Under the pieces are notes generated by a model that was given only the letters and a program-made list of their open reading frames with translations, was not told where the DNA came from and made no database searches. This document shows, one piece after another, positions 1 to 64,000 of a stretch of 64,000 nt of DNA (the stretch's first letter is position 1; every line of letters starts with the position of its first letter). Location: positions 22,201,001 through 22,265,000 of the forward strand of contig NC_092673.1 of NCBI RefSeq assembly GCF_964355755.1. The letters run 5' to 3'. The stretch comes from Antedon mediterranea (lineage: Eukaryota > Echinodermata > Crinoidea > Comatulida > Antedonidae). Both the position numbers and the translations under genes were made by a program.

Positions 1-56
1 GTAAGTAAGTTATACATTGGGATATACGAGTATCACTATATCTATTCTGTTCACAG

Positions 57-1340
57 GTATACCAGCTCTGATTGTTCCTATAACTATTGGTATTGATGTT
101 GACAATTACGCAAATAAAGACTAGTAAGTGGTCATTCGATACAATTCATTTATAAAACGTTCTTCTTTATTGGTAATGTTTAATAATGTATCATTTAAAA
201 GTTGTAATATAATATATGTAATAAATAATATTCAATAAAAATTGAGTATACAAACTCGCAGTTTCCCAATAATTCGAGTCAACCTCATGCCTTCCGCAAT
301 GCTGCAATTTCTTCCAATTCTTTTAGATGTGAAAACATTATGATGTACGTTAATTTCCACACATGGCAAACGAAACATTTTGGATCATGTTTTTGTCTCC
401 CTATATTTAAAAATTGTGACCTCTACAGAGAAATGGTTGTATTTTTATGAAACAAAGACCCAATTTTATTACTACTAAAATTTGGTTTGACTGATCTAGA
501 ATCAAGTTTTAACTTGAATTTGGAATACAGATATGTACAATCCTACATAATCCTAGCCTCATACTTGAACACTTTTAGATTCATTATGTTACCAAGGGTA
601 CAACTATATTTATAACACATATTGCGTTTCATTTATGGCAAATCTTTAAATTTCTTATTTTCTTTTCATATTTTAAATGATTGCAAACTGATTTCATATT
701 TTCTTTAAAATAACAAAATTGTTTGTAGGCCTAGGCCTATATTATATTTAATATTTTAGTCGTTCATAATATTAGAATAAATCAATTTTAAAATGAGTGC
801 ATGTAATTCTTTTTTTACAGCTGTTTCCTTGTTGTAACCCGTATGTATTACAGCGTAGCATTACCTATTGCAATCATATTACTCTTTAATACGGTTGTAT
901 TTATTATGGTGTTACGCAGCATAAGTAAACTTGGTAAAATAACAGCACAAGCTCACAGACAAAAGAAAAACAGGCATTTACTGCAGAATGCAGTGTGCAT
1001 ATCGGTAATTATGGGATTGACATGGGTTATTGGATTCTTTGCAATTGGTAGTGCCTCGAAGGTGATTCAGATACTCTTCTGTATCCTGAATTGTTTTCAA
1101 GGCTTCGCTATCTTCGTTATGTATTGTTTAAGAAGTAAGGATGTTCGTAGTTTTTGGACTGCAGAGGTGCGTAAACGATTTATCGAGGTGTCTTTAACAC
1201 TTACAGGAACAAAGAGTACTAGCTCTGTCAATTCCAGTGTAAGTAACACTATTTCTTTTGGTTTGAATTCACCTAAAGAAAAGCAAACACATTTGAGTTT
1301 AAAGAGAGATTCAAGTAACAATCAAGAATCTTTTGCTTAA
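57..1340 (+). CDS. Adhesion-type G protein-coupled receptor, C-terminal part (two last exons)
   Basis: Two exons are visible, 57-123 and 821-1340, joined in phase (TA|C gives Tyr); the gene starts left of the window, and position 1 is itself a GTAAGT donor, making the first intron only 56 bp. The encoded segment runs from the TM4/ECL2 region (IPALIVPITIG, then the ECL2 Cys in DYCFLV) through TM5 (YYSVALPIAIILLFNTVVF), TM6 with GLTWVIGFFAI, and TM7 with FCILNCFQGFAIFVMYC, followed by KDVRSFW and a Ser/Thr-rich tail ending at TAA. GLTWxxG in TM6 and NxxQGFxIF in TM7 are hallmarks of family B2 (adhesion) receptors. This is a plasma-membrane receptor; the GAIN and other ectodomains lie outside the window, so subfamily and ligand cannot be assigned. 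Candidate AATAAA signals lie near 1505 and 1766. Confidence 0.82.
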
Positions 1341-2281
1341 TTTGCGCATGTTTCTAATGATTATTGGGACCACCCAATGGCTGCATCCTCAATCGGCCAA
1401 TCTCTATGATGGTGAAGTTAGTGTATATCTTCTCGATGTTCTGCCCTCTATAGCCAATCTCTTTGTATACTATAAAGCTTAACATTATTTCAGTTATCCA
1501 AGTAAATAAAATCGATTTTAGATACACGCATAATATTGTATCCGAAACTCCGATGTAACTACGTTTGCCTTAATGATCATTACCCAGAGGGAATTGTTAT
1601 TTTGATATTTTATTTATTTATTTCAATAATATTTTACGAGGGTGGTCCATCCAGCCGAAGCTGATATATATGATCAATATAAAACAAACTGAGTGGATTA
1701 TTCAAAATGTTTGCTATTTTATATCATCTGTAAGTGAGAACTTAATAGTTAGAATGTTTTTGAAATAAATAAAAAATAAAAGTAAGTAGATAAAAAACAG
1801 GCCATTATGATTGTATATTTTGAAATTTATGTTTATCTTCAAGATGAACGAAACAAGTTCGAAATAATATAATGATAATGGTCGCCTCACTTTTTTTTCT
1901 AATTTGTTTTATATTACAATTGTGATCATTAGGCCTATTGTAGGCCTAAATATAGATTGTAAATTGTGAGAGTCTAAAAAAAACCATTAGTGCTTTAGAA
2001 ATGATTTAAATAATAATTATTCAGGTTTTTGGTATATTTGTTTGAACAATCTAATGAAACTAAGTCAATATTTAAAGATCTATTTCAAGATTTGTGGATT
2101 ACTAAAATTTAAATATTATTATGATATTTTATCTAACAATGTTATAATATTTTAGTTAAGTATATATTTATATTTATCAAATGATCATAATGAAATTAAT
2201 TTGTTAATTGTAATTATATTCAGATTTTAGATACACTGTATCAATAATAATCAAAAACAATACTGTATTGTACGTGAAAAA

Positions 2282-2392
2282 GAGACCCCCATGTAACCCC
2301 CTTAATTAAGAGACCCCCATGTAACCCCCTTAATTAAGAGACCCCCATGTAACCCCCTTAATTAAGAGACCCCCATGTAACCCCCTTAATTA
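2282..2392. repeat. 28-bp tandem repeat, four copies
   Basis: Four almost perfect head-to-tail copies of a 28-bp unit of the form GAGACCCCCATGTAA followed by CCCCCTTAATTAA, starting at 2282, 2310, 2338 and 2366. The C5 runs stand out in AT-rich DNA. The copies are identical by eye, so the expansion is recent. Confidence 0.95.
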
Positions 2393-2622
2393 CATTGTTG
2401 CCAGCAGTCAATATAATAAGCGGAATAAGCGTGCGTCTGATACCAGCTGTTTTGAATGTTTGTCATGTGATAGATTGCAATTTAAGACAAATAAATAATT
2501 ATGTTATTATGTTAGAAATCACAAATGAACAATATCATATCATTATCACAAAAAAAACAAAAACAAAACAATATCATTATTAAACAGTAATATCAAGATT
2601 ACCCAAGAAATCCTGTGATGAA

Positions 2623-2705
2623 TTGCCATACTTTAATTAGCATACCAAACGTTTACAGTTAATACAAATAAATATAATAATAATTAATCAATGATAAAAT
2701 AACAT
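2623..2705 (+). repeat. Direct repeat, copy 1 of an 80-bp segment
   Basis: This stretch (TTGCCATACTTTAATTAGCA onwards) recurs almost unchanged at 3096-3178, about 470 bp downstream in the same orientation, with only one or two substitutions. No terminal inverted repeats are apparent, so it looks like a local duplication or two copies of a short dispersed repeat. Confidence 0.9.
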
Positions 2706-3094
2706 CGGAGGTGGTTTCCCGATTAATCGTACGATCAAAACGGTACTGGGTATGATCAACTAGTGTTCGTGTTCCCACCTAATCATCCATTCATAGAAGT
2801 ACTGATGAAGATATCAATCTGTGGCGACAATAGAATGGACCCGAGACCTGGCTATCTTCGACTTTTAAATAATAGAAAGTTTTGAAAAATTGTGTTAGGA
2901 TAGAAATGTACGTAGGTAGGCTAGTTGATGGGAATATGTTTATAGAAAAATGGTAATAGTCTCTAAATTAATTTTTACAAGTTGCGATGAGAAAACTGTT
3001 ACTTGATCTGTACATAAAGTGAAACATAAATAAAATAATGAAAAATGTTAGTAAAAAATTGTTAAGAGTAAAGATATAAGAAAGAAAGGCAAAG

Positions 3095-3178
3095 ATTGCT
3101 ATACTTTAATTAGCATACCAAACGTTTACAGTTAATACAAATACATATAATAATAATTAATCAATGATAAAATAACAT
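3095..3178 (+). repeat. Direct repeat, copy 2 of an 80-bp segment
   Basis: Second copy of the segment at 2623-2705; they share the core ATACTTTAATTAGCATACC and an identical 3' part through AATAACAT. The spacing of about 470 bp holds no recognisable gene. Confidence 0.9.
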
Positions 3179-3302
3179 GAACATGATAATGGATATAGCA
3201 TTATTACACAGTGATAATAAATATTACCAAATGAATGTGATTTATAGTATAAAGTACATAAAAAAACTGGCTGCAGTCGCGCGCTCAAATTTGAGTTAGT
3301 GT

Positions 3303-3345
3303 TTACCGACCGACCGACCAACCGACCGCCCGCCAACCGACCGAC
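3303..3345. repeat. ACCG/ACCA microsatellite
   Basis: An imperfect tetranucleotide run based on CGAC (ACCGACCGACCAACCGACCG and continuing), a GC-rich island in AT-rich surroundings. Confidence 0.85.
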
Positions 3346-4482
3346 ATAGTGAGCTAGAGTCGCGTTTGCACGTGACTAATAATTGAATGCGCAATGAAGC
3401 TGTTGTATCTGAAAAGTCTTGTTTTAAATTGATATGTTGTCATCACCATTGAAATTATTTATAATTAAAGAACTTAATTCTCTTTTCACGCATACACAAA
3501 ACAATAATATTATAGGGAAACAAAACAGTAGTGTAACAGCCTTCACTGCATTGTGTTGTTATATATACCATTTCTTTTAACAAGCACTCCACTTTTTTTT
3601 CCACACTTTTGCTTTTTTTGTAGATACATCTTGTTGGTAAATAATGCAAAATTGTTTAGCATTGCAGGAAAATATAATTGTAGTTAATTTAACATGTGAG
3701 TTAAAATACTTCAAAATTATTCCAGGAAATTGATCTTTGCAAGTTTTTTGTTGAGTCGTTAAAAACGTCTACATTATTGGTTGGTTGGTGACTAGTCAGG
3801 GTGAAGGCATAAACTAGGTTACCAAACGTTTGAACACTAATGAAAGAAAGATTACAGCACTTGCGATGTGCTTAAAGAATGTATTCTCGTGTTTTCTAAC
3901 GATTTAAATATGTCGATTCATCGTACGAATAAGCTAGACAACATAGCATAATTCGGGTTTGTTTATAGAAAATAATGTACTGTTTAATACAGGGATGGAT
4001 AATGTTGCTGTTTGCGATATTTGTAATAATTGTTAAATCTTGTCATTTCACAAAGTGAGTATTTTTCTTTTGTCTGTATTTTAGAATCCATACATTTTAG
4101 TGTAAAGCAGTCAACAAGGTGTTTATGTATACTGTATATTATTAGACCATAGAGGTAGGCCTATTCATTCATTCAATCCCTGGTCCATAGAAAGTATCTA
4201 ATTCAATTTATCGTTCAATATGTTGTTTAATAATAACTATCACTCTTTTAGAACTCTAGAACGAATTTTTTACTTGAGAACCGTGCTATTGCTAAGTTTT
4301 GTGTAGTCTGCTTGACTGGGAAGCATTATTTTTTTCATATTAGGTGGCAGAAACTATAGAGGGTGTGCATCCACACACATGAATATTCATGATGTGACGG
4401 AATAATAAATATTTATTATATATATAGGGCCTATAATATTATAATATATGATAATTTATTATACAGGAATAGTAGTCTACAT

Positions 4483-4620
4483 TTAAAGATGTATTGTCCC
4501 CCAAAAACATGAAAATGAAGATTAATTAAATCAGACTTTGAATAGGTTATTTTGTAGTTGTAATAAAGTTATTCACGTAGAAAAAAACCCAATTTTTGTT
4601 CACTTATAAAACAAACATAA
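4483..4620 (+). mobile_element. MITE fragment, family with TTAAAGATGTATTGTCCC termini
   Basis: The left end matches the terminal inverted repeat of the intact element at 35328-35863. It is followed by a shared segment (AAAACATGAAAATGAAGATT, AATAAAGTTATTCAC) that recurs at 8485-8560. No right terminus was found before the C6orf136 first exon, so the 3' limit is approximate. Confidence 0.6.
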
Positions 4621-4826
4621 AAAATGGTTAGGGTTCGTACCGCGGCGCGCCCCACCACCATTCTCGGAATCAACGTTGGTGGCGCTTGTGATTTCTTCTC
4701 AATAATAATTCCTGGCTCATCATCAAAACAAAATCATCGGGGAAACATGTGAAAATCAAAAAGTTTGCCACGGGAATGATTTGTTAAGCTTATATTAATT
4801 ATATATGAATATATTATATATTTACC

Positions 4827-7800
4827 ATGAATCATTTACGACTGCTAAACCAGTCTTTGCTGTGCAGAAGAATGTTATTGGCACCGTGCAAGGCTGCTTT
4901 TGTGGCTTCTGCTAGGCCTAGACCCTGGCCTAGGCCAGCCAGATTTGACAGACATTGTTATTATTATTGCACTTGGGACCAATGCCACCAAAACAATGGT
5001 GCCTCACCCATTGGGCCTGACATGGCTTGCGCCAGTGCAATGTTTCAAGATAGGGTAGGTTGTGCAATGGAATCGAAGATTTTAATTGTGTTATCTATTG
5101 AGACAAAAATTAGTAAATTCTTGAAATATAAATAAAAAATTATTAAATATTACATTTATTATTGTTCAAGCGTCACTGGAGTTAGCGTGTCGTTAGTTAA
5201 AAAGATAGGGTATGGGTATGGTGTTAATAACGCCACACACAAAGGCGTAGGCTACGCAAAGTGTACGCCAGCCTTACGCCGGCGCCATACGTGTGAATAC
5301 TTCTTCTGACACTCAAATAAACAAGTAAATACAAATAAAATATATATTCAGAAAGTTCAAGGCCGTAATGAGAGGTTAAAAACAGACGAGGATAAAATAT
5401 GACGATCTGTGCTGGGGAATTAGGTTGGGTGGTGAAAATTGGATCATGCTCATGGCTACGGCCCTAAAGTTATTTCTCTTTCACTTCAGAATAAGAAGTT
5501 ATCTGCCCCTCGCATCGGTGTGTACCGCCAAACAAATGGAAAGCTACATGTAGGACCAGTCTTTAATTGTCAAGATTTACATTTTCTGATCAAAGGACAG
5601 CATGATCTTAAGAATCGATCTAGAAGTAGACGATCAGAATCACTTAATAAAGATGTCAGACCCACATCTGTTATGTGCCTCACAGATGGCATGCATATCT
5701 ATCCTGCTGAAATGTGGAAAGCAGAAGAAGGTGATGCAAAGAGAATTGGAAACAAGAAACAACAAGAGCTTCCTGCTGTCTTTATGATAGAGGAAAGTCA
5801 GATTAATGCCCTGTTGTCTTTGATTTCTTCAAGTATATTAGAACTACAGTTAAAAGAGAAGATATTGAAGCTTGTTAATGAGGTACTGCATGTTGATAGA
5901 CTGATGTGCACGACTGCAAAACCTCACAATTGCAATGCGGATGATATTGCTTGTTACGCAGATATGAATTATAACAGTAGCAACAAACTTGAAAAGTGTC
6001 GTCATATCACACAAGACCAAGGCACAATCAACGATATCATAAAAAATGAATGGCGTGAGAACGATATTAAATGCTATAGTTACTTTAAAAGTCTTGTAGA
6101 TGTCAAATCAAATGATGTACACTCAACAAGCCATGTCTATTTCCGGAGAGGTGTACCACAGTTGTCATCGCAGTATGGTAAAGATGTAGTAAAGGCACTA
6201 CGTCCCAGTAAAGAACAACTGAATCTGATGATGGAAAAGCTTTCAGAAGAAGTAAGTATGTTGAGTATGCAGGTCCTTCATGTGTTCCAGGACATTATGT
6301 GACTTTCTTATAATATGTCCTCAGTTTTCAAATGTATTTCCAGGGTGTCGAGCATATAATATTGATAGTTAAAAATAAATATCAAAAAGTAGTATTAATT
6401 TCATATAATAATGACCCCCCCCCCCCTCCCTCTCCTTTTTATGTAAACTTCATCCCCTGTCCACCCTGTAGTATGGACAATAAAGTGTTATCAGTATCTG
6501 TAATTCAATTGAATTGAATGTTTGTTTCTTTCAGATGCCAAATTTCTTTGCAAAAAATCATGATTTTAACATTTACTCATCAAACATATTGTTTGAAAAC
6601 AAGGTTTTTCATATAAAAACACGGTTTGTATTTAAATTTATTATATTACCATTGAAAAAAACTAACCACTCCTAAAACAGCCCTTGCAGCAGCCTCCCAG
6701 CCGGTTGTTAGTATATCGTCACGAACTGTGCACCCCCTCCTCCACCTTTTCTTTAAGGCTGGATCCGCCCCTGGACTAGTCTTTTATCTGTTTTTGTTTT
6801 CAGTGGTCTTGTTGCTTATAAAGGAAGTATCCAGACAATGAAATATTCTAGTTTTGTGTATTTTACTGATTTACAAATGGAAGTTTTAAAAATAAGTCTT
6901 CAAGAAGAGCGAGATAATATTCAGGTGCGATGGCGTGTCAAAGGCTTACCGGCTCATACTTATTATATTAATAAACTATTGAGAAGAAAAACAAGATACA
7001 GGTATAAATAATATAGGTCATTCCATTTATTGATTTTAATTTAACTGACCAATCAAAGACATGTTGTAAAACAGTGCAGTACAGTAATTCACTAATAATT
7101 TTGTTTATGTTGACACAAATAGGCTTTCATAGATTTCAAATTGAAATAAAAATATAATATACAGTACATAATATAATGTAAATTTATAATAATTTGATTT
7201 CGGTATAACAGAGGTGTGCCCTCTATGGACCCACGGCAGTCACAGTGCAGTGCCTAGTATAGTGTACCATGAATGTGCAATCTGAAAAATGAGGTCTTTT
7301 GCCCAAGGATTTAACAAGCTACACTATTTCAATTCCTTACATTACACTATATCTATATATTATACTGTATAATGCCATTGTTGAACAAATAAAAATTTTT
7401 GAACTTGAACTATGTGGGTCTAATAGATTTGTTTTCATTCTATTTTAGGTATTTTGATGCATTTTCCACATTTTACATAGGACAAGATGGTCTGATTCAC
7501 CGGCATGTGCTTGACAAGGTAAAATATTGTGTTACTAGTGTACTTACGTTGGCAACTAATTCAATAATAAAGTTGTTTACAATTAAGTTCAGAGATCACT
7601 AACATTCTGGACTGCATGTCCTGGATTGCATGAGGTAACTCCTTGAATGATTTTAAAATCAAGACAGTACTTATATTAATAATGCAGTATATGTATGGTC
7701 AAGCATTCCTATTAGTACTGTACTTAAGTACTTTTTGCACATTTTTGCTCCGACACTTCACCTACACCCAATCCAGTATAGCTCTTCATTGAGAACTGTT

Positions 7801-7977
7801 TTTTTATTTAGTTTAAAAAAAGTGCAAATTTTATTATTATTATATTATCTATTACAGGTTATACCGAGTCCAGAAGAGAAAGCACAGGCATTAAGCTGGC
7901 TTCAACGACTAGCATTGAGTCTGGGACTTGTGAGGCCACCCTCACTTGCTGGTGACTGGAATAGTAATACCAGGTAA
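4827..7977 (+). CDS. C6orf136: C6orf136 homologue (DUF2358 family), six exons, predicted mitochondrial
   Basis: Exons 4827-5054, 5490-6251, 6535-6623, 6804-7001, 7449-7518 and 7858-7977 join with perfect phase agreement to 488 codons plus TAA. Exon 1 (MNHLRLLNQSLLCRRMLLAP, then Arg/Ala/Pro-rich) looks like a mitochondrial presequence. Exons 2-6 give the conserved C-terminal domain: MPNFFAKNHDFNIYS, then IQVRWRVKGLPAHTYY, YFDAFSTFYIGQDGLI and HRHVLDKV, closely matching my memory of vertebrate C6orf136 (ARWRLVGLP, YDAYSTFYLNSSGLI, RHRLDKL). The protein is longer than the human form (about 315 aa) because of a divergent region in exon 2. Molecular function is unknown; the fold relates to NTF2-like DUF2358 proteins. 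Exon 1 is the least certain part, but its GTAGGT donor is phase 0, as exon 2 needs. AATAAA follows at 8074. Convergent with DUSP12. Confidence 0.85.
7207..7312 (-). mobile_element. SINE body fragment (intron 4 of the C6orf136 homologue)
   Basis: It shares the string CTATGGACCCACGGCAGTCA, then CAGTGCAGTGCCTA and CCCAAGGAT, with 40608-40690, the body of the 5S/tRNA-headed SINE. The head is missing here. A tail ending in a TTGAAC-type repeat (7380-7407) follows, but that may belong to another retroposon. Confidence 0.6.
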
Positions 7978-8073
7978 ACAAGTAATATTGGATGAGAGCT
8001 GTCATACTTCCTTGTAGTTGTAATATTATGAGAATTCCATTGACCACATTCAAGCATATCAAGTTACCTTTTC

Positions 8074-8079
8074 AATAAA
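8074..8079 (+). terminator. Candidate polyadenylation signal of the C6orf136 homologue
   Basis: AATAAA about 97 bp after the TAA stop at 7977; first clean hexamer in the 3' flank. Confidence 0.5.
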
Positions 8080-8470
8080 ATTAAGAATCTATAATTATTA
8101 TATTATATGTTTTGTAGGTAGTTTGGTGGTGTGTGCACACATACTAGTAGGGTAGTATAAATTATCAACAATTAATCATACAAACAATGTAGATTTTGGG
8201 GTTATTATTACTATTATCATTGCTGTGGATTTGTAAATAGCAAAATAAATTTGATTATTGTTGATAGGAATGTTTACTTTTATTAGATGAAATATATAAC
8301 AGCAAAGTTTAATTAAAATGATTAATTTATTTATCAGTGTTGTTATTTGTATATTTTTTTGAACGAGGCAATATTGCCTACAGTGGTGTTTAGAAACATC
8401 TTTCTCTGAACATATTTTAAAGGTGAAATTTGCATATACAGTATTACAAAAGCAATATAATGTTACGTCT

Positions 8471-8640
8471 TAGTTTTTTAGATTTGATGACCCAAAAACA
8501 TGAAAAATGAAGATTAAAAATTTTGAATATGCCATTTTGCAGTTTTAATAAAGTTATTCACTTCGGTAGGAAAAAAAAACTCAAAAAGTAATGATTTAAC
8601 TTATAAAAAGACAAAATAAACAGTTTTTTCAAGTAAATAT
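8471..8640 (+). mobile_element. Degenerate MITE, same family as 35328-35863
   Basis: It shares GACCCAAAAACATGAAAAAT, TTTTGCAGTTTTAATAAAGT and the TTATTCAC block with 4495-4580, though the termini are decayed. It lies between the convergent C6orf136 and DUSP12 genes. Confidence 0.55.
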
Positions 8641-9040
8641 TTTTTTAAATTCATGTTGGCACATAATAATCGTGTTGAAAAATATTTTAAATCAAAAGGC
8701 CTGCTGGTGCATGAAAGCAAGTACTTGTATGTAATGTCCTTGGTAAAAGACAACAAAGATTGGTCCAAATTATTTAAAAGTTTGGAAATCAGTTGACCGA
8801 TGAAACATTTTTATCTTTGGCTGAAAATTACCACAGGACATCATGAACAGTTCCCTTGCCAGGGGCAGATTCAAGGGGAGCCCAACTGGCTCGGGTTCTC
8901 TCTAAATTTCACAAATTTTAATGCAAAAGATAGTATATCAAGTTCAGCACTTCATTTCCCTATTTCAAAATCCTGGATCCGCCACTGCTTGCTGAAACAA
9001 GGATACGGTCTTCAGGGATGGAGAACCATCTTTGATCATA

Positions 9041-9046
9041 TTTATT
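9041..9046 (-). terminator. Polyadenylation hexamer overlapping the DUSP12 stop codon
   Basis: On the minus strand the end of the frame reads CAATAAATATG, so AATAAA overlaps the TAA stop. Whether it is used, giving almost no 3'UTR, cannot be told from sequence alone. Confidence 0.35.
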
Positions 9047-12000
9047 GACTCTCAACAGTGTCTTTAGGATGTTGAATCACTTTGTCCACTTTGTTAAGAT
9101 GCACATGAAATGATGGGGTTACCCAAGCACCACAAGAACACTGCTCACCTGTCAGTGAATAAGAGATAGTATTTTGTATCTGGTTGAAAGTGCGCTCAGA
9201 CAAAACTTGCATGGGCATTTACACAGACGAGTGGTAATAGTAACACAAATATAGAATGTTATTCTTTATGACCATTTACACAAAGCGCGGAGCAGATGGG
9301 CTGACAAAACATGGTTTACCGTTACCGCTCGTCTGTGTAAATTGGCCTTTAGGTACAATAATATCATTTGATGAATATTGAATGAAAGATTGAATATAAG
9401 TATACTGGACTGTAGCCATTGTTTGTTTTATCTTTATACTGGGTGACCTCTTCAGTCAAAGACTGATCTCCCAGAGGGCCCAGTTGGTGATGATCAGTGG
9501 CTGTGATATACTAATACACCGGGGTAAGCCCCTACTCGTCTCGAAAGATGTACTAGGTTCTTTAAAGTGCACACGAGCAAGTTGTGTACACTGGACCTAC
9601 GGTTTATAGTCCTTATCCGAGAAGACTCGTTCTACCACCAGAACCATGGAGTGAGTGAGCCTCGAACCCTTGCTGATGTTATGGCTACGTGATTACGGTT
9701 CCACTGTCTTAACCGCTATCGGCCACTCACTCACCATGGTTTGTAAGATTTCAACCGGACCACTTTTTATAGGTTTTTTTTTTATATTAAGTTTAGGAAG
9801 GTTGCCCTTATTTTTTTCAATGTTTAGGAGCTGAACTTTATAATATTCTGATTATTCTTTAGCCCTTCCCTTGATATATTATTGTTTTATTTATGTTTAT
9901 ATATATATTTTTGGGTAAATTAAAGAAAAGAATAACCCTGTAGCCCGCACAGGATTATTTACTTTTATTGCGATAACCGCACCACCTTATTTCTTGCGGT
10001 TAAAGCACATACAGTACTGTGCACATAATAATCAATTATTTCTTACCAGACCAATTAAATGAACCAATTTTAGCTGAGCACTTTGGACAGACAATCTAAA
10101 GAAATTAGAATGGTGTGGTATAATTTAAAACGTGCTGAGTCACATAGATTTATGGTGCTGTTTTTCTTATACTATCTACAGCATTAGGTTTAGTTTAGCA
10201 CTAATGTGTCATAGTAATGCCACATTTTCAACTGGAAATACTGTAATATTAACCAATGTTAGGGAGCATGTATAATAAAACTAAATAAATTTATACTTTT
10301 GCTTTCCGGTAAAATCAGTAATTTTCAGGATTTTTAAAAACTATTTCATATTAATTTCATTTTTTTGTTTACATATTTGCTTTTCCTTGACAATATTTTG
10401 AGTTTAACATATCGTACATATGAAATATTTACCTTGCCCTGTGTGGTGCCGATAATTGCCGACTCCATCCACGAAACTGGTTCAATGAACAAGGATGTAC
10501 ACCTGGACTGTGTTACGGGATCGCTGCTCACTTCAGCTAACATATTCCGTTTGTTCCACTTGAATGCCTCTTGTCCTGACCCTTGATCATGCCCAATGAT
10601 ATTTCCTCTTGACAGCAACAATCGTCTGTTATTTTTAATTGCAAATAAATAATGTCTGCCATTTATTCACTTACATCGTGAACAAATGAAACACAAGAAA
10701 TTGTATTGGTCCACTTTAAAATGGAAATTCATTTTACTTGGCATAATTAAGACAATAAAACAAAAATTGCAAAAAGCAATTTTATAAAATACTATGTCTC
10801 TTTCCAATGATTGTTTATACTGTAGTTCTTTACATACTAATGAACCACTGTATATGCACATTTTTTTGCGACCACCTAAAAAATAAAAATTCTAATTGTA
10901 ATTTACCTGCATTTCTTACACTTAAAGATCACCTCTTGTAACGTTGAACTGTTCTTTGGATCTGCTGCTATTCTGTAACTTGTATCATCTCCAGCTGTAA
11001 GAAAAATTAAGTCATTTTTCAATCCAATTTTTGGTCAAAGTGATAACTGTTATGTGGTATATAGCATATTTAACAATGAAGTGTTGACAAATTATTTTTC
11101 AGTGGGACAATATATCTTTAATATTAAGCATTAAAAAGCAAATCAATTTCTAAGAGTCGCATATAACTTTGTATATAACAAGTGCCAATGGAATACAGGT
11201 AATTTATAATCAATTAAATGTACCTTTAATTTTGTTTGCCCATTGTACTAAACGAAATCGTTTATATCGTGGATCTTCTTTGTCTATTCTGTTTCCCATC
11301 TGATGATACAGTTGTAGTTGTGATATAAATGCCTCGTTTGGCCTGAAAGTGTTAACAAACAAATTCAATTTTTTTTTTAAATTATCTATTCATCATAGAC
11401 ATTATCCAAAAGGTTTCTTAAGCTCTCTGTCTACACTATAAAACTACTTTGACAAAAAGGTGTGATGTGATATGACACCATCATGTTCATATGTGGTCAC
11501 ATTTTGTTGTCACATTTTGATAGTGTAGACAGAGCTTTAGGAGGATTTGCTATAGTAGTCGGGCTGGGTAGAAGGCCTGAATAAGCTTTAAATTTGGTGG
11601 AAGACTTTGGAGATGCTCACCTCAGCACGGCACAATTACATACCATCCAAAAATAGTGATCGATGCAAATAATAAAAAACATACAACAACAAATTACTAC
11701 TTAAATACCATGATTTGAATATCTTACATGACAGCAGGTCTAATTTTCTGTACTTCTTTTAAAGCTTCGTCCACTGTTAGACATTCCTTCTCCATTAGAT
11801 ATGCTATAACAACTGATGCACTCCTTGACACTCCTCCAAAGCTGGAAGAAAATGTTTGAATTTCATTACAGTACATGAATCTCATTCTCTCTGGGTTTAA
11901 AAAACAAATCTTTTAATATGTCCTTACCAATGCACCAGGATTCCACCTTTCTGCAATCCATCTTTGACAAATTCAGTACACTCTGGTAAAAACTGCAGAA

Positions 12001-12223
12001 TATCTGCCTCTAAGTCGTCATCAACTTCAACAAATTTATGAACAACTTCCTGTGAAGAAAGTGATGGTTTTACAGAAGACATAATGGACAACACATGTCT
12101 TATTCCCATATCTGCCAAATTACTGGCGCTTTTAATGCTATCCAAGCTTCCAATAAACAACCCAGGTCGTATTGAGTCCATGTCCATGATTATTAAATAT
12201 TTTAAAATACGGTTATTACACAA
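9042..12223 (-). CDS. DUSP12: DUSP12 (YVH1-type dual-specificity phosphatase), seven exons
   Basis: Minus-strand exons (plus coordinates): 12223-11928, 11841-11728, 11342-11224, 10994-10907, 10625-10433, 10095-10047 and 9148-9042; all phases match. Starting at the inner ATG (12187, MDMDSIRPGLFIGS) gives 309 aa; an upstream in-frame ATG at 12223 adds 12 residues. The N-terminal DSP domain carries the signature HCFGGVSRSA (H86-C87-x5-R93, with Cys87 split across the first intron) and the upstream acidic loop VDDDLEAD. The C-terminal zinc-binding half is diagnostic of DUSP12: FKCKKCR, CTSLFIEPVSWMES, VCPKCSAKIGSFNW and EQCSCGAWVTPSF. Known role in the family: phosphatase linked to 60S ribosome maturation, where YVH1 releases Mrt4. 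It is convergent with the C6orf136 homologue and divergent from the ALS2CR8-like gene. Confidence 0.94.
9223..9350. mobile_element. MITE with CATTTACACAGACGAG termini
   Basis: Left arm GGGCATTTACACAGACGAGT and right arm reading, in reverse complement, GGCCAATTTACACAGACGAG then CGGTAACGG; 128 bp between the ends. A related partial copy lies at 47425-47505. Confidence 0.8.
9440..9737 (-). mobile_element. tRNA-derived SINE (Leu/Ser-like head)
   Basis: On the minus strand the head at about 9735-9655 reads GAGTGGCCGATAGCGGTTAA (A-box-like) and further on GGGTTCGAGGCT (B-box-like). The body runs to about 9440 with the TGGTGGTAGAACGAGTCTTC segment also found, diverged, at 51150-51185. It inserts inside DUSP12 intron 6. 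Confidence 0.7.
11098..11127 (-). mobile_element. Solo MITE terminus (TTAAAGATATATTGTCCC)
   Basis: GGGACAATATATCTTTAATA is nearly identical to the right terminus of the intact element at 35328-35863. No partner end was found nearby, so it is a truncated relic inside DUSP12 intron 3. Confidence 0.5.
11417..11541. mobile_element. MITE with CTAAAGCTCTGTCTACACTA termini, copy 1
   Basis: Left arm TTAAGCTCTCTGTCTACACT and right arm TTTGATAGTGTAGACAGAGC then TTTAG form an inverted pair about 125 bp apart. Related copies lie at 15024-15166, 15745-16056, 46340-46482, 52371-52528 and 52590-52618. Confidence 0.85.
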
Positions 12224-12927
12224 AAAAGTACATAAATGATCAAATAAAGAAGACCACGTTCAAAAAGTAGGGGAAATCCCTTCCATGCATGTTTTGGTTG
12301 TGCAATTGCTGACTACCTAACTTTCTGTATTAATACAATAACAGCGCCATCAATTTTGTAGTAGGTGTTTATAGTGTGAACTTTTGATACAATTATTCTT
12401 AGTAACTTAAGAGGACAAAAATGGAAATAGGGTATGAAATACGTAATATGATTATTCAAAATTGTGTTTATTTTGTTCCAGCAATGGTGTTCTAAGCCAA
12501 CATTATTTGCTAATAATGCAATCATATATAACAATACAAATGTCTATGTGAGTGATATTTTTAAAATGATACTGATATAAAAAAAGATTTAAAAACTTAC
12601 TAGGGGCCTATCCCAAAATGGTATAATCCAAGATTCCTCTTCTCGACAATCGAGTAGCCAGCTAGCTAGCTAGAGTCCGGATTTCAACGTTGATTTCAAT
12701 TATTATTATTTTATATTATTATTAGAAAAAAAAGGTTAGTACATTTTTTTAAATAATAAAACTGCTTTACTATTTATTTAACTATATTTTAAGATCGTTT
12801 GGTTATTGATTTTGAACCCCGCCAAATTAACATCTATAGTTAGGCCGGAGAATGAGTCAGACTCTCACTCAGTCAACGTAGTCAGTGAGGCGGTTTCTGG
12901 CATGGCCGATTACAGTACTAATCTCTA

Positions 12928-13297
12928 TACGCCCGGTGTCGCCAGATAGGGGCCCGGTATCGCCTGGTAGGGTTTTATGATATAAAATGATGTCAGGTAC
13001 ATTACTGGTAAATTTAACTTTTGTATATTTTTCTTTCCAGAAACAAGTTAAAATAATATTTTAAACTTTTCATTCGTCACAACGAGTTCGGAACGCGTTC
13101 AACTCCACACAAAACGTCATTTATCACAGAGGGCGGTCTTCAGTTTGGAATAAATCTAATCAGTATTTTGACAATTTTTCACATTTAAATGTATAAAACG
13201 TGCATTTAAATATCACAATAACATTAGATTTAATGTTAGCATGTACTTGATAACATTTTATATTAAAATAGCCTACACCGGGAGTAGATATGACGCG
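12928..13297. mobile_element. MITE, long form of the GCCCGGTATCGCCAGATAGG family
   Basis: The left part (CCCGGTGTCGCCAGATAGG, CCCGGTATCGCCTGGTAGG, TTTTATGATATAAAATGATG) and the right part (GATAACATTTTATAT, CACCGGGAGTAGATATGACG) correspond to the two arms of the shorter element at 57155-57316. The 57 kb copy is therefore an internal deletion of this longer form, or the reverse. Confidence 0.7.
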
Positions 13298-13339
13298 ATT
13301 ACAGTCAGTTTTGCAAATTTAAATTAAATTCCCTTAATG

Positions 13340-13480
13340 ATGATGAACTGCCTCTCCGCTGAAAAGTCTGCCGACATTTCCGCTTAAGCTGCTCCGTAAA
13401 ACTCTTTTACCAGTTTCTTCCAATCGGATCTTTCATTGGCTAGTTCTTTAAGTTATTTGATGTCTTTCTTGGTTTTCAAT
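13340..13480 (-). mobile_element. Possible LINE coding remnant, minus strand
   Basis: Reverse translation gives a broken frame resembling KELANERSDWKKLVKEFYG with stops. The pattern LAxxRxxWxxLV is common near the end of LINE polyproteins. The stretch is short and damaged, so this is tentative. Confidence 0.3.
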
Positions 13481-13744
13481 TGTCCGGAATACTTGATGTT
13501 TGCGTTCTGCTTATAAAAGGTGAGTAGGCCGTTGCTGAGAGTTATTTGGGTAGGGTGGTTCTCGGTCTTCCTCGAAATTGTATATTGGTAGTGTTACTCA
13601 AATAATATCTTATTGCTGTGTTGGCTGGTGTACATGGGTCCCTTACTATTATTTAGAATTGTTCCCTAAAAAATATTAATTTAATTTCCTCAACAAGATA
13701 ATAGTAAAATAGCATACCGGTATTATAAAATTATTAATTTAATT

Positions 13745-13985
13745 ACAGGTGCCGACTTCGCTCCTCTAATTATCCCACCTGACTTCGTTCCACGATCTAA
13801 TTGGAAAGCTGGTGACAATGCCTTTTCTGTCACCGCTTCGCGGATCTGGAACGCGCTACCTGTCGATTTGAGAGAAGCGAATTTGGCACCTCTATTTTAA
13901 CGTCAACTTAAAACTTTTCTTTTTAATTAATTACTAAGTATTGTTAGGCGCTCTGTTCTTTGTAGAGCGCTTCTATAGAGTAGAA
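13745..13985 (+). mobile_element. LINE 3' end (reverse-transcriptase ORF C-terminus plus tail)
   Basis: One frame reads NWKAGDNAFSVTASRIWNAL, then PVDLREA, the usual C-terminal signature of CR1/L2/RTE-like ORF2 proteins in marine invertebrates (GDRAFSVAAPRLWNSLP type). A short 3'UTR with a hairpin follows (GCGCTCTGTTCTTTGTAGAGCGC) and then AGAATAGAATATAATAATAG. It is truncated at 5'. Confidence 0.75.
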
Positions 13986-14066
13986 TAGAATATAATAATA
14001 GATTTGACCAGGGAGTTGGTCTGACTCTTTCATTTTAAAAACTCCTATTTTATCTTCTCAGCAAAA

Positions 14067-17000
14067 ATGTTAGCCTCAAATGAGGTAGATTCTACCACAA
14101 ATTGTGATCCAACATCAGAGACTGTTAATGATAGTTTGCAAGAAGAAGAAATAGGGAATAGTGATGTCCCACTACAAATAGAAAAGTTCCATGTTGTAGG
14201 ATCATTGATGGAAGTGGAAAATATCATTAGGGAATATGAAAAGAAAACATTCTCAAGATTTGTATCGGACAAAACAGATAGAGGTTTTAATCGCGATGGT
14301 ATGTATTTTAAAGGGTAATCTTGGATACTTTTGTACACAGTCAACTCTCCTAATATCGGACTCTCTGAAAACCGGAAACTCTCCCAAAACTAGGTCCAGA
14401 AGGTCCCAAACATGCATTTTTACCATTCGAAACACATTTCGAAATATCAGACTTTCCTGAAAACCAGACATATTAGGCCAGCCCAAAGGTGTCCGGTATT
14501 AGGAGAGTTATATAATTATTTATTATACTGTCATTGTATATCAAAAGGAAAAAAAGACTGTATTCTCAAAATTCCTTTAAAATACATTAATCACTTAATT
14601 ACACTAGTACTTTGTTTTAATTATGAAAGAGTGGAACCCCTTTTTAACTTAGTAATACTTTTTATTATTTTATTTTGTATCTAGATTGGCAGGCAAAATG
14701 TAAGTTTAGATGGAAGCTGAAAGGTTTCCCATTATTAGACCCAACTATTCCAGCAATGTATCTAGGCTCTAAATTGCTCACATGTCAGTATGGAAAAGAT
14801 CGTAATCTTAAAAACAAAAGGAAATGGAAGGAAAGGCAAAACAGAAAACGGGTAAATATATGATAGATTATATAGAATAATGAAACAAATATATTAACAA
14901 TTATTACAATAATAGGGTAGTTGTGTAAAGCGCATTTTAAGCTATTGGTGTCTGCAAACCATGCTGTAGATATACCTGTTGGCTTCCGTTAATTTAAGCA
15001 TACAGCACCTGAAATTGAAACACCAAAGCTCTTATCTATCTACACTTCCCTATCAAACTTTATGTGACACTAAAATCTAATGTGCCTTTATATAGACATT
15101 ATGATGTCATATTGCTACCATATTTGGGCACATCAAACTAGTTTGATAGTGTAGACAGAGCTTTAGGAATAACCTGATCCATCCTTTGACATAGCAGATA
15201 GTTTGTTATAACCTATACAGGAATGATAGTCTGTTCATCATGTGCAGTGCGTGCAATGTTGTTTATAGATACTGTCAAGTTCCATACATATTTAACACCT
15301 TCAAAAATATAATTAGTAATTTTATAATTTTTAGTCATTCTTTTATTAACTAATTTTAGTTTAACACTTTATGTTGTTAATTGTTGATGTACTATATGTA
15401 CAGTATCTTTTACCTACATTTAAAAAATTTATTTTTAATAAAAACAAATCTTATTTAATCATTAGTTGGTTAACTTTTACAGTTTTACTTCATTATGAGG
15501 TCATTTAGTCTTTTGATTTTCTTTTATGACATCTTTATAAATATGATGATCAATCAGTATGAAATCAAACTTTGTTTATTGGTTGAAAAAAAAAAGTCTC
15601 TTGTATTTTAGGAACTAAATGGAGAAGTTAAAACATACAATAGATCACAACCAACAAAGAAAGTGAATTGTCCAGCATCTATCTGGATAAAGAAGATGGC
15701 AACATTCCCTGCATATAAGGTGAGCATATACAGTGGCTACCAAATATTATAGTGATATGCCCAAATATGGTAGTGATATGCCCAAATATGGTAGTGATAT
15801 ATGACCATATATGGGCAAATCACATTTTTTTGTCACATTAAGTTTGATAATGTAGACAGTGCTTAAGCAGTTGTTCACGTGAAGGTTCAGCTTGTTAAGC
15901 TCTGTCAAAAATAATGTGAATGTGCCCAAATATGGTAGTGATATGCCCAAATATGGTAGTGATATGCCCAAATATGGCAGTGATATGACATCAGCATCAT
16001 GCATGTCCATATATGGGCAAATCCCATAAAGTTTGATAGTGTAGACAGAGCTTTAGTCAACCATTAGTTTGTGAGCATCCAAATACATCTGAGCGCATTT
16101 AAAATAAACAAATAGTATCACCATTAAATGATTTTCTTTGTTTGTAAATTTGTAAGAGGTATGAACAAAGCAAAGTTAGTACAGTAGCTTTTTTTTAAAT
16201 CTAATAATTATGAGGTATAACTTGAAACATGGTTTTAAAATAAACATATAGATTGATTTACTTGTTTTAGTTAACTAGACCAACAGAAAGTTCTAGGAAA
16301 ACAGCTGCTAATAAATTCTGGAACGACAAGACAAAGAATGCAAAATCAGTTGAAGTAATCATGAAATATTTAGTCATATTACCTGATCTTGATATTCATA
16401 AAAACCATCCAGTTGGTGAGGTATGTTTTTATTTTTAATATTTTATAATATATGCTGAGTTATGATAATAATATTGATGAACCATCTGTGCGAGTACTGT
16501 AGCCTCACCATTACTAAATGCTTATGTATGCTGTTAGTTTGTTGTTGTATTATACTGTACTAGTAAATGAAAGTGCAATATAACATACATGTTATGTATT
16601 ATATAAATGTTTATTGTTTTTCTTTAGTCATGTTTAATTGAAAAGACTGCCAAAGAAATTATTCAACAAATTGAATCTCTGGCTGCACGAAAAATCTGGA
16701 AGGTTTCCGTCATCTCAAAACATTTAGATGAGTTCAGGCGCAACACACTCTTCAAAAACAAAGAGATGCCTCCAACGTCCAGCAGAGCATACTTCCCAAA
16801 TCATAAAGATTTGCATAATATTTTATACAGGTACAAATGTAGAAATAGGTCTTCACCTGTAGAACTACAACAACTCGAGGAATTAGTTCAAAATTGGTCT
16901 GAAAAAAATCCAGATGATCATTTTTATTACAGAAGAAAAGTTAATGCGAAAGAAAACTCTAGCTTTTTACTCTGCTATCAGTCAAAACAGCAAAAACGAC

Positions 17001-20000
17001 TGTTGAACTTGTATGGAGATTTAGTTATGCTTGATGCTACTTATAAAACAATTGGTTACTCTGTACCACTTTACTTTCTGTGCGTTCAGACGAATGTGGC
17101 GTATCAAATTGTAGGCTTGTTTATTGTTCAAAAGGGAACTAATCTCACCATGATGGACGCACTCAAAATGTTTAAGACCTGGAATCCTGATTGGAACGCC
17201 AAATACTTCATGTTGGATTTTGCCGAAAAAGAAGAGATTTTCTTGAAAAATATCTTTCCTGGTAAGAACAATATCAAAATTACTGCAGTTTTCATAACAT
17301 AGCTAGCCTGCTATAATAATTAATTTATTAAAGTTCTGAATGACGTTGCTATTAGGATTTTTCCTGGAATAATGATAGTAAAGTATGTTTTCCCAAAATG
17401 TGCTATTTTTACCCCACATAATAGAAAAAAGTGTTACTATATGTCGCATGAGTACACCATCAATTGAAAACAACAGGCTTGGTACAGTAGGTCAGATTTT
17501 TAAAAATAATTTTGTTTGTATGTACTATTTTATTTATACCCTATTTAATTACATGTGTTTTTTTTTTATCTATTTTTTCAGTTTAACTAATTAAATATAC
17601 ATCTAATAAATTACATTTCATATTTCAAATAATTAATTCTTACAATCCACAAAACAAACAATGTATAGTGATAATGGTTTTCTTTTTTCAGACTGTAAGA
17701 TTTTCATGAGCGATTTCCATCGTGAGAAGCGGTGGGAGAGTTGGGGAAAGTGCAGTGAAAATGGGGTAACGGAACATATAGAGATGATGATGTCAACCTT
17801 GCGCAGGATAGCTGATGCTAGCACTACCATTGATTACTTAGCAGCAGTGGCTGGCTTGACGGAAAGTCAAGTATGGAAAAATTCTGTCAAGCTCCAAGAG
17901 TGGATTAACACCATGTGGCTGCCTTCATCTCAGGTAAGAACTGCAGTGCTGCGAGTGCTCTTTTTGTTTTTCATGCAGTGATAATATGAAACTACATCAG
18001 GTTATGCATTTCATCTTTGCATTTTTTGGTGTTGACATAATTCTGTGATGCAATTAGAATTCTTGTCTTAGGACAACTTCCTGTGGACAACTACAGTACA
18101 GCTGGAGAGGGGAGGTAGTTATCTTTGGTTTTTATCATCATAGTGTGTGGTTGCCAGTCAGCGGTATGTCATTTGTGGGGTTGGGGATTTTTTATAATAC
18201 ATTTCCGGATAAGGAGTAGGATAATCGAGATCAATACATTATCATAATAATATCAAGTACATAGCTTTCGTGATCATACAATGTGATTGGGTGTTACAAT
18301 TATATCAATGGTGTAAATAAAAGATCTACTTCATGGCACAAATTATCAGACATACAAGCATTGTTAGAATAACACTTTCTTTGTCCAATGCATCCATGAT
18401 TCATTTGTTGAATCATGGAGGAAATTCCTTCGTGGTTGAATATACTGTGTAGGCAGATAAATAGCATACAATACTCCCTTTGTTTGCAGAACATAAAATA
18501 GTTGCAATTGTTTGTAAATACATAATGCATGAAGATAATGGACAAAAAGATAATCTAAGCTTAAAATATTTTCATATTTAATATTTATTTGGTATGTGAA
18601 AATACACTATGATAGTTTTGGCATGTTTTGGCATACTCAATTGCCTATTTATATGCTGTTTTGGTAAAGTAATCCCAAGTCTGGGAAAACCTTTACTTTA
18701 AAGAGTCTTAAAAGGTCTGATTTCCATGTGTCTCAATTTCTTAAGGCCAACAAAGACAGCGTCGCACTACGTGGCCCGACGAGTCTTGTCGGGAGAAAAT
18801 TAAAAATGTTATAGTTCTTGCTACTACCTAAAAACTATGCCAGACGCTATGTCAAGACTACTCGTCGGAATTAAACTCACACAGCACCAACAAGTCAAGA
18901 TGCTTCGTCGAGCCTTGTCGTACTACGCTGTCTGAGTTGGCCTTTAGACGCCTTCCATTTGATGTGTTCTGTGAAGTCAACACATGATCTGATCATATAT
19001 ATTTATAATTAACTCAATCATAGATAATGTTTTGTTCTTATCCTAGAAATGGGTGAGGGCATTCAAGCCTACTGAGATGGTATTCCATGTACACAATAGC
19101 AATGGATTGAAAATGATGGCTGAGTTGCTTCCATTTGCCTACATACAGAGCTACAACAAAGCTGCAATTAGTAATATGGTAGAAGAGATAGTAACAAACT
19201 TTATGCCGACAGTTTACCATAGGTATGTATTTTATTCCTTTATATTTCATATTTAATACACATGATAGTGCTAAGCGAATTGGAAATAATTTTAAGTCAT
19301 CATTTTGTCTGTTCACATTTTATCACTGGCATGAATGGCAAGTGAAAGGTTTCTGGGTAATATTCTTAGAGGTTGCATACAAATGTTTAAATATGCTTGG
19401 ATTGATTTACTTGATAAAAAACAATAATGAATTGAGTTTTTGATTTAAGAATGCAACAAATATAAAAACATTGTGGTGATGAGTTTTACATATTATCATT
19501 TGGATCAAATTTTTGCTGTCTTTTTCAGATACGAGACAAGGAACCTTGAAGCGATAGAAAGACCAAACATCCCGGAACCTGTACGAAATACGCCAACGTT
19601 TGTAGTAGACACTTTCATAGCCATGTCAAAAAAAGCTGCTTTGTTAGATCAGATAGATATTCAGAAAACAGATTTAGGAACTTTTATAGTTAAAACCGCA
19701 GGAATATTGAACACAGTTTATTTTGGCAGCAGTGAGAAATTACCATTTTGCTACACTTGCGAAAACTGGGAACGTCAACGCCAACCATGTGAGCATTTCC
19801 ATGCTGTCTTCCAACGCCATCCAGAATGGGGCTGGCAACAGTTATGCTCAGAGTTTAGAAACTATCCTAGCCTTATCTTGGATCATAGTATTGTTCCTGT
19901 GCTGAATACTAACAACCAAGAAGCTATGGAGGCGGCATATTTTGTAACCTGTGAGAGTAGTAATGTTGAAAGCGAGTGCGGTGAAGCTTTTGAGGAAATG

Positions 20001-20159
20001 GACCAATCAACATCCTTAGCTGAGAAATGTAGAGAGTGCTTAACTGAAATCAAAGACTTTACTTTTGTAGTTGATGACACGCCTACTCTACAGAACTTGT
20101 TGACATCACTAGAGCAAGCCAAGTGTGCAATTAAGCAGCAAAAACAAGTAACAACTTAA
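14067..20159 (+). CDS. Domesticated-transposase-like gene: ALS2CR8 region, MULE transposase domain and SWIM-like zinc finger, eight exons
   Basis: Exons 14067-14298, 14685-14851, 15612-15719, 16271-16420, 16628-17261, 17692-17933, 19047-19222 and 19529-20159 close in phase to 779 aa. Residues about 78-190 (DWQAKCKFRWKLKGFPLLD, LTCQYGKDR, VNCPASIWIKKMATFPAY) resemble the ALS2CR8 domain of calcium-responsive transcription factor. Residues 350-450 resemble a MULE transposase core: LDATYKT with Asp354, MLDFAEKEE, and MSDFHREKRWE across an intron. Near 644-660, CYTCENWERQRQPCEHFHAV is SWIM-like, although the first Cys pair is CxxC rather than CxC. Seven introns, no terminal repeats and no frame breaks argue for a host gene rather than a live transposon. 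Family knowledge suggests a nuclear DNA-binding role, but the target is unknown. AATAAA at 20211. Orthology to vertebrate CARF itself is not shown. Confidence 0.8.
14336..14512. mobile_element. pogo/Tigger-like MITE in intron 1 of the ALS2CR8-like gene
   Basis: Left arm CAGTCAACTCTCCTAATATC then GGACTCTC; right arm in reverse complement ATAACTCTCCTAATACCGGA then CACC. The CAGT start and the CTCCTAATA-CGGA pattern resemble the pogo/Tigger terminal repeat style. Confidence 0.75.
15024..15166. mobile_element. MITE with CTAAAGCTCTGTCTACACTA termini, copy 2
   Basis: Left AAAGCTCTTATCTATCTACA, right GTTTGATAGTGTAGACAGAG then CTTTAG. The interior carries the ATTATGATGTCATATTGCTA and CCATATTTGGGCACAT segments shared with 46340-46482. 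Confidence 0.8.
15745..16056. mobile_element. Nested/tandem MITE cluster with internal 21-bp repeats
   Basis: Two partial copies of the CTAAAGCTCTGTCTACACTA family lie head-to-tail (right ends at 15841-15866 and 16030-16056, left end near 15896). Inside, GATATGCCCAAATATGGTAG units repeat at 15749-15800 and 15925-15985. The repeat translates to a short SLPYLGI repeat on the minus strand, which is an artefact. Located in intron 3 of the ALS2CR8-like gene. Confidence 0.75.
18742..18947. mobile_element. MITE with TAAAGGCCAAC-AGACAGCGT termini
   Basis: Left arm TTAAGGCCAACAAAGACAGC then GTCGCACTAC; right arm in reverse complement CTAAAGGCCAACTCAGACAG then CGTAGTACGACAAG. The element is 206 bp in intron 6 of the ALS2CR8-like gene, and its GC content is above that of its surroundings. 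Confidence 0.8.
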
Positions 20160-20210
20160 AATGTTAAGTTATTCAAAAGTTAATTGAATTCTTGTAAATA
20201 ATAAATGTTA

Positions 20211-20216
20211 AATAAA
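20211..20216 (+). terminator. Candidate polyadenylation signal of the ALS2CR8-like gene
   Basis: AATAAA 52 bp after the TAA at 20159. Confidence 0.55.
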
Positions 20217-20286
20217 GGTAATTTATTTATAGATTGAAAATCTGGTAATTATAATAAGATGAGTGATCAAAATAATATGTTTGAGA

Positions 20287-20356
20287 CAAAGGATAGCCAA
20301 CAACAATAGAAAAGTGTAGTCTAAAGGATAGCCAACAACAATAGAAAAGTGTAGTC
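20287..20356 (+). repeat. 34-bp tandem duplication
   Basis: AAAGGATAGCCAACAACAAT followed by AGAAAAGTGTAGTCT occurs twice, back to back, without differences visible by eye. Confidence 0.9.
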
Positions 20357-20439
20357 TATTTTTGTGCATGGATGAGTGAATTTTCTATATCGCCCTCTTA
20401 CTTTTGATTTTGACCATAGCTACTTTTATCAAATATTAT

Positions 20440-20525
20440 TTTCCCATTCATTAATTGGATGATCCATCATAATTGATCAAATTATTCGCATTGCGTTTAC
20501 GTCCTAGTAGAACCCAAGCATACTT
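20440..20525 (+). mobile_element. MITE fragment related to the 54785-54966 family
   Basis: ATTCGCATTGCGTTTACGTC then CTAGTAGAACCCAAGC resembles the right arm of the MITE at 54785-54966 (GCGTTGCGTTTACGTCC, CTAGTGGGAACCAAGC). Almost the same 85 bp recurs at 21120-21212. Confidence 0.6.
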
Positions 20526-21119
20526 TTGATTTTGATCACAGCTACTGTTTTCACGCTGCTGCTCTAGCCCGCTACGTCCCATTAGGACTACTCAATCAGA
20601 AGCTAAAGCAAGCAGCAGTTATAGTTCTAAGGACAGACAGTTTTGTGAAAATGGAAACTCCACTATGATTTATTGATTCCAGCTGCTACAGTAGACCCAA
20701 AAAACGGCTGGGAAAGAGTCTATTAGGACATGTCATGCTAAAATTACAAATCCCTATATTCACTGTCAGATAGTCAGATATTCATTGAATTATTATCGAA
20801 ACAGTCCATTAAAGTTTGTGTTTGTAATAGGATACTTCACAATTGAAATATCTAGGGTGATAAAATTAACTAAAGTGACAGAAATTGAGTATTCACTTCT
20901 GTAACTTATTCACATATAAAAGATAAAAAGAAACCCAAAAACCATTGTCTGACAGACAATTTAAGTATTTGTTGCTTTAAATTACATTTTTTCAGGTAAA
21001 ATAACTATCTATTATGTGACAATAAAATGACACATTCAAAAACATTTGAAATAAAAAATATTTTTCAATAAGCGAGCAGCGTTTTTTGTAAGAAATATTT
21101 CTTGTTCAAATTGTATTAG

Positions 21120-21212
21120 AATCTCCCCATTCATTAGTTGGATGATCCATCATAATTTGTCAAATTATTTGCATTGCGTTTACGTCCATGGTCCTAGTAG
21201 AACCCAAGCTTA
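21120..21212 (+). mobile_element. MITE fragment, second copy of the 20440 segment
   Basis: CCCATTCATTAGTTGGATGA then GATTTGCATTGCG-type sequence and CCTAGTAGAACCCAAGCTTA match 20440-20525, with a small insertion (CATGGT) before CCTAGTAG. Confidence 0.6.
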
Positions 21213-22033
21213 AAATCACCTTCATTCCAAAAAAATTATCAGCTTTGATTGCAATAATATTTGAGAGTACAAAATGTGACTGATTATTACACAATTTCAT
21301 TGGGTACATTCCAAAGTATGATGAATGGGTTGTCACTGATAAATAAAATAATAATAATAATAAATAAACAGAATGTCAAAAATTGATCTGATTATAAACA
21401 AACCAAATATAGTGGAATTTATATTTGATACAGTATTTTTATTTTACAAAAATAAATCCTCTTTTTGAATATGTTTGTTTGTATGTTTTTAAACTACACT
21501 TTTGAGATTGTATGTATAGATACATGTATGATTGATAGTAGAACCACTATTAAAAGTGTCCCTTAATAGGGATGTAATCTAAATGGGTTGGCTGTAGTGT
21601 TATAACTAACTATATACATATTGCCCCTAATTTTTTTTAATACATTAAAATATACATTACAGGTACATATAAAAATATATATTATATTATTTTTTTTCAC
21701 TAGCATACTGTTTATTTATGCAAACTCCGTTTTCGGTAATGAAAATAAATATTATTATATTAAAAAATCCAAATATTATTAAAGCTGGAGGAAGGTAAAA
21801 ATTAGTAGTACTAGTAGTATAGTATGTTGCATCCTCCATGGTTGCATCAGTCTACAATTATATAGAATTCGGTATTTGATTCATAAATTCACCTTTTGCA
21901 CTCCATACGTTCATTTGAAAAACAGAACAACAGCGCCTCCTTTAATGATCCATATTTCGATGAAAAAACGTGTTTTTTTAGGCTAAAGTAAAGATAAAAT
22001 AACCTGGATTTATCGTTATTTTTTTTATTAAAA

Positions 22034-22342
22034 ATGATTAAAAGAGGACCTACAAGAATTGAACCAAGACTTGAAGATATTGATGAATTTGAACGTTTTA
22101 AGAAAGAACTTGAAAATAAACGACGAGAAAAGAACCAGGTTTCACATGCTAGCAACAACCCCGAACAATCGACATCTTCTCCCGCCGTACAGGACGCTGT
22201 TATGGAAGGTCTACCGTTAAGCCTAGGCCTAGTTCCAGATGCAAAACAAAAGCAAGACGAAATACACAGACGTATTGGTTATGACCCAACCCCTGTGCAG
22301 ACTGCTTCTAATAGAATAGGAGAACTTAGAGATGGTGTATGA
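22034..22342 (+). CDS. CDC26: Anaphase-promoting complex subunit CDC26 (APC12) homologue
   Basis: Intronless 102-aa frame. The N-terminus MIKRGPTRIEPRLEDIDEFE, followed by RFKKELENKRREKNQ, matches the conserved CDC26 start ([20 protein letters not shown], then a charged helix) that inserts into the APC6/CDC16 TPR superhelix. The C-terminal IHRRIGYDPTP matches the short conserved INDRIGYKPQP element. Between them lies a Ser/Pro-rich linker; it includes SLGLV, encoded by a TAGGCCTAG-type genomic motif. Predicted role: small structural subunit stabilising CDC16 in the APC/C ubiquitin ligase. Size is close to known homologues (about 85-100 aa). Because it is short and single-exon, a retrocopy remains possible, but the frame is intact. 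Confidence 0.86.
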   Translation: MIKRGPTRIEPRLEDIDEFERFKKELENKRREKNQVSHASNNPEQSTSSPAVQDAVMEGLPLSLGLVPDAKQKQDEIHRRIGYDPTPVQTASNRIGELRDGV

Positions 22343-24369
22343 ATCAAATTTCTAATACCGACAAAACTATTATATTTTTAGACTAAGCCAGGCGGCCTAT
22401 TAATATTATTAGGCCCGGGCCTAGTAGTAGGCCTATTTATAGAGAAAAAAGTAATTCTCTATATTAAATTCATTCAGGCTACGACCATGGAGTAAAAAAA
22501 AAACACATTATACACAGTCAGTGTCACGTCGGTGGTGGCCAAAGAAAGGAAGCAATTGATGCCTATCTATCTAGGGAAAATGGAACTGTTAACAGATTTT
22601 AAACTATTCAGATACTTTAGTACCCTGTATCACTATCATACTAGGCCTAGGCCGAAAAAGGCTGGCTGCAAGAATTCTTTGAGATGTTTGTGGAGAAAAA
22701 GAGAGTTTTTTTTATAAAATGTGCTGGCATGACTTAAATATACACCAGGAACATCAAAACATGACATGAACAACATCAATTATGACTGTCATTTTACTAC
22801 CGAAGAGTCAAAACTTAATTACTCCGTTTCAATACATTGTTACAAGTATAATTCAATCACCAGGCCTATTAAATGTGCTGGTATGAATTAGACACCAGGA
22901 ACATCAAAACAAGACCGCTGGCTGGAAAAATATTAATCAACAACATCAATTATGACTCGTGCCAAACTTTAAAACTTAATTACTCCATTTCTATACATAA
23001 TTGCATGTATTAAAATTATCATAATCACCAGGCCTATCATTTATTAAAATAAAAGCCAATTTATTCTGAAATCAAGTTTCATTACAAATTGAATAAGTTA
23101 CTGAAAAATAACAAACTAGTTAATTAACTTGCGCTAGAATTGATATGAATTGAAAAATAAAATATGAATTTAAAGTTTTTAAGTTGACTCTGTATTAATT
23201 CAATTAAATCAATTATATTTTAGTGGTTTTGACCTGCATTAGTCAAATATTTTATGTGGTTTCGTTTCTTTTATTATATGATGCTTTTACGAAATGTAAG
23301 CCATTAGCCAACCCTTGTTTCAATTGTTGTTTCAGTGCCTGGATTAAAGTGAAATATGAAGGCGTGATCCCGCGTCTAAAAATCTATTATTCAAGACTGT
23401 ATGCCAGAATTTATATTGGATACAACGGGGGACACTTTTTCTCCAGCTGGTCTGTAGTTTGAAAAGGGCACTTCTCCCAATAGGCCTATAAAAGATCGTT
23501 CGTACGAACTTTCAAATGCACAAAACCCAACCGACACCCACCCCTTTAAGAATTAGGCCCTATGAGTAGTGACATTGCGTTAAACTCCTACATTGATATT
23601 ATATTGGCAACATTGGATGATCTCGATTTCTTCACCTATATATTAATATAATTATATACAAAGTAGTACTATACTATTTCTGCACACCTAATTATTGGAT
23701 CACACGAAGTAATCAGTTATAAAATCGACGATACCAATTATTAGATAACAGAAATGTCACGTCAAGCTATTAAATTAACGACTTATTCAACGTTTTCCCC
23801 ATTGTTGTTATACAGAGTCAAGGCACAAAGACAATAAATGTGCAAAACACATATGCACATGCTTTCATAGTTATTATAAGGTTAGAAAGTTGAAGTTTCA
23901 TCTTGAGATTCGGCCGGCTACTTTATTTACTGATCAAACACAACAGAACATAAACCTAATTATTTTTACAATAAAAAAGCAAAGACTTTTGTGTGGCTAT
24001 CAGTCGATGGTAGGTAGAGTCGATAAACCTTAATTATCATTATACCTCGATTGTAAATTTGTACAGGTAGTAAGTACTAATACAGTTTTAAAATTGAAGG
24101 AATTTAGGCCAACACACCTTCCGTCACCCACTTATAAAGGCTATTGTTATATTTGGCTGCATGGTTGAGTGACCTAAGCTCTATTCATTCAAATTCAACC
24201 TCAAGGCTTTTATTATTCATTATCTGTTCTGTAAATTCTTTTCAACAGTAGCGTGTTGTCAGTTCACACAACCATGGCTCATACTTGTTGAAGTTCTGAC
24301 AAATCATCGAAATTAATACAATTTGATTCATATTTTTCCAGATGTTGCGTCTGAAACGAATACATAAAC
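22343..24369. other. Intergenic stretch, no supported gene
   Basis: AT-rich. It contains a two-copy imperfect duplication (about 22720-22870 and 22875-23040) sharing AAATGTGCTGG, ACACCAGGAACATCAAAAC, AACATCAATTATGACT and CACCAGGCCTAT. Short frames such as 23223-23462 have neither splice support nor family similarity. Confidence 0.5.
22720..23045 (+). repeat. Imperfect direct duplication of about 160 bp
   Basis: Ordered shared blocks (TGTGCTGG, ACACCAGGAACATCAAAAC, CAACATCAATTATGACT, AAACTTAATTACTCC, ACCAGGCCTAT) appear twice in the same order and orientation, separated by small indels. Confidence 0.75.
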
Positions 24370-24935
24370 ATGTCTGAATCACCAGAAAAACAACAGCAGA
24401 AAAAAACATCGAAAACTAAAGCATTTAAGAAAGGTAAGTTGAAGAAGTTTTAGCGTTGTGGGCGACAATAAAGGGCATATGACCGTTTCGGCCACAGACA
24501 GTTTCGGCCACAACAGATTTCTATGGCGCGCCATTCACGCATATATTAGACCGTGCTATTGTTTTTGCTATTAGTTATCGCATCTCATGCTTTGTTGGAT
24601 AGTATTTTTTATGACGATTACTACCATTACAGTGTTATCATTCTTAACGTTATTCCACTACAATTTGCATTTATTAGATTTGTTGTTTCCATTCCAGTTT
24701 AGTTATATCATGGAGTCTTGGCGAAAAACAAATTCAACTGTCAGTGACACAGTTAAATACTCTCTTAGTACAGACGTATTAATAGTTTGGCTATGAAAAA
24801 AGAAATAGAAATGCTAAGAAAAAAAAAGAAATTTAATTAAAACGTTTTTCCTTCCATTGCTTAGGTGACCTAAGGAACAAAGAGGAATATCAGGAACTCA
24901 CACATCAATACAAGCAGAATCAAGAAGAAAATTAG
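24370..24935 (+). CDS. Possible short isoform (44 aa) through an alternative terminal exon
   Basis: The same first exon (24370-24433) can join the acceptor TTGCTTAG before 24865 in the same phase (G|GT, then GAC), adding DLRNKEEYQELTHQYKQNQE then EN and TAG at 24933-24935. Two AATAAA hexamers follow within 30 bp (24947 and 24956). The product would be a 44-residue, very charged peptide (Lys-rich N half, Glu/Gln-rich C half). No homologue is recognised. Alternatives: this is the whole gene and the 29295 exon belongs to another transcript, or the exon is not used. Confidence 0.4.
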
Positions 24936-27900
24936 TGATAAAAAAAAATAAATTTAATAAAACTTTGTCATCTTCATTTGATTGGTTTTTAATACAACAC
25001 AGGAGTAATTAAATGTTTTATTATGGAGCTCAGGTCATGTCTTAAGAACACAGGTGCATAAATAAAACGAACATATCAGACCCAACATAAAAATAATAAT
25101 CGAGTAATTTGCGGCGATATGCATTTAACATATTTTAACATGTCAAAATACAGTACAAACAAAATGAGTAATAATTCGGATAAAAATGCGACTAAGGATA
25201 ACATTTGTTGCGTTCAATGCGAACGTCAGAGGAAGTCCCCAAACTAATTACTAGGCCTATTATCAATTAATAATTGCTGCTATAAATATATTGAGCAAAA
25301 CGTTGAATTGTATTATTTTTCAATAAATGCAAGTAAGTCAGTAAAACAACAACTTAAAAAATTCATTTTCATTTATCCACTAAACTGTACAAGTGTTGCT
25401 TAAACCACACTCCAGAAAAGAAAATATGAAAGAAATTTGCAGAAAGAAGCAACCAAACACTGTTATTTCAAAGTTCGGAACATCAGTAATTACTACGGAA
25501 ATTCGGCCCAATATTTCGGACGTAGGGAAATGAAGATAAATAGGCTACTACGGAAATGATGGGGAATCCCCGGCAAAATGCAATGACTACGGACAAATCA
25601 ACCACCCATATGACGGGGTTTTCCACGTACCTTCTCATGACGCACACAGTCAGAAATTCATTCCGAGCCTGTTCAGAAACATATCTAAAAAAAAATTCTT
25701 CAATGCCTTCGCATAATTCCTCTTGGGTAGTGGTGTTTTACTAATATTTCAAGTTCATTTTATTAGGTAAAATTTTACACGCAAAAACAACGCAGGCATT
25801 TCTATTAACATTTATTTACCAGTGTTTCATTTACATCTTACAACAAATTAATTCTTAATAATTATATACTTTCTTCAATTGTTTCTTCCGATAAAATAAA
25901 TCGTATTCTTAACCACTTTGTTCTTCCGTTTCTTATTCCTTCAAAGTTATATTTATTGTACACAATAAAATTAGTATATATCCCTACGTACTTCAATTCG
26001 TTTTATATTTATAGAAAAATGTACATACAATTAGTATCACTTAGGCCTCATTCAATTCATTTCTTTTATTTGTAAAAACTATACATTTTAATTTCAACCG
26101 TATTGTATTTTTTGTACTCTGAAATATCGGTATCTACGTAATTCTTCGTTTCTTATCTCATCATGCCACCTAGCTACAAAATACGTGTTAGTATTTTATT
26201 TTCATTATTAATTAATTAATTAATTAATTGCCAAGTTTGTCTGTGTCCGTGTTTTCCTGTGTAAAAACAAAAGTAAAACGCAATGAAATCGATAATCCTG
26301 TATTACATTGTCGTGTCTCATTGTTCCCCTATCAATGGCACTATGGGCGTTCCATAGATATGGTAGTAATATTGTCTGTGGCCGAAATTGTCTGTGGCCG
26401 AAGTTGGCCTAATCCCAATAAAGTCCTTTAAAATGACGCATTATTTGACAAGAACCTTTTGGGAATACAATCTGTGAATTGTAAAATGGAGGAATTACCC
26501 ATTCTCTTAATGGCTGTAGCCTAGGCCACCGATACAAAATACTTTCTGCAGGAATATACGGCTATTCCTAAATCTTTGGCTGTTGCAGTTAGTACCGCAA
26601 AACAAAATAATAATAACAAAAATAAGAATTAAATATTTTACCCGATTCTTTGACAAAAGGCAATTGCTTTATTTGATGTTTAGTTACTTAAACTTTTGTT
26701 CTGTTTCTTCATATTTCTTTGATGAATATAGTTTATTTTCAACTTTCTGTGAAAGATATTTTTGTATATGGTCATGTTGAGAATTAAAACACTCTCTCAC
26801 TGCACCATACGCATACGTCGGTCTGGATTCATCATTCCGGTAAAAACGCGTGATGACCGCGCAGAGTCACTAAAGATGAAACAGATTATAATAAGAGAAC
26901 AAGGATATTTGTTTTTTTTTAATTGGTTAGGCCTAGTGTGTGTGTTTTAGTTAGTGATTCAACTAAACAAAATAGACAATGCCATGGCCGTGTTTTATCA
27001 AACCTCTTGAGTGTCAATGAATAGTTATTATTCTGACATAATTATTTACTTTGACCTATGTTTAGGTGTTTGAGGAGTTACCGTATTACAGGCTATTATC
27101 TAGTTTAATATGTTTTTACGCTTTAATGTAACCCTAGGGAGAGTCTCCATCGATACATGCATTCATTTTGTAATGTTAGAGTCGAATCTATTGTACAATA
27201 TTGACAATTTGGGAGGGGAAACAACAGATTAGGAGTGTCCATCGTTCAAAATGATGAATGAAGCCTGAAGTCATTCCACCACTATTGTAGATAGGGGCCT
27301 ATAATAACAATTAGTATTATAGTACAGTACAAAATAGATTAATATTATCGTCGACTTCAGCTTATAGTATTACCAGACTGTAGAACTGGTCAGTCCTATA
27401 TAAAAATGTTGTATTTGCGGTTTCTATCTAAAATAATAGTTCATTTATTACAGCAATTATTTAATAATTTCGTAAATTATTCTTTATTAAAAATATTCCG
27501 CGTTTCTACAGTAGTTACAATAAATTAGCTGGCTTCTTTAAGAGAGAAAGTTACACGACAAAATATGGAAATTAATTGTATTTGGTAAAGATAGATGAAA
27601 TTAGATTGGTCATTCCTCCCTATGCAATTCCGTTTATGTCCACAAAGCTATATAGTGTACATTATTTTTCAATGAGCTACATCCCAGACAGTAGTATAAA
27701 AAAGAAAATTAAAACAGAGCTAACGAATTTTACAATCAACTAGGTCTATTATAGGTCTATCTTCCACATTATTTACTGTATGAAATGATGAGGTTAAGTA
27801 GTATGTATAAAGGTTAACTGTTCCAAAATCATGTTTATTGAAATTAATAACTACTGGTTTGATAGATATTTAGCAGTTTAGTAGGCCTACTATATCCTGA

Positions 27901-30900
27901 TATTCGTTGAAGTCTTTAAAAAGAGTATATTATATAAAAGAATACAGTATTTATTTTGCCCAGTTGACTTGCTGACTTCTTAATCGACGTGGTAAAATAA
28001 ATAAGTCTGCTTTGAACACCAAAGGTTATATAAATACGCTTTATGTTTTAGAAACAAAATTTTGTAAAGAAGTGGTTTTTTATTTATTCAAAATCAGTAA
28101 AGAATTGGCATAGTAGAGTGTTTATGAATTGACACCGTTTGGTATGTAGCGTCTATACAGAAACGATCAAGCTTTGTATACAATAATCCTTCAACAATTT
28201 CTTTTCAATTTGTTAATATTTGGCTTTGAACCTACTTGATTATTGACTAGGCTTAGTAGCAGCTAGGCTTAAGCTGAAAAGCCAGTTTTATTTCTATAAC
28301 AAAAACTGAAAAATACCTTAGTTCGCTGCCACTAGAGAATCAAACTTGATACCCTAACTATTTTAAACCGATGTATTCAAAATCAGGTCTATAGAATGTT
28401 GGTTTTCTGGCAGTCGCTTAACAACATACAGTCATGTAGGCCTATTTTGTTTGTGGGTTCGTTTTAAATAATTATGTACGGCAACCAACAACCTTTCTGC
28501 TTCTGTTTCGAACCTCATCTGGTATTTGGTTGTCCTGACAATGGTATGACCTAACAATGCGCGTCCCCTGTTATAATATGGTCTATTCGTCTATTTATTT
28601 ATTTGTTTGTTTATTTGTTATTTTTACGGTATCTTAATTAATGTAACTAGTTTTTAGTGGCCCCCAATCACAAGCCCTTGGGTTTCTTGGAGGTTCCTTT
28701 TATCGTTTAAAATATGTTTTTACTCCTCGCTGTTTTTGTTTGTTTATGAGATGAATCAAGAAATGTATGTTATGTGATTAGGTTATAAAAATGTACGTAG
28801 CATTATCACCGCTAAAACTACCGTTTTAAGCAAAAATATTGTAAGTTACAGTACGTATCCACGTTGTTATGTCGTTTTTTCTTGATAAAGGATAGTGAAT
28901 TAGCTGTATTCATGTAAAATATCCTCTTTTTTTATAGATTTGTTTAAAAAAAATCTTGTTTACAGGTACTTCGTCATATTATTGCTGTTGAAGAAAATAA
29001 ATGTTTGCGTTGAATTGAATTGATTTGTTTGTTTGTTACAGGGTTTTTGGTATACAGTATATTAAACGAGGTATTATATACTTGTCTTTTGTATTGTAAC
29101 ATCAAACGTGGGAATGTTGTCACCCATTCAGAATTTTATAAAAAATCGTTTGGAATTTCAATTTGTTGAAAACACGCAAAAATGCGAAAAGTAAACGTTG
29201 GTAATATAACGTTTTCGTTCGTGAAAACCAAGTGGATTGAAACGTAACAAAACTGTTTATTAATTATTAATAAATTGAAATGTTTTCTTTGCAGGAATTT
29301 CAAAACTGGTAAAGAGTCCTAAGAAGTCACACCCTGGGACAACAACCTTTGATGGAAGTAGCGGAAGTGGTAGTGGATCTGCAACTTTGGGCCACGGCTA
29401 CAGAACAGGACAAAACAAGAACCAAGATGGTATACTCAAACGTAGCAGATCATTGAATCAAATTGACACCAAGGATGATGATGACACCGAGAGTCTTAAT
29501 TCGGCAGCGACTATCAGTGTCTTTAGAAGTGTACATTTTGACAGTACTAAAAACCTAGAAGAAGGCAGGATATCTGATGCTGGATGGGCTTCTTCCAAAG
29601 CTTCCACTTCAAACGGCAACGTAGTGCCGCCACAAGTAATAGTACATGATTCTGATTATATACAACCAAACGCCATACCTGGTCAGCAGTATGGGAGTTC
29701 AGATCATGTTTCCAGAGGTCATAGGTCAGCGACTCTTCCTCGTAATGTTAAACTTCGGTCATTCAGTGACAGTAGTGAAGATAAAAACGAATCAATTGAT
29801 AATGGTAGGAGTGAAAGACAAGATCAATTTAAACGATCACAGTCAACTCCAAGCGCAAGAGAATTAGATAATCTTGGAGTAATTAAACTTGTGGCAAGCA
29901 GTCAGAACATTGCAAGCTCTCCCGTATCAACTCCTCAGACCGTGACAACAGTTCCTATTCAAAGTCCTCAACAAGATTTACAGAGAGTGCAAGGTATACC
30001 TCCCGTCCAACTAAAGGAATTGGAGGAACGAATCGAGAGAAAGGTTAGAAGAACTGTGGATAAAATATTACGGAAGCAAAGGGAAACTGGCGCTCCATCA
30101 CTTTCTGGTACAAATCAGAAGCTGACAGTTTGGGAATGTATGGTTCTTGAGATTCAGCGAGTAATGGAGACATTATACATTGAGAAGGTTCAGAAAGAAC
30201 GACATCTGATACGCAAGGAAATAATCAAGAAACTTGAAGCTGAGAAACCTCCAACTCAGGAAAGTGAAACACAGGCTAATTTAACGGTTGTCGAAGCAAG
30301 ACCATTTATTCAACCGCTGGAAGTGAAACATACAGATTTCGTTTCACAGACTGACGCCATTCCAGAACCGGAACTGTCTATTTTGAAAACCCAGACGGAC
30401 GACGTTAGTCAATACAACATATCGTCACAAACAAGAGAATTAGAAGAGATTGGTATCATTGAATCACTTAAAGCAAGACTACAGAATCTCCAAACAGATT
30501 ACGATCATTTACGTAGGCAGTATAATAGTAAGCTTGAGGAGATGGAAGAAATACGCATGGAAATTAGTACGTACAATAGACCAACATCCAATCTTGTAAC
30601 AATAACAGAAGAAACACCAACCTATACTTCTGGAACACAAACGAAGGAACTCACTGAAACGGACATTATTCGTAATCTTCAGAAAAGGTTATTTGATTTA
30701 GAGAAGGAACACAGTCGAATTGAGATCTTGTATGAGGAGAAAGTAACAGAGATCAATACACTGACATTAGAGTTTCAACAAAATATAATGAATCTTGAAG
30801 GTCAGATTAAACAAGTACCTAATACGTCAAATGTCAAAGTTCAAGTTAGCCCTGACGCATATGATTCAGGTATTCAGACCTATGTTAAAACATCTGATCT

Positions 30901-31774
30901 CTGGACGTACACTGATGCTGGTAAGCAATATCCAGACTCATCTGACCTTCAAATCCAGGTGAACAAAGTTACCAGAGACGAAGGATCTTCGACAATCGAA
31001 ACACCACGTTTTAACATTGGTGTCCAATGCTCACCGGCTACCAAGGACGCTTCAGACTCAACTATACTTTCATTGTCAGATCTAGAAGAAATCGAAGAAT
31101 TTGCTAGTCTGTATCATCAGAGAGAACAAACTGAAATCGTAACAAAGACAGTTCGGTCAGAAACTCCTGAGCTGCCAGACAATACATTGTTTCTGAAGTA
31201 CCTTGAGACATCCGGAAACCGAAGTGACGATGTTGTTACAGCTGCTGGTGTTCTTCTAAAGTCAGACAAGCCACACACTGTGTCTTTAGAATCGATGAGG
31301 TATATGGATGTTGAGACAAGCACAGATCAGTCATCAGGTGAATCATCTGGTTATTATTCAAATATGATAGACAGGAACGGATTAGGCGAAAGTAGTCATA
31401 CAATGTCTTCACTCAAGTTTACCAGTTTACAAGACACGAGACAAGCAGATACTAATTATGGTAACAACAACGGGAATGGTTATTTTTCTAACAGAGACAT
31501 GAATGGTGACAGCAGACAACATAACCCCTCAATGTCTGGGACCTATCTCTTTGACACTGAAAGAAGAACAACAAAACTCACAAGTACTCCTCAAAGTGAA
31601 GATCACGATTATTCGTTTGAAGTAAGCACTTCAAGTATGGGACGACCAAGCTTTGGGTCAAATGTTTCCGCCAGCTCTGATAGGCCAAGAAGATTCTTAA
31701 AATATGGAGTTACTGGTCAACAATATCATCCAGTGGTCGATTTGAGGTCACCTACCTACGTTCCAGGACCGTGA
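24370..31774 (+). CDS. Unrecognised 847-aa coiled-coil protein with TQT-like motif ladder (two exons)
   Basis: Exon 24370-24433 (MSESPEKQQQKKTSKTKAFK, then K) ends at a GTAAGT donor in phase 1. The acceptor TTTCTTTGCAG before 29295 restores the frame (G-ISKLVKSPKKS), and the long exon runs to TGA at 31774. I do not recognise the family. Visible regions: a basic Lys-rich N-terminus (1-40); Ser/Asn-rich low-complexity sequence to about 250; a charged helical region from about 255 (LKELEERIERKVRRTVDKIL, VWECMVLEIQRVME); coiled-coil blocks near 400-455 and 475-530; then a Ser/Thr-rich tail ending in RRFLKYGVTGQQYHPVVDLR and YVPGP. Seven short motifs (TQA, SQT, TQT, SQT, TQT, IQT, VQC) are spaced between about 347 and 598. 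No signal peptide or membrane segment is seen; a cytoplasmic scaffold is an inference. The stop overlaps a possible GTGAGT donor (31771), so more exons may exist. Confidence 0.65.
24483..24540. mobile_element. Inverted-repeat arm (TTCGGCCACAGACA), left
   Basis: GTTTCGGCCACAGACAGTTT then CGGCCACA, followed by CTATGGCGCGCCAT, is matched in inverted orientation at 26335-26412. The pair may mark the two ends of a 1.9-kb DNA transposon or two separate MITE relics. Confidence 0.5.
26335..26412. mobile_element. Inverted-repeat arm (TTCGGCCACAGACA), right
   Basis: The reverse complement reads GGCCAACTTCGGCCACAGAC, AATTTCGGCCACAGACAATA, then CTATGGAACGCCCATAG, matching the arm at 24483-24540 apart from an insertion of about 15 bp. 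Confidence 0.5.
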
Positions 31775-33459
31775 GTGATGTATCTAATATATTTGAAGTA
31801 TGGCATAACTGGTCAGAAACCTTTTCAATGGATTTGTTTAATAAACAATATTTTAAAAGAAAGCATCAAATTCGAACTTGGCCGTAGAGGTTAAATATTT
31901 ATTTTTACTTCGATTCTAGTCTCATGTGCTGGATACAGTATCGGGTGATTGATATTTGATAAGACATTATCCGCTGATGCATTTATTTATGAAAAAAGCA
32001 CAATTACTTAATGGCAGTGGGAAAAGGTTAGGCCTTACATGGTGTCTTGAAACTACCGATTACCGCATAGTCAGTGAAAGAATTCCAGAAAACGTAGCGT
32101 TTAAGTGGAAAGCAAGCTTTGCTACTCAAATCCGAAAAAAAGTGAAAACACTAAACAACCACAATGTAATTATTATTTTTTATAAAGGCTTAAATTGGTA
32201 TTGAAATAAGTCTCATATTACATACTAGCCTATTAGTACAGTAGCATTATTTACATAATATATTATAACCTTTTGTGTCAGGCCAATTGATGCAGTAAAC
32301 TTTATAATAATAGTATAGTAGGTCTAATCAATAGTTTAGAAGTGATAATAATAATAATAATATATAATTGTAAATATTACAGTAACCAAAATAATATCGC
32401 ATACTACTAGCAACAAAATTGTATTATCTAAAACTAGAGCTGTTTTATATTTAACCATAATTAAATAGCATGATTGGTGATTGGCATATATATAAATCTA
32501 TAATATTTTATGGACTTTCACATTAACACGAATACTGAATTGTACTTTCGTTAGAAATGAACATTCGATTTGCATCACATTTTACTTTGTACATTATTAT
32601 ACATTGTTATATCATTTGCCAATTCTGTATAGGTGGATGTTTTGAAGTATAAAGAAGTAAATATCCTTCAATCTGCATAGATAGTTGAAAGATTGATACA
32701 ATTTCAGCCACTATCTATCATCAAGATATTGTTAATAAATGGCATCGTTTGCTTAACAGTAGTGCCTTATTGTGCCGATTTCTTGGTTAATTTATCTTTA
32801 ATATTAATGATGCTTAAACAATGATTATATACGGGGACTATAATCTTTCAAAATACTCAAAATCCACCTTCCGAACAGTATCATAGGTGGAGTATATTTT
32901 CTAAAAATTATTAAATAATAAAAGATATGACCAAAAAAGGATGTAAGGCCTTTTCTGATTTAATAGTCACTAGTGTTTGTGAACTATAGTTTCATCCGGC
33001 CTAAATAGGGAAGTTACTTTTTACTAAAATTGTATTATTAGAATGGCAGATGAATATGTATAAAGGCTACTAACATAAATATGTATTATAAGATGGTGGT
33101 ATATGAATAAAACTTGGAAAACATTTTAAAAAGATGCGTTTTATTTTACAATGAACTTTTTTTATTAATAGGTATAATTTTAATAAATATAGGCCTATCG
33201 GAGTTTTCTTTTTAGTTGGGTTGGAGATAAAGAGATACTCACAAAAACTTACATAGACGTGTTAGCTTTCGAGACCCTATCGGTTTTTTAAAGTCCCCCG
33301 AAAATATTTGCAAGTTAACTTGTGACTTTTAAATGTTATGCAATGTTCCCAGCAAATAAAGATGTGGTTTAAAATGTGCCATAGACAACGTAAATGACAT
33401 GCAGTCTGGTAAACTGTGTTTAACTTGTTGAAAACTCCGAATCAGCATCAGTTCACACG
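31775..33459. other. Intergenic stretch between the coiled-coil gene and MIF
   Basis: AT-rich; no supported gene. AATAAA at about 31840 could end the coiled-coil transcript. Just after its stop (31789-31820) the sequence echoes the last coding segment (reads YLKYGITGQ). Confidence 0.5.
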
Positions 33460-35140
33460 TCACCCCAGCATGTCTACCGTAAAGTGATGAGTTGCAGGAA
33501 TATTGTGGATTACAAAAGCAATCCTGTGTAGAAAAACAGCATAGAATTGAATATTATTATTATTGTCACTCGTCTACTTTACCTTTAACATTCAGCAAAT
33601 ATGATGCAAAAAAGTGGCCTCTTCGTAGTTTTCATTTACTATCAAACATTCGCACCACACAGGCCAAATTTCACCACCATCACCATTCGTTTCATTGGGT
33701 GTATTTCACAACAAACATACACCACAACAATAAAGATGTATTTTCCCCGCAAAACATGGTGTATTAAAAAATGTTTTTAAATATTTTTGTTTTTTGTTTA
33801 GAGGAAAATAGGCCTATATCTTTGTTTTTCTATAAAATATTATATTTTCTTGAAGGAAGAAAAGAAATGGTCTGTTGAAAATAATTTGATTTACATTTTC
33901 TCTTCCAACTGCAGTTCTTCAGCGATGAATGCAAGCACAGCCGTTGAATATTCCTTATTTCTTTCACTGGAATTAAACTCTCCATAAAGGTCGACATTCA
34001 CAATGTTCCCTTCGGTAGTAGTCCCACCACCAAGACACATACGCAATCCGTTATTGATTCGAACAGTAACAAACTATATAAAAAATGCCAAACAAAACTA
34101 TAGTTTTATATTATATCCCATTAAACAAATGCACCGGCATAATGTCTGCATTTTATCACATTCTGACAGCAGCCAAGAAGACTCCTTGTAGTAATATTGT
34201 TTATTTTGTGTATGGAGTTTTGTCAAGACCATACATTAAAAACGAAGAATGATTTACTAGACGGCTGTCAGCATTGAGTAATTTAAATTGTTAGCTAGGC
34301 CTAACTGAAGACTAACCAAATATTCGGTGTGATCATATCACCGACAAATTCTACATACTTGTCTGCCAAACAAAATTTAGAGCCGAAAAATTAACAACAC
34401 ACAATACTTCTCTAATGTTGAGAACAAGAAAAATCCTAACAGGTAACACAATATTATAACTGGCCTAAAGTTTTACTTACAAAGTATAGACAGACAAAAT
34501 TTAATGTCTATGATGGCAGTGAAATGTATTTTTGTATGTAAAATGTTAAATCGAAATAAGTATTTTCCGAAAAATAGTTTTTTTGAAACAATGAGGCATT
34601 CGAAATATATAAATTGTGAACAATTAATTTTATACAGTACCAAAAATAGTGCTCTACAGCAAAATATTCATAGAATACATTTTTTATATATTATATTGCA
34701 AACGTCAAATACTTATATTCGTTTTTAACAAGATATTCCATTAGACATTGAATATATACCAATAAATAAATAAAATAATAGTAGAAAGGTTCAACAATTC
34801 AGAAAGTGGGTTTCCAAACTAAACGTTTTCATAGTGAACAATTTCAACAAAAATCAACAATTCAACCAATGGTGTTTATACAATTGTGTTTGTGCTTAAA
34901 TATTGATGCTCTCTGAAACAGCCGCCCTATGATATTAAATCTTTATTATAATGTTTTTCAAAATAAAAAAAAAAAACCCAAAAGCTAAAATAATACAGCA
35001 TTGCAGAGATGGCTGTTGCAAATACGATAGACACTTACCTTCTTATCAAGAAGCTTAGTAAGGAAATTCCTAAGTCTTTCCTGGAAGGAATCTGGAACGT
35101 TGTTTGCTGGTATATTAGTATCAATGACACAAAGAGGCAT
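33460..35140 (-). CDS. MIF: Macrophage migration inhibitory factor / D-dopachrome tautomerase homologue, three exons
   Basis: Minus-strand exons 35140-35039, 34073-33895 and 33523-33460 total 345 nt (114 aa plus TGA). Exons 1 and 2 together have 281 nt and end in phase 2, the same boundary as I recall for the human MIF gene. The start MPLCVIDTNIPANNVPDSFQ matches MIF ([20 protein letters not shown]) and keeps the N-terminal catalytic Pro after Met1. Exon 2 (FVTVRINNGLRMCLGGGTTT, NIVNVDLYGEFN, EYSTAVLAFIAEELQL) aligns with the MIF middle. Exon 3, preceded by TTTTTCTACACAG, gives IAFVIHNIPATHHFTVDMLG; it is the least conserved and least certain. The CxxC of vertebrate MIF is absent, so it may be nearer DDT. 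Family members are trimeric keto-enol tautomerases and secreted cytokines without a signal peptide. Confidence 0.85.
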
Positions 35141-36526
35141 GTTTACCGTGACTACGTTATTCTATTATTCGTAGCTCAATTTAACCACAAAAGAAATATG
35201 CAGACGTCTTATACAGAAAGATAAATGCTTTTAACTGGTACGTTAGTTAAATTTAATCGTCCCTTCCCTGTTTATAATAACTGGTTGATTTAGATCTAAT
35301 AATTTTAGGCTACATAATAATTATTTATTAAAGATGTATTGTCCCTTTGACTAATTCCAAAAAAAAAAAAAAAAGATGTTGAAAAAAGTGGGTCATTTTG
35401 AAGTATCATATAATAGTTATTAACTTTCACCAAAAAATAGTCGAAAAAAAAATCATTGAACTGAAATACAGACGTTTTTTTAGTTCAAAAAATAACAAAA
35501 AGTTTTCGATCAAAATCTCATAATGCAACGCGCTTACTTGGCTACTCTGTATGCACAATCATAAAACTTCCTCGCGATCTGTGTGAGAACACCTTCTCAA
35601 CCGTGACGAGTTGTAAACAATCCTAATTAGCATCATGCATAATGCATACTCGTGGTTTAAATCTTTGTTTACTTTCGCTCGCGACGATTTTCCAGACGAA
35701 ATGTAATCAAATTAATTTACCTGTTAATTACGTAAACTTGTTTTTTTGGCTCGAATTTTCGACTTAAGGTGAATAACTTTAATATTACTTTGATATGGTC
35801 AATTTAAATTTAGAATATTTTGACCTTCATTTTTTTGTGTTTCAAGGGACAATACATCTTTAATATAAATTTTTTGAAACACATGTTTTGTAGTGTATAG
35901 TTTATAGGTAACATTACTTATTTTATTAAAACAATTGGTCCTAATCATCTCATTGAGGCCTAATTTGTCTACGGTCTCTGGGGAAAAACTATATATAGAA
36001 ATGATATAATAAATAAGCATTCTGTCATTGTTAATTTATAGGCCTATCCTAGATTTTAATTTTTAAAATTGTTATTTTTATAATTTTATTCATTTGAAAA
36101 TTAATCATTTATAAAAAAAGAAAATCGCATTAATTTGGCATTACGCGCAAAAACTGGACACTCATTACAGTGTAGTAGTACAATACATAATACATTTTGT
36201 AGGCCTAGGGCCTATATTAATCATTATTGAAGATGTGAACATTTTGAAAAAATTAAAAGAAATGAAATCAATCCTGAAAAATAGATGGCTCACTTTCCTT
36301 TTATTCACCTGCCACACTCTGTGTAATTTACTACATACACGTCATCTCGGCCGCATCAACAAAACAAAACACGGCAAGCTAGTATTATTACACATGCTCG
36401 CTCTATCCCCAAAAAACCAGTACAAGCAAGATTTTGTTGATAACTTTTAACACCATTCCATTGAATTGTTGTTGCCGCCGCCCCGCACCTAAGCCTGGCC
36501 TAAGGGACAAAAAGATGTAAATAATT
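35141..36526. other. Divergent intergenic region between MIF and SUCO
   Basis: It must hold both promoters. The intact MITE 35328-35863 occupies 39 percent of it. No other coding signal is seen; the frame at 36235 has no support. Confidence 0.55.
35328..35863. mobile_element. Intact MITE, 536 bp, TA target site duplication
   Basis: Termini TTAAAGATGTATTGTCCCTT and AAGGGACAATACATCTTTAA are inverted repeats. They are flanked by TA on both sides (35326-35327 and 35864-35865), as for Tc1/mariner-type insertion. No transposase frame lies inside. It is located about 190 bp upstream of the MIF start codon. Confidence 0.88.
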
Positions 36527-39500
36527 ATGGCGAAAAAGAAATTACATAGAACAACTATATTGCTGTTTGTTTTTCTCATATCAAGGTAGGCCTATATTTC
36601 CTTCTATTTTTGTTCAGCTAAAAGCTAGCCCAGCTAGAGGCTTAGACTAGGTAGGCCTAGCCTAGTAGCTAGCCTATCTCCCGTCTATGTATGACATGTA
36701 TGTTAGGTAGGCCTAGCTAGGCAGGATTAGGCTCCTGGCTAGTTAAGCTAGGCTAGCCTACACAGTACAGGCTAAAGTATCACACAGTGAGCAGAAGTCA
36801 ACCTAGGCCTAGGCCTAGCTAGCCTACTAAAGTCTAAATGAGCCTAGGCCTAGTTTGGCCACTACCTAGGTAGGCGGTCCATTTTATTAATATATTTATA
36901 ATATTGTTAAATACTGTTTATGTATCATGATGGAGCATGCGAATATGATTAAACTGGTCGTTCTTACTTATTTTACCGCACACATGAAATGATTCTAGTT
37001 TTTTGTTGTGTTGAGTTCCAGGTCAACATTATTTAACTAAATTTTAAAATGACAATTTCAGACAAGGTTTGTTCATTTTACATCTCCCTGGTTTGTTTGA
37101 ATAGAAAGTGTTCTATCTGTGTATACTTACTCTTCTCCTTCCTTTTTTAACCACATTTTCTCATTTCAGCTTCTTATTCAGTCTGTCACTATGTTCAGAC
37201 CATGCAAGACAAAAAACTAGTGATGACCATGAACATGAGACAAAACAAAGTAAAGCACATATTCACCCAACGGTAAGCAAGTCCATTAATTATAGGTGGG
37301 GAGGGGAGAGGGTTCAATGTTTAAGTACTGTATTTATTCGAATAAATGCCCCCACCCCCACCACCATTTCTTTTTTTAGTATAATTCATTGATTGATATG
37401 ATCTACAATTTACGAAGCATTTTTACTGTATTTTATCACTTCTCAATATTAATTATGTTGTATTTTTTCATATCTATGTGGGGGTGGGGGGGGGGGTATT
37501 TATTTGATTATACATGTTACATATTACACCCCCGAATAAACCCCTCCCTCGAATCAACCAAAAAACCCACCTGAACAATACATTCTCAGGGGAGAATAAA
37601 TATTGTATTTTTTTCAACCACTTACTCTATGCATTCAAAAACTGTTTTATAGTTACATCCCTAATTTACTAATTCAACATATTTATGATTTGATTGTTAG
37701 TGAAATACAAACTACAATTGATTTAATGTGTTAGTTTCTAATGCATCTGAAACTTTTCTGCCACATGTTTTATTGTATCTAAATTCGTCCAGCTGCATCA
37801 TGTACTATAATTGCAATTTTGTTTTTCAAAACATCTCACATTTTGGTTTTCTAAATGTATTCATCAATTTGGCAAGGATAAAAAAAAGTCAGCTTTATTT
37901 GTTGTACAGTATAATTTTATAGTTTTTAATAAAAAAAATATTTCTAAAAATCAAATGGACATTAAAAAAATATATAATAGTATAAATAAATATTATATTT
38001 CATTTTAAAATTTAAACTAAAATTATATAATAAAAGGAGTTCCCTTAAAGTTGTTTGTCCTGGATCCAGGGTGCTTAAAAGTAAATGATGATGGATGTAA
38101 AAAATGTTGCTGGTTAACACTTAATTACTTCCTGTCTCTGTCCCACTCCCACACCAGTTATAACCAACTTGAGGTGCAGGACGCCTTAATTATTATTTGG
38201 TTTTTCTCTCAAATGTACTACTCTACGGTAGAGTTTACTTGAAATAAATACTACCCTTTGAATTTTTTTTTAATACTAAAGTGTTCTAATACAATAAGTA
38301 CCTTTGAAGTACAAGTTGTATAAACACACCTGTTGCATGAATTTTCCACTGTGCATAATAATTCTGTTTACAGGGATGGTACTGTATAACAAGGGCGGGA
38401 AGTTGGTAAACTAGGTAAAATGTTCTTCTGTTTACCTGTCCTACAATTCCATCTGGGTATGACTGTCACAGTACACAATTTCAGTGGCCTTGTAAAATGT
38501 GGCAATTAACGCAACAATAAGTAATTAATCAACAGTTTAATGAGTGTTACAATAATACTATTCAGTAATAATTTGTATGAATTTATAATTGTTTTTATAA
38601 TTAAATTTGAATGAAAGTGTACTGTATTTTAATGAACCTTATTAGCAGATGTTTTATAGCTTGTGGGTGTCAGGCAGGTTCATCATATCTTGTAAATAAT
38701 GGTACAGTAGACTATGTCCACAGGAATATCAAATAAATCTGGAAAGTGTTACTTCAGATATTACGTATTTGGTGATATTAGATACTTGTTTCTGCTGTTT
38801 CTCACATCAACCGATACTTTGATTTACAACTGAGATACCAAAATAAAAATGACTTTAAATTAAATTGAAAATGTAAATTTTGAAGGAAAGAATACTTAAA
38901 ACCAGGTTGGAGTCTTCAAACAACATACCTAAATTGAACAGTCTGTAACATTATACAGAATATGAATATTAACTATTGTACATTAAGTCATAATCATGGG
39001 GTCACATGTCACTTAAATTAATGTTAGTGAGTTGTTTGACTGACCGGCAAAAAATAATAATTGACTTATAAATCTGTATAACCCTGATAACGCAATAAAT
39101 CAAGTTCCGTCGTACTATAAGTTGTTACTGAATAAGTTATGTCTGAAAAGTTACGTTTCATATTTTCTGATATGAATTTCCTGATGATTTCCTTATACGT
39201 AGAATATGAATAACCTTTGTAATTTATATTTTGACTATGATATTAAAATCCAAGAATTATTATTTACTATGAGACTATGCTAAATGCATGTATTTTGTAA
39301 AAGGTGTAAAGTTGGATCTAACATTGAACATTATTATCCATATTAAATTTTCAAAACTATACTTAAATAAAAAACTATACTATAAAATAATAATAAAATG
39401 TTTCCTGATTCTGTAAAATTCTTTTATTGACTTTCCCATCTGTTTGATATCAGGAAACAAGATGTGAAATTTTAAGAAAACAGTTTTTTTTAACGCAGTA

Positions 39501-42500
39501 TAAAAAGTATAATTTTTAAAAATCATTCATAGCAACAATAACTGATTTGGTAGATTTAAAATAATTATGTACTGTAAATATTATGAAACAAAACTGAAAG
39601 CATATTCTGACATACTGTAATTATTCTTTCATTTTGTATTATAAATTATAGACTACTGTATACATTTAAATTTATTTGCGTGTACAATATTTCAAACTCA
39701 TATCCACTACATATAACATGTAAACATGGTTTTAACTTCTAAATAGAAATGTTGAGAAATGATAAACTTTATTGTGCAGGTATTTTGCTATCTTTATTGT
39801 CTTCGCCCTCGATATAAAAACCATTATGAGGTCTTTCATGCCTGCTCAGATTCCGGCTTCTGCACATAAAATAGCGTCCCAATGTTTTGTTTTCATGACA
39901 ATCCACGTCTATCATTATACTTGATATGCGCATAACCTTGTGGTGTGTCGTCAAAACGAAAATTGGCTAATGCTGTCACTCGAAATCTGACGCGAACTGA
40001 AGCTGAACCGGAGCAGGTGTGGAAAAGCTCTAAATTCATTACACACATACAGTATATATTTGAACCTGCAGAGTGGGAAATATAGAGGGTAAGCTAAAGA
40101 GTGGGAAATATAGAGGGTAAGCTAAATGAAGCTGTTTGGTACAGTATTTTCATATGCTGTACACCTGTTGACATCAGGTCTATGCTTATATTGAGGTTTC
40201 AGTTTAGTTTATTTCACACAACATATAATAAATACATTTGTAATGATAAATATTAAATAATAAAATTTCACTGTGCATGGAGATTTCAATAAGCCATAAT
40301 GGCTTGTGAGCCCACTTTGTAAACAAATCGATCTGCGCATGCGCAAGCATTTCGGAAAAACTTTAGTTACGTACGTCGAGAACCTTATTTCTGATAAATA
40401 GTGTCAGTGAAATGATAACCGAAGGGTATCGAAACATGGAAGAATCATTAAATTTCCGCAAAATGATTAAGAAAACAAAAGTAAATTCAAGTTATGCTTT
40501 TAAGCCAAACAATAAGAATTGTTCATCGCAATATCCTACATATTTATCACCCAATATTTTTTTGTATTTTGTATATTAATTTTTGTCCTCAGTGAGGAAA
40601 TTCGGATTAGGCCCTCCACGGACCCACGGAAGCCAGCAGTGCAGCGCCTACCAGATTAGGCAATGAGAGTAAAGCATCTTGCCTAAGGATGCAATTAGTA
40701 TGGTACAGATAACCTCGAACCCATGCCTATCACATGCTAGTCCGATATTACCATTACACCATCACTCTCCAGTATATACAGCATCCGCCACGATTTCTAG
40801 ACGGTCTCCCATCCAGAACGCAACCGGGCCCAATGTTGCTTAACTTCGGTGATCTGACGAGAACCGGTGTTTCAACGCAGTATGGCCGTATATATCTATA
40901 TCAACCTAGTATCTACCCCCAATTTATTCCATGATTTATTTTAATATGAGCGGTGTATGTTGCGTGCGACACATCCAATGCGTTCTACACTTTATGCAAA
41001 ATGTTAAAATGTTGACATCATCCATTACAGTGAGTGTTTACCTGCGAAAGCTCCTTATAGTAATACACTTTGACTAGTCTTTCACTCAAAATTTTCGCCA
41101 AATTTAAGTTTTCTATTCTGTCATTATTATTTCATATTTACTATTATTTCAATTATTTAAATTATTTTTTTATTAGATACACAGTGCTAAGAAACTTGAA
41201 GATAAAAACAAAGAAGTTGATGACAAAAAGGAAAGAAGAAGAGAAAAAGAAAGTACTAAATCTATCCCAGCAACCCCTACCTCATCCTCGTTGCCATCAT
41301 ATAACAAGTAAAGCGTGATGTTATTAGTATTTATCTTATGCTCAAATATCATGTCAATTGTTATCTATACAGATAAATTAAACACTAGGCAAATATTTAC
41401 ATTGTGAACATCCTGGTGGTTCTTATACAGATATTGCAAGTGAAATGTATTTTGTACTTCATCTCTCTATCTATGTCAATAGAGCCATAATTATTTCCAG
41501 AAGTCTTGATAACAATTTCTGTTAGTAAATTAAACATTTTGGTAGCTTTTCACAGGTCTCGTCGCGTAAACACATATTTATAAGCGTGCACACTTTTCCG
41601 AACTGTCAGTTCGGAAATTAATTAAAGAAAAAATATTTTTTAAGCTATAATGAAATGACATTGGTACTATAATTACTGCAAATAATCAACAATAATTATA
41701 TTTTTTATCAATTTATGATATGAAATTTTAAATACATAAAATTACAATTTTTACTAATATAGTATTTATTATCAGGTCTGAAGCAAGTCTCCAAACTAGT
41801 CACAAGGATTCTATAAAAACACAAATAAGTAATAATACTCAACAAGTTAGTGACGAAGAAAATAAAACGTAAAGTACTATATTTATTATTATTTCCTTTT
41901 ACCTTCTTCAGCCTAATAATATAATTGTTTAGTATTCTGAATTGTATAATAGTGGACATAAAAAGGTGTACTCGCGTAAAACATTTTGATAATTTTAAAA
42001 TAGAAAAGTTATATTTGTTTAGATTTTAGCAAAATGCCTGTCCCAGACCAAGTATAACAAGCAGTTTTGTGGGGAAGAATTAAGACACCATTTCCCAATA
42101 CAATTCCAGCCATTTTCATATCCCGGTGGGGGTGGGTGTATGCAGTAGGGAAAAAACAACCAGACAAACCCTATCTCTCTCTCTCTTAAGGTACTGTAAT
42201 TCCTTTGTGTAATTTCCTCAAATTATTACTTTGTTTTTATGTTACAGAAAACAATCAGAAACTGCACTTGGTGGTGGAAGTAATAGTAAAGAGGATCTAA
42301 AATTTGGGAACCAAGAAGTGCTTGGCGGTACAGAACATAAAATAACAAATGGGAACCAAGAAGTGCTTGGTACTGAAGGTAAAATAACTAATGGGAACCA
42401 AGAAGTGCTTAGTGGTACAGAAAAAAACAAAAAACCAAATGGGAACCAAGAAGTGCTTGGTACTGAAGGTAAAATAACAAATGGGAACCAAGAAGTGCTT

Positions 42501-45500
42501 GGTACTGAAGATAAAATAACAAATGGAAACCAAGAAGTGCTTAGTGGTACAGGAAAAAACAAAAAAACAAATGGGAACCAAGAAGTGCTTGGTACTGAAG
42601 GTAAAATAACAAATGGGAACCAAGAAATGCTTAGTGGTAGTACAGAAAACAAAAAGCCAAATGGGTACCAAGAAGTGCTTGGTGCTGAAGATAAAATAAC
42701 AAATGGGAACCAAGAAGTGCTTAGTGGTGCTGAAGATAAAATAACAAATGGAAACCAAGAAGTGCTTGGTGCTGAAGATAAAATAACAAATGGAAACCAA
42801 GAAGTGCTTGGTGCTGAAGATAAAATAACAAATGATAACCAAAAAATGCCTGGTAATGAAGATGAAGTGAGGACAATTATACTCCCTCATCATGTGATCA
42901 AAGAGGAACAACATGATAAGGAGGAACAACAAGAGAAGGAGGAGGAGAATAATAAAAAAGAAGTGGAACAATTGAATACTGATGATCCTAGTGCTGGTCA
43001 AACTAGTGAATCAGATCCAAACCAGTCTAGAAAAAATATTGAAGAATTTCTGCGCTTAGATATAGAACAAGAATTGAAAGCATCTCGAAAAGAGGGAGTT
43101 GTAAATGAGAAGGTGGAAAAGAAAGTTGTGGAAGGAGATATTTTAAAAGAAGATGCAAAGAGTAAACATGATAATGTGCAATATACTAGTGATGAGCTGA
43201 AGAATGATGAAACAAAAACAATGGAAAAGGAAAGAAAAGAAGAAATAATAGATAAAAAAGAAAATGAATCAGAAGAAAATATAGATGGTATATATATACC
43301 AGAGATTGATTTAACTAAAAAAGAAGATGAAAAGAAAGATGAAGATAAGATGGAAGGGAAAGAGGAAAAGATAGTGAAAAAGGAGGAAATAGATCCAATG
43401 CCGTCATTTGATGAATGGAAACAACTAAAGCTTGTCATAAATGAACAAGAAAAATTAAAAATAAAAGGTATGTATCTTATTCTATTACTTTATTTGCAAG
43501 TGGGCTGGTTTATGAATGAATGAATTTGTTTAATGCTTCCTGTGTGCTGTTATAAGTATCTAAAGCATTTCAGTTTCAACATGGAGTTTTTCCTCCATGG
43601 TTTCAATTAGTCCCACACCCAAATGTTATACAGGTACTGTACTGTGAAAAGGTCAAAGAGTTGATTTTGATCTATAAAAACAAGAGATATTGTTTTTGAA
43701 ACTGTATTTGAATCTTCCCGTTTCTGCTGCATAGCACAGAATGAACTGTTTATTTCAAAAGTATGATTTGTTTGGACCGCATTTCTATAAATAAATGTGA
43801 AACTGGAAAGATGAAAAAAAGAGTTGCTTTAATTGATTGATATTTTAATTCAATTCAAGTTCATATTTATTTAGACAAAAAGACATTTTACACGAACAAA
43901 TTTAGGTATTTCTTTCGTTTGTAAAGTCCCTTTACAAAATGAAAAAAAAATTGTAAATGTAGTTTATAATATTTTGTCGTAGTATTAGAAAGATGTGTTA
44001 CAATGTAATAGGTGATCCATGCAGTTTTGTATAAACTGTTCTTTATATCTATCGGTTGACCGAGTATGTATAGTAAAAAGACAATAACCTTTGTAAAAAC
44101 TATTGAAAACTAACTAAGTGAACGCCCTTGTTGAAACCAGGGAGTTTAACAACTCCCTGTTAGTGTAATTTGTTTTCAGGAATGTATTACTGTATTATTC
44201 AAATCTGGTATATACAATGTATAAATGCCCAAAGCTATACTTGGTAATTATATTGATGATGGACTTGATATCTAAAAATGTCCTATGCTCAATCGAAACC
44301 AAAATTTGTTTTTAATTTTTCTATATTTCTCCAATACTGAATATACTACTCTACACATTGATAAGCATTTATAATGTAGTGTGTGACCTTAAATTATGTC
44401 AAACAAATATAGGTCTAGTAGCTTTAATATTTGCTTATTATACAGTATATTATATTTGTTAAAACTTTTATGCATTTTTTCTTATGTAATTTTAATTTAT
44501 TATTATTATAGGCTACTGTAACTAATTGCTTATATGTTTTTAGCACACATAAATGGCCATCCTATTCCTGTGCCCCGACATAACACAAAGCTATCGAGTA
44601 AAAACTATGCATCTGTGGACTGTGGGTCTAAAATTGTAGATTCCAATAAAGAAAGTAGAGGCACTGCATCAGCAATATTAACAAGCAATAGGGATGAATA
44701 CATGTTGAACCCATGCTCAGCTAAAATATGGTAAGTAGGTCGCAACCTCATAATTATAAACATTATTAAATTTGTTAATTACTACATGAGACATTTATTT
44801 ATATTGCATACTATTTTTTTTCAAATATTTTATTATTTATTTTTATTGTTCAGGAGGGTTTTTAGAGCGGCGCTTATTTGGGGTATACACTGTATGGTAC
44901 CATGTATATTCCAAAAAATACCCCCTAGATATGAAAAAATACAATACATTTATGTATAATACTACCAAAATTACAAGTGACAATCAAAACAATACAATTA
45001 ACATCGAGAAGTGATAAAATACAGTAAAAAAAAAATGGTTGAAAAAATTAAAAAATTGCAGATCATGTCAATCAATGAATTCTACTACAAATAGAAATGT
45101 TTTGTAATACAATATTGTGTATATATTCATGTGGCAAGGCATTTATTTGAGGAAAGGGCTTTTTTTTTTATTTTATTATGTACAACAATTTCTTGTTAAT
45201 TCTGGAAGATTTGATTGATGTTTCTGTTAGTTGTTTTAAAATGTTGTATTTGTTAATCCTCTGAGGCGCCTTGAAGCTAAGGTGGTTCCATCTTGTAAGG
45301 CGCCTCTGTGTAATATACTGAATAAAAAAAAAAAAAAAGAAAAAAAAAAAGGGGCATTTAATCGAGGTCGAGGGTATGTAGGAGCATCAAAATGATGTTC
45401 TATTGTTCTAAAAACAAAAATAATTGTTAATTCTTAGGATATCCTGAAAACTATATAGGGAGTTACAGAAATAATAAATGGCATGTTCATAATATCATAG

Positions 45501-48500
45501 CCACCTTGCAAATTCACTCAACATTAATTGTTTTAATAGTTTAATATACCAAATCCATGCATTACAATACACATTGTATCCAAAATCCAATAAATACAGC
45601 ATAAGAGTTATAAAATAAAGAATTCTGTGGTAAATTATACGTACATTGTTAAGGATTGAAAAACGTGTAAAGAGTGTATAACATAGAGGAAAATTTTTTT
45701 TTTCTTCTTTCCTTATACTATTATATAAAAAATGCAATGGTAGTAGTGAGATATCAGATGTACTGAAAGTTATTTAATGTCAATTATTGTAATGTATCAT
45801 TACATTACTCATGTGCAATGCATTGTAAACGAACATTTTATTGATGAAGTGGGTCGATCCTACATAAGACAAAAAAAAACAGCAAATCTAACAAACAAAA
45901 CTCAATAGATAGTGGATTTACTTGTATTGTTATTGAAGTATGTCTGTTACTAATGTTGCCATATTTTGTTTATTAACAGTACTTAAAACATGAACACAAA
46001 AAAATTAGGTAAATTTACAGTAGTTAAAAAAACTATTTCATTTTGCTTTTTATCACATTTTTATTCATTAAATTATATAAATTAAAGATTCTTGAAAATG
46101 ATTAAAAAGTTTCATTAAATAACAGTTATTTTTTATTTGAAATGAAAAGATTCTTATTCAAGTGTGAATTTATAAGTTTTACCTGTTATTGATGTTTAAG
46201 GTTTACAGTTGAAATGTGTGAGCCTATTCAAGTAAAACGAGTTGAAATTGCCAATTTGGAACTATTTTCATCAACACCTGAAAGCTTTAAAGTGTTCACA
46301 AGTGACAGGTAAAGCTAAACAAATGTTTTAGAATAGTATTAAGGCTAGACACATTTAACGTAGAGATTTTACACTATCAAACTTTATGTGACAAAAATGT
46401 CCTCATATATGGACAATATGATGTCATATTAGGGCATACCATTACCATATTTGGGCACATGACACTTTTTTGTCACAATTAGTGGAAATGGTGATTTAAT
46501 GTTTGAGGGAAAATTGAACTTTTTTGTAATCTACAGTTACAGTACTGTAGATCATCAACTATATAGAATTCCTGGTACCCCCCGCTGCCCCCCCCCCCCC
46601 CCTCTCCACAAAGAATTTTTAACTTTGGAGTCCACCCTCTAGCCAATCTATAGAAGCTCATTGTAGAAAAAATGGTTCAGAATGAATAAGAACTGGGTTA
46701 TTCGGGAATGATACAAAAGTTCCAAAAGTTTAAGCATGGTTTTATTATTAAGTTAATTTCCAATTAAGTAACAAATCTTTATTTATTATTTGTTCAACTC
46801 ACTAAAATGCATAGAAATTACAAAATGCATATTAGTGAAGGATAGGACCAACAGGTGGTAAACACCTCTAAAACGGTCCAGTCCCAATTACATAATAAAA
46901 ACGTATATACAAAATTATAATGATGTAATGGCCTATGTAACATATTATAGAAATAACTGATCTTTTAAAAATAAACTTAAAGATGGCCGACATTTACAGC
47001 AGTGACAACAGTAAACCTTATTTGACTATATTATTAAACTATATTATTAAACTTCTATGAAATGTGTTACAGGGTAATATTGATTTAGTAAAATGTGTGT
47101 ATAGACAGCCATATGCTATTTAAGTTAACACATGTTTTATTGAACTGATTTTGTATGTGTATTTCATTTGCTTTATAGATACCCAACATCCTATTGGCGT
47201 GAAGTCGGTTTGTTTTACGCTAGAGACGAACGTTCTTTGCAAACATTTACAGTACACGACGAGACCTTATTTACAAAATTCATAAAAGTAGAATTCTTAA
47301 CATTTTTTGGAGAGGAACACTACTGTCCAATATCATTATTGAGGTGTGTTGTTTTTTCATATACAAAATATTATACTACCTTGTTATTATTATTATTTCA
47401 ATATACACTGAACTGTTTATTGTACCGAGCGGTAACGGTAATAAAAATATAGAATCTTTGTTATTCCTTATGACCATTTACAAACAACGCGGAGCGGATG
47501 GGTGGTTTCTGCTCAAGATAGATACAGACTCTACGTGGAAAAGCAACACAGTTTTTCACTTAATAACAATACCGTAAATAATAATATCAATTTATTTGAA
47601 AAAGAGATTCTTACTGTTATTTGTGATAAGAAATGAATGTTAACATTTAAAAGAATCAAACAAAATGTTTTTCAGTCTTGCAAGTAAGAAAGTAACATTA
47701 ATATACTTTGATTACATTGATTCATTTAGAGTATTTGGTACCAGTATGGAAGAGGAGATTGATAGTGAAAGTGATCAGCAAATAGATCCTAGTCCACCAG
47801 GTAATAAGTGGCAATTAGTAGACCAATGCAATATAGAAAAATAGTTACAATTTGATTAGGTGGGCTAGAAATGATTTGAAGAAAATTATTACAGTGGCTA
47901 ATCCAGGTGGTTGCCCTTTCTCCTCCTTTTTTTGACAGCTAAAAACAAATGATGAGGAACTGCTGCACTTTATGTTACCTATTTTTTAATAACTATTAAT
48001 ATTATATTTTAGCATTCCCCCTCCTACCACCAAAAAAAAAAGAATTCTGGATACGCAATATGCATTAGTGGCTCAATGAGCAACAGTGTTATATCGATCA
48101 GCTTATGAAATTGTACATTGCAGAACCAAAATGTCATTTTAATACATTTATTACGGTCATCCTCATTTTTACTGTTAATAAGAAGCCTACTTAAAAATAT
48201 GTAGTGTATTATAGTACAGGTCCTTACTGCTTTCATTTCAATTCAATATTTTTAAGATCTGATATTTTTTATACTTTAGAAGTGTTGCCAGTGCATCCAA
48301 CAGTCTCTCCAGAAGACACTGCTGCTGGAGATGGTATCTTTGACAGTGTTATCAAAATAGTGAAAGAGGCAGCTAAAGCATTCCATGGTGAGAGCTTTAT
48401 GGATTTCAATAAAAATATAATACGACTAGACAAGCAAATTAACATTTATATATTTAAACAAATCTATCATGTTCGAAATAAATCGTAAACATTTTCTGTT

Positions 48501-51500
48501 GACCACTTTAAACTAGTACTGTATGGTATTTCCAGTGTTGTAGTTTTGACTACTTTTTGTGAACAATTATAGTGGCATAGTATAGAATACAAGACATTTC
48601 TAAAAAGGGGGATTTTTGAAATTCTAGATTTATATTTGTAAAAACATATTTAGGGCACAAAATTATTCACATTATATTCTAATGGAGACCCACTTGATAG
48701 TTTGATTTAGTTCGCTTTTGGGAATCCTGTCTCTCTCTATTGTTTGTTATTTTTTGTTATATGTAAGATGAAATAAATAAAATGAAATGAAATAATAATA
48801 TTCATAGATTTTATAATATTCATAGATTTTAGCCATAGGTAGTATAACTTCATTTTTTCTTATCTCAATTCTATGAGATGTTTGTTCTTTGCATTACTGT
48901 ATTAACAAACATTTTCATTAAAACAATGGCAAAGAATATTGTAAAAAACTGTAAAAATACTTTTAAGAAAGATAACATATCTTTGATTAACTTTCATGCA
49001 TGCATTTACTTGCATTCCAGCTGAAGTAAGAATTCCTGTTGTAGCTGAAGATATTCGCAAGGATGAGTTGCTTTCTTGTTTTCCATATTCCAATGGGTAA
49101 GAATAGAGAACAAAGATGTTCTATGATTTTATAATAATTTTATAACTCTGAGCTTATTATGTTGTTTGAAGGTTTGCTTGGCGAATAAACACTAGTAAAG
49201 TTAGATTTGTGGTACACAAGCCTAATTATACTAGTAATCTATTTGAAAAACTAATTTGTTAAAACTTAAATTTTGGTTGATGTTCCAGATATTGCACCAA
49301 CTAATTGTCTTTATTGTCAATTTTGAAAAGAGGACAACATTTTTTTTTCTTCTTTAATTCAATTTTAGAGTTTTAAAGTTTAAATTATTATGAACTTATA
49401 ATTTTTGTTTTTCTCTTTCAACAGCGTGTCTAAGAGGCCCTTTAATTCGCCCAAAAATGCAAAGTTGAAAAAGACTGATACGGCAACTAAAAAAAAGATT
49501 GAATTGAATAAAGAAACAACATTACCGATAAACCAAAAATCTTCAGAATCTGTAGAAAATATAACCTTACAAGACTCTATAATCTCACCATCACCACCAA
49601 TCATCCAACATATTGGATGCAAGATATGCCAGTACTGCTTCATACCTCACTATGGTGACGTCTTCCACAAGTGCCATCTAGTTAAACTATCAATTTCTGA
49701 AGTTGGTGTTTACTTCTGTTGTTATGATGCTCCAATCAGAACTCTGGTTTACACTGGTGCCATTGGTCTTAAAGCTTCTACTATCAATGATGGTAATAGT
49801 AGCAGTAGTGTGAAAGTGAATTCTGTTAACATCAGTAGTAAAGTGATAGATGCAAGTGGCATCAGTGTGTCAACCTCCTCACTGCAGTCTGTCAATATTC
49901 AAACATTCAATGTCCAACCTGCTGCGAGTTCTAACCTGGAAAGCACGCCTGCTGCTGCCATAACATCTGGTATCGATTCCTCAAAAGAAACTCCTCCATT
50001 ACCAGCAAACACTTCTTATGAAACAACTAAAGTTGACCTGAAAGTACATGGTGTTTCTTCGATGACAGAATCAGATATTGTTAAAACTAGCAAAGCTGAT
50101 GAACTAAAAACAAAAGATGTGAACTTGCAAAAGGAAAAAGAAAACAACATGATTAAAGAGGAATTAAAAGTGGATGTTACAGTAACTGCTGAGGCATCAA
50201 ATGGAAAACCTAAAATAGAACACCAAGGTTCTCCAATTGCTTTACAGACAACAGAAAGTGAGTCAATGACCGATAGTCATTTAGAAGAACATGTTGACAC
50301 CGTGAAAGAGAAAAAGGAAGATCAGACGAATGTAGGCAGTGTACCAATTAAAATAGAACCTGTTAAAGAGTCTACTTCAGCAGAAACTCTTAAAGATGAT
50401 GTCAAACCACCGACAGAAACTGCCGCTCCATCAGATGTTAAAGAACAGCCAGCATCTGTTGCCACAGACTCTGTTAAAAAAACATCTGAAGCAGCTCCTG
50501 ATATCACTTCAAATCTGAAAGTTAGCAAAGAACATGATAACAGTACAAAACCAAAACCGGGTGATGGAGCATCTGGAAATTCTTTTGGTTTTGGGATTCC
50601 TAAGGAGTCTGTACTTATGAGACTCAATAATCGGATTAAATCACTTGAAGTCAACTTGTCATTAAGTAGCCTATACTTACAAGAACTTAGTCAGCGGTAA
50701 GTTTAGGTGGGGGTACATATTATAAAATGTAATTAGTAACACTAATTTTAACACTTTTTAACCATAATTAGAATTTACTGTGATGTTATTATAGCTAAAG
50801 AACCTCAAACCCGTATAGATTATGTTCACTAACTTCCCAGATACATAATTTTCACTACTGTTCTTTTTAAAGTTATAAAAAACAAATGGATGACATGAGG
50901 AAGACGTATGATACTAAAGTGGCCAAGCTTTATGAAGATGCAATGATAGCTGAGGAAAAGGTTAGATAACGGATTAATAATTGTCATTTTAATTATTGGC
51001 TAAACTAAAACATCAATAAACATTCTTGCAATTTTAGTAATATATAGTCCTTACATATTTTTAAAAATGGAGTCAAATGACTGAGCGGTTAAGGCAGGCA
51101 GTACGTGTACCTAAATAGCCAACAATATCGGAATGGGTTTGAGGCTGACTCACTCTTAGTTCTGGTGGCGGAACAGTTTTACAAAGTTTGTCCGGATTTT
51201 GGTTTTTTTCTTCCGGATTTTGAGAGAATGAGAATAATTGACAATGACGGCTTTTGTTTCCTCCTGCCCCCATAAATAGTTATGAAGATAGTTATATAGT
51301 TTAGTATGATTGTTTTACAAATGTGGTGATCTGTGATGATGGTGTAAACTTAAATGTTTTTATTCCTCAGAAACAAATAGAAGCAGAACATGTGAAAGAA
51401 CTTGAAAATGAGATCAAGAAGTTAAAGACATCAATTAGTAACTTGAATTATACAGTTGAAAATCTACATAACCAGGTAAGAATAAGCCTTTTTGTAATAA

Positions 51501-54101
51501 AACTGTGTTGGAGGTTTTCAGGACTAGTGTGTGATTTATATTATCAGAAATAGTTATACAGCAAATTAGTAGTAGGCTGTTACATAATAATAATATTTAC
51601 CACATTTCTATAGCGACCTTTTCATGAGTAATTACGCTCAAAGGCGCTTTACAGCACATTATTACCCCAGTCATTTTTTGGATCAAACAAATTTGGAAAC
51701 ATGTCTTGATCTACCTATTTTATACACTTGGGTGTAGAGATGCAAATGTAAGTAAACTGTCTTTGCCTAAGGATACAAGCAATGCGGTGAGAGTTGGATT
51801 TTAATCACGATCTCACGATCAGTAATCCAACATCCAACACACTGCACACTTTTATCGTATCATTTTATTTGAATTGCATAGTTTTGTGGTTTTTTTTGTA
51901 ATTGTAATGTTACAGTGAATAGTATTTTGTGCGTTATAAAATTCCTTCACCATAGAATTTAAACACAATTATCACAATTTTTTCTAGACATTTGAGAGTC
52001 ATTTCTTCCTAATGCTGATAGAGGTTACCATCGTCTGTTGTCTGTTGGTTTGCACACGTTCTTGTCGACAGGTAAAAGAAACAATGCCCACAGGTCTACA
52101 AGAATTGTCGGTAACAACGCCTTCCAAGAGTCATGGCAGACGGAATTCATACAGTGGAAGAATTAATCACAAAAGTATATTAAACTTGCCACATGACGGT
52201 GGTAAATTAGAAGGTAGTGTATTATATATTAATAAGGGATTAAGTATGTAATTGCACTTGGGAAAGCCCAGTTTAACCTACTGCATGGTGTATATTCTGT
52301 GTATCCTTGAAACATATAATAATCTCCCATTGTGGTAATATGGTATGGCTCTTTACATTCATTTTAAAGTCTAAAGCTCTGTCTACACTATCAAACAAAC
52401 TAGTTTGACAAAAAAAGTATGATGTGCCCAAGGTATAGTAATATGCTTAAAAATGGTAGTGATATGATATCATCATGCCCATGTGTGGTATTTTTAACAT
52501 AAAGTTTGATAGTGTAGACAGAACTTAATGTAATGAATTTATCAAACAACAATGGATTTAAATACAGTAATATGGAGATTTCGATTTAAGACGTAGATAG
52601 TGTAGACAGAGCTTTAGGTTCATAAATTCTTGTAAGTTAATTCTTACATGTTTGATTTATATGCAATAAATGTTTCTTTCTTTTTACAATTATTTTGCTT
52701 GGTTTTATGATTAAATTACAACCTGTTTCTGTTTAATTTATTTTCTTTAAAGTAGCATGTTTCTTTTTTTATTTTCATTTCCTTTACAGGAGGTTGTGAA
52801 GAATTATTAATAATCGAACCACCGACACCAATAAGACAGGCGTCTCTTCAGGTGATGATCCTTCAAACCATTTGCACCTTATGTTTTGTTGTTATGTAAT
52901 AGTAATAACATTATGTAAATTGTTTTTTGAAAAGTATCTTAGATGTTTTATTAAATTATTTATTGACTTTTGGTGTACGTTATTTCCTGATTACGCCAAA
53001 TCCATCTTGCAACATAATTTTAATTATACATTCAAAGACCAATCATTGTCCATCATCATCCATTATCAATCATCATCAATCATTATCAATCATCATCCAT
53101 TATCAATCATTATCAATCATCATCCAATATGAATCATCATCCATCAGTATCAATCATCATCCATTATCAATCATCATTAACGATCATCATCAATCGTCAA
53201 CAATCATCATCGATCATCATCAATCATAAATCATCAACAATCATCAATCAACAATCATCATCAACAATCATCATCAATCATCAACAATCATCAACAATCA
53301 TCATCAATCATCAACAATCATCAACAGTCATTAACAATCATCATCAATCATCAACAATCATCAATCATCATCAACAATCATTAACAATCATCAACAATCA
53401 TCATCAACAATCATCAATCATCATCAGCAATCATCATCAATCATCAATCATTATCAACAATCATCAATCATCATCAACAATCATTAATCATCATCAATCA
53501 TCATCAGTCATTATCAATCATCATCAACAATCATCAACAATCATTAACAATCATCATCAATCATCATCAACAATCATCATCAGCAATCATCAACACTCAT
53601 CATCAATCATCAATCATTATCAACAATCATCATCAACAATCATCAACAATCAATCATCATCAACAATCATCAATCATCATCAATCATCAACAATCATCAT
53701 CAATCATCAACAATCATCAATTATCAGCAATCATCAATCATCAACAATCATCAATCATTATTATTAAAAATACTTTTTTTATTATTTCACAGGCAAATGA
53801 AAACATGAAAAATCGACGTTTAAAAAACAAACAGAAGCAAAAGAACAATTTAAAGTCATCATCTGCTTCAAATTTGAAGAAAGAGAACAAAAGACTAAAG
53901 AGTAATACTTCTTCAAAGTCTGGAAACATCTCCAGTGCTGGGTTACTGTTTGGAATTACTGCCAGAAAAGAGTCTAAAAAGCATAATGGTGCATGTAATG
54001 GGCAATTAAAACGACCAAAGAGTACAGAAAATCTTACAAGAGTTGAAGAAGTACCGCACGCTAAGGGGCAGGATAGATTCAACTTCTGTAATGGGTACTG
54101 A
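36527..54101 (+). CDS. SUCO: SUCO/SLP1 homologue, SUN-domain ER membrane protein, 17 exons
   Basis: Exons: 36527-36585, 37170-37272, 41177-41307, 41776-41868, 42248-43467, 44544-44730, 46201-46308, 47179-47343, 47730-47800, 48280-48387, 49021-49096, 49425-50696, 50873-50960, 51371-51475, 51988-52213, 52790-52851 and 53793-54101; every phase matches, giving 1460 aa. A signal peptide ([20 protein letters not shown]) is followed by an acidic/Lys-rich region with a 13-unit repeat (about 149-330). The SLP1-type SUN domain spans about 555-700 ([50 protein letters not shown]). A Ser/Thr-rich region with a small Cys cluster follows (CKICQYC), then coiled coil ([20 protein letters not shown] onward, about 1180-1262), one transmembrane segment ([17 protein letters not shown]) and a basic C-terminal tail. 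In vertebrates SUCO (OPT) acts in the rough ER, in collagen production by osteoblasts. Skipped phase-compatible exons between 37272 and 41177 cannot be excluded. Confidence 0.93.
36590..36870. repeat. TAGGCC/CTAG-rich low-complexity island in SUCO intron 1
   Basis: Dense imperfect copies of TAGGCCTAG and GCTAGCCTA over about 280 bp, the strongest local concentration of a motif scattered throughout the window (for example 4915-4940, 22220-22235, 56590-56660, 59510-59560). Confidence 0.8.
40071..40126 (+). repeat. 28-bp tandem duplication
   Basis: GAGTGGGAAATATAGAGGGT followed by AAGCTAAA occurs twice, at 40071 and 40099, inside SUCO intron 2. Confidence 0.93.
40608..40896 (-). mobile_element. 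SINE with a compound 5S rRNA-like plus tRNA-like head
   Basis: On the minus strand, 40896-40776 closely resembles 5S rRNA: ACGGCCATACTGCGTTGAAA, GATCACCGAAGTTAAGCAAC then ATTGGGC (A box / intermediate element), and TGGATGGGAGACCGTC (C box). Immediately downstream a tRNA-like unit carries an A box (TGGTGTAATGG, about 40751-40765) and a B box (GGTTCGAGGTT, about 40710-40721). A body then reads CATCCTTAGGCAAGATGCTT and a part shared with 7207-7312. Several bases differ from functional 5S consensus, so it is not a working 5S gene. It sits in SUCO intron 2, antisense. Confidence 0.75.
42308..42850 (+). repeat. Coding minisatellite in SUCO exon 5
   Basis: About 13 in-frame units of 42-48 bp encode [14 protein letters not shown] and the longer variant [16 protein letters not shown]. 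The units differ mainly in the last third ([23 protein letters not shown]). Reading frame is preserved throughout. Long minus-strand frames across it are shadows. Confidence 0.95.
45230..45352 (+). mobile_element. Retroposon 3' end with hairpin and poly(A)
   Basis: A GAGGCGCCTT / AAGGCGCCTC inverted pair (45262-45307) is followed by GTGTAATATACTGAAT and an interrupted A-run of about 25 nt (45326-45350). This resembles the 3' end of a LINE or SINE inserted in SUCO intron 6. Confidence 0.6.
46340..46482. mobile_element. MITE with CTAAAGCTCTGTCTACACTA termini, copy 4 (decayed)
   Basis: TTTTACACTATCAAACTTTA and the interior GACAATATGATGTCATATTA, CCATATTTGGGCACAT match copy 2 (15024-15166); the outer termini are decayed. 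In SUCO intron 7. Confidence 0.65.
47425..47505. mobile_element. MITE fragment related to 9223-9350
   Basis: CGAGCGGTAACGGTAATAAA and TATAGAAT...TTATTCCTTATGACC, CGCGGAGCGGATGGG parallel the interior of the 9223-9350 element. It lies immediately after SUCO exon 8. Confidence 0.6.
48690..48805 (+). mobile_element. Possible LINE 3' tail
   Basis: TTAGTTCGCTTTTGGGAATC then CTGTCTCTCT and an AT-rich tail ending in repeated AATAAA/TGAAA units (AAATAAATAAAATGAAATGA), typical of non-LTR element ends. No coding portion is present; tentative. Confidence 0.35.
51065..51275 (+). mobile_element. tRNA-derived SINE, same family as 9440-9737, plus strand
   Basis: Head TGACTGAGCGGTTAAGGC (A box) and GGGTTTGAGGCTGACTC (B box), followed by TTAGTTCTGGTGGCGGAACA as in the minus-strand copy at 9440-9737. 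It inserts in SUCO intron 13, between coiled-coil exons. Confidence 0.72.
51600..51855. mobile_element. SINE-like repeat fragment
   Basis: ACGCTCAAAGGCGCTTTACA, CTTTGCCTAAGGATACAAGC and a degenerate B-box region (GATTTTAATCACGATCTCAC) resemble the common marine-invertebrate SINE layout read from its 3' end. SUCO intron 14. Confidence 0.55.
52371..52528. mobile_element. MITE with CTAAAGCTCTGTCTACACTA termini, copy 5 (best preserved)
   Basis: Left CTAAAGCTCTGTCTACACTA then TCAAAC; right AGTTTGATAGTGTAGACAGA then ACTTA. The interior has GATGTGCCC and GGTAGTGATATGATATCATC. A solo right end of the same family follows at 52590-52618. SUCO intron 15. Confidence 0.85.
53038..53762 (+). repeat. ATC/AAC compound microsatellite, about 725 bp
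   Basis: Irregular arrays of CAATCATCATCAATCATCAA type in the last SUCO intron, ending 31 bp before the final exon. Frames across it (Ser/Ile/Asn/Gln/His strings) are artefacts with no splice role. Confidence 0.95.
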
Positions 54102-56281
54102 GTCTGTCTTGTAGTAGATATAGTATACAGGACATTCAGCTCTGTGAAACCTTTTAAACAAACCTCAATAGGATTGTCTACTTGTCAAGATGAAGTTACA
54201 TTATGCATGGAAGAGTGAGTGAACCTTATACCCTTTCACACCTGCGTAAATTGTTACAACTTTTGATACAAGTTGTAACCAGGTTTGATCTCCTGATTTA
54301 TTACTCGCTTTCATACAGACATGCAAACCCTGAGAAATCTCTGGAGAAAGTATTGTCATTGCATAGATGGAGGCGCTATTTAATTATTAGTGTACTGTGA
54401 TTGGTCAGTTAAATTCCAGGGCAACACACATGGGCAGTACAAACTCGGAAGAAAATAACAGGCGAAATCAGGGGAGATTTTCCTGAAAATTTTCTTCACA
54501 CTATGCAAACCTGGTTACAAGTTGTTACATTTTGCAGATTTGAAAAGGGTACTCTACCACACTTTCTGTAAACTAAGGGAATTTTTATTAAAACAGGAAA
54601 TCATAGTATACTCGCATATATTAATTTACAATCTACTGTATGATACTGTATCTCCTTACTGCCAGTTGAACTTTTTTCGAGGTGTTTTAATATAGAGTTA
54701 AAGAAAAAAACACTGCCACTGAAAATCTCTATAAGTTCTTACTGGAGCTGTATCATTAGAAACATCATTAGCTAAGAAACTAGTAAAGCGTGGTTCCCAC
54801 TAGCGACGCAACACAAGGACGTAACGCAACGCAAGTGAATTGACAAATCACAAGCGATGGCTTATTCGCTTGTGATTGCTAACTGTCTATAACTTCGCTT
54901 GTCATTGGTTAAAACGCTTGCGTTGCGTTTACGTCCTTGCGTAACGTTCTAGTGGGAACCAAGCTTCAGAGTGCATCCAGAGTAACATTGTAGGCTGTTT
55001 ATTGTCACAAATTGTCACTATTAAAGTTGGCTAAAATGTGTTGCAACTGAAATTTGTGAACTTATGTTATCAACCAACACTTGTGTAGTGATGCAGAGTT
55101 AGGAGAAAAATTAAAAATTAAATTTAATATTATAACATTAAAATTTGCTAGTTCGCAATTAAAGAGTTTACTATTGAATTAATGTGTAAAAAGAATATGA
55201 AGAAATGTCAATACTTTAACACCCTTCCCTGCTTTTAAGCGATCTGAACATTGAAATTAGGAATTTGTTCTTTATGTTGTTATTTCAAATGAGAAAAATA
55301 ATAACGTTAAATTAAGGATTTACTATTGAATTGTAGTCTGGATTAACAAGCATATGAAAAATAGCAATATCTTTTAGCCATCTAACCACTGGCTAAAATG
55401 GAAACAACTCCTAATAACTCTTTTATTGTTCACTTTTAAAAATTTAAATTTCATTCCTAGTTGCCTCGGTAGATGTCTGAAATTTCTCATATTGGCTGTT
55501 TTATTTATTTAGTAGTTGCGTTAGTAATTATCTATGTTAGTGGTGATTTTTTTTATTTAGAATATTTATATTTTCATAATTATTGTAAAAACTTCTATTA
55601 TTTTTATTTAAATATTTGTTGTGCTGCATAATCTCATGTGTTGCACAGATACTGGAATATTTATGTTATAGACCAACAGAATTAGAAATAGTGATGCTAC
55701 ATAGGCGAAAAATATTATAATATAAATTAACATTTTCTATATTAGTTAGTTTAAAATATAATCTATTTTTTATTAATATTAAACAGTAATTTTTCAAAGA
55801 AATGGTTGAATTTTGTTTTAAGATTATGTTTAAAACTTTATTTTGTTGGTCATCACCTCATCTAGCTAAATTCTAGTGCATGTATAATTTATGCAAATTA
55901 TTATTACTAATTACATTCCTAAAATATTAATATGGAAATAAATACATGAACAATGCAGCAGCCATTTTATTTTGTGTTCTCTGATTTTAGTAAAATTTAA
56001 ATAAATAATAATAAATGAGATGATGATGAAATTAAAATAAGATTTATTTTATAAAATTAATTACTGTAATTTTAGATGAAAAAAAATTGGGAGAATAAAG
56101 GAAACGCATTCGTAACGTTTTGAACTTATTGCCTGTCAAAAGTTCACAAATCAAACGTAACCACTACGATTTGACCTCTCAATTTATGCATGACCTATCT
56201 TATTTACATAATACAATGGCGAGCGTGTTGAAATGTTGTGGAAAAGTTTTCTGTGTTTAAACAAGTAAAACCGAATAAAGT
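54102..56281. other. Intergenic stretch between SUCO and SNAPC4
   Basis: Contains the MITE at 54785-54966 and otherwise AT-rich DNA. No supported gene. AATAAA-type hexamers occur near 55938 and 55999, far from the SUCO stop. Confidence 0.55.
54785..54966. mobile_element. MITE, 182 bp, long imperfect terminal inverted repeats
   Basis: Left arm AAGCGTGGTTCCCACTAGCG then ACGCAACACAAGGACGTAAC; right arm in reverse complement AAGCTTGGTTCCCACTAGAA then CGTTACGCAAGGACGTAAAC. Arms extend about 47 bp. Relics of the family lie at 20440-20525 and 21120-21212. Confidence 0.88.
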
Positions 56282-59200
56282 ATGACAGATAATACACAGA
56301 GCGAAGTAGATATAATAAACCAAGAGATTTCTCAACTAAAGGGTATACTAAACCGTCAAAATAATGATGAATTCAAGTCTCTTACTGCAGCTGAGCCGAC
56401 GCAGGGTGATTTTTGCCACCAGTCGACTGCGACATGTTCTCTGAATACTACTAGTACTACTGACACTTCCGTAGTCGAGCTTTCTGAGAAGATTGGTAAG
56501 ATTTCGCGCGAACTTTAAAATACAATAGCCTAGTTTGTGTTTTATATAGTTAGCCTTGAATTTAGGCTAAAAAGGTTTTAAAAGGTCAAGTGGCCTAGCC
56601 TAGGCCCTAATAAAAAATGGGCTAGGCCCTAATAAAAAATGGGCTAGGCCCTAGGCCTAGCATGGCTTGCTCTGTACACACACTGTTCGCTTCAATCACT
56701 GTAGTGTAGGGTAGGCTATAGTATAGGCGGATCAATCTGGGTAGGCCCTAGGAGCCTCTATTAGTATTAATTATTAGTAAGTAGTCTTCGGGAAAAATAT
56801 ATATATAAAACTACAAAATTGGAAGGAGTCAGTCTGTCTATTTTCCTCTATAGTATCATAAAGCAAATGAATAATGACAAAATAATGTAGAAATAGAATG
56901 GATTACTTGTATGTACTATGTAGTGTATTGAATTTGATAATAATTGTGATTTTTAATTTTCAGACAATGAAGATAAAGTTAGCCAGGAGAATATATTTGT
57001 AAGTAATGTGCGTTTCACAATGAAGGTTTTATAATCGACTAACTAATTCTTCACTGTTTGATCGCAGGCTAATTTCATCCTGTTAGCTACCACCTGAATT
57101 AATCATTCTTACTACACTAGTCCAATCCAACGAAAGGAACCAGTCATTTATAGCGGTCATGCCCGGTATCGCCAGATAGGGCCCGGTATCGCTTGGTAGT
57201 GTTTTATGATATAATATGATGTCAAGTACATGTTTATAATATGCTGTAGTCAGAGTTGATAACATTTTATATCCTAAAACCCTGCTGGGTGATACCGGGC
57301 CTTGATTAGCATGACCCGATTATGGTGTGATTAAATGAATATGTTTATTTTTTAACTATTTTTGATAGTCTGCAGTTGATGAAAGTGAACTTGTGGTAGA
57401 CGAAGAAGAAGCTGGAGGTCTTGAAGAATGTCTAAAATTTAACCAGAACTACCAAATACTTATCAAGCAACAACTTCTTAAAGTTCAACATGCTCTTGCT
57501 CAAAACAGGGAAAGACAGGTTAGTGGTCAAATGTCAATGATTGCAGCTGATACCCCCAATTCACACATACAACACATGTTACAAATTCTATAATAATCTT
57601 TGTCACAGTATATTAATAAATATAGAAATGTCTTTTTTTTATCAAAAAATACTCAAATACTGTAGTAGTTATTTTTACATGTTGTGTTTGTTTTGATTTG
57701 TAGGCAGAGATCAAAGATGACTACAATATCGCCTACATAAGCAAGAAAAGACCGAAGCGAGAACGCTCTCTTTTGAGTTTCTGCCAATCATACTTTATAG
57801 GTGATCTTGGCCAGGTAAGAAAAACAAAAATAATCCATTACAGTCGCACTAGTTATAAGGTAGTCAACTCTGTCAAAACTTGACTGCCTAAAGATCTCTC
57901 CAAAACAGTTTTCTTCAAGACCTCCCAGTTTCCCAATATTTTGAGTCAGCCTCCCACTAAGGTGCAATTTTTCCCATAAAGTAAAGTAGAACCTTAGTTT
58001 TTTTAGTAGCGTTCACTATGTTGTCTTGAATATTCTGAACCTGAGCGTAACAAAATTTCTTTCTCTGGCAGGGACCACCACCAAGTGAAGAGACAATTAG
58101 ACGCCATGCTGGCAAAGAACCATCAGCTCATATCATTCCAGCTTTGAAATGTAAGAATAAAGCATGCAGTAATACAGTAGTACACAACACTTTAGATCAA
58201 TGTTTTGCAACCTATGAGGTTTGCGAAACAATTCATAATCTAATATCATCACAACCTACATTGATTTAAAAAAACAGCTCTCTATGCCTGTAACATTATA
58301 ATAATATATAAATTCAATAGAATACACTTTCGGGACCCAACAAATAGCCCCCCAAATAGAGGTATTCTCTGAATAGGGGCGTCTCCTTGATAGAGGTATC
58401 GCCTCAATAGGGGTGTCGCCTCAATAGGGGTGTCGCCTCAATAGGGGTGTCGCCTCAATAGGGGTGTCGCCTCAATAGGGGTGTCGCCTCAATAGGGGTG
58501 TCCCAAATAAGAGGTTCTACTGTATAATGTACAAATTCATCTATATATGGTAAACAAGTTGTTAAAGCGATGTTTGCGCTCACATATGGCTATATTATTA
58601 TTTTGGCTTAGGGCAAAAACCTCAACTTGAAAGACTGACCGCAGGTGTGCAGTCAGATGGAATGGAACAAAAGATGCAGCCAATCTTGAACCGACGTGAA
58701 GTATTAATGCGAAAACTGAAATCACTGAAAAATGAAGAAGAAGAAAAAGATGAACTGAAAAAAACCATTCAAGAAATTGATGACGAATTGGATAGGATTA
58801 AGTATGTCATCGTAGTTAAAGACTTATTTTAAAGCTATATCGCGCCCTGAAAAATATTAAATTGGCAATGAAAAACTGTTCTTCACAGTAATGCCTTAAA
58901 CAGGCTTTATGTTGTGGTTGTTGTTTTGTTATATAAAGGCAATTATCAGCATCAATATGAGAATTGGTAATTTTTTAAAATCTTTACTCTTACTGCTTTA
59001 TTACTGATATTAGGAACCTGCCAGATAGAGAACACGTTGGGGATAGACTAAGACAAGTGGACTTTACTAAGATATCAATCATGGATGTAAGTTTTTTTTA
59101 CATTTATGATTATATAAACAAATACTGATTGCAATTAAAAACTGATGGCAATGAGAACGTTTCCTATGATGATAATTAAGAGGATATTATACCAATATAC

Positions 59201-62200
59201 CGAGAAACCATTATATACCGAGAAAGGATTAAAAACCCAAAAACCATTAAAAACCAAGAAACCATTATAAACAGTGAACTTTTTTTCAGCTGGAAGGGAC
59301 TCGATCTGCTTTTGAATGTCAAGTCCAATGGCAAAATTATCAGCACCCAGATATCAACAAAACAGATTGGAGTTCACAAGAGATTCAAAGTTTAGCAAAT
59401 GCTGTTAACACATATGGTGAATATGATTGGGACACAGTTGCTGAAGAGATAGGAGTAAGTAACACAATTTCAAATAAGAATTTTGAAATGTGCCCATCAA
59501 TTATGCCTCTAGGCCTACAGCCTAGTGGCCTATAGCTATAGGCCACTAGGCTGATAGGCCTCTCTCTACCAGATCGAAATGGAACTGTTGTTGGCAGGCA
59601 AAAATGACGTGTGATGGGAATGGGATCGCGACACTTTGTTCGCGATGGTCTAACTTTTTCAATGGAAAAATTACATTATGACATTTTTGTATTATAAATT
59701 ATCCAAAAAATATGAAATACTTCAAAATGATTCAGTGCTTTTAAAAAAAGTTGAATCTTTAAAGTCTTTTTTATATAACTAGTTATTGAATGATATAATA
59801 TTTACTTACTTTACTAATATTTATAATTTTAGGGTGGCCGTCTCCCATGGCAGTGTTTAGATGCATATCAACGAGAAATTCCTCAAGAGTCAGACAATGT
59901 GTAAGTACTGTACCTTGATGTATATTGACACTGGCAATTTTTAACAAATTTAATGTTAAGATTTACTATTCAAAATCTATAAATATCTTACAGAAAATTC
60001 ACAGAAGAGGAAGATGCCTTGCTATTGAAGCTTGTTGACTCTTTCAGAATTGGTGATTTCATACCATTTCAAAAAGGTAAACAATTTCTATTAAAACCTC
60101 CAGGCCTTTTCTTTTGAGGCATGTGAGTGTGCATGCACTTATCACTCACATAAAATGTGCCATTTACAGCCCACTTAAATTTAATTTCAATGAATATAAA
60201 ATGCATAGGAAACAACATACTATTATGCATTAATTTACATAAAGATTAAATTATCAGTTACACATACTGTACGGAAAATTCAGGAATGTAAAATCAAGGT
60301 ACACAAAGTCCTAACTGTGTACATTAAAACATCTCTTGTTTGTTCCTTAAGTTGCATTTTTCATGAATCGACTTCGTAGACAAGTCGTCGCTCGTTGGAA
60401 TACTAGGCTTGATCCAAACTTAAAGTTAGGACCTTGGACTGCTGCAGAAGATCAGGTAAGCTCTTACTTAGGCTGTGTTTACAACACCCTTTTTAGTTTA
60501 CACGCCTGCTATGTATATGCATGTTTTCACAGACCAAGGTCAATCCCCTAATCTAAGCTGTTCATACCTTACAGTAGATAAATTATTGAATTCTATTGTG
60601 TATGATTAGGATGTATGATGAGGTCATCCGCGTGTGAAATTCGGCCCTGTATCAAGAAGTCCGTCTTTCATCTTTAACAACAAAAAGAGATTAACAGAAA
60701 AAAAAAATAAAATCCATTTAGTATTTTTCACAAAACATGACTTTCTGTAATGTAAATGTTTATGTAAACGTGTAGGCCTACCTACAAGGCTTAAGACTAT
60801 AGCTAGCCTAGCATGAACTTATGACCTGTTACTTGTATATTATTCTATTATATATTATAGTCAAATACTATTTTATATAATGTTGTTAATTGTATTTTTA
60901 TTCATTGTTATTATTATTATTATATTCATTCATTTCCTATATTTTGAATAGTATTCATATACAAATTATACAAAATAAAAAGAAAAAGATTTCATCAGGA
61001 AATTAACAATAGCAACTTCCACAAAAACAACCTACAATATCCTGAAATACCATTTTGCACCAACGCTGATGTAGTTTGGATTGTGGAAGTACATTAACTA
61101 TGGTTTAAATCCGACTATTACACACTATTATACTATTTAGTATTACATTATTATTTTATCCATTCTGTATTCGTATGGTTAAACCCTCCTGTTGTTATTG
61201 GCGAATTCCATTAGCTGTTGGTTTGGGTTTTGAAATAAAAAATAAAATAGAAATAGTGGTTTCAAATGTATCTCTTTGCCATTAAAATGATGATATTAAT
61301 ATTATAGTTCTTAAATTTGTTAGTTACTCAAAGAAGGAATTAAACAATTTGGAAATTCCTGGATGAAGATTGCTGATCGTATAAAAGGTCGACATCCAGT
61401 TAGTATTCGTGAAAGGTAAGCAGAAAGCTGAAGACAAAAATGTTTTTATCATTTCCATGAAGTAGATCTTCAAATTTAAGTCATTAAGTTTAGTATTTAA
61501 TTATACATTTGTATTTATTAATAATTATTAGATGGTTGACTAGTTTAAATCCTCAAAGAAAAAGTGGAAAATGGTCGCTTGAGGAAGACATTTCATTATT
61601 AGAGATGAGGCTTGAATATGGCAAAGGTACAGTACTACAAACCTACATTTAATTTGTGTAGATCAAGGCCGTAGCCAGCTAGAGGCCTTGTCTGAAATTT
61701 TAAATTTTCACCACCGACCCCAATTCTCCAGCACAGATCATCATATTTTATATAAATAATTATATTTAACGCAATTTTGCCTCGTCTGCTTTCAACCTCT
61801 CGCAAATTATATCAACCATCTCCTTGTACCTAATGTTGAGCTGATCTAGACGTGTCGGGCATGCACATAAAAAGCTGTCACAAAACCATACACCTAAAAA
61901 CATACACCTTTAAAACCCAGGAGTATTAAATATTTATTTTGTATACATAAAATAAAATTGGCAGCAAAACAGATTTAAAAAAAATGTAGAATAAATAAAA
62001 TAATACAAATTTGGATATAAATATTGTAGTGTCTACAGTACATTAAAAACAATTCTACTGTAATTAATTTTCATATTTAAACTTAAGTGTGGAGCGTCTT
62101 TACCATTTTATAAAAAGGCATCTATTATTTTTTTTAAGCGCTATGTAAGCAACATATATTACATTTTTACCAATTTAAAAATAGAAAGTTTACAGTTAAA

Positions 62201-62901
62201 TAATGTAATGTTAACATATTACAATTTTAGGAAATTGGAGACTTATGACAGAACAGTTGGCAAAACGTACCAATTCAAAACATGAAAGGGCAATGAATGG
62301 ACTTGTCATTAGGCAAAGACTTTTGGTGAGTTAAAACCTTTTTTTTAAAATCTTTTTACACTTTTAAATTTAAAAACATGAAATAATATACAAATAATGA
62401 ATGAGTGTAATGGTGCAAATAATGGCATGAGATGAATGATGAAAGGTTCAATAGTGCATACTTTTGCACGCCATGTAACCCACAATCGTCCAATCAAATG
62501 TTCACGAGTTGAATGGGGAGAATATTTCGTTTTTTTCGTTCATTAGTTGAATAATCGACTGCTCCACCTTGTTAAATTGACCCGTCAATCTCTCATCAAA
62601 TGAAACATTCTCTCCATTCAATGAATACAAAACATCCATTTTTTGTTTTAGAATTAATACACCTACTGTTCTAAAATTTAGTTTGAAATAAATAGTTGAT
62701 TTTTAAAACTAATATAAGATTTTTTTGTAGGAGGTACAAATAAACAGATTTAAAAATAAAATAGAGGAAAATGCCGAAGGGGATGAAGTAAAAGTTGAAA
62801 TCAAAGAGGAAGACGGGAGTTTGTCAAAGGAAATGTGTGAATGGATGAGGAAATATATCAACCATTTAAAGAAGAAGTTGGTCGGGAAAAAACAGATTAT
62901 G
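56282..62901 (+). CDS. SNAPC4: SNAPC4 (SNAP190) homologue, Myb-repeat subunit of the snRNA-activating complex; 15 exons, incomplete at 3'
   Basis: Exons: 56282-56495, 56964-56998, 57369-57518, 57704-57814, 58072-58150, 58612-58801, 59014-59086, 59290-59454, 59833-59900, 59994-60076, 60352-60455, 61324-61415, 61532-61626, 62231-62325 and 62731-62901; phases agree throughout and 575 codons are visible. An acidic N-terminal region precedes the conserved block (LLSFCQSYFIGDLGQGPPPS), a helical segment (about 200-260), then LEGTRSAFECQVQWQNYQHP, starting a half plus four Myb/SANT repeats (about 285-510): WSSQEIQSLANAVNTYGEYD, FTEEEDALLLKLVDSFRIGD, GPWTAAEDQLLKEGIKQFGN and GKWSLEEDISLLEMRLEYG. This matches the Rh-Ra-Rb-Rc-Rd layout. 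Known role: DNA-binding core of SNAPc at the proximal sequence element of RNA polymerase II and III snRNA genes. The C-terminal part lies beyond the window after a GTAAAT donor at 62902. Confidence 0.94.
56601..56644 (+). repeat. 22-bp duplication with AGGCCCTAATAAAAAATGGG
   Basis: TAGGCCCTAATAAAAAATGG then GC occurs twice in direct succession in SNAPC4 intron 1, next to further TAGGCCTAG strings. Confidence 0.9.
57155..57316. mobile_element. MITE, short form of the GGTCATGC-CCCGGTATC family
   Basis: Left arm GGTCATGCCCGGTATCGCCA; right arm in reverse complement GGTCATGCTAATCAAGGCCC then GGTATCACCC. Both arms continue into TTTTATGATATAA / TTTTAGGATATAA. Length 162 bp, in SNAPC4 intron 2. Related to 12928-13297. 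Confidence 0.8.
58331..58530. mobile_element. Tigger-like MITE carrying a 17-bp minisatellite
   Basis: The right end reads, in reverse complement, TACAGTAGAACCTCTTATTT then GGGACACC, the usual pogo/Tigger terminal style; the left end is ACTTTCGGGACCCAACAAAT. The interior has six perfect copies of GCCTCAATAGGGGTGTC (58401-58502) plus degenerate ones from about 58370. SNAPC4 intron 5. Confidence 0.75.
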
Positions 62902-62940
62902 GTAAATTATCATCATAGATGATCAGTGTTTTTGTACTGG

Positions 62941-64000
62941 AAATGTTGGTAGTGGTTGGAATTTTGGTGGTAGTTGGAGTGTTGGAATAATAGGAGTGTT
63001 GGTATTAGTTGGAGTGTTGGTATTAGTAGGAGTTTTGGTATTAGTAGGAGTTTTGGTATTAGTAGGAGTGTTGGTATTTGTAGGAGTGTTGGTATTAGTA
63101 GGAGTGTTGGTATTAGTAGGAGTGTTGGTAGTCGTTGGAGTGTTGGTATTAGTAGGAGTGTTGGTATTAGTAGGAGTGTTGGTAGTCGTTGGAGTGTTGA
63201 TATTAGTAGGAGTGTTGGTAGTGGTTTGAGTTTTGGTATTAGTTTGAGTGTTGGTATTAGTAGGAGTTTTGGTATTAGTAGGAGTTTTGGTATTAATTGG
63301 AGTGTTGGTATTAGTAGGAGTGTTGGTATTAGTAGGAGTGTTGGTATTAGTTGGAGTGTTGGTATTTGTAGGAGTGTTGGTATTTGTAGGAGTGTTGGTA
63401 TTTGTAGGAGTTTTGGTATTAGTAGGAGTTTTGGTATTAGTTGGAGTGTTGGTATTAGTTGGAGTGTTGGTATTAGTAGGAGTGTTGGTATTAGTAGGAG
63501 TGTTGGTATTAGTTGGAGTGTTGGTATTAGTAGGAGTTTTGGTATTAGTAGGAGTGTTGGTATTTGTAGGAGTGTTGTTATTAGTAGGAGTGTTGGTATT
63601 AGTAGGAGTGTTGGTATTAGTAGGAGTGTTGGAGTGTTGGTATTAGTAGGAGTGTTGGTATTAGTAGGAGTGTTGGTAGTCGTTGGAGTGTTGGTATTAG
63701 TAGGAGTGTTGGTAGTGGTTTGAGTTTTGGTATTAGTTTGAGTGTTGGTATTAGTAGGAGTTTTGGTATTAGTTGGAGTTTGGTATTAGTAGGAGTTTTG
63801 GTATTAGTAGGAGTGTTGGTATTAGTAGGAGTGTTGGTATTAGTAGGAGTGTTGGTATTAGTTGGAGTGTTGGTATTTGTAGGAGTGTTGGTATTTGTAG
63901 GAGTGTTGGTATTAGTAGGAGTTTTGGTATTAGTTGGAGTTTGGTATTAGTAGGAGTTTTGGTATTAGTTGGAGTGTTGGTATTAGTTGGAGTGTTGGTA
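62941..64000 (+). repeat. 18-bp minisatellite, more than 1 kb, running off the window
   Basis: About 58 copies of GGAGTGTTGGTATTAGTA with a few recurring variants (GTCGTT, TTTGTA, GAGTTTTG, GTGGTTTGAG). A block with GTGGTTTGAGTTTTGGTATT occurs near 63220 and again near 63715, suggesting a higher-order duplication. The unit length is a multiple of three, so long frames (VGVLVL and RSVGIS strings) cross it; they are artefacts inside SNAPC4 intron 15. Confidence 0.95.

Follow-up and report, generated by a model that had tools for sequence, protein, structure and literature searches.

A probable SINE family with a composite 5S rRNA and tRNA-like head in the genome of a presumed invertebrate deuterostome

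Results

The window, that is the whole 64-kb stretch of DNA analysed here, carries on its minus strand, from ~40893 to 40560, an element made of a 5S unit of 120 nt, a tRNA-like unit of 72 nt, a body of 110 nt and a tail of ~30 nt (Table 1). The 5S unit is recognised by the Rfam model RF00001 at 40773-40893(-), over model positions 1-120, with a score of 68.3 bits and an E value of 2.8e-12, and this match is the sole Rfam hit within the window. Box A, the intermediate element (IE) and box C, placed by alignment with the host 5S genes, are all present and are close to the sequences of those genes. As a preliminary description of this DNA had proposed, the 5S-derived unit is directly followed by a tRNA-like unit with an A and a B box: the A box is perfect, the B box has one mismatch and the two boxes are 41 nt apart. 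The same description placed the element at 40608-40896; the locus was correct, but the element with its tail is longer. The statement that the body is found elsewhere in the window holds for a degenerate 40-bp fragment; however, the conserved domain carried by the second SINE family of Table 1 is absent from the 40.6-kb copy.

Elsewhere in the window, at 16766-20159(+), there are exon-like frames, the first of which has a match to a ZSWIM1/3 RNaseH-like domain and a weak match to a MULE transposase; judging from their sequence, these frames may belong to a domesticated transposase gene. The ZSWIM1/3 domain and a class B GPCR exon identify the host as an animal; the assembly gave no match to mitochondrial COX1. 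Genome-wide, ~150 matches to GT29 sialyltransferase exons, many of them clustered (e.g., C7:20.77-20.89 Mb and C9:6.93-7.21 Mb), reveal a large expansion; to our knowledge, protostomes as a rule have few or no GT29 sialyltransferases, so that the matches indirectly favour a deuterostome, and the host is probably an invertebrate member of that group.

Table 1. Features of the 40.6-kb element and of related sequences (window coordinates unless a locus is named)
Feature	Position	Strand	Basis
5S rRNA-derived head, 120 nt, AUAUAC...GUAUAU, 5S positions 1-120	40774-40893	-	Rfam RF00001, alignment with host 5S genes, fold of family consensus
5S internal promoter box A AAGTTAAGCAACATT	40832-40846	-	alignment with 5S genes
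5S intermediate element (IE) GGGCCC	40826-40831	-	alignment with 5S genes
5S box C GTTCTGGATGGGAGACCG	40802-40819	-	alignment with 5S genes
tRNA-like unit, 72 nt, no spacer after 5S unit	40702-40773	-	recurrent junction; also in long and old forms
pol III A box TGGTGTAATGG, consensus TRGYNNARNNG	40751-40761	-	sequence
pol III B box GTTCGAGGT; ancestral GTTCGAGCC in old copies	40712-40720	-	sequence
Shortened body: 5' body motif TTGCATCCTTAGGCAAGATGCTTTACTCTCATTGCCT fused to 3' body	40592-40701	-	alignment with long-form copies L046-L065
3' tail, AAATTAATATACAAAATACAAAA type, (AAATAC)n	40560-40591	-	sequence; tail units vary by subfamily
Degenerate body fragment, same family as 40.6-kb copy	7218-7256	-	87.5% over 40 bp, E 2e-7
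Second SINE family, Ser/Leu-tRNA-like head, with central domain lost from 40.6-kb copy	~9515-9735	-	nhmmer E 1e-11; 72% over 108 nt, E 2e-12
Further second-SINE copy	L020:1990-2215	-	
Further second-SINE copy	L022:1220-1436	+	

The genome searched comprises 354 Mb in 18 contigs, 11 of which are of chromosome size. A first look gave 1237 candidates, and the 40 matches that were scored all covered essentially the full query; apart from the copy in the window itself they were 98-99% identical, the nearest copies being full length and dispersed. The 5S-tRNA junction, searched as a 41-mer with up to 3 mismatches, was found at 202 genomic places and its reversed control at 0, and the tRNA-body junction at 255 places, again against 0 for the control; these counts take in recognisable copies only. 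In 39 of 42 copies the flanks are unrelated. Old copies are mostly ~80-87% identical to the long consensus, young copies are 98-99% identical, and intermediate copies are also found. The window element is a young member of a real mobile family with hundreds of copies in the genome. This family displays characters of a SINE, with a small-RNA-derived head containing an internal pol III promoter (5S by Rfam; A and B boxes) and with many dispersed copies of uniform structure and independent flanks. Derivation of the head from 5S rRNA is the character of SINE3/5S elements, and in family members a tRNA-derived unit, its tRNA origin read from the boxes alone, comes straight after the 5S unit, as in an AmnSINE1-type head. 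The suggestion that a SINE with such a compound head is a true repeat family was therefore borne out by the recurrence of the junction and by the presence of the composite in the long and old forms. Scans of viral and prokaryote contigs with the 5S unit and with the central domain described below gave 0 matches, as expected for an animal repeat.

We tested whether the 5S and the tRNA/body parts might never co-occur, which would have been fatal to the compound head, and found them together in every age class. In the long form (consensus of 448 nt), whose copies were picked by body similarity, the 5S head is present in 16 of 20. Among copies picked by the 3' tail alone, 6 of 10 contain the 5S unit and the other four break off at scattered points (consensus 159-365). 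In the old form, picked by the tRNA-body junction, the 5S unit was detected by HMM in 11 of 16 copies and by eye in one more (L086), hence in 12 of 16, the remaining four being truncated, ambiguous or without 5S. As these 12 copies of the oldest form carry 5S before the tRNA-like unit, the composite head is ancestral in the family. Copies without 5S look like products of ordinary 5' truncation.

In the tRNA-like unit, young and long forms have an A box without mismatch; in old copies this box ends in A instead of G. The mismatch of the B box lies at its last base in the young form, old copies having a perfect box. The unit was not recognised as a tRNA by ARAGORN or by Rfam (E<=5), and its fold is not a cloverleaf. 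As tRNA models do not recognise it, the term tRNA-like refers here to two boxes and their spacing. SINE heads are often degenerate, and recognition by a tRNA model is not strictly required.

Host 5S genes are located in an array at C6:8632822-8804206 (8.63-8.80 Mb) and at a lone locus, C3:4487846-4487964. The SINE 5S unit is 82% identical to the array genes over ~95 nt; over the whole aligned unit, identity is 77% to the lone C3 gene versus 72-75% to the array genes. The lone gene itself differs by ~10% from the array genes and is closer to the SINE unit. Folding of the 5S consensus of the family yields a 5S-like clover (z -4.6) that none of 200 shuffles equalled. Compared to the host genes, helix I shows changes on both sides of two pairs (G-C to A-U and C-G to A-U), and one pair of helix IV has changed from C-G to U-A. 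These both-sided changes fit a retained structure, but the evidence is weak: the changes are common by descent to all copies, and the covariation is therefore suggestive only.

The long form has two stretches that the short young form lacks, one of ~108 nt (GTCCTTCGGATGGGATGTAAAGCC...GTTAAAGAACTTGGTACACTATTCGAAAAGAGTAGGGGATCGTC) and one of ~14 nt that precedes the tail. Alignment with L046-L065 places the deletion of this ~108-nt central domain of the parental form near 40658 in the window copy. Judged by these alignments, the long form is parental and the young short 5S-tRNA form has discarded the central domain. The 3' end of the SINE consists of GTTAAGCTTGAGGACAAATATGAATACC followed by short repeats, the tail being (ACATTT)n in the old form, (ACCTTT)n in the long form and (AAATAC)n in the short form. 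The second SINE family possesses a central domain of ~100 nt, with 69-72% identity to the domain of the long 5S-tRNA form. Because this domain is present in two differently headed SINEs, it represents a module that different SINEs share. A literature search for the domain as a printed sequence gave no match and returned unrelated papers only; the domain may resemble widespread invertebrate SINE domains, which is a lead only. At L031:1266-1401, the SINE body motif TTGCATCCTTAGGCAAGA recurs in a minisatellite with units of 26 nt.

The preliminary description had called for target-site duplications among the genome-wide copies. In 8 of 42 copies, the sequences on the two sides of the insertion match each other near both junctions, versus 0.85 expected for mismatched pairs, and the mean flank alignment scores exceed those of all 20,000 permutations (p < 5e-5), a value inflated by one TA-repeat copy and one short-tandem-array copy. 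The clearest duplications are an exact one of 16 bp in L019 and one of 17 bp with a single mismatch in L020. The signal is thus present but weak, as a clear target-site duplication is absent from most copies; together with 5' truncation, these duplications are nevertheless those of a SINE. In L025 (near 1485-1500), as well as in L002, L052 and L053, the full 5' end is immediately preceded by a partial repeat of itself (GCCATACTGCGTTGAAA in L025), possibly a duplication of the 5' end during insertion. Several long-form copies on C3 (L055, L056, L061 and L080; 19-25 Mb) are near-identical, with common flanks and direct repeats of ~80-150 bp on both sides, as if a C3 repeat had amplified a single insertion whose target-site duplication was very long. 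A partner LINE was not found through the 3' tail, all 10 tail-selected loci being SINEs, nor through reverse transcriptase reading frames in a random sample, where one LINE that was seen has a different 3' end. Neither consensus contains a run of four T; taken alone this carries little weight, as 14-29% of shuffles also have none.

Discussion

To judge from the sequence features gathered here, the window element very probably belongs to a SINE family that is transcribed by RNA polymerase III, depends on a LINE and has a head composed of a 5S rRNA and a tRNA-like part. The composite was probably formed by reverse transcriptase switching from a tRNA-headed SINE RNA to 5S rRNA, as has been suggested for HaSE3 (PMC3272025). 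Pol III would initiate at the first base of the 5S unit or beside it, through the internal promoter of that unit (box A, IE and box C), since full-length copies retain all of the 5S unit whereas initiation directed by the tRNA A box would fall within its 3' end, and the unit would then be lost. The tRNA-like boxes may assist in TFIIIC recruitment. A LINE reverse transcriptase of the same genome would then recognise the 3' end of the SINE, and insertion would take place by target-primed reverse transcription.

Two other accounts of the locus dispense with a composite head or with retroposition. 5S pseudogenes are common among animals, and one of them might have inserted by chance beside a tRNA-derived SINE at this single locus; with the exact junction at 202 places against 0 for the control, and the same junction in old, diverged copies with independent flanks, the probability of such a coincidence is negligible, and we rejected it as the junction recurs genome-wide. 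Spread by segmental or satellite duplication rather than by retroposition would account for the common flanks and ~80-150 bp direct repeats of the C3 long-form copies, and may hold for that subset. For the family as a whole we rejected it on the basis of the unrelated flanks of 39 of 42 copies; the varied 5' truncations and tail lengths are also typical of retroposition, and duplication is very improbable as the general route.

The two parts of the head raise questions of their own. The head might be 5S only, the tRNA-like unit being ordinary body with accidental A and B boxes, as its being missed by every tRNA model tried (ARAGORN and Rfam), its fold, which is not a cloverleaf, and the final A of the A box in old copies would suggest. 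We consider this unlikely: the spacing of 41 nt is tRNA-like, the ancestral B box GTTCGAGCC is perfect, the chance of such a box pair in 70 nt is ~2e-4 by a rough estimate, and the unit sits exactly at the position of a tRNA head, ahead of the body. The 5S part, in turn, may have been kept not only as a promoter but for an RNA function, its 5S-like fold allowing docking of a ribosomal protein or of the ribosome near nascent LINE reverse transcriptase. The clover of the consensus, unequalled in 200 shuffles (z -4.6), and the three pairs altered on both sides relative to the host genes, two in helix I and one in helix IV, speak for it. However, a recent 5S derivative would fold as 5S regardless, the founder differs from the genes by just three double changes, inherited by all copies, and copies differ from one another in the first two bases of helix I; we regard an RNA function as doubtful, although less so than an accidental origin of the tRNA-like boxes.

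With the composite head as the preferred reading, the closest known relative in design is AmnSINE1, which is made of a 5S promoter, a tRNA-derived region, the Deu domain and a tail (PMC3234267). The module order is the same here (5S-derived promoter, tRNA-derived region, central body domain and 3' tail), a likeness of architecture alone. AmnSINE1 differs by its vertebrate host, the Deu domain in its body and its CR1-type partner LINE (PMC3747384), whereas the present family has an invertebrate host and its young form misses the central domain. In the literature that we found, the 5S, tRNA and body design is that of AmnSINE1 only. SINEs with 5S heads are known from vertebrates and some insects (Kojima 2020, PMC7245038), and they are also reported from a fungus (PMC5063351). 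Zebrafish SINE3, SINE3-1_TC and HaSE3 share with the present family a 5S-derived head that contains box A, IE and box C. In HaSE3 the 5S head is also joined to the body of a tRNA SINE, with template switching as the proposed route (PMC3272025); however, it is reported to stand on the body and tail of HaSE1, whereas the present family keeps a tRNA-like unit behind the 5S. BflSINE1 from amphioxus and SINE2-3_SP from sea urchin are likewise SINEs of invertebrate deuterostomes, DeuSINEs with a central domain conserved in the superfamily, but they have tRNA heads only and no 5S (PMC3747384). The MetaSINEs and the Nin-DC SINEs are tRNA-headed metazoan elements with a central domain common across phyla and, by description only, recall the ~100-nt domain common to two differently headed SINEs here. 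Cassandra and Ajax TRIMs are also mobile elements with a 5S-derived pol III promoter (PMC10886601), but they are LTR elements without a tRNA-like unit or a LINE-type tail.

Judged by published descriptions, the family is best filed as a new SINE family of AmnSINE1-like design, although a Repbase entry may exist. SINE3 elements with 5S heads are described as having arisen independently several times (PMC10886601, PMC7245038), so that a like head is not in itself evidence of common descent, and the AmnSINE1-like design of the new family is possibly convergent. A bearing on the origin of Deu-type SINEs, as raised in the preliminary description, is so far not supported, as the copy in the window no longer carries a central domain. 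Tentatively, and with slightly less than even confidence, we put forward the fuller proposal that, independently of AmnSINE1, a composite 5S-tRNA head was assembled on a non-Deu body in an invertebrate deuterostome, its 5S fold being kept by compensatory change. If this is true, composite heads would be a recurrent solution, whether by way of two pol III promoters or of ribosome docking, and not a vertebrate curiosity. A SINE that drops a domain common to another SINE and yet still spreads bears on what such domains do. As a second case of the design, with young, near-intact copies, the family allows one to ask which of the two pol III promoters is used, why the 5S structure is kept, and whether composite heads reflect shared ancestry or recurrence.
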